Assembly (NCBI RefSeq): GCF_910596095.1
Contig: NC_056552.1
Coordinates: 18,486,611-18,550,610 of the forward strand
Reading direction: 5' to 3'
DNA: 64,000 nt
DNA from: Thunnus maccoyii
Taxonomy: Eukaryota > Chordata > Actinopteri > Scombriformes > Scombridae
Shown: positions 1-64,000 of the stretch, piece by piece
Position numbering within the stretch: the stretch's first letter is position 1
How the letters are laid out: every line of letters starts with the position of its first letter
Made by a program: the position numbers and the translations under genes
Notes under the pieces: model-generated
Seen by the model: the letters and a program-made list of their open reading frames with translations, nothing else
The model's database searches: none
What the model was told of the DNA's origin: nothing

Positions 1-479
1 GCATCAGTTGATGTAAACACACTTGCCCTAGTCATACCTGACTTTGAAGCCGTCACAGAGCCCCTTGTGCTTATAGGCACTAATACCCTTGATGTGCTCT
101 ATGACATCTATTCCAAAACTGGAATGACACATCAGCCTACCCCGCACGGTTACAGAGCAGTCCTTAAAGTACTTGAGGTGAGACACAAGCGGGCAAACGA
201 CATCGAGCCCTGCGGTGTAGTGAGGCTACATGGGAAGAGCTCCCAAATCATTCCAGCTGGTGAAACTGTTGTACTGGAAGGAGTTGCTCCAATGAACGGG
301 TTCCAGAGCGAGAAGTCCGTTCTTATCGAACACCCATCTTCATCCTCCTTGCCAGGTGGTTTGCTTGTTAAAGCTGCCCTGATTGATCTTCCCCAGCGGC
401 GTCCCAATAAGCTACCAGTTGTGATCTGTAATGAGTCCGATCATGATATTGCCATTCCTGCAAAGTGCACAATAGCACA
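1..479 (+). other. gypsy internal region upstream of RT (protease side of pol)
   Basis: An open frame runs from base 1 and contains an LIGTN motif near 73-87, of the kind found at the end of the protease region of vertebrate gypsy-like pol proteins, followed by the linker that precedes RT. The segment ends where the antisense LTR is inserted. The assignment rests on position upstream of RT and on resemblance; the protease active site would lie upstream of the window. Confidence 0.6.
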
Positions 480-1025
480 TGTAACCCTTGTTACGATGTA
501 ATAACAGAGCACAGGTAAGTAATAGTCAATAGTAATAACTGGACCAGTAACAGAAGACACTAAGCTTTTAAGAGCCAATATTTTGAACATCAATAATGAC
601 ACAGACTACAATGGTTTGTATGTTTGTGGCCACTTGTTATTTCAAGCTGAAGGTCAACATGTAATACAACAGTTTTTTTTGGAAAGAACAATGTATGAAA
701 AATAACAAACTAAAATAATAAAGCCGGCAAAATAAAACAAAAGATACCCTTTGTTCCCAAAGTTAGTCCTTATTGCGTTGGGGCCTTTTTTCTGACCAAA
801 TGTCAGTGTGTCACCGTCTATTTTAGTCCTACCACACGGTCCGTGAGAAAGGAGAAACCAAGGAACCCTGCACGCATCTCAGGTTCAATACCAGTGGTTC
901 GGTTCGGCTCGCCACCCAGTTCACACTGGGAATCTCTAGGTCTAGGGATCTGAAGCCTTGCAGGAGTCCAGCAGGAAGTTCTGGCTGCGTCCCCTTTTTC
1001 TTTATGGTATCACCAAAAACCTGAC

Positions 1026-1719
1026 CTAGAGACAGGCCAGATGAGATCCAAATATCTCATTACATTCATACTGTCTGCATAAATCATGTTCATTTTCTAA
1101 TCTCCCATGAATTATTACCAATTAATAATAATATTTTGTATTAATTAGTTCAATCATGTTCTCAAAAAGGTTTAGTTGTACAACAAAAATATATCTTTAG
1201 TTTCAAGTGTTCATTTGTAGTTGTGTAACTATAAATACATTCAAAGTGCTAGTTATAATCATGTTCAATTACACATTAATAACCATCTACAAATACTCAA
1301 AATTATGTGGTTACACAAGTAACTGACAAAAGTACATTTCACAAAAATAAAATAAAATACTGTGGAGTACCCCTTTAATTTGGTCAAAATTGCATCAAAT
1401 GCAGCAAACATTAATAGTAACATGAGGCATTAAGGCTTAACGTGCTTAATTGTCTCTCCTTGCACCGGTAACAGTGAGAGATTGCACTAAATATTAACCT
1501 CTTTAATTACTATAAACATAAAATAAACATAAATTGCACGTAACACCAAATAATCATGCCAGCTAAGTGGCTAGGCTCAAGTTAACACGCTATTAGCATC
1601 ACAAAACACAGTCTCAGATAGAGCACTATTAGCACCTTTTAATGGCTATCAGCGCCAATTAACATAAATATCAGCTGCCTTACAGTCATCTTAACAGGTT
1701 TTATAGTGTTTTCACTCAC
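1026..1719 (-). other. intron-like segment in the solo LTR (absent from the 3' LTR)
   Basis: On the LTR sense (minus) strand the segment begins GTGAGT and ends CTCTAG. The 3' LTR lacks exactly this stretch, joining its flanks at 6952/6953. A perfect donor, a pyrimidine-rich acceptor and exact absence together suggest a spliced intron. I inferred this by comparing the two LTRs by eye. Confidence 0.72.
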
Positions 1720-1805
1720 CGCTGAGTCAAAGTATGAACGAGGTTTACAGCATTTCACCTCGGCAGACCCGCGAAATCATCCGGCCTCTCACGCTGCTTT
1801 ACAAT

Positions 1806-1894
1806 CTTAAATGCAACAGTATGGCGGTCAGCAGCTGTTTAACATCATCTAGAATTAATATTACTTCGTTTAGAAGATCATTTTTAGTTCTTAC
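1806..1894 (-). other. second intron-like segment in the solo LTR
   Basis: On the minus strand it begins GTAAGAAC and ends CATTTAAG. The 3' LTR lacks exactly these 89 nt, with the join at 6865/6866. It lies 5' of the larger segment on the LTR sense strand, separated by an 86-87 nt exon-like block. Confidence 0.7.
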
Positions 1895-2442
1895 CCAACG
1901 GATGGCAAAAGATTTTATTTTCTCTATGTCCCATCAGCACTCGAGGTAGCCAGCATAGGTTGTTTTTTAAAACAGGAAGTTATAACAGGAAGCGGAACTG
2001 CAGCTGATCACCTGGGACTAGTGGGGTTCATTGATTTGTTATTTGGGGATCTTGTCATACTGAGCCCTTCACTGCTGCTTGGAAAATACAATGTTGGCTG
2101 TGTTTCTCCTTTTATGCACATAGTTTCATGATTTTAAACAACTTTCAACAGATGTAGTCATTTATATGAGTTATTTGAATGATATTTACTCCAAATGTTA
2201 TTTCTATACCAACACTTTTTAATAGTTCTTCGTATTATTATTTTCTTAATGTATATAATCACCCTAAATTAATTATTTGTTTGTTTCAAAATAAAATGAA
2301 TTGTTTTCAAGGATTTTAACGACTTTTCAATGAATTATTAACTTCTCAATTAAGATGAATTATTTTAAAGGGATAATTCTAATATTACAGGGTGTCATTT
2401 TAGAGCCTGGGCTACACACAGATCTGTACTTACCAGACCATA

Positions 2443-5400
2443 TTGTTAAAGGAGCACAGTGTGGCCAAGGCACCTGAGCCACTCCGAGGGTCACCAGAGA
2501 CAAAGCTCTCCCAAAAGCCTGCTCTAAGCTTTAACTTTGGCGAGTCCCCAGTCCCACCTGAGTGGAAAGAACGCATCACTCGGCAACTCAACAACATGCC
2601 TGATGTGTTTGCGCAACACGACTCGGACTTTGGCCGAACAGATAAGGTAACGCATCACATAAAGCTCTCAGATGAAACTCCCTTCAAACTGCGCCCTCGA
2701 CCAATCCACCCGCAAGACCTTGAGGCAGTTCGGAAACACATCCAAGAGCTTCTTGATGCAGGAGTCATCAGAGAGTCGGAGTCACCATTCTCGTCACCAA
2801 TTGTGGTGGTCAGGAAAAAAAATGGCCAGGTCCGCTTGTGCATAGATTACAGGCGTCTCAATCTCCAGACCATCAAGGATGCATATTCTCTCCCCAAACT
2901 CGAGGACACGTTCTGTGCTCTCAATGGCTCCCAGTGGTTCTCTGTCCTCGATTTAAAATCAGGGTTCTATCAGATAGAGGTTGAGGAGGCAGACAAACCA
3001 AAAACTGCTTTTGTGTGCCCTCTCGGGTTTTGGGAGTTCAATCGCATGCCTCAGGGAGTGACGAATGCTCCGAGCACATTTCAAAGATTAATGGAAAAGT
3101 GCATGGGAGACATGCATTTAAAGGATGTGTTGGTCTTCCTCGACGACTTGATTGTGTTCTCCAGAACCCTAGAGGAACATGAGGAGAAGTTGATAAAGGT
3201 GCTCTCTCGTCTCAAAGAGTTTGGTCTGAAACTGTCCCCGGAAAAGTGTGTCTTCTTTCAGACGTCAGTCCGTTACCTTGGCCATGTGGTGTCCAGGAAT
3301 GGAGTACAAACCGATCCAGAGAAGATCTCTGCCCTTAAGACTTGGCCAATTCCCCAGAACTTGCAAGAATTAAGATCCTTCCTTGGGTTTGCTGGGTACT
3401 ATAGGAGGTTTGTTAAAGGTTATTCCAGTATCGTGAAGCCCCTTCATGATCTAACTTCGGGTTACCCACCTTCTCAAAAGAAGGCGAAGATGAAACAGAA
3501 ATCAGAACAGTACCACAATCCAAAGGAGCTCTTTGGGGAACGATGGTCCCCTGCTTGCCAGCAAGCATTCGAGACTGTCATCAGCAAACTTACCACCGCA
3601 CCTGTGCTGGGTTTTGCGGATCCCCAGAAGCCCTATGTGCTCCACACTGACGCCAGTACCACCGGGCTTGGTGCTGTCCTGTATCAGGAGCAAGAGGGTC
3701 AGCTCCGAGTTATTGGCTACGCGAGCAGAGGGCTGTCCTGTAGTGAAAGTCGCTACCCAGCGCATAAATTAGAATTCTTAGCGCTAAAGTGGTCAGTCAC
3801 CGAAAAGTTCAGTGATTACCTATATGGTAACCATTTCACCGTTGTTACTGATAACAACCCACTGACTTATATACTGACCTCAGCAAAACTGGATGCGACA
3901 AGCTATAGATGGCTGGCGGCACTGTCCACATTCTCATTCAAACTTCTTTACCGGCCTGGGAAGCAGAACGGTGATGCGGACGGCTTGTCCCGTAGGCCGC
4001 ATGGAAAGTTGGAGAATGACCTCAAATCCCAGAAAGAGAGGGAACGCATTCTCCAGTTCACCCGAGATCACCTCTCTGATCCAGAAAACATTGACGCAGT
4101 TGATCAAGCAGTCGTGCAAGCCATCTGTGAAAGGCAGCTTATCTACAGTGTCAATGATGATGAAAGTAGCGCTGATAATGTTGCCCTAGTTGAATGTCTT
4201 GCCATCTCTGCTAATGCTGTGCCCGACAGCTATGAGCAAGAGGGTCAATTCGGAGGATTGCCACTCATTCCCCATCTATCTGAAGCAGAGCTGATAGATA
4301 AACAACGGGCAGACCAATGTATAAGGCATGTCATTTCCCAAATCGAGTATGGGGACACACCACCCCCCACCTTGCGGAATCAACTCCCTGACCTCCCACT
4401 CCTGCTCCGAGAGCTAAATCGCCTTGAGCTCTTGAATAATGTCTTGTACAGACGTCGTCAAGAGGGTCCCAAAACAACCTACCAACTTGTGCTCCCAGCT
4501 GAGCTCCGTGACACAGTTCTGACCAGCCTGCATGACCATATGGGTCACATGGGAGTGGACCGTACAATGGATCTCGTAAGGTCCCGATTCTACTGGCCGA
4601 GGATGGCTGTGGATGTGGAGAGGAAGGTGAGGACATGTGGCAGATGCGTGCGGAGGAAGGCACCACCTGAGAGAGCGGCGCCCTTGGTCAATATTAACAC
4701 CACTAGGCCCCTTGAACTCCTTTGTATGGACTTTCTCTCTCTTGAACCTGATAAAAGTGGGACCAAAGACATCCTTGTGATCACGGATCACTTTACCAAA
4801 TTTGCGGTTGCCATTCCTACACCTAACCAGAAGGCACGCACAGTGGCAAAGTGTCTGTGGGAGAACTTTATGGTGCACTACGGCATGCCAGAAAAGCTAC
4901 ATAGCGACCAGGGGCCAGATTTCGAATCTCGCATGATAAAAGAGCTCTGTCAAGTGGCTGGCATACAAAAAGTAAGGACAACCCCATACCACCCTAGGGG
5001 CAACCCTGTTGAGCGATTTAATCGCACCTTACTAGACATGCTAGGCACCCTTCAGAACCAAGAGAAGTCTCGTTGGCGTGATTTTGTAAAACCCCTAGTC
5101 CACGCTTATAATTGCACCAGGAATGACGTGACAGGTTTCACACCATACGAATTAATGTTCGGGCGCCAGCCTCGCCTGCCGGTTGATCTGGCATTTGGAT
5201 TACCAGTGTGTGGCAGCCAACACACATCACATTCCGAGTATGTGCAAAACCTTAAGTCACGGCTCGAGGAAAGCTACAAAATAGCCATGGATAACGCTGC
5301 AAAGACAGCACACAAGAACAAAACACGGTTTGACAGGCGCGTGACTGCTTCAGACTTGGAAGCTGGAGACCGAGTACTGATCAGGAATGTCCGCATCCGG

Positions 5401-6357
5401 GGGAAGCATAAGATCTCAGACAAATGGGAGTCGATTGTCCATGTAGTGGTGAGCAGAGCAGGCACCCTTCCTGTCTATACGGTTAAACCCGAAAACAAGG
5501 ATGGTCCTTTAAGGACACTGCATAGGGACTTACTCCTCCCATGTGGATACTTACCTACAGAGGAGAGCATTGAACCTGTTCAGCAACCTGCAAAGCGCAG
5601 ACCAGCAACTCGTGCAAATCCTGCTGTAGATGCCGATTGTTCCTCGGAGGAGGAGGACGATGAGCTCATTCCAGTCTACTGTTTCAACCAACCCCCAAAA
5701 GCTCAGGTCCCTGCAGTGCATGAGAGCCCAGTACTGCCTGATCCACCTATGTCTAACGAACAAGATACACAGCATACTGAACCTCCAGATGTATGTTCTG
5801 TCGAGAGCCCAGTGAATGCTCAGAATGCTGATTACACTCCCGAAATTGACAAACAACCTGATATGTCCGAATGTACACCAGACAGTCCCCTGACACTTGA
5901 CAAACCTACCAGCCGTCAGGGTGACACTGAGTACCTATCTACTGAAAGAGTAATTCTAACCGAACAAATACATGAAACAGACCAACCCGAAAGTGTATGC
6001 CTTGGGGAAAAAGAAAACTTACCTGATAATGTTGATGACATCTGGAATGAACAGCTTCCAGTGCTCTCTGACATGTCAGAGAGTGAAGAGGAGAAAGGAG
6101 AGGACGGGTCGGATGAAATAGAGACAGAAACTAAAGAGGAGACGGAGAGACGAACAGGAACAGATACCTCTGTCAGAAGATCAGAGAGGAATCGTCAACC
6201 GTCAAGGCGACTTGATTATGCTGAACTTGGAAACCCCTTTGTCACAGTGGTTAAATCGTTCTTTCATGGACTGACCACAGCACTAGCAGGTGCTTTGAGT
6301 GAAGCTGAAAACTCCCTACATTCCCCTGTCCTGCCTTCTCAGATAAAACATATTTGA
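2443..6357 (+). CDS. gypsy pol: reverse transcriptase, RNase H, integrase
   Basis: This 1304-residue frame encodes the enzymes that copy and integrate the element. RT spans roughly residues 60-300, with LDLKSGFYQI and the catalytic FLDD box (LVFLDDLIVFS) around residue 230. RNase H follows near residues 385-510, starting at the HTDAST motif. Integrase has the H-H-C-C zinc site (HDHMGHMG ... CGRCVRRK, near residues 693-740), a catalytic core with CMDF, SDQGPDF and NPVERFNR, and a basic C-terminal domain. The last ~270 residues are acidic and low in complexity and end in a short hydrophobic stretch of unknown role. The first residues of the open frame may not be the true domain start, since an LTR insertion lies immediately upstream. 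Treated as a fossil of a mobile element, not a host gene. Confidence 0.93.
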   Translation: MLKEHSVAKAPEPLRGSPETKLSQKPALSFNFGESPVPPEWKERITRQLNNMPDVFAQHDSDFGRTDKVTHHIKLSDETPFKLRPRPIHPQDLEAVRKHIQELLDAGVIRESESPFSSPIVVVRKKNGQVRLCIDYRRLNLQTIKDAYSLPKLEDTFCALNGSQWFSVLDLKSGFYQIEVEEADKPKTAFVCPLGFWEFNRMPQGVTNAPSTFQRLMEKCMGDMHLKDVLVFLDDLIVFSRTLEEHEEKLIKVLSRLKEFGLKLSPEKCVFFQTSVRYLGHVVSRNGVQTDPEKISALKTWPIPQNLQELRSFLGFAGYYRRFVKGYSSIVKPLHDLTSGYPPSQKKAKMKQKSEQYHNPKELFGERWSPACQQAFETVISKLTTAPVLGFADPQKPYVLHTDASTTGLGAVLYQEQEGQLRVIGYASRGLSCSESRYPAHKLEFLALKWSVTEKFSDYLYGNHFTVVTDNNPLTYILTSAKLDATSYRWLAALSTFSFKLLYRPGKQNGDADGLSRRPHGKLENDLKSQKERERILQFTRDHLSDPENIDAVDQAVVQAICERQLIYSVNDDESSADNVALVECLAISANAVPDSYEQEGQFGGLPLIPHLSEAELIDKQRADQCIRHVISQIEYGDTPPPTLRNQLPDLPLLLRELNRLELLNNVLYRRRQEGPKTTYQLVLPAELRDTVLTSLHDHMGHMGVDRTMDLVRSRFYWPRMAVDVERKVRTCGRCVRRKAPPERAAPLVNINTTRPLELLCMDFLSLEPDKSGTKDILVITDHFTKFAVAIPTPNQKARTVAKCLWENFMVHYGMPEKLHSDQGPDFESRMIKELCQVAGIQKVRTTPYHPRGNPVERFNRTLLDMLGTLQNQEKSRWRDFVKPLVHAYNCTRNDVTGFTPYELMFGRQPRLPVDLAFGLPVCGSQHTSHSEYVQNLKSRLEESYKIAMDNAAKTAHKNKTRFDRRVTASDLEAGDRVLIRNVRIRGKHKISDKWESIVHVVVSRAGTLPVYTVKPENKDGPLRTLHRDLLLPCGYLPTEESIEPVQQPAKRRPATRANPAVDADCSSEEEDDELIPVYCFNQPPKAQVPAVHESPVLPDPPMSNEQDTQHTEPPDVCSVESPVNAQNADYTPEIDKQPDMSECTPDSPLTLDKPTSRQGDTEYLSTERVILTEQIHETDQPESVCLGEKENLPDNVDDIWNEQLPVLSDMSESEEEKGEDGSDEIETETKEETERRTGTDTSVRRSERNRQPSRRLDYAELGNPFVTVVKSFFHGLTTALAGALSEAENSLHSPVLPSQIKHI

Positions 6358-6389
6358 TCACTGCCATGTACAGGGACGTACATGAGTTC

Positions 6390-6401
6390 AGGAGGGGAGA
6401 G
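6390..6401 (+). other. polypurine tract of the gypsy element
   Basis: AGGAGGGGAGAG lies directly against the TGTAGCCC start of the 3' LTR. This is the usual primer site for plus-strand DNA synthesis in LTR elements, and it fixes the LTR boundary. Confidence 0.85.
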
Positions 6402-7500
6402 TGTAGCCCAGGCTTTAAAATGACACCCTATAATATTAGAATTATCCCTTTTAAAACAATTCATTTTATTTTGAAACAAACAAATAATTAATTTAGGGTG
6501 ATTATATACATTAAGAAAATAATAATACGAAGAACTATTAAAAAGTGTTGGTATAGAAATAACATTTGGAGTAAATATCATTCAAATAACTCATATAAAT
6601 GACTACATCTGTTGAAAGTTGTTTAAAATCATGAAACTATGTGCATAAAGGGAGAAACACAGCCAACATTGTATTTTCCAAGCAGCAGTGAAGGGCTCAG
6701 TATGACAAGATCCCCACATAACAAATCAATGAACCCCACTAGTCCCAGGTGATCGGCTGCAGTTCCGCTTCCTGTTATAACTTCCTGTTTTAAAAAACAG
6801 CCTATGCTGGCTACCTCGAGTGCTGATGGGACATAGAGAAAATAAAATCTTTTGCCATCCGTTGGATTGTAAAGCAGCGTGAGAGGCCGGATGATTTTCG
6901 CGGGTCTGCCGAGGTGAAATGCTGTAAACCTCGTTCATACTTTGACTCAGCGGTCAGGTTTTTGGTGATACCATAAAGAAAAAGGGGACGCAGCCAGTAC
7001 TTCCTGCTGGACTCCTGCAAGGCTTCAGATCCCTAGACCCAGAGATTCCCAGTGTGAACTGGGTGGCGAGCCGAACCGAACCACTGGTATTGAACCTGAG
7101 ATGCGTGCAGGGTTCCTTGGTTTCTCCTTTCTCACAGACCGTGCGGTAGGACTAAAATAGACAGTGATACACTGACAATTGGTCGGAAAAAGGGCCCCAA
7201 CGCAATAAGGACTAACTTTGGGAACAAAGGGTATCTTTTGTTTTATTTTGCCGGCTTTATTATTTTAGTTTGTTATTTTTCATACATTGTTCTTTCCAAA
7301 AAAAAAGCTGTTGTATTACATGTTGACCTTCAGCTTGAAATAACAAGTGGCCACAAACATACAAACCATTGTAGTCTGTGTCATTATTGATGTTCAAAAT
7401 ATTGGCTCTTAAAAGTTTAGTGTCTTCTGTTACTGGTCCAGTTATTACTATTGACTATTAATTACCTGTGCTCTGTTATTACATCGTAACAAGGGTTACA
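6402..7500 (+). repeat. 3' LTR of the gypsy element (intron-less form)
   Basis: The 1099-bp LTR runs from TGTAGCCC to GGTTACA. It matches the inverted unit at 480-2416 along its length except for the two intron-like segments and a ~55-bp stretch. Its sense-strand exon-like blocks run up to 6865, 6866-6952, and from 6953 on. Several short open frames on either strand are not conserved domains and are not called as genes. Confidence 0.9.
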
Positions 7501-8470
7501 ATTTACCATTAACCTGGTACGTTATTTTCAATCATATACATAAGTGGAACATTGTGACTATTGTATTGTGGAACTTGCCTTTTATTTATCACTGGCATTC
7601 TATCTTTTATTATCGCACCTTTCCAGCCCCTATTTAAGCAATTACAGAACAAACAGATGTACACACATGCAACATCACATTTACACCTGCTGACCTGGAG
7701 GTATTCAGCGCACACAGTCACTATTCAAGGCTGTATGGAGTTGGTTTACACAGCTTGCAATTTCACAGGACGAAGGAATTAACCTTGAATACCTGACTAT
7801 AATCCTCACTGTACGCCATAGTCTGTAAAGAGGGACGTAGCAAGGCGTGACGTCACCCATTGGTTTGTGGTCAGTGCCTTTTCTTTTTGGAGCCAGGACC
7901 ATCCATAATAAGAAGTGTGGGTGTTGCCTTTCACGCTCTCGAAACACGCCCTGCTACCTCGGACCAAAGCTAAAGCTAACTCACCGGGAACACCGAGTAG
8001 TGCACACTTGTGCTAACATTAGCTAACTAACACAGCAGGTATCGTTATCAAGTAACTTACCGAATATTGCAACAGAAGCTCTGTGAGTCCCAGAGCTGGG
8101 GGGCGATCTGTCAATTACAGCTGTCACACGGTAGACATCAAAGGTACTATTCATCTTTATATCTTATTAACTGAGCAATAATTTCCAAAATGACCACAAG
8201 CGCACTTATTAGAGGGGAAAAATTTGGAGATTGAGACTATAATGACTCGATGGAAAAATTCATTGACTTAGTATTTCATGAGAGAAGTCCATGCTTTTTG
8301 AATGGAAAGCTATTGCAGCCAGGTAATTTTTGGAGCCAGCATCTAGCGACCATCAGTGTTACTGCATTTTAAGGGACATCCGCGATGCCTTCAACTTCAA
8401 GTGGTGGTTGTTGCCGCTTGCTGTACACACAAATGCAACTTTGTGTGACAGAACATAAACCATGATGAGG
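7501..8470. other. non-coding stretch, probably old interspersed repeat
   Basis: No gene is visible. From about 7790 the text (a CACCCATTGGTTTGTGG block, TTTTTGGAGCCAGGACC, and a second TTTTTGGAGCCAGC block near 8326) resembles a dispersed repeat common in percomorph genomes, although I cannot name the family or prove its ends here. The first 290 bases are the plain flank of the gypsy insertion. Confidence 0.35.
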
Positions 8471-8560
8471 AAATTCCTTCAGTGGACCTGCAGCAATAAG
8501 ACTGAAGGATGACTGACATGAGTACACACAAAAAACACAATTTGCACGTATTCTGTCTTT

Positions 8561-8563
<3 letters not shown>

Positions 8564-8634
<71 letters not shown>
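8564..8634. repeat. compound microsatellite (TC)n(AC)n
   Basis: About 20 TC units (8564-8606) are followed by 13 AC units (8609-8634). Further AC/GT tracts nearby are at about 8743-8760, 8989-9011, 9123-9170, 9370-9388 and 9830-9860. The short open frames across them are low-complexity shadows. Confidence 0.95.
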
Positions 8635-8636
<2 letters not shown>

Positions 8637-9149
8637 CTCTGATGTGGTTGAGTTGTCTCTGTTCAGCACGTAATGACTGTGCTATGTGGTTTTTATTTTT
8701 CTTACTCCCGTAAAGTTGACTCATGCTCAACTGGTGCTTGTGGGTGTGTGTGTGTGTGTGTCGAAACGCTAACAGAGTTCACTCTTCATGTATTCACAAT
8801 AACTGATGATGTGGTGTGATCAGTGACTGTAGCCAAAACTATTGCAGACATGTTTAAAAATGAGTTTGAGGAGGAGCTGTTCAATTTTTCAACTGACTGG
8901 CCGTTGAAAGCCTGAGCTGCTGTATAAATACACAAATGTGCACATACACACTCACATAGGTGTAGGCTCAAACATACAGATACAGCAACACACACACACA
9001 CACACACACACAGTCTTGTAGCAAATAAGTAACCGATAGAAAGGCAGCATAAAAATAATTCACGCTACTTCATCCTCAATCTTTGTTTAGCTGAACAAAG
9101 TCATTTTACCCGTTTTGTTCGCACACACACACACAAACACTGGCATGAA

Positions 9150-11455
9150 AACACACACATACACACACAGGGACAGGTATATCATGCATTCTGGGCCTAC
9201 AGTGCCGAGGCGTTCAGTAATTGAAAACAGGGCTGAATAATCTGAGAGAATGACAGCCCTGAAAGATTATGTGAACTCAAACATTAACACAATTAAGTGT
9301 GTGAGCACTGGAGTATGTCGCAGCATTAGACACTGTCTTAATAGTCCCCCAGCACAAAGACAGAGGAATGTGTGTGTGTGTGTGTGTGAAAGAGAGAGAC
9401 AGAGTGCATGCATGACAACCCATATCACCATTGTGTGATGAAGAAAGACCAGAAGCAAAACGGCTGTGTTTAAAGCGCCAAATGTTGCAAAACAAAGAAA
9501 TATGCTGCCGTTTTAATATCAATTTGACCAGAAATTCAACCAGACTTCTGTGGAACCCTGTGAAGGGAAAAACACAGTGATAACAAATAGTCTTATTTTT
9601 TATAGCAGTGATCCGGTTGTTAAAGACAGACGCTTTATCAGACAGTGAGCAAATGATTCAATTGTCTCCTGGTGATTCCGTGCCTTAGCTACAGCCGCCG
9701 GGTCGGCGTGGCGACGGCCCAGTTCTGATTTATCTAGCGGGCTGCACTCAGGTGCTGTTTTGTTAACAGGATTGCAGCCATTTATAACTGTGTTTCATTA
9801 CTGTACTAAGAGCCGATAAGATGATCACTCACACACACACACCAACACACACACACATTCGCACACACAGAGGCGCTAATTCAATCCGCTGACAGGGAAA
9901 CACGGCAAACAACATCCATTATGGCCTCGGAGCTAATTGGCAATGGGGGGGTGAGGAAAAGGGAGGGAGACAGAGGCGGAGGTGGAGGGCTGGGTGAAGG
10001 GAGCTAGAGGAAGCCTGGGTTTGGTGGGGGATTTCTGCAATGAGATGTAAAGTACCTAGAATATTTTCTCTATTTTTCACCATCCATTGTTTGCGGTTAT
10101 TCATCACATCTATCGCTAAGTCTGACTTTATACCTAAAAACAGGACAAGGCCTCCTCAAAGTGTTAGATGCATCTCTTCTTCCTCCGATCTCCCCCTTCT
10201 TTCTTTTTTTAGAAGAAGGGTATTGCCAGGAGGAAAAGTAAAAATGAGAATACCTGTCAATAAAGCACACGCTTCCATCTGACCAGCAGCAAACTGTAAG
10301 TCTAAGCCCCAAACAAAAGATGGCATCTCAGCCCCTAGTGTCATCAAACTGGTGGTGACATTTAATAATTCCCTCTCTCCCACTAACCCTCACCCCCTCC
10401 CTGCTCGATCACCTGACTCACTATTACAATTAGAGATAAATCTTCTCCTGTACGCAGAAGAAATAGGGAGGGAGAGACAAGGTAGTGATGAATTACCGTC
10501 ATTCATGCAAAGACAAGATCTTTTAGGATTCCTGCCTTTGACTCTGTTTATTTACTTCCTCCATCACGCCACATCAGCAACAGAGTAATGGTGGATGAAT
10601 GGCTGGAAAGGCAGGCAGACCGTGAGACGGATGGAGTTGCAGGGAGAAATAAATAATATCAGTGGAGGTGTTTGAATCCAGAGAAGGAAAAGAGAGGGAC
10701 AATTATAATAAAGAGAGAGAAGAGGAAAGAAAAGCACAGCGGGGGTAGGATTTGAATGCCCGGGGAAGAGAGACAGATAAACAGATAGAGGCGAGTAGAG
10801 ACAGAAGAGGCAGGGAGCGATGGATGAGCAGATTTAGAGGCCAGGAGATAAGAGGGGAGATAAAAGCATGGAGGAAGAGGGAGGGAGAGAGGGGTGTGCT
10901 GCACCGTACAATGTTTACATGCACCAATATGTTGTTGAACATGTCTGCTTACTTATGTCATTAGCTGGAGCTACTGAGCATGTACACACAGCGGATGGTG
11001 CATGCAGGTACCGAGAAACACCAAAACGCATACACACACCTACACACAAAAACAGAGAGGGAAAGGGTGATGACATGTTGGTAAAAGAAAATTATGTGTT
11101 TTAGCAGTTAGACACACCCTTTTCATGTTGGCAGATCCTAATCTTGTTCAAAGGTTTGTGTATCTTGTGAACAGTCTTGCACTCTCTTAAAATAATATAA
11201 GATAATATACACAGTGATGAAGTACTGACAAAGTGTAGGACACTTTTCAGCCATTTTCTTTCTCTTGTCATGCAAAACACTCTCATAAAATGTCATGAAA
11301 CGGGCAGGATATTTGAAATCTGTTAGATTTATGTGACAACAACGTAGATTTCACATTTGTTACATAAAAAAGTTGGCTAAAAGTGTTTGGAAAAGTAAAA
11401 CAACTTTGATGAGACACGTTTGGTTAAAATCACAAAAATATGTTAGCAGCTCTGT
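9150..11455. other. gene-less stretch with a purine-rich block
   Basis: No coding exon was recognised. Apart from microsatellites the main texture is a purine-rich plus strand at about 10590-10890 (repeated GAGA, GGAG, AGAGG). I see no CpG island, no tRNA and no transposon ends. Confidence 0.5.
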
Positions 11456-11461
11456 GAGACT

Positions 11462-11640
11462 GTTTAGATGCAGCGGTACTTTGAGCTAAATGCTTATGTC
11501 AGCATGCAAACATGCTCACAGTGACCATGCTAACATGTTGAAGCAACGCAGGTTGGCTATAATGTTTAACATGTTCACCCTCTTAGTTTTAACACTGCTA
11601 ATTCAATGCATAACTGCTGCCATTGTCACATTCCTTTTAG
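11462..11640 (-). repeat. fragment of the dispersed 'catgctaacatgtt' repeat family
   Basis: The block TACTTTGAGCTAAATGC, GCATGCAAACATGCT and CCATGCTAACATGTT is the reverse complement of the 3' end of the copy at 37268-37660. The other copies are at 17370-17845 (+) and 63175-63685 (-). The long open frame across it (11490-11969) is a by-product of repeat sequence. Confidence 0.6.
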
Positions 11641-12237
11641 GGTTGGCATATGCGATTGCAAAATTGATATCAATCTACAACCTTATGATACACTGTGAAA
11701 AATGGCACAAATGTAAAGTAGGGGTGTGCCCGAATACAAACACGTTATTTGGCAAAGCACAAATAGTTGTTTTTTTACGAATATTTGTTTCATACAAATA
11801 TTTTAAAAATGATTTGTTTCCGGGAAGAAGAAAAAAACATGTCAAATACCAGCACGCAGGTCAGTTACATCACTATCTCAGTCTCTCTCCTCTGCTACGC
11901 TGTTATGTCTATCAGCAGGTCTCAACGAGGGGAGTCACATCCACCTGCTACATGACGCACATTTCCTAATTTGGACATCACTCCCAGAGTTAGGGGTGTT
12001 CCCCAGAGATATAGCTGAGCTACTGATACACGTGAAGTGTTCCCAAGGGACTCTCCATAACCTGTTGTTCCACTTCTTTCCACAAACTTAGGTTGTAAAA
12101 AATAGGCAATAAATGAAAAGTGCAAAGCAAGAATCACCTTTGAAGTTCCTCCCTACACATTACACGGAGTACTGTCTCTGTGTCTGTGTTATGGGTGTAT
12201 AAATAGGTAGAGATCTGTCTGCAATGAAGTGATGAGA

Positions 12238-12312
12238 AGTTTTAGCTCAGTAGTCAGCACAGTTGTCTATAATCTGGGAGACTCCAGTTCGAGACCCAGT
12301 GTGGGGACCTCC
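12238..12312 (+). repeat. tRNA-like (SINE-type) segment inside the hAT-like element
   Basis: TTAGCTCAGTAGTCAGC resembles a polymerase III A box and CAGTTCGAGACCC a B box, about 36 bp apart, as in a tRNA head. The acceptor stem does not close, so it is not a working tRNA gene; it is either a SINE head or a chance capture. Confidence 0.45.
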
Positions 12313-12406
12313 TTCGTAAGGTAGCTTATTCATGAACACTTATTGTAACACTATCATTTTTTAAAATTAAAACAAATAATAAAAACATAAACAGCTTTTA
12401 AACATT

Positions 12407-12412
12407 TTTATT
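12407..12412 (-). terminator. candidate polyadenylation signal of the Ig receptor
   Basis: AATAAA on the minus strand, about 135 nt past the stop codon. It lies inside the hAT-like element at 11719-12485. AT-rich sequence makes chance occurrence quite possible. Confidence 0.35.
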
Positions 12413-12546
12413 CAAATACAAATACAAATAATGTTGCTGCCTCAACAAATACAGATACAAATACTGAGCCCTCTGCACATCCCTAATATAAAGTTTAAAC
12501 AGTTTGTGCTTGATGGGCAAACATGCAAAACCAGTGGTATGCGACT

Positions 12547-13841
12547 TTAAAACATCTTTCTCTCTCTCATCTCAATAGTTTCCAGGTTGGTGTTTGGTAA
12601 GTTCTCATAAATAGTGCTGTCTTTATCAGAAACCAAGCAGCTATTCACTGTGTCCAGTGCATCATATTCAGCCGACATGGAGGTGATATCCAGAGCCATG
12701 TAGGAGTCACTGCAGAGGTCAGGAGGCTCTGGGACTGAACCAACACACGTTCTTCTCTTCTTCTTTCTCTTTATTATGAGGACTAGTATAGCCACCATTA
12801 TTGCAATAACCAACCCAACGCAAATACTCACTACAAGCATTATAGAGAAGGTAAACATGCTTTTGTCTTTGGGTGTTTGGCAGTTCTTGGGTTTTTGGGC
12901 TGTGGAGTTGTGAACATCAGAGCTATGTGTCAGATTTTCTTCGCTGTCCTTTTTTGATCCAACGTCAGCCGACACCACAGTGTTTCTGGGACTTCTTTCG
13001 ACTCTGAGATCGACAGAAGATGAGGAAAAGTTTTCGTAGCCAATCATGGCACAGACATAACTGCCCTTATCCTCATTTCTGATTGGATCCAAAGACAGGA
13101 AGGTCAAGTTTACTCGACTGCCATTTAATTGCAGTCTGTTCTTGTACCAGATGTAGTCTGGGTTGGAGTTCAGATTTGTAGTACAGGTGGGGACACAAGT
13201 CAGCATTATCTTCTGACCCTCCATCACTGTCCAATTTGCAACTGGCACTTTCTGCCCCCTAACAATCTTGTCCAGCAGAATCCTTACAGGAGATGCAAAA
13301 ACATGGAGTCTCACACCAGGGGTACCTTCACACGTCATGTTGACCCCTGCAACATCTCTAAAAGAGTATTTAAAAAAGTAAACGGATGTGTCACTCTCTT
13401 TTAGGTCTTCGAGTTTCAGTGTGCAGTTATTGTTTCCATGTTTATTTTGAAATGAATAAACTGGCATCTGTTTCAGGGGGTTTGTTTTTGAGACAGAATG
13501 CAATTCTGTTGATTGTCTGGACCATCTCGACATCCAGATCATCTCAACATTATTGGGATAGGAGCAGGGAAACTCTACAGATGAGCCCTTTAAGGCACAC
13601 ATTGTACGGTTGTAGGTCACACATCGGATTGATGATTGTTGCACTGAAATAAAAAGAAACAACCACAAAGTGTACAGGGATTACATGTTTTGTTAGTTAC
13701 TATGTTGCTTTATTAATATACTTGGGACCATGAGGTGATTTCTAGAAATAACAGCAATGATGTGATGTGATGTGTACCTGCCACAGGAAACAGCACCAGG
13801 AAAGAAGTCCAAAATACACTTGCAGCTGCTCTCACTCCCAT
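12547..13841 (-). CDS. Ig-superfamily transmembrane receptor, two Ig domains, ITAM-like tail
   Basis: A two-exon model gives 386 residues. Exon 1 (13841-13778) encodes MGVRAAASVFWTSFLVLFPVA, a signal peptide, and ends at a GT donor in phase 1. Exon 2 (13643-12547) follows a TTTATTTCAG acceptor in the same phase and holds all the rest: a V-like domain (CALKGSSVEFPC ... ESDTSVYFF), a C2-like domain (IMLTCVP ... DKGSYVC), a transmembrane helix of ~25 hydrophobic residues, a basic stop-transfer KRKKKRR and a cytoplasmic tail. The tail has YMAL, eight residues, then YDAL (Y336 and Y348), which fits the ITAM spacing, and a TIYENL motif (Y367). Overall it resembles the CD22-like or Fc-receptor-like cell-surface proteins of fish, probably on leukocytes; I cannot name an orthologue. 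Having both Ig domains, the membrane segment and the tail in one exon is unusual. Confidence 0.82.
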
Positions 13842-14282
13842 TGGTGCTTCAACAAAATTTAAAAAAAAAAAAAAAAAAAAAGGGTCTTGAAGGGAACAAT
13901 ATACACTCACAGTCAAGACAGCTTATGTTTTAGCATTTTGGGTTAAATAATTATGAATTGGCATCCAGAAATTAAAAATGGTAATATTAAATAACGATAA
14001 AACAAGGAAAGGATTTCACTCATTTACAAAGGAAGTACACTGCTTAAGATTAAATATAGACTGTTCAAAACTGGCAGCATACAACATGTATTTTCACATA
14101 AAACTTTATCTTTGGTCAAGCACTTTTCTTTTGTCCATAACATTACGCTACAAAGTAAATACACAGCTCAATTAAGATTTAAACTTGTTGTTTATGGTAA
14201 CTTATCTTAAAGATCGAGCAGGACTGTAAAATCATGTTACAAACATCAAAATTAATAATGAATCACATTAATATCACACTTA

Positions 14283-14400
14283 CATCTTAGATAGTAGTGC
14301 GCACTTGTCCGTGATCGTGAACACAACGCAGCAGGTTTGTTGCTGTTGTTTGATGATGCAGGTGTGGCGGCTTTGCCTCATTCACATTCCCCGCCCCCTC
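14283..14400 (-). promoter_or_regulatory. probable promoter and 5' leader exon of the Ig receptor
   Basis: On the minus strand a GC box (GGGGGCGGGG, about 14387-14397) lies about 100 nt before a clean donor, GTAAGTGTGA, at about 14285. This fits a non-coding first exon spliced to the signal-peptide exon, whose upstream side (13861-13882) is a long T tract on this strand. No TATA box is seen. Inferred only from signals. Confidence 0.4.
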
Positions 14401-15335
14401 CCATCCTCAGTTACCATTACTCACTAAACTTTGCACGCTGGTAGACTATCAATACTGAACCAAAAGAGCTGAATTTACCACACTGATCATACGATTTGGA
14501 ACAGTATGTATCGTTTACATGCTTCTAAATAGTTTTCAAAGTTGAAAAACTCATATGGGAGAATCAGACGTGTATATAACAACCATGCTTAAAGGGTGTG
14601 GTGTGGACATACAAAACAAAAATACATGATGCTGTCACCAACATCCGACATTTCCTGTGTTTCGATTTATTTTTACTCCAACCTCTGAACAAAAAAACCC
14701 TATTTCTTCTTCCTGTTAAAGAAACATCACGTACCTCTTTACACAGGATACACTTTAATATCTTTTAGCAGATGTGCGGTGTTTTTACCCCCAAGGACAT
14801 ACACTGAAATGGACTAATTTGACATTATTTTCCTACATTTTGATTTAATTTGTAAGAAGTTATCTATGAAATATAATGATAAACTTTAAGGTCTATTAAA
14901 TGGAGTGAAAGACCTGAACTCAATTTAGATAGATAAGAAGATAAACTACAAAAAATAATTACACTTTTAGCACCAAAGTAGAGAGCAATGCTTTTGATCA
15001 AAAGATGTAATTAGAGACAAGATCATTTTACTTTTAATTTTATTTTTTGGTCCAAAATACCACAAAATGGCATTGAGGATTTGCATCAGTCAAAATGTAC
15101 CAGAGGCTGTATGGTTCTACTTCTTACTGAAAACAGGATATTCATTTATTCCACCCTTTGTGTCATTTTCCTTGACAACAGTATTAGTCCTCCTTCAAGC
15201 TTTGCTCTACAAGGCTACGCAGTGTGTAGTTTGATTTTGGACTTTTTTTTTTTTTTTTTTTTGCAAGATGAAAAAGCCCCCAGTGCTTTGAGAGACGACG
15301 AGGGTTAATTTCTTCACTACCTCCCACAAAGGGTC
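14401..15335. other. AT-rich intergenic stretch
   Basis: No exon, RNA gene or repeat end was recognised; it includes a 22-nt T tract at about 15242-15262. Confidence 0.5.
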
Positions 15336-15339
15336 AGTG

Positions 15340-15830
15340 TTGTTTAGAACTGGTAGATGGTGACTGACATTTTGGAGCTTATGAAACCACTCTTCAATTC
15401 TCTAGCAGTGTGCATCGTCATCTTGGAATATGGGGAAATCATGCACTAAAATGGCCTCATATTGTTCAGCTCTTATAAAGCCATACAAACGACCCATCGG
15501 ACCTTGCAGACTCTCATTTCACCTGGAGAAACATGAAGACAGCTCATTAGATCATCGTACTTCTGTCCATTGCTCAGGGCTCTAGGTTTTGTGCTACTAA
15601 CACCAACTGCATCTTTGTGCACTGGCCTTGGTAATGGGCAATTTCTGAATGGCTACCTTGAATACCAGCTTTGTGATGCTCACGCTGCACAGTGATGGCT
15701 GACACAAAGTCATGGAGGGGTCAAGAGGTTGATTAAATTCTTCGGTCATTTCTGACAGTATTTCTAGGATGTTTATCCACTTTCCTGTAACAGTAAATCT
15801 TATCTTTTTCTATCCTTTTTGCTGAGCATT
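15340..15830 (-). mobile_element. decayed Tc1/mariner-like transposase fragment
   Basis: Read on the minus strand, pieces resemble Tc1-like transposase: AITVQREHHKAGIQG (around 15690), like the start of the catalytic region, and further on an FQDDDAH-like stretch (around 15420) recalling the second aspartate motif. Several stops and frame changes break the frame, and no terminal inverted repeats were found. Best read as an old relic of a plain DNA transposon; assignment by eye only. Confidence 0.5.
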
Positions 15831-16539
15831 GACTTCCAACCACTTTAACTATTGGCCCTCTCATCCATTAAATTAATGCATGAAAGAATTTTGTAGCTTT
15901 TGTGACAGATGCACCTGTAGGTTGGGCTCATGCTACTATTAAAAACCTCACAAGGACTCTTATCAAAACATCAACTTCTTCGAAAATGTGTCTTATTCTT
16001 AAATTTATGGCTTATTTTTTATCTTCTCAACCCTTAGAAGATCATCTAACCCTTCAATGAAAGCAAAAAATATGAAAACGTTTAGAGAACGCACCAGCAG
16101 CAACACAACAGCTGTGATTTGCAGTTTTTATTGTGTTCAAGGACACTTTCGTCTCATATTTACAAAGGAATCTCAATCATCACTCTGCAATTCACTTTGA
16201 ACAGAACAGTCTTGATGATTTATACATGTTATTGTATGTGTACAATACAGCGGCAGTTATATACAGTAGTAACCTACTGTACATAGCAGAAACAGTGGCA
16301 AGCAATTTGGTCATTTAGGCTTTGTTCAAACTAGTGTAGTGCCCGTTCAAAATGTGCGGAAAAAGCCTATCTCTCAGTACCTAGAGAGAGTTATGCCCCT
16401 CCCCTAAACGCCTCATATGCAGGCTATCAGTAGACACTACAGTTCACGGATGCTCCCTAAACACCTCTCACGCAGAATATCTGGAGACTACAATTTTGAG
16501 TTGAGCTTAAGTTGATTGGATGAACTGTAGTGCCTGTTT

Positions 16540-17070
16540 AAAACGTGCCTGAGACATTCTGCACCATGTCTTGAACATACATACAAAGTTCCCATGTGTG
16601 AGGAACGGGAATAGAGTTTAACTCCCTAAACTTTTTCAATTCATTCTCTATGGTAGTTCTTAACACTACAGATGTAATCCCACCTCCGACCACAATGTGG
16701 GTTGCAATGGCAGACTGGTGCTGTCCGTATTTCTGCTTGTTGAATCCACATGCAGAAGACAATGCAGAAGCAACGTTGTTTATGAGGGTTTTTTTATATA
16801 TGTTTCTGAACGTGCCTGAGACGTCAAGCTTTAAGTCTTGAATATACATGCCGAGTTTCTTTATCAGTAACATTACACAGTTCAATGGCAGAACTAAGTC
16901 AATTAAACGTTTTCAAGTCTTTAATACTAAGGATGTAATCCCACCTCCGATCACAATGTGTGTCGCAATGGCACTGTCCTTTTTTCCATTCATTGACTCC
17001 ACAGGCAGAAGAAGAAGAAAATCAACATTTTTAGAGCAATATTTAAGGTATTTTTATATATTTCTCAAGA
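16540..17070. repeat. diverged tandem duplication of a ~265-bp unit
   Basis: ACGTGCCTGAGAC occurs at 16543 and 16810, and GATGTAATCCCACCTCCG at 16671 and 16932, with similar text between (TCTTGAA.ATACAT; CACAATGTG.GT.GCAATGGCA; GCAGAAGA). Two copies therefore lie head to tail, offset by 261-267 bp. A weaker third trace, GTAGTGCCCGTTCAAAATGTGC, lies at about 16338. No coding frame is shared. Confidence 0.7.
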
Positions 17071-17369
17071 ACTGCTCATCCAAACAACTTCAGTATTAAC
17101 TTTTAGTATTAATGGAACAAATTGCTGCAAAATTGGAGCATAATCCTCATAATCTAATCTTTATCTGCTGATGGAGATAGCTCAATTGTCATGACATAAA
17201 CATGGAACCTTGGACACATTATAGCCGGCGGTTGTTCATGGAGGGGGGGGGGCGTCATAACCCCTGTTGCTGTTCAAAGTTGATCATTGGTGATGGCCTA
17301 ACCTCTTTGTACTATATCAAAACAGAAGTGATGACATTTACTTTCATGCAAGTAACACATTTTTTTTAG

Positions 17370-17845
17370 CCATGCTAGCCACGTGGCTCTATGGTCTGTT
17401 GGTGTGTCGGTTGTCAACTTTGGCCCAGATAAAATATTTCAACTTCTATTGGATGGATTGCCATGCAATTTGGTACAGACATTCATGATCCAGAGAGGAT
17501 GAAACCTGTAGATCCCCTGACCTCTAGAGCCAACCACAGGTCATAGTTTTCCCTAATCCATAGATCTAAACATCCCCTCTATGAATTGTAACAAAATTTT
17601 GTTCACATTCATGTTCCCAGACGAAGTATCCTTAAGACTTTGGTGATCCCTAACTTTTTCTCTAGTGCAAACATGAATTTGACAATTGTGGTTTTGAGTT
17701 CGATGTCTATAACAAAACTTTAATTTCTCCAATACTTTTGTTTATGACCAAATACCTGCAAAACAACATTCCTATCTGTCTCAGCTGTGTTGTTTTTATT
17801 GCTAATTGCTAAATGTTAGCATGCTAATACATTTAACTGAGGCTG
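17370..17845 (+). repeat. dispersed repeat with internal ~130-bp units
   Basis: Contains ATTGGATGGATTGCCATGC, TTGGTACAGACATTCATG, a GACTTTGGTGATCCC block and TTTTCTCTAGTGC, then ends with AAATGTTAGCATGCTAA. The same order is found at 37268-37660 and, reversed, at 63175-63685. It is a common fish repeat of unknown class; no terminal repeats were identified. Confidence 0.65.
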
Positions 17846-17849
17846 CATT

Positions 17850-19355
17850 CAGATGGACATTAGCTCTGCATGAAAAAACAACAAAACAGCGCATGATCTT
17901 GGCTCACTGCAGCTAAAAGGAAGGTGGTTGTCGCTGATAACCTCCACATTCGTTATTGATAAAAGAATGGCTCTTGTCATAGAGAGAGATTGCCCAACTA
18001 GAGCTTGTGCAAGGTCAAAAGCATCAAAACCTCAAAGCATTACTTGCTGGGCAGAGTTGCTGGAAAAAATTAGGTACTCCCTTGAAACTGCATGAATCAC
18101 TGGTCATTATGTTATTGGTACATTTCTGTTTTTGTTTATTGTATAAAAGTTATTTGAACATGGACAAATACATGTTGATATTACCTGTGATATATTCGTA
18201 TATGTATGTACATCTGTGATACAGCAATATTTAAATATTTCCATCAAACTTTAACCTCTGACTTTTACCCCTTACCTTGAAATAAGAGTCTCAGTGATGA
18301 TAGAGTGATATTGGGGAGCAGGGGCAATGTCTTTGTTGACTTCATGTCATCTGGCAAGATGCTGCGTTGGCCAATCACATACATGCAAGCACACTCTCCT
18401 GGAAGATTAAGTCTTGTGCAAACCTGACCACCCCTGAATGAGACTTTAGCTTTAGACTTGTAATCAGACAATTTATTGAAACATATGAAAAGGCTTATAA
18501 TTTTAGACAGACATATTGTGGCATGGCATGAGGTTTTAGATGTGAAAGACAGCCTTCTGATAATGCCGACATGGCTTTCTCCCTATCACACAGTCTATCC
18601 CCAGACAGATTTCAATTAATTATTGTGTCAATGTCACACATTAAACCACTGGCTGGAGAAAAAAATGTTCCTCGGCAAACAAACAAAGCCAAGAATAAAC
18701 TGATGAATTAATTTATTCTTGAGGCGATGGCAGAGTCAAACCCATGAAAACGGAACCAAACACCAACCATTATTCAGAGCAGGAGCAACGCCGTCTGGTT
18801 TGAGTTTATATCTCTATGTGCATGTAATTTGTGCTGTAGCTGATCCGAGTACTGTGTAAACACATTTTAATACACTGGTGGGGGAAAAGAGAGAAGAACA
18901 TCAGGACAGAGACAAGTGATGGGGTACTGTTCACTTGTTTGTCTTTTTCTGTTCCCACATACTTTTTATATGATGATGGATACAGCACACTCAGCAATAT
19001 TTCAAGGTATGATAGAGGTACAAAAAAAACCTTTCACGGCAAAAAAAACAGGCTTGGAGCTGCTTAGGCTTGTGTTGACAAATGGGGAGGGAGCATTAAG
19101 TACAGTCAGAAATGGCGATGTGAATCCCCTGAAGAAATTGGGGGAAAAAAACCTGACTACTTGGTTAGACCATAACCATAACCATAAGGTTGGGTAAGTC
19201 TCTCACTGACACACACAAACACACACAAGCTTTCCTTTGAGGAGCCCAGGGCCTAGAGGGAATAATGGTTAGCAACCTGAAAAATGCCCTCATCACAAAA
19301 GGCCTCCAACAGTAATAAATGCAATATTTGAGCAAAACACATTAATCCATGCCGG
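17850..19355. other. intergenic stretch, nothing recognised
   Basis: No exons, RNA genes or repeat ends could be supported in this interval. Confidence 0.45.
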
Positions 19356-19359
19356 TGCT

Positions 19360-19360
<1 letters not shown>

Positions 19361-19407
<47 letters not shown>

Positions 19408-19408
19408 T
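19361..19408. repeat. compound microsatellite (GT)n(GA)n
   Basis: About 10 GT units pass directly into about 13 GA units. Open frames on both strands here are microsatellite shadows. Confidence 0.95.
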
Positions 19409-19529
19409 GTTTTTGCGTGCACCTGTTTGTGTATTTGTCGGCATATTTGCTGTTATCTGTGAGTGTTTTTGTGTGCCCATGCATACATGCATATATACCC
19501 GTGTATGTGAGTGCACGTATGAGTGCCAT

Positions 19530-19992
19530 GCCATTGGTCCAACGGCCCATTATTCGAAACCCTTATAGTTTGAAAAACTTCCCATTGGACCAAAAGCCCA
19601 TTAGTCCTACGGCCTATTATCCCGAAAACGAAAGCCCATTGCTCCGAAGGCTTTTTGCTCCAAAAATACACACTCTCCCTGGAGTTTTTTGCCCTTAATA
19701 TCTTCGTGTATTTTGACATGCAAACACGAAGGTACCGTTTACAAAATGCTTGCTTTTTAGAGCATTTAATGCATACTAACCCCAACTCTAACCCTAACCC
19801 AAAAGACGACAGAGGTAGAACGCCTAACCATAAATAATGGCAGTGTGTCCAATACCCTTCAGAGCCTTCGGAGCAATGGACGTTTGTTTTTGGGGTAACA
19901 GGCCCTCGGATTAATGGGCTTTCAGTCCAATGGGACATTTTTTGAACTATTGGGGTTTCAGAATAATGGGCCTTTGGACCAATGGGCAGCTC
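19530..19992. repeat. snapback (foldback) repeat with ~135-bp inverted arms
   Basis: The left arm (19530-19664) and right arm (19854-19992) are reverse complements with clear but imperfect identity, for example CCATTGGTCCAACGGCCCAT against CCATTGGTCCAAAGGCCCAT, and CCATTGCTCCGAAGGCT in both. Each arm is itself built of degenerate repeats of the form CCCATT-GTCC-AA. The ~190-bp spacer includes CTAACCCTAACCC. It resembles a foldback or MITE-type element seen in fish; no target duplication was found. Confidence 0.7.
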
Positions 19993-19999
19993 CCCCATG

Positions 20000-21215
20000 T
20001 GTATGTAACTCAGAGAGACGAAAAGGATGTGCAAAGTGCTGTGTCGAAAGCAAGCAGTAGTAACACACTTTCAAAGTAAATATTTTCACTCTCACTCTCT
20101 TCAGACAACATTCACACTGAACAACTAATTTTGAAAATGCTGTTTAAATGTGAAAACGACATCTGTCCGCATGAGCGTTTTCAGGTTCACACTGACACAC
20201 TTGAAAACAGAAAAATGGCTAAATCTCTTCTTCTTCTGAAAGGGACACATCACTGATTTTACACATGAAAGAGTTTACTCGTCATGTTCTTCAATGGCTC
20301 TGGAGCTTTCTAAAGTTTTAAAGAAACTAATATTTAAAAGACAGCCTACGTTACATACTGGGGGCATTGTTTGAAAGACAAGCATTTACCAAAAAAAGGA
20401 CAGTTGAATGAATAAGACAATCAAGTTGCATTATGGGAATTGTAGGATTCATCATTTTTTGAGCATACTAGTGATTAAAAGTCAAGATATATTGGCCTCT
20501 GCTGCCTCAATTTTGACCACTCTGTAATCTACTGTAATCTGTCTCTCGCAAGCCCGCCAAATTTATGGAAGGGCAATGCTAAATCGACGGAGTACTCCTT
20601 AATTGTACAAGAGGTGACCCAAAATTTCCTGAAATTGTTAGGAAAAAACTGTCATGGTGGTGAATCTTCTCCTTTTCAGTCCCAATTTCAGTTTCACCAA
20701 GCTGTAGGAATATGCTACCCAGCAGCAAATCCAATACTAACACCCTAATCCCATGCTATCGATGGCTTCTGGGAATTTTTTTGGTCCCTCCTCGTAACTG
20801 CACACAGGCCCCAACAAGGCTTAAATCATTGTTTTCAAAAAGCAAAGTTTTACTTATTCACAACTAAATGCACAGTCAGTGTTTTCACTCTGGAGACCGT
20901 TTGTAGACGTACTTTCTCTTATCACTCATCACTACTCCTCTCACCCAATTTTGCATGTTTAGCCTCCCACTTCTTCTTCTGCTTTCCTCATCTCTATCAC
21001 TTTCTAATCTGTATACATTTTTTCTCACTCTTTGTCTCTAAATTGTGTATTTTTAGTCACCATTTGGCCTCACCTTGTTCTTCCCTTCATTCTCTTTACT
21101 TGGGCTCTTTCCTTCTCTCTCTCCAAACTGTGTATATTTGGGTCTGTCTATGGGGAGTCAGGGGTCATTATTAATCTTGCTAGCTCTCCTTGCTTCAGGC
21201 ATAACAGCAGGGCAG
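20000..21215. other. intergenic stretch
   Basis: No gene was recognised. A single ZNF143-like box (TTATGGGAATTGTAG, about 20431-20445) stands alone. The text at 20130-20220 (GAAAACGACATCTGTCCGC ... GCGTTTTCAGGTTCACAC) looks like another dispersed repeat. Confidence 0.4.
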
Positions 21216-21469
21216 CATCTGTGTGCGTGTGTGTGTGTGTATGTAAGTGAGAGAGAAAGGAGTGGTTGCGAATGAGTCAGTTACACTGTTCGCGTTAAGG
21301 TGTGGGAGAAAATGTTTTTGTGAGTGCACCGTCTGTATGCCGTTTAGGTGTGTGAGCATGTGTGTGTTTGTGCGAAGAGGGAAAGTGCATTTTGCCATGA
21401 TGGATCATGAGAGACCCACATTCTTAATGCACACTCGCACAAGACAGACACCCATGAGAAATGAAGGAG

Positions 21470-21870
21470 AGAGAGCGAGTGAGCAGAGAGGGGGAGGGAG
21501 TGAGAGAGAGTAACAGAGAAAGGAGAGCGGGAGCAGGGAGAGTCCCTGTTCCTCCTGAACTCATTAACCGTTGTCCTCTCCGCCCTCCCTCCTGCACTCC
21601 CACAATGCCGGGTAGCGGCGTGCATCAATAACGCTGGTGACAGCACAAGGGGGACGGGTCAGACAAGCAACCACCATCTCCCTGGTAACCACCACTACGG
21701 CCACCATCGCCACAACAACAATTGCCAAGCGCACACGGGGGGTATCCCCCTTCCCCGCTGGCCCAGCTCCCCTCCTGCAGCCATCACACAGCGAGGGCCG
21801 CCGTGCCTGCTGCTGCTGGATCAGAAGCAAGCTAAATCCGCAGCACGGCTCCGGCATAGGATGAGGCGAG
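21470..21870. other. GC-richer block after a purine-rich run, no gene assigned
   Basis: A GAGA-rich run (21460-21540) leads into 21540-21870, which is richer in GC and CpG than its surroundings. Open frames on both strands are short and repetitive (ACC/GCC) and show no domain. It could be a leader exon of a gene I cannot see, or simply local composition. Confidence 0.3.
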
Positions 21871-23387
21871 AAAAAGCTGACTGATCTCGATTCTGAGGTG
21901 AACTGAATGGACGGGAGATTCAGTCTGAGCTGAATTTAGCAGCATTATTCAACAATTCAAGAGGAGGAGGAACGGTTTGGGGATGTTCTGTAGGCAGAAA
22001 TCCCAAAAAGAGTCACTGTAGCTGGCCTGTGAGGCTCACGCAGTATTTCCAGCTGCATGGAAGACACAATCTCAAGAGAAGTTGCCCTTCATTATTGAAA
22101 AGCAAATATGCTCGTGCAAGTTCAGGATGTAATGACAAAGGTTTAACATGATTTAAATAAGCCTGATGGTTGCTGGTGATATTTGACCATTTATCTGCCT
22201 TTCTTGAGTTGACTGAAGGAACTTTCCCCTGGAAACCTTTTGAGGAACTCACTTCCTCTACCTGTGTTTCCACTGGAGGAACCAGGGTCTAAATTAAAAA
22301 GTCCCAAAAAGTCCCTGCTCTCAGGGTAGATTTTCCAAAAATACAGACATAGACACAAAGCTGCTTCAACTTGTGTACTGCTTTATTCATAAAACAAGGA
22401 AGTGCTCTCTTATCAATTTAGGACTTTTAGCAAAAGCCCTAGTAAAATTTACGCTACTTGTAGGCCTATGTTGAACAACTTCATTGTTAGACCAATGCCT
22501 TTCGGCTTATGGCCTTCATCAGGGTCATCGTGAAACACATTACAAACAACATTTAAATGAATTAGGTATGAAGAAAAAGAATTCAAAAAGGTAAAAAAAA
22601 TATATAGCTAAGTGTTGCTGGAGTTTTGACCTCCTTAAACTTTACTCTACTTGCCACTTTACGCTACTTTCCCAGCACAAAACAGCAGACAGACAAAGTT
22701 AGTGAGTAATTGGTGAAAAACCCCATTTGGAAAGCTAAAGAGTCAGATATTTTTCTCAGGTCCTGCAAATTAAACGTCAAAATACATTGTTGGTGCATGG
22801 ACTCATGAACGTTTTCCGATCTGCCAGTAATCGGCAGAACAACAATACTTCTCTGTGCCTTCCAAAACCGTTACAAATCACTGCTGAGAAATAAATATGT
22901 TTTATGATGTGACAACACTGTGGTTAAGGTTTGGTTAGGTTTAGAGAATGATCATCGTTTGAGCTAAAATAAGTACTTTGTTAAGGTTAGAGAAACATTG
23001 TGGTTTGGGTTAAAATGACGACTGTGAAAGTTTAAGGACCGTAGTCCGATGTTTTGTTGACCCATCCATCCACCCCGATCTCCTCCCTACGCAGTGTTTG
23101 TCACTCTTTAATAACGTCCCGTCATTATCACTACATTTACACTTGAAAATAAACAAATTTCTTTTTGGGGCACTTGCTGAAACAACTGATTCTGTTGTTT
23201 TTCTTAGGGGACAGTCTCTTTTCTCAGGAGTCCATGGAGACTATGATGAAGACCAATGTAGACCTAAAAGCAGAGTGGATGTTGGAGTTACATTCACATG
23301 GACAGAAATTTGACTAAAAATGCTGCCTTCTGGATGTGGAATTACACACGTTAGCAATTGTACATGTATGTCAGCAAACAGTTGTGA
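21871..23387. other. intergenic stretch with repeat-like text
   Basis: No exon was found. 22380-22560 contains a block recalling 3' ends of vertebrate retroposons, and 22915-23030 has the GGTTAAGG/GGTTAGG-type text of a common fish repeat. Ends and families could not be fixed. Confidence 0.35.
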
Positions 23388-23395
23388 TGAGGTAA

Positions 23396-23994
23396 GGCCA
23401 ATTCATGCTTTGTGTCTGCGTAAATGTCATCATCCGCCCATGTCCACAAGAGTCCGTGTGGACCCCTCTGCGGACATCTGGGTGCAGGCCAAAATTTGTG
23501 ACCACATGGCCTGTACAAGTTGCAACTGCGCCAACTGCACATGTGCTAGAAAAGCAAACAGGAATGAATGTCACATCTACTGTATATATGTACTGTATTC
23601 CTGCTCTCATTAAACTGTTGCTTTATTGTTTTCGACTTTCTCTTCTTATTCAGCAACATACAGAAACTCCACAGCTGAAAACAGTCCTGGGGGCTGTGTT
23701 GGTGTGGGCGTGTTGTTTAAGCACCGGTGAGACAATGAAATACGATCCAGCAAGTCCGGTTGGAGTAACAGATTATTACATTTAAAGGCTGATCAGAAAA
23801 ACGCATCACAGCGGTTTGTAAAACGGATTGGATTTTACAACTCTGGAAAGTTTTCACGCTGCAATCCTGTTTACTAGTGCGCACATGTGAAACGCTTCTC
23901 TGAAAAATGTGTACGGAACCAAGCGCGCGACAGTGGTCTGCGTGCAAGTCCACACCTGTCCATGGACGTCGAACGCGGAAAGCATGAATTGGCC
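23396..23994. mobile_element. hAT-like MITE, 599 bp
   Basis: The ends GGCCAATTCATGCTT and (reversed) AAGCATGAATTGGCC form terminal inverted repeats of 15 bp. Flanks TGAGGTAA (23388-23395) and TGTGGTAG (23995-24002) match at 6 of 8 positions, fitting an old hAT-type target duplication. The interior is GC- and CpG-rich but has no transposase. The class call depends on the imperfect 8-bp flanks. Confidence 0.65.
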
Positions 23995-24002
23995 TGTGGT
24001 AG

Positions 24003-25372
24003 TGGGGTATCTGTCAATTGTTTTTTCTGCCCCCTAGTGGCAAAAACTCAATGCAGCATTTGTCTGTCATTTCATTTTTATCCTAATGAGCCATTAAATA
24101 GAGAGTGGAAGTCCTGCTGCCGCCAAACCAAGGAGGTTTTTGTAGATTTTTCTCAAAAACACTGGAGAGTTTTCTGTCAATTTTCAAAGCTGAGTTACTG
24201 TACTTCATAAAATAAAATCTGAACACCTCATCATTTGAACAAAGTTATTCGAACAATTGTTTTGTTAGCATTCAGCAATTTCCAGCACAGCTCCCAGAGT
24301 GCCAATGTCAAAGCTTTTAAACTCTTAGGAAGGAACACACCGCACATGTTTTTGGCTCTGAGAATCACCATTTTGTAATTCAGCATTTTGTTAGCTTCTT
24401 ATGTGACCGGGGTGCCTCACTTTTTATACACTCACTGGGTATTGCATTTTTCGTAAGGAAATATGCCTTAATCACACCTAATTGAATATTCAACTTTGAG
24501 ACAGACTCATATTTAGTCTGTCGGGGGGGGGGGAGTAAATAATGTCTTGGAAATGGTAGAAGTTTGTTCAGCAACATTTATCAAACTGTATCAGTGATAA
24601 AAATCATGATTTTTAAAAATGAAAAGAATGACGCTTGTAGTGTTGCAACTGAAATAGTTATTTTCTGCTTTAGCTAGTCAACCCCATTAAATATCACTAC
24701 CTTAGCAATAGAGGACAAAATTATTTTGCTAAAAATAAAATAAAATTTGTAGCCTACACTTAAATATAACTCACTCACTGTTGTCCTCCATTAAATCATG
24801 GTCTCTTCATGAGAACAGCCATTAACCTATTTTGCAAGACAGGAATAAAATCTAATGAAGCCTTTTGCAAAATATTTTCCTAAAGACCGGTTTGAAAGAT
24901 AATGTCATGCATATATGTGTAGTAATAATAATAATAATAATAATGTTGCGGAAAAGACCACTAAACTAAGTATCAGAATCTCATCCCATGCAACTAGTAG
25001 CAATCCATGTTGTTGTATCTCCTCTCTTGCAGTTTAAAGACAGGGATGAGCTGAGATTATCTTTTACAACCTTGTTTGTTACATTGGTTCATTTCAGTCA
25101 TAATACTGCATAACTTTGCATCTCTGTGTTAGAAACGCTCAGATTGTGCATTTTTGATACGTGGATTTCCCTCTAAACTGCACCTGCATATTCACTAGAT
25201 AGATAGATAGACAGATAAATAGATAGATAGATTGATAGATGATGCAAGAGGCTATACTCTCACAGACCAAATTTGATTAAGCTCTCTTGCCTGTTAATCT
25301 TTACTAATATAATTAATTCATTAAAGGTTAACGGTCCTGTCACTGCAAAGCTGCACATATGAACATGGACGC

Positions 25373-25419
<47 letters not shown>

Positions 25420-25590
25420 TTGTATAGTGTGTGAGAGAGAGAAGCGCCTGGCTGCTTCATAAAGAGAAAATGAAGCAACAGAAGGAGCAAACGTCTCGGA
25501 AATTGGCGATAAAAACGAAATAACGGGAAACTCCTTGCACAGAGACGTTGACATTGAGTTAAATATATTTAGTAATCATGTCTTATTTCG
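24003..25590. other. intergenic stretch with microsatellites
   Basis: No exon recognised. It contains (AAT)n at about 24921-24943, a GATA-type tract at 25197-25240, and (GT)n at 25375-25417. Confidence 0.5.
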
Positions 25591-25599
25591 TATTTTCGT

Positions 25600-25960
25600 A
25601 CCGTTAAGAGGATCGGTGTGGAATGTCGCCTCGTGAAAGATGTGAAACGACGACGGCGGCGGCGCGGCTGGCCGTTTCCTCCCGGACGGAAAAACAAGGC
25701 GGAGGAGGGGGGCAGATTGTGGCAGCGTGGCCAATAATACAGTGAGACCCTCCACGGGCGGTTCTTAAATGCGGGGTCTCAGCCAATGAGAGCTCGAGTG
25801 AGTGTCCGCGCCCCCACGTGGGTCCTGAGCTCCAAACGACAACACCGGGCTGTGGGCCAATCACTGCTGCGCAAGGTGTTAATCTCGACGCGGATTGGCT
25901 CGCTGTTTTTTTCACAGAGTCCCCCTCACTCATCACGTTTAGCCCGTTGTTATTAACTCT
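25600..25960. promoter_or_regulatory. CpG-rich, promoter-like block without an assigned gene
   Basis: A compact CpG-rich stretch (CGACGACGGCGGCGGCGCGG near 25650) holds several CCAAT-type boxes (CCAATAAT near 25730, CCAATGAG near 25780, CCAATCAC near 25857, GATTGG near 25890) and a CCCACGTGGG palindrome at about 25813. This combination is typical of a housekeeping-type promoter. The only downstream gene on the plus strand is fscn2, whose ATG is 6.2 kb away, so it might be an upstream fscn2 promoter, but no connecting exon was identified. Confidence 0.4.
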
Positions 25961-26929
25961 TTCCTACCACACAGGAAGGAGCTGCTCTGCCCATAAAACA
26001 CAAACCCGCACTGTAATAACCAAATGTGAATTAATGAATGATTCAGAGGCGGTTTGTTTTTAGAAAGGCGATACATCAGTTAATCCGGACTGTTTCAAAG
26101 CTTCGTTTCAGACACATTTAAAGAAAAGCGAGGGTAATGTACTGTACTATACTGGAGCCCGTGGGGCGAATAGAGCAGCCTGCAGCTTTTTAAGCGTGCA
26201 TGTTGCCCTGGTCATAATCAAATCAGCATGCAAGAAAACCAATGGGATTAAAAGCACATGAGAAATGCATGCTTAGCAGTGAGGTATAACCCACATTTAC
26301 ACATTCAGGCTCTAAAATTGTGGGTCAAACCTGCTCCTGTTATGCCATACAGGCTGCACTACATGAAAGAGAGACACGCTCAGGTACGGGGACTGGAAAT
26401 GATTGAAACAGGGGGGAAATACTCCTCCCCCGCTCCTCTCGTTTTAATTGCACTGATGTTTTACAGTTGATAACGCTTTCACGTGTTGTTGACGCCGTTC
26501 AGTTTCTGCAAAGTCCCCCACCACCACCCCCCAAAAGGAAGAGACATTAAAAGTAGCCATTTTAAATAGCACTATAAAGTCCTTCCCTCCTACGCTATGC
26601 AGTCACACAGGCACCAGCATCGACAAACCAAGCATCAATCTTCTCGCTCTCCTTTTTTAACCTCCAAAAAATATATAGGCAAGCTTCTCATAAAGGGGAC
26701 AAAGTAGAAGGCTGACACCGCCTCTTAGTGGTGGCTTTGGGAATTACATTTGAGAGTATGCCAGGTCAGAGTGTTTGTGTGTGAGTGTGTGTGTAAGGAT
26801 GCAACTGTCTCAGCATGCAAGGAAACTGCAATTAAAACGTTTATTTTTCTTAATACAGCTCCTAAATGGTTGCATTTTTCATTTTAAATTGCAATGAATC
26901 ATGAATTAAGACACAAATATAAATGCTCC
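25961..26929. other. intergenic stretch
   Basis: Nothing that I could support as a gene, RNA or element. Confidence 0.4.
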
Positions 26930-26934
26930 CTTAT

Positions 26935-27036
26935 ATATTAAAGCGTATGGTCTAGGCCTGCTCTATGTGAAAAGTGCCCTGAGATGACTTTTGTTGTGAT
27001 TTGGCACTATATAATTAAAATCGAATTGAATTGAAT
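26935..27036 (+). mobile_element. 3' tail of a non-LTR retroposon
   Basis: The string GGTCTAGGCCTGCTCTATGTG, then GTGCCCTGAGATGACTT, TGTGATTTGGCACTATATAA and a tail of TGAAT/TTGAA repeats is the 3' end of a very common teleost retroposon (LINE or its SINE partner). Only the tail is visible, with no coding sequence. Confidence 0.6.
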
Positions 27037-28315
27037 AGAATATTCTTTAATATTGTCCATCCCAAAAGTGTGTCTTAGGAGGAGATAAGTTTAGGTAAAG
27101 GGATCAAAGCAGGGGGGGGGGGCAGGTCTCACACAGAAGAAAACTCCTGCAACTTTCATATTGGAAAGAGGCTGAAAGGTGTGAAAGTATGTTTGGTTCA
27201 TTTGCATCGAAAGATGTTCTCCTTTTCTTCTCTTGAGCTGACATTTCAGTCAGATAGCAATTACAGTTTGTCACTGAAGCTCTTGCGGGTGACAGCTTCC
27301 TCAGACTTATTTTCACCCGTTATCACCCCCATTCATGTAAAAAAAAATACATGTAACTGCTAGAAAAGGGAAAAGAAAGAATGATGTAGACGTGACTTGT
27401 CATTTTCACTGTCATTCTCATATTTAGATCCTCTTTTTATTTGTGCCATGTCCAGTCTCAGAGAGGTCAGATACAGAACAGCCAGAGGTGGATGATATCA
27501 GGATGGTTCTAACAACAATTAGACACAAAATTAGCTTTACATAAAGTCTCCAAGTATTGTGCATGTGTATCCTGAATTCAGATATCTTTGGAAAGAAATA
27601 ACGTAAATTCTTTGACAACAAACAAGGACCTTTGGAGTTTTGTCAGGTGTTCTCCATCTTGAAAAAACAGCTGTCAAAACAACTTCCTGCAGATTGTTTT
27701 TTACTTTTTCCCTTAAAAGTACCTTTTCACCTCAAACAGGGCAAGACAGTTTAGAAATAATCAGAATATATAACAAGGTTAGAGTGTTTTCTTGGTTAAC
27801 CATGTTTAATTGGATGACAGGTTGTTATGTAATGCATAAGCATACAATCTGGGTCCTGATACAACTTGATTTTTGCTAAAACTAAGTCAAAAGGTGTCAG
27901 AGATAAAGGGAGAAAGAGGAGGAGTAAACAGAAAGAGACATGAACTAAATGAAATAACTGCAGAACCCTTTTACCGCTTGTTTTGGCGTGCTTTGCAACA
28001 AGGACAAGCAGTGGACTCAAAGATCTGATCCAGCTGATCTCTCTTTCATCCAGTTCACAACCTCTGGAATTGAAGTGAAGACGAGAGACAGGAGGGAGGG
28101 AGGGGGGAGAAAAGTGGGAATAGGATGACTGGAGGAGGAAAATGATGAAGATCATGGATGTGTGTGTGCATGTGTGTGTGTGTGGGAGGGGTGTCTGTAA
28201 GAGTAGGGGGACACCGTGGGGTATGAGGCAGCACCCCGCAGTCCCAAGTAATGGCAGAATAGAACTTAATAGGGTAGAAAAAGGCTGGAGGCTGTTAACT
28301 CAGAAATGGTCATTT
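27037..28315. other. intergenic stretch
   Basis: No exon recognised. A G tract lies at about 27113-27122; short GT tracts are near 28158-28183. Confidence 0.4.
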
Positions 28316-28319
28316 TGAA

Positions 28320-28650
28320 TTCCCCATTCTCTCTCTCAATCACTCTCTTCCCTCTCATCCCGTCTTCCATGCACCTTCTATATCTTTAACTTCCCATCCC
28401 TGTCTGCCTGTATAATTTTCCATCTCTCCCACCATTCACCTTTCATCTGTTTCCCCTTCCTCCCTGTTTCCTCCCTTCACCCTCTCATCCACTTCCTCCA
28501 GTTCTTTCTGCTACTTCTTGTGCTTCATCTGCTCCTCTACTGCCTCTTCTCCATCCTTCCTTCTTCCCTGCCTCATTCTCTCCTTTCCTTCCCTTCTCTT
28601 CTCACCACCCTCCCTCCTTCTCCTCCTCCCTCTGTGTCTCCTTGGAGGAG
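28320..28650 (+). other. ~330-bp pyrimidine-rich tract
   Basis: The plus strand is almost entirely C and T with few purines (repeats of CTCTC, TTCC, CCTCC). It is not a simple microsatellite. It could form triplex DNA or be a remnant of an expanded CT repeat. Confidence 0.6.
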
Positions 28651-28679
28651 GTGTAATGATAGCTATTTGAGTGTCATCA

Positions 28680-29081
28680 GAGGACCGCTGTAATGGCTTC
28701 TAAAGCACCATCCCACGGTTGCCACGGTGAACCTGGCACAGCCGCACGTCCCAGAATAAGGGTTGAGAAAAAAAAAAAAACATCTGGTTGGCTATCGACA
28801 GGCGTCACCGTGCCGACGGCAGCAGGAGCGCCGGCACATCAGCAGACGATGACGCAGCCCCTGGGGGCCACAGAGAGCGAGCTAATGATGCGTGGGATAG
28901 GATACATATGAGGAGGAAGTACAGTAATAGTGATAATAGTGATAGTAATGAAAATAATAGCACTGATAACAATAACAGTATATGACTTTTTTGATTTGTG
29001 AGCAGTGTGTCTGCTCCCCCTCCTACTTCCTTTTTTTTCTTCCACCATTCTCTGCTGTATGTTTTTATATGTGTGAGCATG

Positions 29082-29083
<2 letters not shown>
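28680..29083. other. GC-richer block, no gene recognised
   Basis: 28690-28900 is GC- and CpG-richer than its surroundings. Frames on both strands are short and lack domains. A GATAAT/AATAG-type simple repeat follows at about 28925-28980. Confidence 0.3.

Positions 29084-29135
<52 letters not shown>
29084..29135. repeat. (GT)26 microsatellite
   Basis: An uninterrupted GT tract, preceded by GCAT. Confidence 0.97.
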
Positions 29136-29136
<1 letters not shown>

Positions 29137-30467
29137 ACATGTGGTTGTATTTAAGAGACAGTAATAGAAGATTTTGAGTATATGAATATGGGATGTGATT
29201 TACAATTCATTTCTGTTATTTTAAGATAAGGAGTTGAGTTCTCAGAAATAATTGCACACACATACACATATGCATTCACACTGCAGCGCCTCTTACCAAG
29301 CGGAGATCAGATGGCTTCTTCAAGAAGACAAGCAGGTGAATGTTTATAGTGAACAGATTTCATCCACAAGAGTAAGCCTGTTTCAGACAGGTAGACTTTA
29401 AAGTTTTTAAAATGCTTTTGTCCAGATAGATTTCACAAATAAGATGTGAAAACGTAAACTTATTGTAACCTGCTATTGTCCTTCAATTGTCCCCTTATTT
29501 TAATTTGACTGGCAATTGACATGTTGAAAGAAAACATAACCGTATCAAATCTTAGAATAAGATGAGTTTGCAGGGTTCCCATCAGACTGTATAGTTCTGT
29601 ACTGGATCTGTTGTCTGCAGAACAGGGACGCCCTCTGTAGGTTCAGTAGAGCCTGGGGTTGTACTGTATATCGTGAAGTAAGTAGTATTGTTTTGCTTTT
29701 TATTTGTCTAATTGCAAGATTCAATATTTTTTTAAAAAGTTCCTCTCATCTTTTAATGCCATGTATGTAATAGAGGGGTCACCAGTACGAATATGGCAAG
29801 CTGGCCTTCATGATGAGCTTTGAGTGATTCATTAAATATTCTCACTTAGATATCAACAGTTGATTTAAATCTCTAAAACACTCACTGATTATCATTTTAA
29901 TTAGAACTTTTGATTACCTATGTCCAGCAAACATATGACAAATATGACAAAAATATGACACAAGATGATTTTGTTTTGTCTGTTTTCTGTTTCATTTTAC
30001 ATTAAGTTTTTGCCATGATACATTCTGTAGGGATAGAATAAAAATGCCAGTTGGAAATCCTTTTAACAAGCCTCATTACAGCAAAGTTTCAGACTAGAAA
30101 CAGGGAAGCCAATCTCAAGTCAGCACCTCAGAAAAGTTGGATGTCTGTCTCTTTTAGTGTTCCAGGAATGGACTCAGTGAACAATCACACCACTCATGTC
30201 CTTCAGTATCTGTGTTTGCGTGTGTGTGTTTGTGTGACACGCATTGTTTATCACATTTTGTGTTAAGTGCAGCAGTTCAAGTCCGGGTCAGAAGGAGTAA
30301 ATCTTTGGGTGGGTGGGTGTTTACTATGAACCCTGAGACCCTCCTCTGACCTTTGTGCGTGAGTTTGTGTGTGTATATATGTGTGTGTGTGGTGATGACA
30401 TGCATGTTGCTGTGGGTCAGTGAGTCTATGTGCATGTTTATAGCCATTGACAAGCAGAGGGGGGAGC

Positions 30468-30470
<3 letters not shown>
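29136..30470. other. intergenic stretch upstream of fscn2
   Basis: No exon recognised; short GT tracts near 30219-30235 and 30366-30392. Confidence 0.4.

Positions 30471-30535
<65 letters not shown>
30471..30535. repeat. (TG)32 microsatellite
   Basis: About 32 uninterrupted TG units, the longest such tract in the window. An (AC)15 tract follows at 30678-30707 and a (GT)n tract at about 30953-30992. Confidence 0.97.
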
Positions 30536-30536
<1 letters not shown>

Positions 30537-30675
30537 AGAGGAAATGGGGAGGGGTAGTACCGGTAGATTAGCCAGGTTGGGATGATTGGTTTGAGGATTA
30601 GATGGATTCAGGAACAGACACGTCTGTTTACTCTGCAAAGAAGACTTATAATAGGCTGATTGGCAAGGTTGATTA

Positions 30676-30709
<34 letters not shown>

Positions 30710-30951
30710 AACACACCCATATGTTGATTAGCTTGTTATTGTTGCCATCTCCTTTCCCTTTACTTGTCTCCCAAATTCAGATGTAAAGTCCAACTCCCTC
30801 AACCTCTCAGACACATTTCCCATTAGGACTGATCCAGAGAGCTTGCAATCAGAGAAGGTGTGTAACTAAACCCCACAGCATAGGCAGGTAAGGGGAGCTG
30901 CACTCAGGCAACTACCCCAAAGGCATGGGGGGTGCTCTGGTTACCCGACAC

Positions 30952-30988
<37 letters not shown>

Positions 30989-31019
30989 GTGCGCATTGTT
31001 TCTACTTACCTGTCTTTAT

Positions 31020-31840
31020 GTGTCAGAGAGAGAGGCGAGGAGCAGAGCTCAGAATAAAGCAGAGAGGCAGAGAAAGGCAGGATTATACACATGGCAGGTT
31101 AGAGAAAGGCAGCGAGAGAGAAGGAGAGGATGGGAGGAAAAAGCGACAGAGAGAGGCTTAAGATTACAGAGGCAAGCACCCTTTGTTGCTGAGTTCAGTT
31201 GTGATGGACGGCTTATGTTTAGAGAAAGAGTGAAGGAGTCTTTCAATGCACTACCATAAAATTTGCAGGACCGCTGAGGATGTTCTTCTTCACTGATCAA
31301 ACTTCTGTCTAACAAATGAGGAACCTGGACTTCAAGGAAGGAGACGAAGAAGAAGGTCAGAGTGTTGAATGTGATAGAAACCTGCAGAAAATAGGAAGCA
31401 AATGAGCAGAAGGAGGGGGAAAAAACAAAACCTCAGGGAAGTCAAGTCTTGGGGGACCTAGTGATTGAGCCTTCAGAGTGAATAACACGTCAAGCTAGAA
31501 CAGGAGAGACGCTGGATGAGAGAGCACTGTTCAACAGCAGAGAGGCAGTAAGAGGAGAGGAGGAGATAAGCAGTTGAGAGCAAAATTAGTGTACAAGGAA
31601 AGAGAGGTTGACGCTGGACTCAGGACTGAAGAGAGATCAGGGTTGGTAGAGGGGTTGTGGTGGAGGGGTGCTGGGAGACCCGATCAACAGAACGTGAGAA
31701 CCCGCAGGAGAAGCAGAGGAGAGGGGCAGAAAAGAAGGGAAAGAAAGAATTACAAGAGGACGCTTGGCGAAAGAAGCCTCTTAAATCTGGGAGCTGGAAT
31801 TAGAGCCGCAGAAACTACAGAGAGGAAGCCACAAAACCAC
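31020..31840 (+). promoter_or_regulatory. purine-rich region, probable 5' leader exon of fscn2
   Basis: The plus strand is purine-rich throughout. It ends in a good splice donor, CACA|GTAAGTAAA at about 31838, and a good acceptor, TTTCTGCAG (ending about 32184), lies six bases before the fscn2 ATG. This predicts a non-coding leader exon ending near 31837 and a ~350-nt intron. The transcription start could not be fixed; no TATA box was evident. Open frames across it are compositional. Confidence 0.45.
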
Positions 31841-32190
31841 AGTAAGTAAATTAGGAGAGCTGTGGCTGGAAAAATGTATAATGAAGCCATGGGCGGGGGA
31901 AGGAATTTGTGGTTTTGGGAGTGCTTTATATACTGTACCTTAATGAATTGATTTCCTGTCTTTAAGACTTTCTCATTTCATCATTCTCCATGACATCACC
32001 TCCATCCTTACTCCTTGCCTCTTAAAAAAAACATGTATTCCCCCTTTTTTATGCATTCCCCTTTCTACTGCATCCTATTTGAGGTCTATTTACCCCTCTC
32101 TTTCTGATTTCCCACTATTTCTCTTCCCACCACCCCCAACTTCTCTCACCTTCCTCTCGCTCTGCCACCTCCTGATTTCTGCAGTTGAAG

Positions 32191-35100
32191 ATGCCGTCAA
32201 ATGGGAATCGTCCCCTGAAGTTGCAGTTCGGTCTAATCAACCATGAGGGTCGCTACCTCACAGCTGAGACCTTTGGCTTCAAGGTACAAACATGACATCT
32301 ACATATGAAATAAGCACTTTGACATTGTTGTATAGAACAAGACTTTGAGGGATACATTCCTTGTCCTTCAGGTAAATGCATCTGCACCCAGCTTGAAGAA
32401 GAAACAGATATGGACTCTTGAGCAGGACTCTCAGGACACCCAGGTGGTCTACTTGCGCAGCCACCTGGGACGCTACCTGACCTCCGACAAGGATGGCAAG
32501 GTCACCTGTGAGGCCGATGGGCACAATTCAGACTGCCGCTTCCTCATCGTGGCTCAGTCAGATGGCCGCTGGGCCCTGCAGTCTGAGCAGCACCTCCGCT
32601 TCTTCGGCGGCTCTCGGGACTACCTGTCCTGCTTTGCCCAGGTAATAACAGATGCTGAGCTGTGGTCAGTGCACCTGGCTCTACATCCACAGGCTAACCT
32701 ACTGTCTGTGGCCCGCAAGCGTTACGCCCATCTCTCCATGGAGGATGGCGAGATTGCTGTGGATCTGAACATTCCCTGGGGAGTGGTAGCACTCCTGACC
32801 CTTGTCTACCTGGACGGGAAGTACTGCTTAAAGACCTGTGACAGCCGCTTCCTTAGTAATGATGGGAAGCTCTTGACAGAGAGCGGCAGGGCCACAGCGT
32901 ACACACTGGAGCTGAAGTGTGGGAAGCTGGCCTTCAAAGACTGTGAAGGGAAGTACTTGTCTCCTATGGGGCCCACAGGCACCTTGAGGTCTGGGCGGTG
33001 CTCCAAACCAGGCAAAGATGAACTGTTTGACCTGGAGGAGAGCCACCCGCAGGTGGTTCTGATGGCAGCCAATGGGCGATATGTCTCCATAAGACAAGGT
33101 AGGAAAACACAGACACATCATCAAGACATGGTTTGATTTTGCATTGCACGCATTCATGCACAAACTGCAACTCCGGCAGTCTGCTAGGATCCTAAAAGTC
33201 TGATTAAATGGACAAAGGTTGACCTTATGTGCCACTGAGGGTGGTCACATGAGCCTTCTGATGACATACACTGACCTACTCATATACATAATGAAGCAGA
33301 GGGGCAGCAACAACTACAACTACTACAGTTACTACTACTGGCCCATATACACTTACTGTGCACTGATACACCCCCAGAAAACTGAGCTTACAATGTACAG
33401 GAAGTACATTAACTGGTGGACATGCAGAGAATGCATGGTCTAGGGATTCGGCCACTCACAAATGACTGGCAGCTGATAGGGAATTCATCATAATTATGGG
33501 TAATGTAGTCTGCACATCAACTTGTGCATCAACATCACATTGGATAGTTGGATCTTTCCAGGAAGACAAGATAGATGAGGCTGATATGAGAGACTATCAG
33601 CCTCATCTGGGAGACCTGAGACGAATACGTCATTGGTTTTGCAGGGCTGCCCACTGATATAGATCAGTCCAATGTCTGTATGAAAGCCTCTGCCAGTGAG
33701 TGACTTGGCCAAATGACAGATTTATTGTGTATCCATGTTGGAAAGAATTATGTTACCCAGAATATATGTATTTCTCAACTTGTGGAAAAACCTATTTTCC
33801 ACAGAATTCTATTTTAATTGTCCAAGGAGTTTTATGTGTCAGAATGGGTTTCATATCAATAAAATGGTGGTCATTTCTTTATAGAATGTAACAAATATAA
33901 TAAGGGGTTGGTGAGAAAGTAGGACATTGTTTTCCCTTTCTTTGACCAAATAATCTATCATAAATGGTGATCTCTCAAAAAAAAAAAAGCCTCTCATTCC
34001 TTCTCAAATGTACGCCTTGGCTTTGTTGGGTAATGGTGTTAACACTATTTTCTTTTGCCCCTTGGGCTTACTGAAACAGCTGCTTGGAACATATATGCTG
34101 TACAGTAATGCTGTGTTGATACTGTATTATGTATTTACTCTTCAGTCTTGTGACAGGGCTGTTGGAGTGGGTTATTTGATCAGCATGCAGTCATGGCAGC
34201 ACACTACTATACGGATGGATTACACCTGCTCCACATTGGCTTCAAAGTTATTCCTTATGAAAAACAAGGCTGAATTTCTTTGATCAGCGTAAAAACAAGA
34301 AAAACTGTAATTGTGAGGGTCATTTTACATCTAAACAGAAGTGCACTAGAAGTACTTGCCAAGTGTTCAGTTGCTGATGGTTGAAAGGGGTTTGCTGGTC
34401 TGATTTGAAACTGGATTTGGGGTGGATTAGCATACACCAACAGTGCTTGTCAGCATACTTGGCTATGACACCCATCCGCAGGCTGCAGATTCTTGTCTGC
34501 AGGGTCGAGTTACTCCAGCCCTGGGTGCTGTAACTGAATCTTTCCACGCTCATTGTTCCTGGTTAGCAGTGGGAGCTGCAGGCAGAAACCAAATGACTGG
34601 GAGCACTGTAAACTGATTGGTTGAAGGGAAGGAGTGATAAGGTGGAGTATAGAACACATATTCAGTATAGAGTAGCGTCATGTATGCATTGTGTGCATGC
34701 ATTTACAGAAACACTTACATCATGCTAAACCCCCCGTCTCTTCTACACTCTTCCTTTCCCTTTCTCTCTTCCTAACCTCATTCTGCACAAACAAAAGCTT
34801 TATCTTTCTGCGACACACTCGCCCACACACACAACCATACTGTCCGGCTGTGGTGAGTGGTGAGGTGAGGTGTGTTGAATTATTGATGAAGTTGGCCCCT
34901 GTTCCTGGAAGGCGAGGGGGGAGTCTGCTTTCAGAAACTCAAGCTGCCTCTCACCTGGGGCCAAAGCTTCTGCCCCGCCGAGCCCCCTAATCTAACCCGC
35001 TAACCCCAGCCTCAGTCAGAGTGCTGCTGAAAATCAAGGAAACACATTGTTAAAGACGGGGTAAATATGCCGTATTTAGCAACCGAAAAGAGACATCAAG

Positions 35101-38100
35101 ATACCAGACAAGGTTTTTTTGTCATTGTATATGTTTTGCTGCTACCTCATTCCAGTTCAAGCTAGTAGATTGAAAAGGCTTCAATTAAGTTCTCACATAT
35201 TTTGCCAGGCAGCACAGTTCATGGCACAAAATTATAGCTAGTAATCATGTCATAGACTAGCTATTGATAGGCAACAAATGTTCAGTAGATACCTTCTTCA
35301 GCAACTTGTTATTTTGCTTGCACTTGGTAACAATGAAAAAAATGAGTGAGGGAGCATGGATTATAGTTTGCAACCAACAAGGATGAATTATTACATTAGA
35401 CTAAAAGTAGGGTATAATTACAAAATGGAAAATATTTAAGTGCCAGTCCCTAAACTTGTGTAAATATACCTTGTTACCTTCAACCTCTGGGTTCAACATG
35501 ATGATTCAAGGAGAAAAAGGGGGAAACGGAAAGCAGAGAAAGGAGGATACACATGTAGGAGGACTCTCAAAGGACTTAAGAACAATAGGAGTATGTGTGG
35601 AGACAGGTGGGCTCTTCATCCTCCCTAATATCACCAGTGTCTTTACACATAAATTAGCACCTCCGTTTAAGCTCCCTCCAGAGCAGAGGAGTGATGTTGG
35701 CCTTCTGTTTTAAAGTGAGTACAAATGTAGTAAATGGGTCTGTGATAAAAGAGGGTCAGCTGTTATAGGGTTGAATTTTCTATCTGTTCTGAGTTGCTCT
35801 GTAGTGCCTGCAGTGTGTGTGTGTGCGCGTACGTGTGTGTGTGTGCCTTAACATGTCATGTAGATCTGTCATCATGTCTCTCGTCACCTCTCAGTGTTTC
35901 TCGGGTCTAAGTGGTCCACTCTGCCCTGAAAGTGAAAAAGAGATGATACCCCAAAGACACAAACTTTCCATTAACACACACGTTAACATACACACATACA
36001 TACAGTATATACACACAGGATGCATGCATGCACAGACACACACACACATACACAAAACCCAGGAGCAGATAAGCAAGAAAAAAATGAAGAGACTGAAATA
36101 AAACAACAGAAAATGCAGTTGTGAAGGATAAAGGATTGGGAGAAGGAAGAAAATAAGGGACAGGGGGATAGTGGAATCAGCTTACCATTAATAATAGATG
36201 TCAGAGCCATCCATCGTTGATGGATTAGTTAGGCCTGCTCCACTTGCAGGCAGCAGGTAGGACAACACCAGAAAGTGGAGCTGGATCCTGGGTCTGATCC
36301 AAAATGTGGCACTACTAAGGATACTGTGCGTCTGTGTGTGTCTGTGCAGATCCACCGGGGAGTGTATTGATAGGTGTACTGTTCGATGCTGCATAGTTTA
36401 ACAGTGATCATGGCTATGATGACAACATCTTATTTTGTATGCTTGACCAACTGGTGTTCCAAAGATGGTCATCAACAGAGCTATTGATATCCTCAGATTG
36501 GTAGCTTAGATTTCAGCGTATCCAATCTCTTTCTCCCGCATTCTCTGTTTCTTTTCTCTTCCTCCATCCTTCTCTCCTTCCTCTGTCTCCTCGTCTCTCA
36601 TCTATCAGATAGTGGCAGTGAGGTCCCAGCTGAGCCCTGTCTGAGGATAATTTCTGGGTTGAATTAGTGTGAAATGGACACATGGAATAGGTAGACAAAG
36701 CATGACATTGAGTCGGGATGAAAGAGAATGAGAGTGATGGGCCCCCAGGCGTAGGTGCAGAGGAGAGGGGCAGAAATTTATGCTTCAAATGCACTTAAGA
36801 TCAATGATAATTTAACCAGACAGTTGTATGACCTCATGATATCTAGTTTATCAAGTGTGAATAAGATGTGATTAAAGCGTCCAGGTAGCTCGGTAACCAT
36901 GACATCTTTGTCGCGTGTCATCCCCCTTTCTCTCTCCTTCAGTGTGTTTCTATGGTCTGATATTAAATTGAAGCAAAAAGCCTCAAAAGAATCTTAAAAT
37001 AGATGGAATTAGACTGCTGAAACATATCTAGAGCTTCTTTTTTTTCTGTCAAAAAGGTGTTTATCCAGGCTGGTACGTGCAGGTATGTGCATCTGCGTTG
37101 GATTATGCAGATGTAATTCACATCCACCACTTGATGGAATGTATCATGCTGAGCTCAGATTTATTACTTGTGATAAGTCTACACTAACAACACATCTCCA
37201 TAAAATGTAGGCGAAACCTGGCTTGACCTCAGTAAGGACATGCAGACAATATCTTTGTCATATATTTTTATGGATGGCAATGTCAGCCAGCCAGTCGGCC
37301 AGTCCGTCCTCCACTTTGTTCCAGACTGAAATATCCCAACAACTATCAGATTGATTGCCATAAAATTTCATAAAGACATTTATCATTCCCACATGATGAA
37401 CCCTAATCACTTTAGGGAACCCTTGAATTTTCCTCTAGCACCACCATGAAGTTGACATTTGTAGTTTTGAGTGAAATTTCTCAGTTGTACTTTGTGTTTA
37501 GTGCTAATTTGCAAATGTTAGCATGCTAACGCACTAAATTAAGATGGTGAACGTAGTAAGCATTATACCTGCAAAAAATCAGCATGTTAGTGTTGTCATT
37601 GTGATGTAAGCATGCTTATGTTTGCATTTAGCTCAAAGTACTGCTGTGTATGTACTCTCTTTAGAGAAGTCAAAGAACTGTATTGTTCTTTGTAACCCGT
37701 GAATTATATTTGGATGGGTTGAAATTACATTTTTCTGCATCTTTTAAATGCAGTCACCTAAAGACACATATGGTTTCAATCTTCTTTTTTTAAAAACTGA
37801 GCCACCATTGTCCAATAGAGTTTGGTTCCTATTGGATAAATAAAACTCTCTCTACATATGGTTATACTTTGGGTGTCCAATATTTGTGAAAGAGAAGCAA
37901 CTTAAAACAACTCTGTTTGTCGCTTATACATGTATACATAACATTTCAGGCTGCAACAATATAGTTAGTTAATGTAGATACACTTTTTTGCATATACTCC
38001 CTATGTTTGATCATTCATAGCTCCGTTAGCTTGCGGGTTGAGAGGGGTTGGTAATTATCTGTACATCCTGCTAAGTGTGGACCATGAAATCCTTTATTCT

Positions 38101-40904
38101 TTCATTGAGGGGATTGAGGGATTGGACGGGTAGCACTCGAAAGCTGATTATATCAGAGCCCCACTGTGAACAGGGCAGATAGGCAGGGCCGGAGGTGGGG
38201 TGATGGTGGGAGGTGTGGGTTGAGGGGGTCAGGGGGTAAGGAGGGAGAGGTGGGGGAAGGGAAGAAGGTTGAGAATGATGACGAAAAGAGAGCAGGGGGA
38301 GATAAGAGGGGGGTGAAGCATACAGATAGTTATTAAAGGATTAAGAAAATGTATTTGGGATATTATTGGATGCAACTAATTTAGAATTTAGCCTTCTGCA
38401 ATCTGTCTCTTGGTGGTGAGACAAACAATTGCTTTCTATACTTCTAACAATTATGATAATACTAAGAATTAGCCAGTAAATCACAAAGGACTGTATCATA
38501 AATGAGTAAAGGTTCAAACTATAACTTGTCGTTAACATAATGACAAAAAAAAGCTAAAATAAAAAGGTATGATATCAAGGTTATCAGTCATGATTGCAGC
38601 ATATGGATGAGAGTGATATAAAATACTAAAGTTGCCTATTGACTTGTAAACCTGGAAGTCAAACCACTAAGCAAAGCAGAGCGGGATGGATGTCTCTGTG
38701 TTTGTGTTGGTTTGAATTTCTCACATGTTCGACACCAACTCTGTTACATGTGTTACCAATTAAAATGTTAAAATAATTGGTTTCTAAGCGGTTTCTATAA
38801 AATGTTTGTCAATCAGAGGTGTGACTTTTGTTTGAGTGTAGAGTAGTCTCAATGTAATTGATGCAGAGCATTGCGGTGAGAGTGTCATCTCTGTATGGCT
38901 GATAACACATAATACTGTGAGAAACATGAGAAACATGCAAACTTGTCTCCATAAGATTTTCCTTCATGGTTAAGTTTAGTGTTACAGTGCATTTATTTTA
39001 TACACTGTGTATTTTATCCCTAAATGCATCAAGACCCACTATTACTGAACATGTTTTTACCCTAAGAAAGCTTTATGCTTGGCATGTCAGACCAAGTGCG
39101 CAGTTTAAGACTGAACCACTTAAAAATAACCTAACATCCCGGGATCAGACGTGATTACCAACTCTTTCATGCTGAGCCAAGTTCAATACAACAATACAAC
39201 TTGATTAGCAAGCTGCTATGGTGCTGGTTTCCCAAACTACTACTACAACTTATTCAGCAGTAATTGCACATATGCAATATGAAACACTGACATGGAGGGG
39301 GAAATTGACTGTCAACAAACACTGTTAGCAGCAGTTGATGGATGCATTCCTCCCACCACTACATAGCCCTTGAGTTTTCATGCTGTATTAATGAAAAGAT
39401 ATGCTCACTCTGCCCCTCCCAGGAGTAAGCCTCGCAGCCAACCAGGAGGATGAAACGGACATGGAGACGTTTCAGATGGAGATTGACAAGGAAACCAGGA
39501 AGTGTACGTTCCGCACCAGCCAAGGGAACTACTGGGCCCTGGTGGCCCACGGAGGCATCCAGAGTACTGCCACTGAAATGTGAGTGAATGCTCATATATA
39601 GACTGTACAGAGGAAAATGAATAAATCAGCTCCACATTTCATATCACAGATATTTGTATACAAAGGAGACTGTCCTGCATGTCTGCATTATGTCACTGGC
39701 TAAACCTGAGTGACCTTACTGTCTAAACATGTGTTTAATCCAATGCAACTCTCTGCTATTCTCTATACATTTTGACCTCAGAGTTTATAAGTTATGAAAG
39801 GAAATACTCACAAATGTTTTATAATAAATAACAAAGTGGAACCTATGATAATGTCTGTCTGTTATGTCTTTATTTATTAAAAACACAATGTGACAGCTAC
39901 AACTTACCATCACTGGTTTTCTCACATGATCTCTGCTCCCTAAACGTCACATGTCATCAACTCAGATTTTATAATAAATTAAGTCTCACTTTGTATGCAC
40001 TCATTATATATTAACAGTATTACCAAGAGCACTTCAAGGCAGGGAAATTCTCACTTTCTCTCTCTTGTGATGCCCATCTTCAGGTCAGCAAGCACCATGT
40101 TTTCAGTGGAGTGGCTTGGCCACAAGGTGGCACTAAAAGCCAACAATGGAAAATACATCTGCACCAAGAAGAATGGCCAGCTACTTGCTGTCAGTGATTC
40201 CCTAGGTTTGTTCCACTGCTTCTTCCTTTTCTACCCAACTTTTCACTAATGTACCTCCTCCCCTCAAAACCACATCTGACCTCTCTAGTTTTCCCTCTGA
40301 TTTTATTTTCATGATTTTGCTGTCATCTTTTGTCAGGTGAGGACGAGCAGCTCACTCTGAAACTGATCAACCGGCCCATGCTGATCCTGAGAGGAGAGAA
40401 CGGTTTTGTCTGCCACCACAGGAACTCCAACACGCTGGATGCCAGCAGATCCGTCTACGACATTTTCACCCTGCAATTCAGCAATGGGTCATACCACATT
40501 AAAGGTCAGGACACACCCACTCCAACAAGACTGATTTAATCCCTGTATCTCTTTTGCTCTCGTCTCTCAAACTAGGCTCTGTTTAAGAAATGAGAAACAT
40601 CAAGCACTAAATAAAACACAAGTATAAGATGTTTGAGAAGTCTCAACCTGTTCAGAGCCATTCACCAGCACATTCCTACTCTGTGTGACTTCCTGCAGGT
40701 GTGGATGACCGGTTCTGGTATGTGAACAGTGCCGGGCTGGTGTGCTCAGACGGTGAGACCCCTGAGGATTTTACTCTGGAGCTCCTGGAGCACGGCCGCC
40801 TCGCCATCCGTGGCAAGAGCGGCAAATACCTGCGTGGAGACCCAGGAGGTACGCTGAAAGGAGACGGACTCAGCCTTAACAGCTCAGCTTTGTGGGAGTA
40901 TTAA
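32191..40904 (+). CDS. fscn2: fascin, actin-bundling protein (fascin-2 type)
   Basis: Fascin cross-links actin filaments into tight parallel bundles through four beta-trefoil domains; fascin-2 is the photoreceptor and hair-cell form. Six coding exons were read: 32191-32283, 32372-33098, 39423-39579, 40084-40205, 40337-40504 and 40699-40904. All have GT-AG junctions in matching phase and give 490 residues (human FSCN2 is 492). The protein starts MPSNGN and ends SSALWEY like its relatives. S38 sits in the [11 protein letters not shown] stretch, matching the regulatory serine (S39) of fascin-1 that controls actin binding. Choice of FSCN2 over FSCN1 rests on the N terminus, on LKLINRP ... FVCHHR and on the faap100 neighbour; which teleost duplicate (2a or 2b) is unknown. 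Two features stand out: the 88-nt intron after codon 31, which I believe mammalian fascins lack, and a 6.3-kb intron holding repeats. Confidence 0.95.
37268..37660 (+). repeat. dispersed repeat copy in fscn2 intron
   Basis: Shares the ordered blocks of the 17370-17845 copy: ATCAGATTGATTGCCATAAA, ACATTTATCATTCCCAC, TTTTCCTCTAGCACCACCATG, TTGTAGTTTTGAGTGAAATT, AAATGTTAGCATGCTAACGC, and the terminal TTTAGCTCAAAGTACTGCTG, which matches the reversed fragment at 11462-11640. Confidence 0.7.
38155..38325 (+). other. G-rich tract with G-quadruplex potential, in fscn2 intron
   Basis: Many runs of three to six G (GTGGGG, GGTGGG, GTGGG, GAGGGGGTC, AGGGGG, GGAGGG, GTGGGGG) fall within about 100 bases on the sense strand of fscn2. 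Its role, if any, is not evident. Confidence 0.6.
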
Positions 40905-42095
40905 TGCAGAACAGAAGCGAGGCCTAAAACTCTTACTCCTGTTATCATAGAGGTGACTGCTAGTCACCACTGCTGGGCCAGCATCAATACTTTATGGAAA
41001 ACTAAACTCTGTGGCATTATGAGGTGTTGTTGCTCCTCAGCGATGAGGTGCAGCCTCTACTGACTTCATTCCACTCTTTTCCTCTTCCCTGTTGCAACAG
41101 AGGACTCACAGAGACAACAAACTCATACAGGGAGGAGAAAGTGCAAGAATGCATATTGAGCCAAGAAAAGTCTTGATGAAATGAACAGTGTTTTGAGCCA
41201 CTGCTTGTTCTTAAAACAGCAAAATTGGTGTGACTGAACATTAGAGTTTTTGTGTTTTTACTTAACATTTTTTTCCAATTAGCGTTTGCTGAACGATTAA
41301 ATTGTTGTCTGATCTTAAAGATTAAAAAAAAGTCTTCCTCTCAGTCAAGACATGTAGATTTCACAACATCTTTTCAACCCCTGCAGATGTAAAACGAAGC
41401 ATCATTGTCATTACAGGTATTACATGAGTGACTACAAGGAAACAAAGTGGTGACACAGATGTGTAATGACACTTGCCACTTATCCAGTCCAAGAAGTGAG
41501 TCAGTAGGCCATTTGAGACAGTCACCATTAAGCATGAGGTCACCTTTTAAAGGAGTTCAGTCATTAGCATGGTACTACTGTCTGAGGATGTTTATTAGCA
41601 GACAAGAATGATTGGGTTTCTAGTAATTGCCTGTAGAAACAGAAGAAGACTGTAGCCAAGACTGTACTGTATATGGTAGCAGAACTAATTGGATCATTTT
41701 AACCTGCAGCTGGATGTGGGAGGATTTTTCATTTGTCTCTCTGTTATGTTTTTCTACATTTCTTCTTTCTTTTATGAACTTAGAGATAAAACAATAAACC
41801 TGTATGGCAGTTATGTTTTGTTTTAGCAATGCTGCATTTCTATCAGGATAATAACAATCAAGGCTGATTTAAGGGTACTTTCACACCTTTTAGTTCTGGT
41901 CCAGTTCACGTTATGAAGGCTGTAACTCAAGTCAACAATACAATAACCAATTACAAAGTACTACTTTGTGTAATACGCTTTCCTTGTGACTACAGGTAAA
42001 CAACTGGAATCTGATCATCTACATGCACACATATTTGTAAAATCTTCAAAATAACACAGTGTGAGAAGGAAAAATCATTTTTTGGTTGAACTGCC
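40905..42095. other. fscn2 3' flank
   Basis: Probably includes the 3' UTR. An AATAAA at 41793-41798, about 890 nt past the stop, is a candidate polyadenylation signal, but it is not distinguished from chance. Nothing else is recognised. Confidence 0.35.
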
Positions 42096-42099
42096 CACC

Positions 42100-42430
42100 A
42101 GTCATGTACATCCTATAATCCATAATCTGTGATTAGGGGTCACGAGTAGACACTGCATTATTTTAGGTGGTCACAAGCCCAAAGAAGTTGGGAAGCACTA
42201 ATATAAGAAGTATTGAGATTAACTTACTTGGAAATACCTAAATGTGAAAATACTCCGTTACAGGAGTAATGTAGTTCTGAATTTATAAATTACTTAAGTA
42301 AGAGTACAATAGTATCAGCAGCAAAATCTGAAGTAAGAGTAGTAGAGTGACCCCTGAAAAAATGTTTTATTACATTGGATTGGAAGTTACTGCTGATACA
42401 TTACAGTGTAAGAAGCATTTTAATGGTTGA
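42100..42430. repeat. decayed pieces of two MITE families
   Basis: GGTCACAAGCCCAAAGAAGTTGGGAAGCACTAA resembles the end of the 58024-58345 element. AAATTACTTAAGTAAGAGTACAATAGTA resembles the interior of the 57845-58633 element. No ends or target duplications could be fixed. Confidence 0.45.
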
Positions 42431-43286
42431 ATTGAAGCTAATTGTACTTGGGCATCATGTAAAATCACGATCTTCAAATAACTTAAGCTGTCAAATATAT
42501 GTTGTGCAGTGCAAAGTGCAAACCAGATAGAAATGTTCCTGAGTGTCCCTGTGATTCAGGAACTTTGGACATGTGGAGACCAGCAGCTTAAACAGCTTAC
42601 AGTTTGATGCAAGCAGCCATTGCTGTTGCTGTTTTTATGACTTTCATGACTTTTTAAGCAGCTGCTGCCATGGCGATAGCAGGAGGTGCCAACAGTTTCT
42701 CACCAGTTATGGTTGCTGTTGTGCTGGTTTTCTTTTTTGGACAGTTACTGGTGGATGAGATCATTGTGTCTCTCTCCAGGTCGGCAACTGCTTTTAAGGA
42801 GATAACTGCTGTTACAGCACGATCATTAACAGGAACTGTTCCTGCTGTAGTACAAGCAGGCTTAAGTGCTGATGTATTGTTCTTAATTTGAGCTCAAAGA
42901 ATCAGTAGGGGCCCAAATCTCATTTTTGCCTGAGGGCCTAAGTTGGCAGGTTAAACCGACCCTGGTTGGAGAAAAGCAAGTTTTGTTTTGTTTTTTGGTT
43001 GTCTTAAATGAAAAAAAAACAGAGCATCAGCCCCCCATAGTTCATCGACACAGATGTTTTCACTTGTTGCCTATTTAGGCCTTTTCTCAGGACTGTGTAG
43101 ATGTGAACTGGCTGTGAGGTGGGACATGTTCACAGTTCTTTTCTGATTTTGTTGACCCCAGCAAACTCCCAGCATGGCTCCACCCAAATTCAATCTGAGA
43201 ACAGATCTAATTGGCCCAAGTAATCAGCCTAATTTTTCAGGAATATTTGACTCATTTGTTCAGTGTTGAACATGGTGAGTCAACAA
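42431..43286. other. stretch between fscn2 and the tRNA gene
   Basis: Short open frames at 42573-42891 have no recognisable domain, and the text near 42905-42965 (GGGGCCCAAATCTCATTTTTG, GCCTGAGGGCCTAAG) looks like a dispersed repeat. No gene is called. Confidence 0.4.
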
Positions 43287-43380
43287 GCTCCAGTGGCGCA
43301 ATCGGTCAGCGCGCGGTACTTATAAGACAGTAACCTGCAGAGTGATGCCGAGGTTGTGAGTTCGAGCCTCACCTGGAGCA
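43287..43380 (+). tRNA. tRNA-Ile (anticodon UAU) with a 20-nt intron
   Basis: The seven-base acceptor stem GCTCCAG pairs with CTGGAGC, followed by discriminator A. The D arm carries the A box (TGGCGCAATCGGTCAGCG) and the T arm the B box (GGTTGTGAGTTCGAGCCTC). The anticodon stem CGGTA/TGCCG closes the loop CTTATA-A, giving anticodon TAT, with an intron of about 20 nt (AGACAGTAACCTGCAGAGTG) after the base 3' of the anticodon, the standard position. Mature length is 74 nt. Vertebrate tRNA-Ile(UAU) genes carry an intron with a similar start (AGACAGT), which supports the call. A TTTT terminator follows at 43387-43390. It reads AUA codons. Confidence 0.96.
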
Positions 43381-43946
43381 GCAGAGTTTTAACATGCTGC
43401 TGAAGAAAATAACACCATGACTGACGATAAGTAAAGATACTGATATTAACTGGTAAATCCTGATAATCACACTACTTATTTGAATAACTAAACTACTCTA
43501 ACAACAAAGACTACATGACTACAGGCCTTCGTTCAGTAGCTGACTCAATTAAAGGAAAGTAGTGCATGTTTGTCCTTTTTCAGAAAAATACTACTGTTGA
43601 TGCTCACCTTCAAACTGTATCAAGATTCTCTTTAAACTCTCTGTACCAGCTTCACTACTGATGTACTAACTCACACTGATCACAAGACTCATGAATCAAC
43701 ACAATCAAGTCACAAGTATTCAAGGAGCAAAGACATCTGCATGTACTCTGAGCTCTTTTTGAAGGTGTATTGATTTTCACTTGGAAGACTCATGAATACG
43801 TAGAAATAATAGAAACTGGTTTGGAGTGCTCACTGGTCCAAGACATTACAGTAGTTTGGATGTATGATGCTTTTCTGTTAATCAACAGCTTTCTAGTGTG
43901 AACCACATCATTAGACTTTGAACAGAAGTTAGTGCAGCATACATGT

Positions 43947-44041
43947 ATTCCAGTGGTGCAGTTGGTTAGTGTATGGTGCTTAGAAGACAGTGAACAGCAC
44001 AGTGATGTAGAGATTGTGAGTTCAAATCCTCACCAGGAGCA
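43947..44041 (+). pseudogene. decayed copy of the tRNA-Ile(UAU) gene
   Basis: Aligns along its whole length, intron included, with the gene at 43287-43380: TTCCAGTGGTGCAGTTGGTT, then GGTGCTTAGAAGACAGTGAAC and GAGATTGTGAGTTCAAATCC. The anticodon position reads TAG instead of TAT, and the acceptor stem and D and T arms have mismatches, so it is not expected to be a working tRNA. It is in the same orientation, 567 bp beyond the intact gene, so local duplication is likely. Confidence 0.85.
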
Positions 44042-46285
44042 GTTAACTTACCTGTGGCAGGTGAGGTGAAATGACAACATTTCCAACTTATAATCACTCA
44101 GATGAATCGATCAGTCTACAAATAACTCATGAGAAAACAGTCTGAAAGTTGATGTCGGCTTTTGTGTGTTTCATTTCTAAGATTCTTAAGTGATCACAGG
44201 GCGGCATCTCTAATGTGAGCATGAAGGAATTTGGTTAAATCACATTAACTAGTACAGCAAAACATGATGTACTCATTAATCATGTTTTGTTTAATTCAGT
44301 TTCATTCTCGCTGACAAGACCAGTGACCATAAAGTCTCATCACTGCCACCTAATGGACAATATGTTCATTTTTGAGATCAAGCGCTGCAAATGGTCAACA
44401 TTAAAATACATTTTAAAACCTCATAACTGTCCCTTCAAGAAAATACGTAAATTGTGGTGCATCTGTGTCTTTTACAGAAGAGACAACAACAAAGTTAGTA
44501 TAATAATATGATGATATTATAAAAATAGAGTGGAATAAAATAGTGTTGGTGAAATGAAAATAAAATTTCTTTACTTGTATTTTTGATATACATGCAGCCT
44601 ATCTCAAAGACATGACTGTGCATTTTTGTTAAAGGGCATTATAAAAGCACATGAGATCCTCCCGTTATGCTGAGTCATCCTTTATATGACTTCACTGGGT
44701 AGCAAGCTGACAGAATATGAGGTATAAATCAATAAAAAAACAAAGATATCTCAAAAATAAAATGCTGCATTTGTCTTGGATTTATACTTAATGTTAAATA
44801 ATTTTATAACAATAATCAATTATGTTTATAAAGTGGCGATTATTTAAGAGATTAGCCTATGTTAGTCTGTGTATGATCTTGCACAGCATCAAACACCACA
44901 GCCAAAGCACCAACACTAGTATAAAACCACACAAGAGATTTAAAACAAGAGCTGCTGCATGTCTTTCCATATGTAAGGGTGGGCGGAAGGGGCATGCAGG
45001 GTCACCATTATTACTGTAGTGGCTTCTAGAAGTGATGAGAGGGATAACCTCACTGGCAGAGGTTACACACTCTCAGAACAGGCTTTCATTGCTTCTTTTT
45101 GCCCACAGACACACAGCAGCCAAGTGGCCCAATCCATCTCCAAAATGGTGCAGATTCAATTCCTGGTATAGTTAGCATGTCTTTCAGAAAGGGCTGTTTG
45201 GTGCCACTTTTCTGATCTTCAGTGTACAATCAGTTTTGTAATTATGTAATTGTATAATTTCTCTGTTAGTATCTCGTTCTAGTTTTAATTCCTCCAAAAT
45301 TATCCAGTCCTGTGTTGAGGAACATGTGGAATTTCTTTCCTAAGACAACCTTCCACTCAAAAATAAAAATAACAACAGAAATATGTTGTTTCTGCAACTG
45401 GCTCCATTCATAACAAGAGCTGATGTGCTGTTATGTGAGGGGTAAGACAAACATGTAGAAACAGTCACAGTCTACATAACCCATTTGAAGAGGACTGAAC
45501 TTTAAATTCTGTTAATAAATATTTGAACAACCTCAAATGAACATCAACAATGCCTCTGTTATATTCATATGTGCCAGTGAGCCAGCATGCACAATACCAG
45601 GACTCTGAAACTGCAGAAGCTAATTTGCAGACTTAATTTTATTATTCAGTGCTTTCCCCACTGAAACATATAAAAATGTCTTCTCTGTTTTCTTGTTCTA
45701 TGTTATTTTGGTGAGTCTCTGTACGGTTCAAGTGACAAAAACTCATTTATCTGAGTGTGACTTGCTTGTTAAGTGCTGCTCCAGACAAAACCTGGGCATA
45801 AAATCAGGACTGGATCATCACTGGGGGAACTGCCCAATAGCGCCAGACTCAAAGGGGCCTCGATAGCCTAAAATTCATTGTGTGGCAGTTGGTTTGTGGT
45901 AATATAAGTTGTAATTTTGCACTAGACAATGACAACAAGCTTTATTCAAATGAATTGCTTACTTTTTTATTTGTTGGTCATTCACAATCAAGCCCCTGCA
46001 ATCTACCAGTCAACTATATGCATTTGTCTCCAATACCAATCTAATGACACTATGTGAAGCGGAGGGCTTTCACCCAGCTGTAAGACTGAGTCTTTCCATT
46101 TGGATTGTAATTGCGTATATTTTTACTCCACCTGAGCTCTTCTCAAGCACACAAACTAACAAAAAATGGTGATGTGAGTGACCATTATTATTACGGCTGT
46201 AGAACATACACAACAGCAAAATAATAATGGAAAAATAATCACATGAAGAAGAGAGTTCACAGAAATACAGTAGTTGTTCATTTAA
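44042..46285. other. intergenic stretch between tRNA-Ile and faap100
   Basis: No exon recognised. AT-rich; a vague tRNA-like or repeat-like string lies near 45120-45170. No ends of a mobile element could be fixed. Confidence 0.45.
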
Positions 46286-46291
46286 TTTATT
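46286..46291 (-). terminator. candidate polyadenylation signal of faap100
   Basis: AATAAA on the minus strand, about 237 nt past the faap100 stop codon, a plausible 3' UTR length. Confidence 0.45.
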
Positions 46292-46527
46292 GTCATGTGA
46301 CTGGAACCAAATAATCACTCCTATACATCGGCAAATAAGATCATCTTCAAAGTCATGCCACAAATTCTTCTTTGTGTTAAATATAAAATGTTCACAGTCA
46401 GTATTTACACTAGCACAGAGTATTATGGACCATGAGTGGTTATTATTTTTTTAATCAGCTGCAAAGCCAGATAACATAATACGAAGAAAGGCCAAGGGCA
46501 GTGGTGTAGGCTCGGCTGAGATAAACA

Positions 46528-49500
46528 TTAAATTATGAGGAGAGGATTTTCTCTCAGTTCTCGGTACACACTGAGGAGAGATCGGGTCATCTGCCCTGCG
46601 GACACACCCACACCAGAGGCCCCAGAGATACGACTCTGCTGGATCTGCTGCAAGAGGCGCTGACATGAGAGGAGGGGAAAAGAGTTAAAAAAGACAGAAG
46701 CAGGGAGATCATTTTGACAAAAACATAAAAATGGAATATTTATGCAAATGTAGATGTACCCAGTGCATCTCTGTGTTTTTGGCCTGAATGTTTGAGGCAA
46801 AATGACAAAAAATATTACAATGGATTACAAAAATATATTTAACACACTGGTCAAATATTGAACATTTTCTTTATTTATAAATGCAGTAGTAAATCAGTTA
46901 TTAAATTAACTTTAAAAAACAAGCATTTGCTGGTCAGAGCTTCTCATACTTGAAGGTTTGGTTTTTTTTCTTCATGTCACATCATTGTACTTTGAAGACC
47001 TTTGGATTTTTTGGCCATTTGTCAGGCAAACTAAGCACTTTGGCCTCTGGGAGCCCTCAGCTGACACTTGACATTATGTTTACAGGCTGAATTAATAACT
47101 GATCAAACTGATAATCAACACATTTGTCAGTAATGAAATCTAATTATTAACATAATAAAGTTGGTCTTACCTCAGCCTGCTGTGGTACCTGTCTTAAACC
47201 TGAATTCTGCATCCCCTTTGAGGAAGCAGTCCTCTCAGGAGCCCTCTGCAACAGAGTCTGCATCAAACACAGCAGATGTTCAAACACGAGAAATTTTAAA
47301 TATTAATTCTGAGAAACCTCTTTTACCCATTTCTGTGTATCTGAAGGCAGGTACACCCTACATACATCTTTTCATAATCCTCTAGTCTGGGCTAGAGATA
47401 AATAAATAAATTACAGTAAGAATTTTCAATAACTAAATAAAATTGAGTTTGGAAAAGAGGATGGAGGTCTATTCTCCATTACATGTTATTATAGTGCTTC
47501 AGAGCTTTCCTGCATTAACAAATAGCCTAGAATAGATACAGTATTTTGAGTGTACAATGAAACTCCAGCCAATTGTGTGTGTGTGTGTGTGTGTGTGTGT
47601 CAAGTACAACATAAAAAACTCCAGATGTCCCACAAACATCACTGTCTTGTCTAAATGTACTAGTAAGCTTGTGTGTGTTTGTACCTGTACTCTACACAGG
47701 ACGGCATGGTGCAGCCCACACACTGCCGCCATAGATGAGCTCTCAACCTGAACCTCCACTGTAGCCGGAGACTCCTCCCCTTCATTTACCTGTAGAACAA
47801 AGGCGAACAACACCTCCTTGTTTTATCAAATGCATCTACACCATCCAAGATAAAATATACAGGGTAAACTGTTGTGAAATATTAGGTGATGCTTTGCCTC
47901 TTTTGCAGTCAGTTTGACTGTGTGTCCGTTCGGATCTTGAGCATGGACCACTGAGCTGTTGATCCTGTCTCCTTGCTGTCCCCTCTTCACTCCTCCAGGA
48001 CCTTCAGACAACAGCCAATCCAGCAGAGCGAAGCACACATTTGGAGGAGCCGACTTTGCCCCCTGAGGGTCCAAATCTGAGGTTTTCAACATTAATGTAT
48101 CCCTTAGCAACTCTGACGACACCCTTACACTTGCCAAATACTGCTCTTTCTCAGGGTTTGCAGCTCTCTCTCCTCCTCCTCCACTGCGCCTCATCTGGCG
48201 TGAGATTAAAAAAGCTTTGATGGTATCAGTGGTGGTGATGTTGTGGGATTGAGATGTGCCGTTCTTGTGTGTGGCTGTGGGACTGTTCACCTGCAGGGCA
48301 TGCAACCAATCCACTGTCAGTGTGTTCAAGGGCAAACTGATACAAGTACTCTGCGAGCCGGGGAAGTTTGCCGCCCCCTCCTCTCCAAGGAGACTCGCGA
48401 GTGAGAAGATGAGTGAGCAGCTAACTGTAATGGGGAAGGATGTGTCGCCTGTAGCTGCTAGTGGCAGTGACACCTCTAGCTTTTCTCCTGGATGCAGATT
48501 GTGGAAAGGGAATGAAAAATTTATGGAGGAGCTTTCCCCTCCTGCCCTGAGGGAGCAGGAGAGAGGAAACACAGTGAGGTTTAGTGTCCAGCCTCGTTCC
48601 AGAATATAAGAACTTCCATTATCCAGGAAACACGTTAAGTTCAAGGAGTCTTTCTGAAGCAATCTGCTCCATGCGGTCACAGCATGACATCTGATTGGCT
48701 TCTCCTGGATGGGAGGCTGCTCTGCACTGTTTGCACTGGCTGTCAGCAGGAAGCTGATGTTGAGCACCTGATTCAGGTGCCTCAGAGTTTGGTTTTTGGA
48801 TTTGATGGCAGTTTTGAGAACGGATGCTCTAAAAGGAAAACAAGTAAAAGCACATTTATCTCAATATTTGCTGACTACAATAATTCTACAGTGTTTTGTT
48901 TCAGAGTTGTATTACATTAGCAGTCAAAAAGGGGATCATGTTGGGTGTAGCTACCTTTCACAAACGTCCCCGATAGCTGACAGGAGGTCCCGGACGCAGC
49001 GGCCCACCTGTGTGGAAAGGAGCGATTTTGCGCCGTCTCTCCCCACAGGCGAGGTAATCGTCTGCAGCCGCCCTCTGCTAGACAGCCCCAGCAGCTGGAT
49101 TTCACCTGGTATGTAAGAGCGATTTTCAAAGTTAGAAAAAACATTCTAGAGAGCACATAAGAGGAGTTCAGAGTCAGAAGTTAAACAAAGATATAAGATG
49201 AGTAGTTACTAAGAAACTGAGACAGCAATCATTTAGGGCCAATTAAATCACTGTACAACATAATGGCCAGTGAACTCACAGAGAGTCTTAGAGGCAGAAG
49301 GCAGAGCAACACAGTGGTTCAATAAAAAGTCTTATTACCTCATTGTGATGTCAATCTCTAATCAAATACTCTTATCTGCCACACATATCATATTAGACAA
49401 TTGTCAAGAATTAGCATCATGCGCTTTGCAACCTGTCCACTTTTCTAACGTCTTAATTGAGGCAGAAATGAATTGAAAAACAGACATCACTGCTGATGAA

Positions 49501-52204
49501 ATGATATAAACCAGAGTAGAAAACTCTCATGTTGACGTCCGCAACTAATGATCATTTTCATTAGAGCTGCAACAATTAGTCAAATAATCAATAAGTTGAT
49601 TGAAAGAAAATTAATTACCTACAATATAATATGATTAATCGATAAATGGACAATCGATTAATCAAATTAAGTAATTCTTTCAAGCAAAAACACCAAACAT
49701 TTGATGACTCCAGGTTCTCAAATGTCAGAATTCACTGCTTTTCATGGTTCTTTTATCATAGTAAATTGAATATTTTAGGGTTTTGGACATTTGAAGACAT
49801 CACCTTGTGCTCTAGAATACTGTGATGGATGTTTTTTTGGTGTTTTCCGATGTTTTAAACGATTAATTGATTGATCAATGAAATAATTGTCAGATTAATT
49901 GATAATGAAGAGAATCGTTAGTTTCAGTTCTAATTTTCATTATTGATTAATCTATTTAAAATATCAGAAAATAATGAAAACTGTTCATCTGAGTTTCCAA
50001 GCTGACCTCTTCAAATGTCTTATGTTGAGCACCCAACAGTCCAAAACCCAATGATAATCAGTTCACAGTGATATTAAACATAGAAAGCTGCAAAACCTCA
50101 CATTAGAGAAGCTTGAGCCAGACAGTGCTTGCCAATTTCTGTTTGATAATTTACTTATTAGTTTAATTAAATTTTTTGGTGAATATTTTTCTGGCGTTTG
50201 ACTCATCCATGAATCGACAGATTGTTTCAGGATTATTCAGCTTTCCCTCTTCTACGTGAATCGGAGGACGGCAGCTTGTTGCAGACTTGATTCAAACCTT
50301 GACGCAGAGCTAAACAGCATAAAGAGATGATCCACTGGCTTTCAGATGGACCCCGTTTTCATATTTCACTATCATATGACTTAACTTGCAGATAACTGAA
50401 ACCTGAAATTGAATTAAAATTGAAACAGTGACTGTGAACATTTAGTCAACTTTTTCTAACTTAGTTTTTTGTCAAAGTTGTGTTAAAAGCAGCTTGAAAG
50501 AGATGCTTTCAGATATGATGTTGGAAAATACATAAATACATAATGAAAACTGTGAAAAGGATCATGTTAACTTAGTGATTTCTTTCATTAAAAAGTTGCT
50601 GTTTGGCAGCTGATTCAGATTTTGGAGTTTCCCACAACAACACAATACCATATCTATGGTATGGTTACGGCTGCCAGAAAGGAAATCATTCTAAAAATAA
50701 ATTCTTTGCATTTGTAAATTGAACATTTCTGTGTGTTTGCTTTGACAATGAGCCTCAGTTTGCTCACCTGCAGAGCTGCATGTAGGTTCAGCCAAGGCAA
50801 TGACTCTACACACATTCAAACTGGTAGGGCTTTGAAGGGCAGCTGCTGTCTTACTGGATGCCTCCTCATCCCTTCCTGGTTCTGCTCTCCCAGATAATCC
50901 CTCTAATAGATCCAGAGCCAGCAGGTCTGAACCAGTGCTGTAGTAAAGACAGTGTTTATCCACACAGGCACACACCACAGGCCCCGGTACACACCCCTCA
51001 GTAAAACTGGCTATCATGCCCTTTCCCTCTGGCCCTCCCTTGTCAGCCTTGATCAGCAACACTCTCCCTTGTTCGCCTGCTGCCACCAAACACTGTCCCG
51101 AACCCGTTTCCATGACAACAGATGCTCGAACAAATACGACCGGCTGCTCAAGGCTATGCATGACTCTGAGACGTGATCCTGGGAGACGCAGAGGTAGGAA
51201 ACACAGGCGCCCGTCTGGCAGACCACAGAGGATAACCGGTGATTTGGCGAGGGCAGTGTCAATCCCAAACAGAAGTTTGAAGAGGACAGGCTCCAGGGGG
51301 GAGTGGCCGTCAGTTAAAGTTGCCTCTGATAAAGAAGTGCAGGAGGAAGATGGTGGTGTTGTATCGCCAGAGTGGACACAAACTAGCACTGGCCTTCTTC
51401 CTAGTCCTCCCTTTCCCTCCGTGCTATCATGCACAACAGCTGAGACCAGTGGGAGACTGAATGAACTGAGCATCTCATAGCTGCTAGGCGCTGGCAGTGT
51501 TGGTGTTTTGTACACGGTCAACAGCCAGGATGTGTCTCTCTGGGAAAGGTTCAAGAGCATAGAGCCGACAAGGAGCAGAGATAACACTCCTTCCTCTTCA
51601 ATGACAAGACACTCTGAGGAGATTTTAACCTGAGCAAGACTTGAGGATACATCAGCCAGTGAGGTTTGAAACCTGCAGTGGTGAAAAAGTCAAATGAGTG
51701 AGGCATTAAATTTAACAGTTTGTACAACACATGGACAATTCTTCATACATGGACCAGTTTATAAACTATTGTGAATGCTGACAGCCTATATGAAGGCACG
51801 GCTCATACCTGGATAGCAGAAATGATGAGCTGACACAGTAAACTCCACTCCTGCAGGCTACATAGAGGAACTGCTTGTCATGGCTCTCAACCAGGTCACT
51901 CACAGCACCAGGAAACTGGAGGACAGCCTGCAAAAAAAGTGACAGAACACAGTAAATCTTAGAAAATGTGGAGACAGATTTTTCTTGACTCTGCAGTGTA
52001 ATTGTGGCACCTGATAAATGTATAATACTGTACACATCAGTTACTTACCCTGAGTTTTCTCTCCTTGGTATTGAAGACATACACCTCTTCACTGCCAGTG
52101 CAGATGTACACATCTGTCCCAAAACAGCACTTGACTTTTGTTGTGCATGACGTTGCTGAGAAGCCAAACTCTGCCAAAGTCTCAACAGCACACCTTCCTT
52201 CCAT
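46528..52204 (-). CDS. faap100: Fanconi anaemia core complex-associated protein 100
   Basis: FAAP100 forms the FANCB-FANCL-FAAP100 subcomplex of the Fanconi core E3 ligase, which monoubiquitinates FANCD2/FANCI in DNA cross-link repair in the nucleus. Eight exons were read on the minus strand: 52204-52049, 51927-51809, 51672-50768, 49105-48955, 48828-47898, 47789-47685, 47257-47171 and 46659-46528. Phases match at every junction and give 861 residues (human 881). Shared landmarks are SPVILCGLPDGRLCF and LPGPV-like GCVPGPVVCACVD in the beta-propeller-like N half, SLNVCRVIAL, LSAIGDVCERV followed by a coiled-coil-like stretch, WSRLLQ ... LERGWTLNLTV, VEVQVESSSMAAVCGLHHAV, and the C-terminal LLSVYRELRENP. 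Intron 5 appears to use a GC donor. Intron 3 holds a self-nested hAT element. The gene is head to head with birc5. Confidence 0.95.
49530..50235. mobile_element. older copy of the same hAT-like family, split by the 49562-49932 insertion
   Basis: GCAACTAATGATCATTTTCAT before the inner element and ATTATTGATTAATCTATTT after it are the beginning of a family member. The family interior continues (AAATATCAGAAAATAATGAAAAC, CTCTTCAAATGTCTTATGTTG) to an end near GAATCGACAGATTGTTTCAG (about 50212-50231). Outer boundaries are approximate. Confidence 0.65.
49562..49932. mobile_element. hAT-like MITE with perfect 8-bp target duplication (faap100 intron 3)
   Basis: Begins TAGAGCTGCAACAATTAG and ends AATCGTTAGTTTCAGTTCTA, inverted-repeat ends of a well-known fish family rich in ATTAATCGAT text. 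Both flanks are exactly ATTTTCAT (49554-49561 and 49933-49940). 371 bp, no coding capacity. The flanking sequence itself belongs to an older copy of the same family. Confidence 0.85.
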
Positions 52205-52758
52205 AGCCACAACAGAGGAGAAGAAGAAGCAGAAACTGTCGAGTCTGCATATATAACTCACTGTGAACACCTCTTAACTGACTGAGGTGTACGAAGAGTA
52301 ATTGGTAACGCGAAATAATCCCGAACCGGTTGTTGAAGCTCTCGCAAAGTTCCGCGCGTCGCATTTTGGACCAATAACCGTCAAGAACTACATTACCCAT
52401 GATGCTGGCCGGCGGATGTGGGTTTTATAATCGAAATTCCTGCTCGGCTCATTGAAGAGGATGAGAGAAACATGTTCGGACTTCTTTTGAATACAATTTA
52501 ATATTTATTGTAGATTTGTTCCTTCTTTTTGTTCGACATTTAGCGCCATTAGTCTTCACCATGGATGTAGTCTTCATCCCCACGCGGCGTAGCAACGTAA
52601 CGAAGAAGCTACGTACAGTACGTGATCTTATCCGCCAATCAAAACAGCCAAAAGAGAACATTCACCAAAATTTGAAAACGCCCTGTAGCTCGGTGGCTGC
52701 TTTAACTGGCGGTGATACAAACGTTGTTGACATTTAACCGTATTTAACGCTAAATACG
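52205..52758. promoter_or_regulatory. shared divergent promoter of faap100 and birc5
   Basis: 554 bp separate the two start codons. It holds a CCAAT box (52371-52375), a ZNF143/Staf-like box ACTACATTACCCATGATGC (52387-52405), a CpG-containing TTCCGCGCGTCGC (about 52350-52362, E2F-like), a second CCAAT box in TCCGCCAATCA (52635-52639) and TTTGAA (52671-52676), which matches the CHR element of G2/M genes. The CCAAT-to-CHR spacing of about 31 bp is close to that of known NF-Y/CHR promoters. There is no TATA box. That mammalian BIRC5 is controlled through CDE/CHR is established knowledge; use of these sites here is inference. Confidence 0.7.
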
Positions 52759-55700
52759 ATGGAGCCATTAAACGAAGAGGACATCAAAATGTATTTTTAT
52801 GAGCACAGGCTGAAGACTTTCGAGGGCTGGCCGTTCGACGAAGACTGCGCGTGTACCCCGCAGAACGTGAGTAAACGTTGAAACGGTTGACTTTTGCTAC
52901 TGTTAGCTACCACTCGCAGGCTAACACAACAACAATTAACGTCAGCTTTAAAACAAGACAAACACTAATATTCAAATGAAATACGCTGTAACCTTACCTA
53001 TGGTTTAGCTGTGGGTTTAGTAGATACACTAGTTCACGGTAGTTTTCAAATCCATAACGCAAAGTCGCCTTGTCGTATTTAGTACAAAGCTTAACGCTAA
53101 CAAGTCAAAGCTTTGAGCTTGTTAGCAGTAAACATGTATTTAGCTTAAGTACCACAGTGTTGTCGCCCATATGATTATGGTAACTTAGCTCCAATTTGAG
53201 GTCAGCTAACAAAGTAACTTAGCCCCAGTTTGTGCGTCACATGTATGGGTCCAGGTGTCATCTGATAATTCGTAATTCAAAAACCGTGTTTGTCATTGTC
53301 AGAATCGAAATCCGTGTATTAGCAATGTATAACTTACAACATACAATGAGTCTTTGCGTTTGCTAACAAAAATAATAGCTTTGAAATAACAACAAAAAAT
53401 AAAAATGATAAATCTTGAAATGTAATATTGACTGTACAAAGAAAATATGGATTGTGCTATGGACAAAGAAATGAAGTGTATGAAATATATGAAGGTGACA
53501 AGTGCAAAAATTAAATGTGACATGTGCAGAAATAATTAAATTATGTAGCAGTGGAGGTTGAATACAATGTACAAGTCTGGTTTGATGAAATATATGAAAA
53601 TGACCATTGCAGGGTTTAAACAAGGAATGTGAAATGTAAAGTCCAGTTTGATAACAGTACAGTTAAGCTATTTAGTCCTGTGTATAGCTGCATAAATATG
53701 TGAGAGACACAAACAAAGTATAAATGCTGTAGTTACTGTTATTATCTAGCTAGCTATTGTGTTGAAGGAGTAACGTTACCAGCGTACCTGAGCTTCAAGG
53801 CACAGAGTTGACACAACTAGGGATGCACGTAATGCTTAGTTTCATTATTGACTAATCTTTTAGTCTACTAGGTTAATCTATAAAATGTCAATGTGAATTG
53901 ACTAATCATTTCCACATATAAATACAAAACCTTTTTTATTTGCATGTCTGTTCATTTGTTTCATCAGATGGCCAAAGCTGGCTTCATCCACACCCCATCA
54001 GAGAACAGCCCAGACATCGCTATGTGTTTCTTCTGCCTCAAAGAGCTGGAGGGCTGGGAGCCAGAGGATGACCCAGAGTAAGACGACCATATTACTGGGT
54101 GCAGGAGCCAAAACACAAATAAAAGGACAAGAGATTTGTGCTGCTTCAATACTTTGTCATTAAAGTTCCTTTCAATTTTCTAATTAGTCTAATTCTCTTG
54201 GGAAATAGGGGAAAGGTGAAATAACAACAAGCTATAAAAACAAACACAGTAGTAAAGCAGATTGTAAAGTACGGTGGTCTTACATTTATTATCAGTATAT
54301 GCATGTAAGGCCAAACCGAGATGATGTCTGCTAATCACAATATCATCAGGGTTATTTTCTCAGACTTTAGAAAGTTCCTCCAGAACCACAGAAGACATGA
54401 CTCATCTAATATCTTAAAACTAATTGGTCAACTCCGTGTTCAAATTAGCACAAAATGATTCATGTAAACACATTTATTTAAGGCAGCTAGATATCTCTTG
54501 ATCCTGGGACATTTTCCCATCTTTCCTGAGCAGGAGACCTGGTGATAAAGAAATACAACTATAAACAAAATAACCAAAGTTCTTTCACGATTAAAAAGAC
54601 TATTATTACTATTATTATTAGTGTAGAGAAGCCCATTAGTGTTTGCTTTTTTCGTCTTTTTTTTTTGCTGTCCATTTTTGAGGCCATAGTTTAGAATATT
54701 TTTAAGCACGTAAGTGTACTAAAAGCCAGTGTAGAAAAAACACAGCAGCGCATTTTGCATGGCACTTCCTCCATGTGTTCCCAATTTGCATGTAAGCCTT
54801 GTTAAGTCCCTCATCACTCTCTCTTGTTTTGTTGCCAGAAAGGAGCACAAATCTCACTCGCCGTCCTGTCACTTCATCACCCTGAAGAAAAAAGTGGAAG
54901 AGCTGACTGTGGAAGAGTTCGTCAAACTACAGAAGGAGAGACACAAGTTCATCACTGTATGTTCTTCAGAGGACACCCAACTTCCAAATTATTGACTTGC
55001 ATAATGCTTGCTGTAATCATTCCTCTTGTTCATACTGGCTATTAAAAGATCTCCTCCAAATGCCCTTACAGTGTAAGTGATCGGGACAAAGTCCACAGCT
55101 GTTGTTTTAGGGGAAAAAATTATTTAAAGGTTTTTCTGGAAATAATATGAGGCTCCAGCCATCTGTGTTAGTCAAATGAAGTGGATATCTTCCACAGTTA
55201 GTCTTTCTAGTTAAAAAAAAATCCCCTCTGTGTCTCAATGGACAGTGTTTTCCTGGTCAGTTGCAGTGGGAGGATTGTAACAAAAAGAGGGAATTTAGCA
55301 CTAAAAAGACAGTAACTTTGAAGGTTATTGACTTGATCTGACTAATTTGGACGAGTGAAGCCTTTCAGATAAACTTTTGAAAGCATTTATGCACAGCAGG
55401 ATTGTGAATTTTGTCCCCCCTTCATTCACATTGTAAGTTCATTATAAAGGAGTCTGATGACCAGTATGAGCAGGAGGAATGATTACAGCAAGAAAAACAT
55501 GTGTCAGTGTCCGTTTGGGCACATGACTGTTGTTTTAGGACAGACTTGGAAAAATTGTGAACCTATCCTTTAATTGTACAAGCCAGATTAAAGAATGAGC
55601 TTGTCAGTATTTTTTTTTCTAGTCATCTCTCTTGTCTTTTACCTTTTTTTTTCACCTTTTTATTTTACAGCTTGACAAAAGTCTACAAATTATCCATTTC

Positions 55701-55861
55701 TAAGTTCCTGTCAGAGCACAAGACCTTTGCTTTATGTCTGATCCATATATCCTTTCTCCCACTTACAGAACAAATCCTGTAAAGAGGCCATCACCAAGTT
55801 TGAAGATGCAGCCAAATTGAGAAGAGGTGATATTATCAAGACAGCCATGGGTGAAGAGTGA
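52759..55861 (+). CDS. birc5: survivin (baculoviral IAP repeat-containing 5)
   Basis: Survivin is a subunit of the chromosomal passenger complex with Aurora B, INCENP and borealin; it targets the complex to centromeres and the midbody. Four exons: 52759-52866, 53968-54077, 54839-54956 and 55769-55861, with in-phase GT-AG junctions, encode 142 residues, the same length as human survivin. The single BIR domain has zinc ligands C56, C59, H76 and C83 (MCFFC ... EHKSHSPSC). T33 in CACTPQN matches the CDK1 site T34. The C-terminal part forms the long helix of the family ([16 protein letters not shown] ... [11 protein letters not shown]). There is no RING or CARD, as expected. Teleosts have duplicates (birc5a/b); which one this is was not decided, though the tmem235 neighbour supports the orthologue of the human locus. 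Intron 1 contains a hAT-family fragment at about 53822-53930. Confidence 0.96.
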
Positions 55862-55934
55862 CACAAGAAAAGACGCAAATTTGTGGTCTCTCATGTCTGT
55901 ATGTCTACTTTTTTCATGTAGTCTGTTTTTATTC

Positions 55935-55940
55935 ATTAAA
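55935..55940 (+). terminator. candidate polyadenylation signal of birc5
   Basis: ATTAAA 73 nt past the stop codon, followed by T-rich sequence. An (ATT)n microsatellite follows at about 55976-56008. Confidence 0.5.
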
Positions 55941-55975
55941 CATATTATTCTTATTTTCCCTATATTGGATTGTTG

Positions 55976-56008
<33 letters not shown>

Positions 56009-56009
56009 G

Positions 56010-56440
56010 TTAAAGCCCCCCTCCACTCAGAAATGTGTTTTGTTGGATGTTCTTTGACACTTAGCATATCTTAAAATCTGCACCTCCCTACCTTTCCAAC
56101 CATTTTAATCCATTAAAAAACAACCACTCCCTCAACACTAGAAGCAGTCTAACAAATATTCCTATGAGATTTAAAACATGTTTTGGGAAAAATACATTAT
56201 TATACACAGCTTCATGTCATTGGAACAAGCTGCCTCTCTCACTTAAGCTAAACCCAGTTGTGAGGAGTTTTAAATCAGGTCTCAATCATTTTTAGATGTA
56301 CAATTGCTTCATGTTTTACTGTGTTTGGGTTTTTTAAGTCTAATGTCATTCTTGTTTGGCACTTATTCAATCTGCCATCTTGTGCTGCAATAGAGGATCA
56401 CAATGGAAATAAGCCTTACTGCTTTTTTTGTGTATTTTAG
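56010..56440 (+). mobile_element. 3' fragment of a LINE-type retroposon
   Basis: A frame from about 56122 to 56296 reads NHSLNTRSSLTNIP, then CHWNKLPLSLKLNPVVRSFK and a stop. This pattern (Y/N-TRS followed by W-N-LP and SFK near the end) is the C terminus of reverse transcriptases of several vertebrate LINE families. A short 3' UTR follows, with GGCACTTATTCAATCTGCC. The rest of the element is missing. It sits just past the 3' end of birc5. Confidence 0.6.
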
Positions 56441-57068
56441 TCCTCAACAATTTTAAAAATCTTACTTGGAGTCTGTCTTTGTGATCAGCCTGTCATTTAT
56501 GTGTATACATCTATTGAGAGTGAAATTTTACTAACATGCAGCATCTAGTTGAGTCTGGAAATAATGTGAGAAAGCTGTACAACCCACACACTGTAAAGGT
56601 TTGGATCTATTATTTTGTTTCTTTTATTGCATCTTTACAATAAAACTAACTTTACTTTTTTATTTTAAAAGCCCCAGACTAATAATTTTGATTGTTGTGT
56701 CCAGTATTGCTCATTTACCAACCTGTAAACTCCGTTGTCTTCTCCCGCCATGTCTTGCATATAAATGTGTGTGTGCGCCTCCCGAGTAAAATCAAGTCCC
56801 ACCCAGACAGAAACTGCTTGCTCTGGCGGAAGGTTGTATCTTTCTGTGCAGCTCTGTGACTTGATTGAAGGATAAGTTCATCTCTTATATATTTAATTTA
56901 TCACTGCTTCGACAAGAAAGCGTTTGGATAGAATAGACAGACGAAAACATTGATGTGTGTTTATTTATTTCGCAACTTCTAATGAGCGCGTAAACGTTTT
57001 GGAAAGACTGGATCAAGACTAAAAAAAAATTCGGCGTTACGCATGAGTTAAATCTTCACCTGTACAGG
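56441..57068. other. spacer and probable 5' flank of tmem235
   Basis: No exon was recognised before the tmem235 ATG. The region near 56760-57060 must contain its promoter and leader, but no clear TATA or GC box is seen. Confidence 0.35.
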
Positions 57069-58633
<1,565 letters not shown>

Positions 58634-58641
58634 GCTGCAGT

Positions 58642-61600
58642 GAAGGGTTTCACTTCACTTTATGAGATAATTGCTGTGTTTGAAAACAGAAAACACTCAG
58701 TTGTGGAAGGCTTTTTTTTTTTTGTCCACTAAGATATTTTAGAAGCCATTCAAGACAGGTCCATTACAGCAAAAACCACATCGCTGTGTGGTGCTCATGC
58801 ATAAAGTGGGGAGTTCCCATCCACACAGTACAGACCGCTGTCTCACAACTACTATGCCTGTGCTTTCTATCCAGAAGACAGTGCTTCTTTTATCTCGTTT
58901 AAGTTTCAATGGTGGTTGAAACACTTGAATCACACATTACTGCCACAAATTCACAGGAGTGATGTGTTAACAAAAAATGATATTGCATTAAATCAATTCT
59001 GCTTCACATCATTTCCTTCTATGTTAAATAAAACAGGAATCATTAGGTGCTTGTATAAATGAGCAAACAGTCAATTATACCGACACATGTTGTTGATCAT
59101 TTCACTCAAATGGTTGTGTGTGCGGTGAGGAACATAATGCCTCAGGAGTGTGTACTCAATCTCTGTGCAATCTTCTCATGCTTTTTTTTTTTTCCATTGT
59201 CAACAGCATTTTCTCTGTAGGTGCGATTAGTAGCAGTGGTTCCTATGGATGGAAAATGCTTTAAATATCTAAATAAATGAAATAAATGCTTATTTTTAGG
59301 GTGCAATTTAGTTGCACAAAACATTTTAGTCAAAAAATGTGGTAATTATAACACAGTCAATCAATAGATATTGACATAAGAATATAAATAATTGCCAGGT
59401 CCCTTTTGTTTGTGAATTTGATTTGATGCTTTCATTGTTATGATGGAAATCACAGAAGCAGAAAGAGCACAGGACACATACCATTTCTTAGTTTTTTTGT
59501 TTTAGATTAGAAAATGGTCACAATCAGTGGAATCAGGAAAACACTAGAAAGTTGTGGAAGGTCTGGTGGAGTCTGTACGGACAGAGTGTGGTAGTAAAGG
59601 AAGGCCATGTGGTTAATTTGAGCAGATGGGAGCCTCTTTATGTACAGGGCTGAAATTGACCTCAGTTATTGACCTCATGTGGCGAAAGTGACTGACATTT
59701 ATTACCACACAAGACTGACTGGTTGTTTGATTCGGCCATATTGGTTAAGTATGCATGAACAGGCAGGTGTGTGTGTGTGTTACTGCTCTTGGATCTGTTA
59801 CATCGGAAGTGATTCAGCACATACACTGTCAGATGGATTATGAGAGCTTTTATTGTTCTGTAGGGAGAAACAACAGTGAAGTGAAACTGCTTCGGATACA
59901 ACTGCATCCCAGATTTTTCTATTTTTCTTTCATACTGTCTCTGATTTCACATTGCTCGTGTGGGACAGTTGAAGATAACGTCTTGTCAAGGATTCCTGAA
60001 ACCTGCACAGGCCCTGACATCAAATCAATGGTTTAGATCGCTAAAAGATTATAAACATAGGATAGTTGGCATATGGTTGTTATAAATGTTATGGTATGGT
60101 TTTTTTTACTATTGATATATGTCTCAATATAGCAAATCTATGCAAAATCACACATACAATAGCCAAAATGTTATATTTTGCATCAGACAAAATTCTTCAT
60201 ATAAAAGAAAATTTCATTTAATCATTGAATTTGTTTTTAAATTCCAATTTGTTTCAATAATTTTCTGATATAATTTTATAAAACATTGACTTGATACATT
60301 CATATTGTAACAATACTGTTGCAGTCTGCCAAAATTGAAAGATAATATTGAATTTGATGGCCAACCCTAATAAGTGTTTAAAAAACTATAAATTAATTAC
60401 TGTCTCAAAAATAGGAAATAAGTATCAAATCAGCATAAATAGTGACCAGCAGAATATCACATCAAGCTTTCATGTTATATTCACAGCATTTCTCGAGTAA
60501 ATTGTCTTTATAGATTTTGTGCTGTAATGGTTCATCATTCAACACTATTCTGTCGTTTGAAAGCCAGGAACACAAAAACTGCCGTGAAGTCGTCACTGTG
60601 GTTTTAATTTAATCCTGACTCGGTTCACTTCAGTTTGGTCGCGTGACGGACGGTTGAGGAAGGTGAGGATATAAAAAGAGGTTGACTAATTTTCAAAGAA
60701 GTAGGCAGTTGAAGTAGTTTTTAAGGGTTTTCACTTTTGTTTTGCATTAATTTCACACAAGTATTTAAAATCTAAAAAACACATTTGAGTATCTCTTAAC
60801 CACACTTTCAGTAACTCACCAGCTCATCTGCACTGATAAGTGACTGTTTTTAGTTGCATTTTGTACAAGCGGCTTCTCTGCTAAATATACCACTGCTCTG
60901 ATTGGCCGTCATGCTGCAGCAGACTGACTCTAGAGTTGATTTGCTCAGACAAACCCTCAATTTATATCTATAATATATAGCCAAAAAATCTGATTGGATT
61001 AGAGTATATTAAATTATAAGTTATTATACTTACAAAAGGACAAACATGCACATACAGTAAAAGAACAGAATAACAAATACCATCAGATGAAAACCAACAA
61101 AATAAAGAAAAAAATATACACATACATAGAGTGTATTTTTAATAGTTGTTGACTCTTTACAAATGCTCACCCAACAACTACTGTTACTGTTACATGCTTC
61201 ACATGTTAAAAACATAAAATCCCCTTTAAAGTTACATGATATAACTTGTAAGTACTGTTCATTGTTCAAATTGAGACATTTCCGTCTCAGCACTCATGAT
61301 GACGTGTTTAAATTGAAAAGGCGTCCAGGCTTAGGTTGAGAAAAGCAGTATCCATTTAGACACCACAAACTTCGTAAGAGCTGAGACAAAATGCTGCTAA
61401 CTTGTAAAGACAAATAAAAAAACCAGCTGTGCCTAACAAGATTAAGAAAATACTCTAAATACTGCAACTGCCATTTAAAACCTTAACCTGATTATCTGAT
61501 CCAAATTAAGCTCATAATCAGAGTAAACATAACTCGGTTACCATCCATCTTTTAAATTAAACTTGCTGTTCACACACTACAGTCTTGTTTCCTTAGGTGT

Positions 61601-63121
61601 GTGTTTTGATTCTGTGCTGTAAAGATAAAGCAGTAAACTGGAATGAAAAGCTGTGTCGGGGAAAACAGAGCATTAGCGCTGGTAGTTATGGACGTGCATA
61701 TAGTTTTTTTTGGGAAACAATGGCATCAGCTAAACCTGCTTGTGTTAACATCAGGAAATAGTTTAAAAGTTTTTCACAATTTCCCAGTATCCAAGATGAT
61801 GTCTGTAAATTGCTCGTTTTGTCCAACCAACACTGTAAAAAGATATTTCATTCACATATGTTTAATATAAAACAGAGAAAAGCACCAAATCCTTACATTT
61901 GCGTTGCTGAAACCAGATCGTTTTTCGCTTGATAATTGACTTCAATGATTAATCGATTTTTAAAATTGCAGCTGATTAATTTTCTCTTGGATCGACTTAC
62001 CCATCAATTGACGGTATGTTTCAGCTTTACAACATTGTCCCCCTCTTTCCTACTATATATTCCTGCTTCTTTCAAGCTACTACACGTCTGATAATTATTT
62101 GACTACAGTATCAAATAAATCATTTCAACTCATGTTATTGGGAGAGTTAGATTAACGTTAACTATGTAAACGCCTTACACTATTACGTTAATTCGGGTAT
62201 TAAAGTAATCAAGTTATCCGTATGCACACAAACGTAGCGACTGAACATCTCGCAGGGCTCTTCCCTCTGGACCTCTCGGATGCTCTCCTGCCAACGCCTT
62301 ATGACCTCCATAAAGGGGACCTTGTGATAGATAAACACTTCACTTAAAAAGACTCTTTATAGTCTCCCTTTAATAAGCAGCACATGGCAATGTGTGGAAT
62401 GGAATAAAGGCTTGAATTAGATTGGAGTTGGCTTGTGAACTTGTTGACTGTCCGACTTCTAAAATATCCCACCCTGTCCTGCCTCCAAGCTGGGCTTTTT
62501 TTTTTTGGTTTCTTTGTTGTCCACAATTTCTCTTTGCCATGTTTGTTCTTCAGTAAAATTGTATTTCCTGTTGAGTTAGTTACTTTTTTTAAAAACATTT
62601 TTAGTCACATTTCATTGAAGTGAATGGGAAGATGTGTCCAAACTTTTGACCGGTACTGTACATATGTGTTTTTTTAACAATTAGAAATTTGCTGTTATTT
62701 GCTTTGTTCTGTCTTCTTGTCCTAGTGTCGCAAGTACTTTTCTCACCAACCATTAAGCAGCCTTAATGACTTTTTGTCTGGGCTCCCTGCAGGGCTGTTT
62801 CATGGCTTCTCTTGTGCTTCATTTCCAGTGTAATTGACATTCTGAGTAAGGTTTCCTCTGAAATGAGTACATTACTAAAGTGCTTCCACGTTAAAAACCA
62901 GTCCCCAAAAATACACGATGTCATTAATACTGTGAAAGTGAAAACAGAACATACATTACTGCTGTTGTTACAATACATTTCCTGGAAAAAAAAGCTGATT
63001 AAACACGGTAGCAGCACCAGGAAGAACGAGGGGTAAAAACGCACTCGAAATATTTGTTGAGGTATTAATTGTTGTTGTGGTACTTTTTGAGGTAGTAGCA
63101 ATAATAAATAGTATTAGTAGT
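58642..63121. other. tmem235 last intron, mostly featureless
   Basis: No exon recognised. 61860-62035 is a fragment of the ATTAATCGAT hAT family (AGAGAAAAGCACCAAATCC ... GATTAATCGATTTT ... GTTTCAGCTTTA). A TATAAAAA at about 60670, just after GTGACGGACGG, looks promoter-like but has no linked exon. Everything else is AT-rich single-copy-looking DNA. Confidence 0.45.
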
Positions 63122-63914
63122 TAGGGCTGAAACTAACAATTAGATCTATTATTATCTGATTGTATTTACCCTGTAACATTTGTCACATTTTGTATCCTGA
63201 TAGAATATCCAGATAAAAATTGTATGGTAATGCCAGGTGTAAATTGGGTATAAAAGTCAGAGGAATTACCAAAGGTATTGTGGGGAACATGAACGTCTGC
63301 ACTAAATGTCATGAAAATCCATTCAAGAGACATTTCGCTCACAAATGTCAACCTGCTGGAGGCATTAGAGGAAAAGTCAGCGACCAAAGTCAGTAGGAAA
63401 CATAATCTGAGAACCATGAATGTCTGCACCAAATGTTGTGCCAATCCATCCAGTTGATGTTGAGATATTTTACTGAATAAGTAAAAAGCTTGACCTGCTG
63501 GTGTGCTTGATGAAAAGTCATCAAACACATTAGAATTCATCCTCTGGGAACCATGAATGTCTGGACAAAATTTCATGGCAGTCCATCTGATAGTTGTCCA
63601 GATATTTCAGTGTGGACCAAAATGGTTGACTGACCAATGACACTGACATTTCCATCTCTAGAGCTACGCTGCTACTGTCTAAAAATGTCCATCACTGTGT
63701 CCTAGAGCGCAAGTTGACTTCCTGCTTATTTGCTTTACTGTCTGAAAAAAAGTCCAAACCACAAAGATATTCAGTTTCTTGTCATAAATGTTAAAGAAAA
63801 GGAGCAATTTTTCAGCTACTAAAAGCTGGTATCAAGCTGGTCTTTTTCCTTGAACAATGACTTAGTGATTATCAAAACTTTCTGTCAATCAATCAACTGT
63901 TCGTTTCAGCTCTA
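63122..63914. mobile_element. hAT-like element (ATTAATCGAT family) with an internal insertion
   Basis: Begins TAGGGCTGAAACTAACAATTAG and ends CTGTTCGTTTCAGCTCTA. Flanks TTAGTAGT (63114-63121) and TTAGTAAT (63915-63922) match at 7 of 8. The ends match the 49562-49932 element. The middle (about 63175-63685) is a copy of the dispersed repeat of 17370 and 37268, so the element was itself a target. Confidence 0.8.
63175..63685 (-). repeat. dispersed repeat with three ~130-bp internal units
   Basis: The block GAACCATGAATGTCTGCAC recurs with small changes at about 63287, 63411 and 63549, each followed by AAAT-TCATG--A-TCCAT and a CTTGACCTGCTGG or AACCTGCTGG block. These are the reverse complement of the TTGGTACAGACATTCATG units at 17370-17845. 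Confidence 0.7.
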
Positions 63915-64000
63915 TTAGTAATTAATTGTAATAATACTGTATGTATGTAATAATATAAGGAGTTATTACATTCAGTCTAATCTCTGTGTGTCAGGCAGCT

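Follow-up and report, generated by a model that had tools for sequence, protein, structure and literature searches.

The long terminal repeat (LTR) of a Ty3/gypsy retrotransposon family in Thunnus maccoyii probably carries two spliceosomal introns, which disappear from a new copy made by reverse transcription of a spliced RNA. Judging from genomic sequence, we give this explanation a probability of about 0.94. The family LTR would hold one intron of 89 nt and another of 694 nt, both located beyond a putative promoter, which we place upstream of them near LTR positions 430 to 470, and RNA begun in the 5′ LTR would have both introns in its leader. Unspliced RNA would give rise to most new copies, which retain the introns. 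Occasionally, a spliced RNA that still has the primer site, the coding region, and the 3′ end would be reverse transcribed, and since the 5′ end of the RNA is the template for R and U5 in each new LTR, the daughter would lose the introns from both LTRs in one step. The element in our window (the whole 64,000-nucleotide stretch of DNA analyzed) would be the daughter of such a spliced RNA, and an intron-bearing sister would have inserted later into its pol region and then been reduced to a solo LTR. Where transcription starts and poly(A) is added, that the RNA is spliced, and what type of RNA is packaged are parts of this scheme that we infer.

The host element is a Ty3/gypsy LTR retrotransposon (Table 1). 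Its pol portion has the domain order of this group (reverse transcriptase, RNase H, integrase), its LTRs have TG...CA ends, and it is flanked by the short target duplication ATTT. The 5′ LTR lies outside the window (C20 18483386-18484483); the 5′ and 3′ LTRs, of 1098 and 1099 bp, share the termini TGTAGC...GTTACA and are one substitution and one indel apart. After a 4-base gap, the 5′ LTR is followed by a primer site that matches the 3′ end of tRNA-Arg(ACG) genes, and a 15-base pattern of this site falls in a tRNA-Arg(ACG) gene at five of the six loci scanned. The primer site is identical in four of six internal pieces and altered in the other two (C17 and C18 27.58 Mb), and the same polypurine tract precedes the 3′ LTRs of related elements on C11, C18, C2, and C17. 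Nested within the pol region, in antisense orientation, sits the solo LTR. No known structured RNA reached the gathering score in window positions 1 to 9000.

Table 1. Features of the host element and the nested solo LTR, in window coordinates
Feature	Position	Strand	Description
Target duplication CACA, left copy	476-479	.	4 bp; flanks solo LTR
Solo LTR, intron-bearing	480-2416	-	1937 bp; TGTAGC...GTTACA in sense; C20 18487090-18489026
Large LTR intron (putative)	1026-1719	-	694 bp; LTR 698-1391; GTGAGT...CTCTAG
Small LTR intron (putative)	1806-1894	-	89 bp; LTR 523-611; GTAAGA...TTTAAG
Target duplication CACA, right copy	2417-2420	.	4 bp; flanks solo LTR
pol, part	2449-6354	+	Pfam RVT_1, RT_RNaseH_2, RT_RNaseH, Integrase_H2C2, rve
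Polypurine tract	6390-6401	+	Adjoins 3′ LTR; read from sequence
3′ LTR of host gypsy element	6402-7500	+	1099 bp; without either intron
Exon-exon junction, small intron (putative)	6865/6866	+	Joined 12-base exon flanks equal the 3′ LTR letters
Exon-exon junction, large intron (putative)	6952/6953	+	Joined 12-base exon flanks equal the 3′ LTR letters
Target duplication ATTT of host element, right copy	7501-7504	.	4 bp; left copy outside window

Compared sense to sense, the solo LTR and the 3′ LTR match end to end, with 97.6 to 98.8% identity in the three larger blocks. The initial annotation had described the two as alike except for the two segments listed here as introns. Both absences are exact to the base, but this description overlooked a third difference, 58 bp of AT-rich U3 (approximately LTR 49 to 106, window 2311 to 2368) that the 3′ LTR also lacks. 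The U3 gap is found in intron-bearing copies on C11, C18, and C17 and in a solo LTR on C2, and it is not found in the intron-bearing C2 and C18 27.58 Mb copies; because both gap states occur among intron-bearing copies, it is independent of the introns. The GT-AG borders reported for both segments on the LTR sense strand are confirmed, and the exon flanks rejoin to give the letters of the 3′ LTR. A 21-base pattern spanning the large-intron junction is exact only in the two LTRs of the C20 element, while the other 17 matches have three mismatches. The element's own 5′ LTR, proposed earlier as a check, also lacks both segments and aligns unbroken to the 3′ LTR (query 1 to 1099).

Such borders would rarely arise by chance. 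When a deletion of the same length is placed at every possible position in the solo LTR, with equivalent placements counted, its borders are GT-AG on the sense strand in 11 of 1241 cases for the 694-bp segment and 10 of 1846 for the 89-bp segment, or about 5e-5 for both if independent; counting antisense GT-AG as well adds 8 and 13 placements, respectively. We scored splice sites with a simple consensus score devised for this analysis rather than a trained splice-site model. The donor of the large intron ties for the best of 116 GTs in the LTR, and its acceptor is the best of 102 AGs. The small intron has a branch-like CTGAC upstream of its AG, its donor falls outside the 12 best GTs, and its acceptor scores 8 against a best of 12. 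These scores agree with the earlier attribution of a good donor and acceptor for the large intron; for the small one, the acceptor is ordinary. In the C6 copy, the small-intron donor reads AT in place of GT, and the small intron is therefore not spliceable now in every copy.

A survey of the family's LTRs across the source genome found the segments at fixed sites, with no target duplications at their ends. Four other full-length elements (C11, C18, C2, and C17) carry both introns in both LTRs. The internal length is 6587 bp in all five full-length elements by genome coordinates, once the nested solo LTR and the accompanying 4-bp duplication are subtracted from C20. Over its first 2.6 kb, the internal region aligns without gaps across all five. 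Of 16 informative loci, 12 contain the large intron, complete or partial, and 4 lack it; of 15 informative for the small intron, 12 contain it and 3 do not. Both have matches at 12 loci (17 matches for the large intron, 16 copies of the small), every one within the family's LTRs, and neither segment was found outside these LTRs in the source genome at E ≤ 0.001. An exact pattern for the large-intron acceptor was unmatched in viral_contigs and genome_contigs.

One or both introns are also missing from older copies of the family. The three that have no large intron are solo LTRs or damaged ones, and the only copies seen to lack an intron at both ends are therefore the C20 element and an element of a second family on C2. 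The large intron alone is missing from C16 1021566-1022785, and the junctions of this copy and of C16 14361194-14361850 fit an AG (GTCAG) located 5 nt downstream of the large intron's end, which ties for the second-best acceptor score. Variable segment ends had been named as a possible refutation of splicing. They do occur in these two older copies, but the shift leads to the next AG, which supports splicing; a 5-nt shift is what an alternative splice acceptor would give. The junction at C23 25683305 is slightly off, with CG missing and TCAG extra. We counted this junction against the splicing explanation, along with the C6 donor and the ordinary acceptor score of the small intron.

The initial annotation judged insertion to be a poorer explanation than splicing, and the fixed sites, the lack of flanking duplications, the state of the 5′ LTR, and the polarity of the change all agree with that judgment. 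Under an insertion scenario, a small transposon or introner-like element would have entered an ancestrally intronless LTR, and bare two-state presence and absence would permit gain as well as loss. However, the C20 element falls among young intron-bearing copies, and branches of 94, 90, and 100% support separate it from the older ones. Diverged copies (C6, C7, C17 14.98 Mb, and C23 5.88 Mb, in pieces of 83 to 97%) also carry the segments at identical sites. Given this placement of C20, and given that older copies carry introns too, the change reads as a loss. Insertion also accounts poorly for the confinement of the segments to LTRs, for the copy missing only the large segment, and for the two copies with a border at the next AG, and we consider it very improbable. 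The AU test rejects a tree in which all copies that lack the large intron are forced into a single clade (p = 8e-8), which indicates at least two losses. The three older copies without it may reflect one common loss event (AU p = 0.20 for a single shared event).

The existence of a gypsy family with leader introns in its LTR, as initially proposed, is supported by the family copies and by a second gypsy family, family 2. In the one full family 2 element found (C2 5746414-5754870), a 546-bp GTGAGT...TGCAG segment is missing precisely from each of the two LTRs. On C15, a solo LTR that is 99.89% identical elsewhere to the C2 LTRs keeps the segment, as do six other family 2 copies with both borders read. 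The C2 element has the target duplication AAGA, indicating ordinary integration like that marked by ATTT at C20. The donor and acceptor of the family 2 intron are both tied for the best score, and AATAAA is absent from the family 2 LTR. Both families thus have GT/AG borders at fixed sites that are exactly missing in some copies, as expected of spliceosomal introns. Homology between the family 1 and family 2 introns was considered and is not indicated: 51 of 200 shuffles were as good for intron against intron, 68 of 200 for the acceptor region, 78 of 200 for the upstream part, and 3 of 200 for the downstream exon.

Two further families, 3 and 4, have GCG/GTGAGT donor-like sites in their LTRs and show no clear intron-like loss. 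In three of the many partial copies of family 4 (C22, C13, and C10), the gaps are ragged and none is GT-AG, although one C13 gap is GC...AG. The sole loss seen in family 3 is in a C11 copy, where 181 bp lying between two copies of AAGTGTCT are gone from each LTR. This deletion hit both LTRs, and absence from both is therefore no proof of splicing by itself. It also provides a precedent in a relative for loss by ordinary deletion or by reverse transcriptase template switching between short repeats. However, it has an 8-bp repeat and non-GT-AG borders, whereas the three intron-like segments of families 1 and 2 have borders that are GT-AG and ambiguous by only 1 to 3 bases. The two long segments also have tied-best donors and top or tied-top acceptors, and GT-AG borders at all three would arise by chance at about 6e-7 if independent (11/1241, 10/1846, and 11/881), leaving deletion a highly implausible source. 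Recombination or gene conversion of the C20 LTR with one of the older intronless LTRs, which do exist, is equally hard to credit, since C20 groups apart from them, their junctions fit the other acceptor or are damaged, and both C20 LTRs are changed in an insertion whose 4-bp duplication is intact.

An intron in R-U5 should be hard to keep, as one reverse transcription of spliced RNA removes it from both LTRs permanently. LTR introns nevertheless persist in two families, both of which also include a full element that has lost them at its two ends. The proposed mechanism predicts that the introns disappear, and we counted their persistence against it. Poly(A) control by an LTR splice donor, as in foamy viruses, would place the donor near the poly(A) signal within R and have U1 suppress the 5′ site. 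AATAAA occurs at LTR 498, its start 25 nt ahead of the small intron; of the 20 LTR rows that cover this site, 19 have it and one, C7, reads AATAGA. Faster decay of introns than of exons was considered and is not seen, with lineage-level changes at 7 of 672 large-intron sites, against 25 of 1045 sites when all exons are pooled (p = 0.045) and 8 of 594 when only the two downstream exons are taken (p = 0.80). These counts indicate neither decay nor clear extra constraint in the large intron.

A tentative and rather doubtful extension is that LTR leader introns sort RNA in a vertebrate gypsy clade, with spliced RNA serving as the Gag-Pol messenger and unspliced RNA as the packaged genome. Spliced RNA that leaked into reverse transcription would then yield intronless daughters that are evolutionary dead ends, and the introns would therefore form a natural heritable record of the RNA pool that founded each copy. 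An excess of upstream ATGs, sought with this idea in mind, was not detected in the family 1 introns (24 versus 21 expected, p = 0.30) or in the family 2 intron (16 versus 17 expected, p = 0.67). Should RNA evidence confirm splicing, the division of RNA into translated and packaged pools could be read copy by copy from genomic DNA. The two LTR forms may also differ in regulation, as the initial annotation suggested.

Foamy virus donors splice to sites outside the LTR. The gypsy family instead has both donor and acceptor inside the LTR, and the intron would therefore be removed wholly from it, leaving the coding region untouched. The two systems are alike in having a splice donor within the LTR and hence in both LTRs; in foamy viruses (spumaviruses), the major donor lies in R, where U1 binding suppresses 5′ LTR polyadenylation (PMC3694450). 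Spliced viral RNA is reverse transcribed in foamy viruses, which form delta-Tas genomes lacking the bet splice, and in HIV-1 (PMC3814592, PMC1868081). Those cases involve internal sequence, whereas here both LTRs are affected and the internal length is unchanged. Ty1 indicator constructs marked with introns exist. With intron-marked Ty3 and other retrotransposition indicators, intron loss marks passage through RNA (PMC12786077). Such introns are engineered, whereas those described here are natural and located in the LTR; if confirmed in RNA, they would be a natural counterpart of the assay. Spliceosomal introns shape element RNA in Ogre, EVADE, BARE1, and copia and in spliced Cer1 mRNA, and separate RNA pools serve translation and replication in BARE (PMC3735527, PMC12786077). 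Where these sources give its place, the intron of EVADE, BARE1, and copia is in the internal region, in contrast to the LTR introns reported here. The repeats of Penelope-like elements are not known to be produced by LTR strand transfer. These retroelements can carry introns, and their mechanism apparently permits intron retention (PMC3846280). Titles and abstract beginnings in the open full-text literature, which leaves most subscription journals outside, yielded no description of natural introns wholly within an LTR, and similarly worded reports concern unrelated subjects (a lentiviral vector leader intron and the bacterial ltrB gene). Repeat annotation could mistake the two LTR forms for separate families or for deletions.

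The LTR inserted antisense in the pol region of the gypsy element is a solo LTR, since the same four bases flank it on both sides. Its alignment with the 3' LTR of the host element runs full length, end to end, and the two long segments present only in the solo LTR fall exactly at the coordinates given in the initial annotation. The accompanying claim that the two LTRs match apart from these segments holds for both of them, but misses a further 58-bp stretch in U3. This AT-rich stretch of 58-59 bp is present in some copies of the family (family 1) and absent from others, independently of intron state.

Features of the gypsy element and its nested solo LTR
Feature	Window position	Strand	Details
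Solo LTR	480-2416	minus	1937 bp; CACA on either side
Large stretch	1026-1719		Extra in solo LTR; GTGAGT...CTCTAG on LTR sense strand
Small stretch	1806-1894		Extra in solo LTR; GTAAGA...TTTAAG on LTR sense strand
Variable U3 stretch	~2311-2368		LTR ~49-106
RT, RNase H, integrase of host element	2449-6354
3' LTR of host element	6402-7500

We searched the source assembly (782 Mb, 54 contigs) and located the 5' LTR of the host element, on contig C20, 2.1-3.2 kb upstream of the window's first base. It lacks both stretches, as the initial annotation expected of a daughter copied from spliced RNA. Over ~1098 bp, a single substitution and a single indel separate the two C20 LTRs; the insertion is flanked by a 4-bp duplication, ATTT. 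Full-length elements on contigs C11, C18, C2, and C17 carry both stretches in both LTRs, with pairwise differences at 0/1882, 0/1880, 0/1939, and 6/1847 sites, respectively. Genome match coordinates give an internal length of 6587 bp in each, as in C20 once the nested solo LTR and its duplication are taken off. The first 2.6 kb of the internal region aligns without gaps in all five elements; the remainder was compared by length and, in an 841-base piece of RT, by sequence (99-100%). As far as compared, therefore, the LTR introns and substitutions are what set C20 apart from the other four, besides its inserted solo LTR and the variable stretch in U3.

The family LTR matched at least 18 loci, 16 after two short, uninformative fragments (C17 3293873 and C23 5901517) were left out. 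Tabulating these copies, as had also been proposed, placed the large stretch, whole or partial, in 12 of 16 loci; it is missing from C20, C16 1021566, C16 14361194, and C23 25683305. The small stretch is present in 12 of 15 loci and missing from three, with C8 732373, where this part is deleted, left out. The C16 1021566 copy has kept the small stretch and lacks the large one; C16 14361194 has lost most of exon 3, downstream of the large intron, through a later deletion; and C23 25683305 begins at LTR position 421. At C8 730373-733844 (locus L023), the first 9 bases of the LTR join directly to position 666, and a second gap lies within the large intron.

An exon-only LTR tree places C20 among young intron-bearing copies, with 94, 90, and 100% ultrafast bootstrap on the branches parting young from older copies and poor support (24) for its exact sister. 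Older intron-bearing copies carry the stretches at identical LTR positions. By these sequence relationships, their absence from C20 reads as loss, not gain. Grouping all copies without the large intron was rejected (AU p = 8e-8), as was grouping those without both introns (p = 5e-84), and a group of the three older copies without the large intron was not rejected (p = 0.20). The rejected constraints thus imply a minimum of two losses of the large intron; the small intron kept in one copy and the different acceptor point to more. Every intronless copy found is a singleton without a close intronless relative in the tree, which fits dead ends, although the copies are few.

Several observations argue for splicing. 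The GT-AG borders lie on the LTR sense strand and are rare by chance (11/1241 placements for the large stretch, 10/1846 for the small). On a simple consensus score, the donor of the large intron ties for best among 116 and its acceptor is best among 102; both sites of the small intron are ordinary. Two older copies fit an alternative acceptor, the same donor being joined to the next AG, 5 nt on (CTCTAG/GTCAG/GTTTTTGG), and one copy has lost the large intron alone. Both LTRs of one insertion also changed together; by the established course of LTR reverse transcription, a spliced RNA whose 5' end is passed on by strand transfer must alter both. This joint change is insufficient by itself, because a slip deletion gives the same result. 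In a related family (family 3; RT identity, 61%), both LTRs of a C11 copy (3588837-3590247 and 3596234-3597643; loci L063 and L064) are missing 181 bp between a pair of AAGTGTCT repeats, and GT-AG borders are absent. This loss, probably a reverse-transcription slip deletion inherited by both LTRs, exemplifies how a non-splice loss looks.

The finding of an LTR intron is repeated, at the sequence level, in family 2, whose RT shares 70% DNA and 75% protein identity with that of family 1. Its element on C2 has identical 874-bp LTRs, the duplication AAGA, and an internal length of 6709. In a control genome search with this LTR (best 40 of 49 candidates scored), the other places among the matches listed break at position 365/366. 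Seven copies aligned on both sides (C15, three on C4, C14, and two on C10) carry 539-568 bp extra there, bordered by GTGAGT and TGCAG (chance of GT-AG borders, 11/881), and two more (C4 and C3), read at the acceptor side alone, agree. Outside the extra stretch, the C15 solo LTR (duplication ATTA) matches that of the C2 element at 99.89% identity. The best 40 of 44 candidates for the stretch itself, as sequence matches alone, all fall on C15, C10, C14, and C4; they are not independent insertions, because most lie in tandem arrays. Family 2 LTRs, intron included, form satellite-like clusters (e.g., loci L051-L054, L057, and L058) at C4 3.65-3.83 Mb, C10 24.78-24.82 Mb (spacing, ~2.6 kb), and C14 24.27-24.28 Mb.

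Transcription of family 1 would start near LTR position 470, judging from two TATA-like motifs, one at 433 and one at 445. An AATAAA at 498 starts 25 nt ahead of the small intron in 19 of the 20 LTR rows with letters there (exception, C7). Five rows of older copies (C16 1.02 Mb, C17 14.98 Mb, C23 5.88 Mb, C6, and C23 25.68 Mb) have a second, at 1595 in exon 3; the 13 young rows, among them the C18 27.58 Mb copy, read AATAGA there. In foamy viruses, R likewise contains a splice donor, and U1 bound to it keeps the 5' poly(A) site suppressed (PMC3694450); by analogy, the family 1 donor could possibly play such a role. The BARE retrotransposon is reported to translate spliced RNA and to package a separate RNA pool (PMC3735527), and a similar split would account for the persistence of LTR introns; an excess of upstream ATGs, looked for as support, provided none. 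Reverse transcription of spliced RNA (PMC1868081, PMC3814592) and introns within LTR elements (PMC12786077, PMC3735527) are already known. In the open-access literature searched, we found no description of introns wholly within the LTR with natural intronless daughters.

Families 3 and 4 do not count toward LTR introns. Three family 4 copies show ragged gaps with 0 GT-AG and one GC...AG. A GCG/GTGAGT donor-like site, as in family 1, occurs at LTR position 644 in family 3 (locus L060) and 545 in family 4 (locus L062), and none of the copies read shows a loss matching it. At C22 16.85-17.10 Mb (e.g., locus L065), a span of 250 kb holds at least 8 occurrences, all in one orientation, of sequence related to the family 4 LTR, and these repeats lack part of LTR ~650-940.
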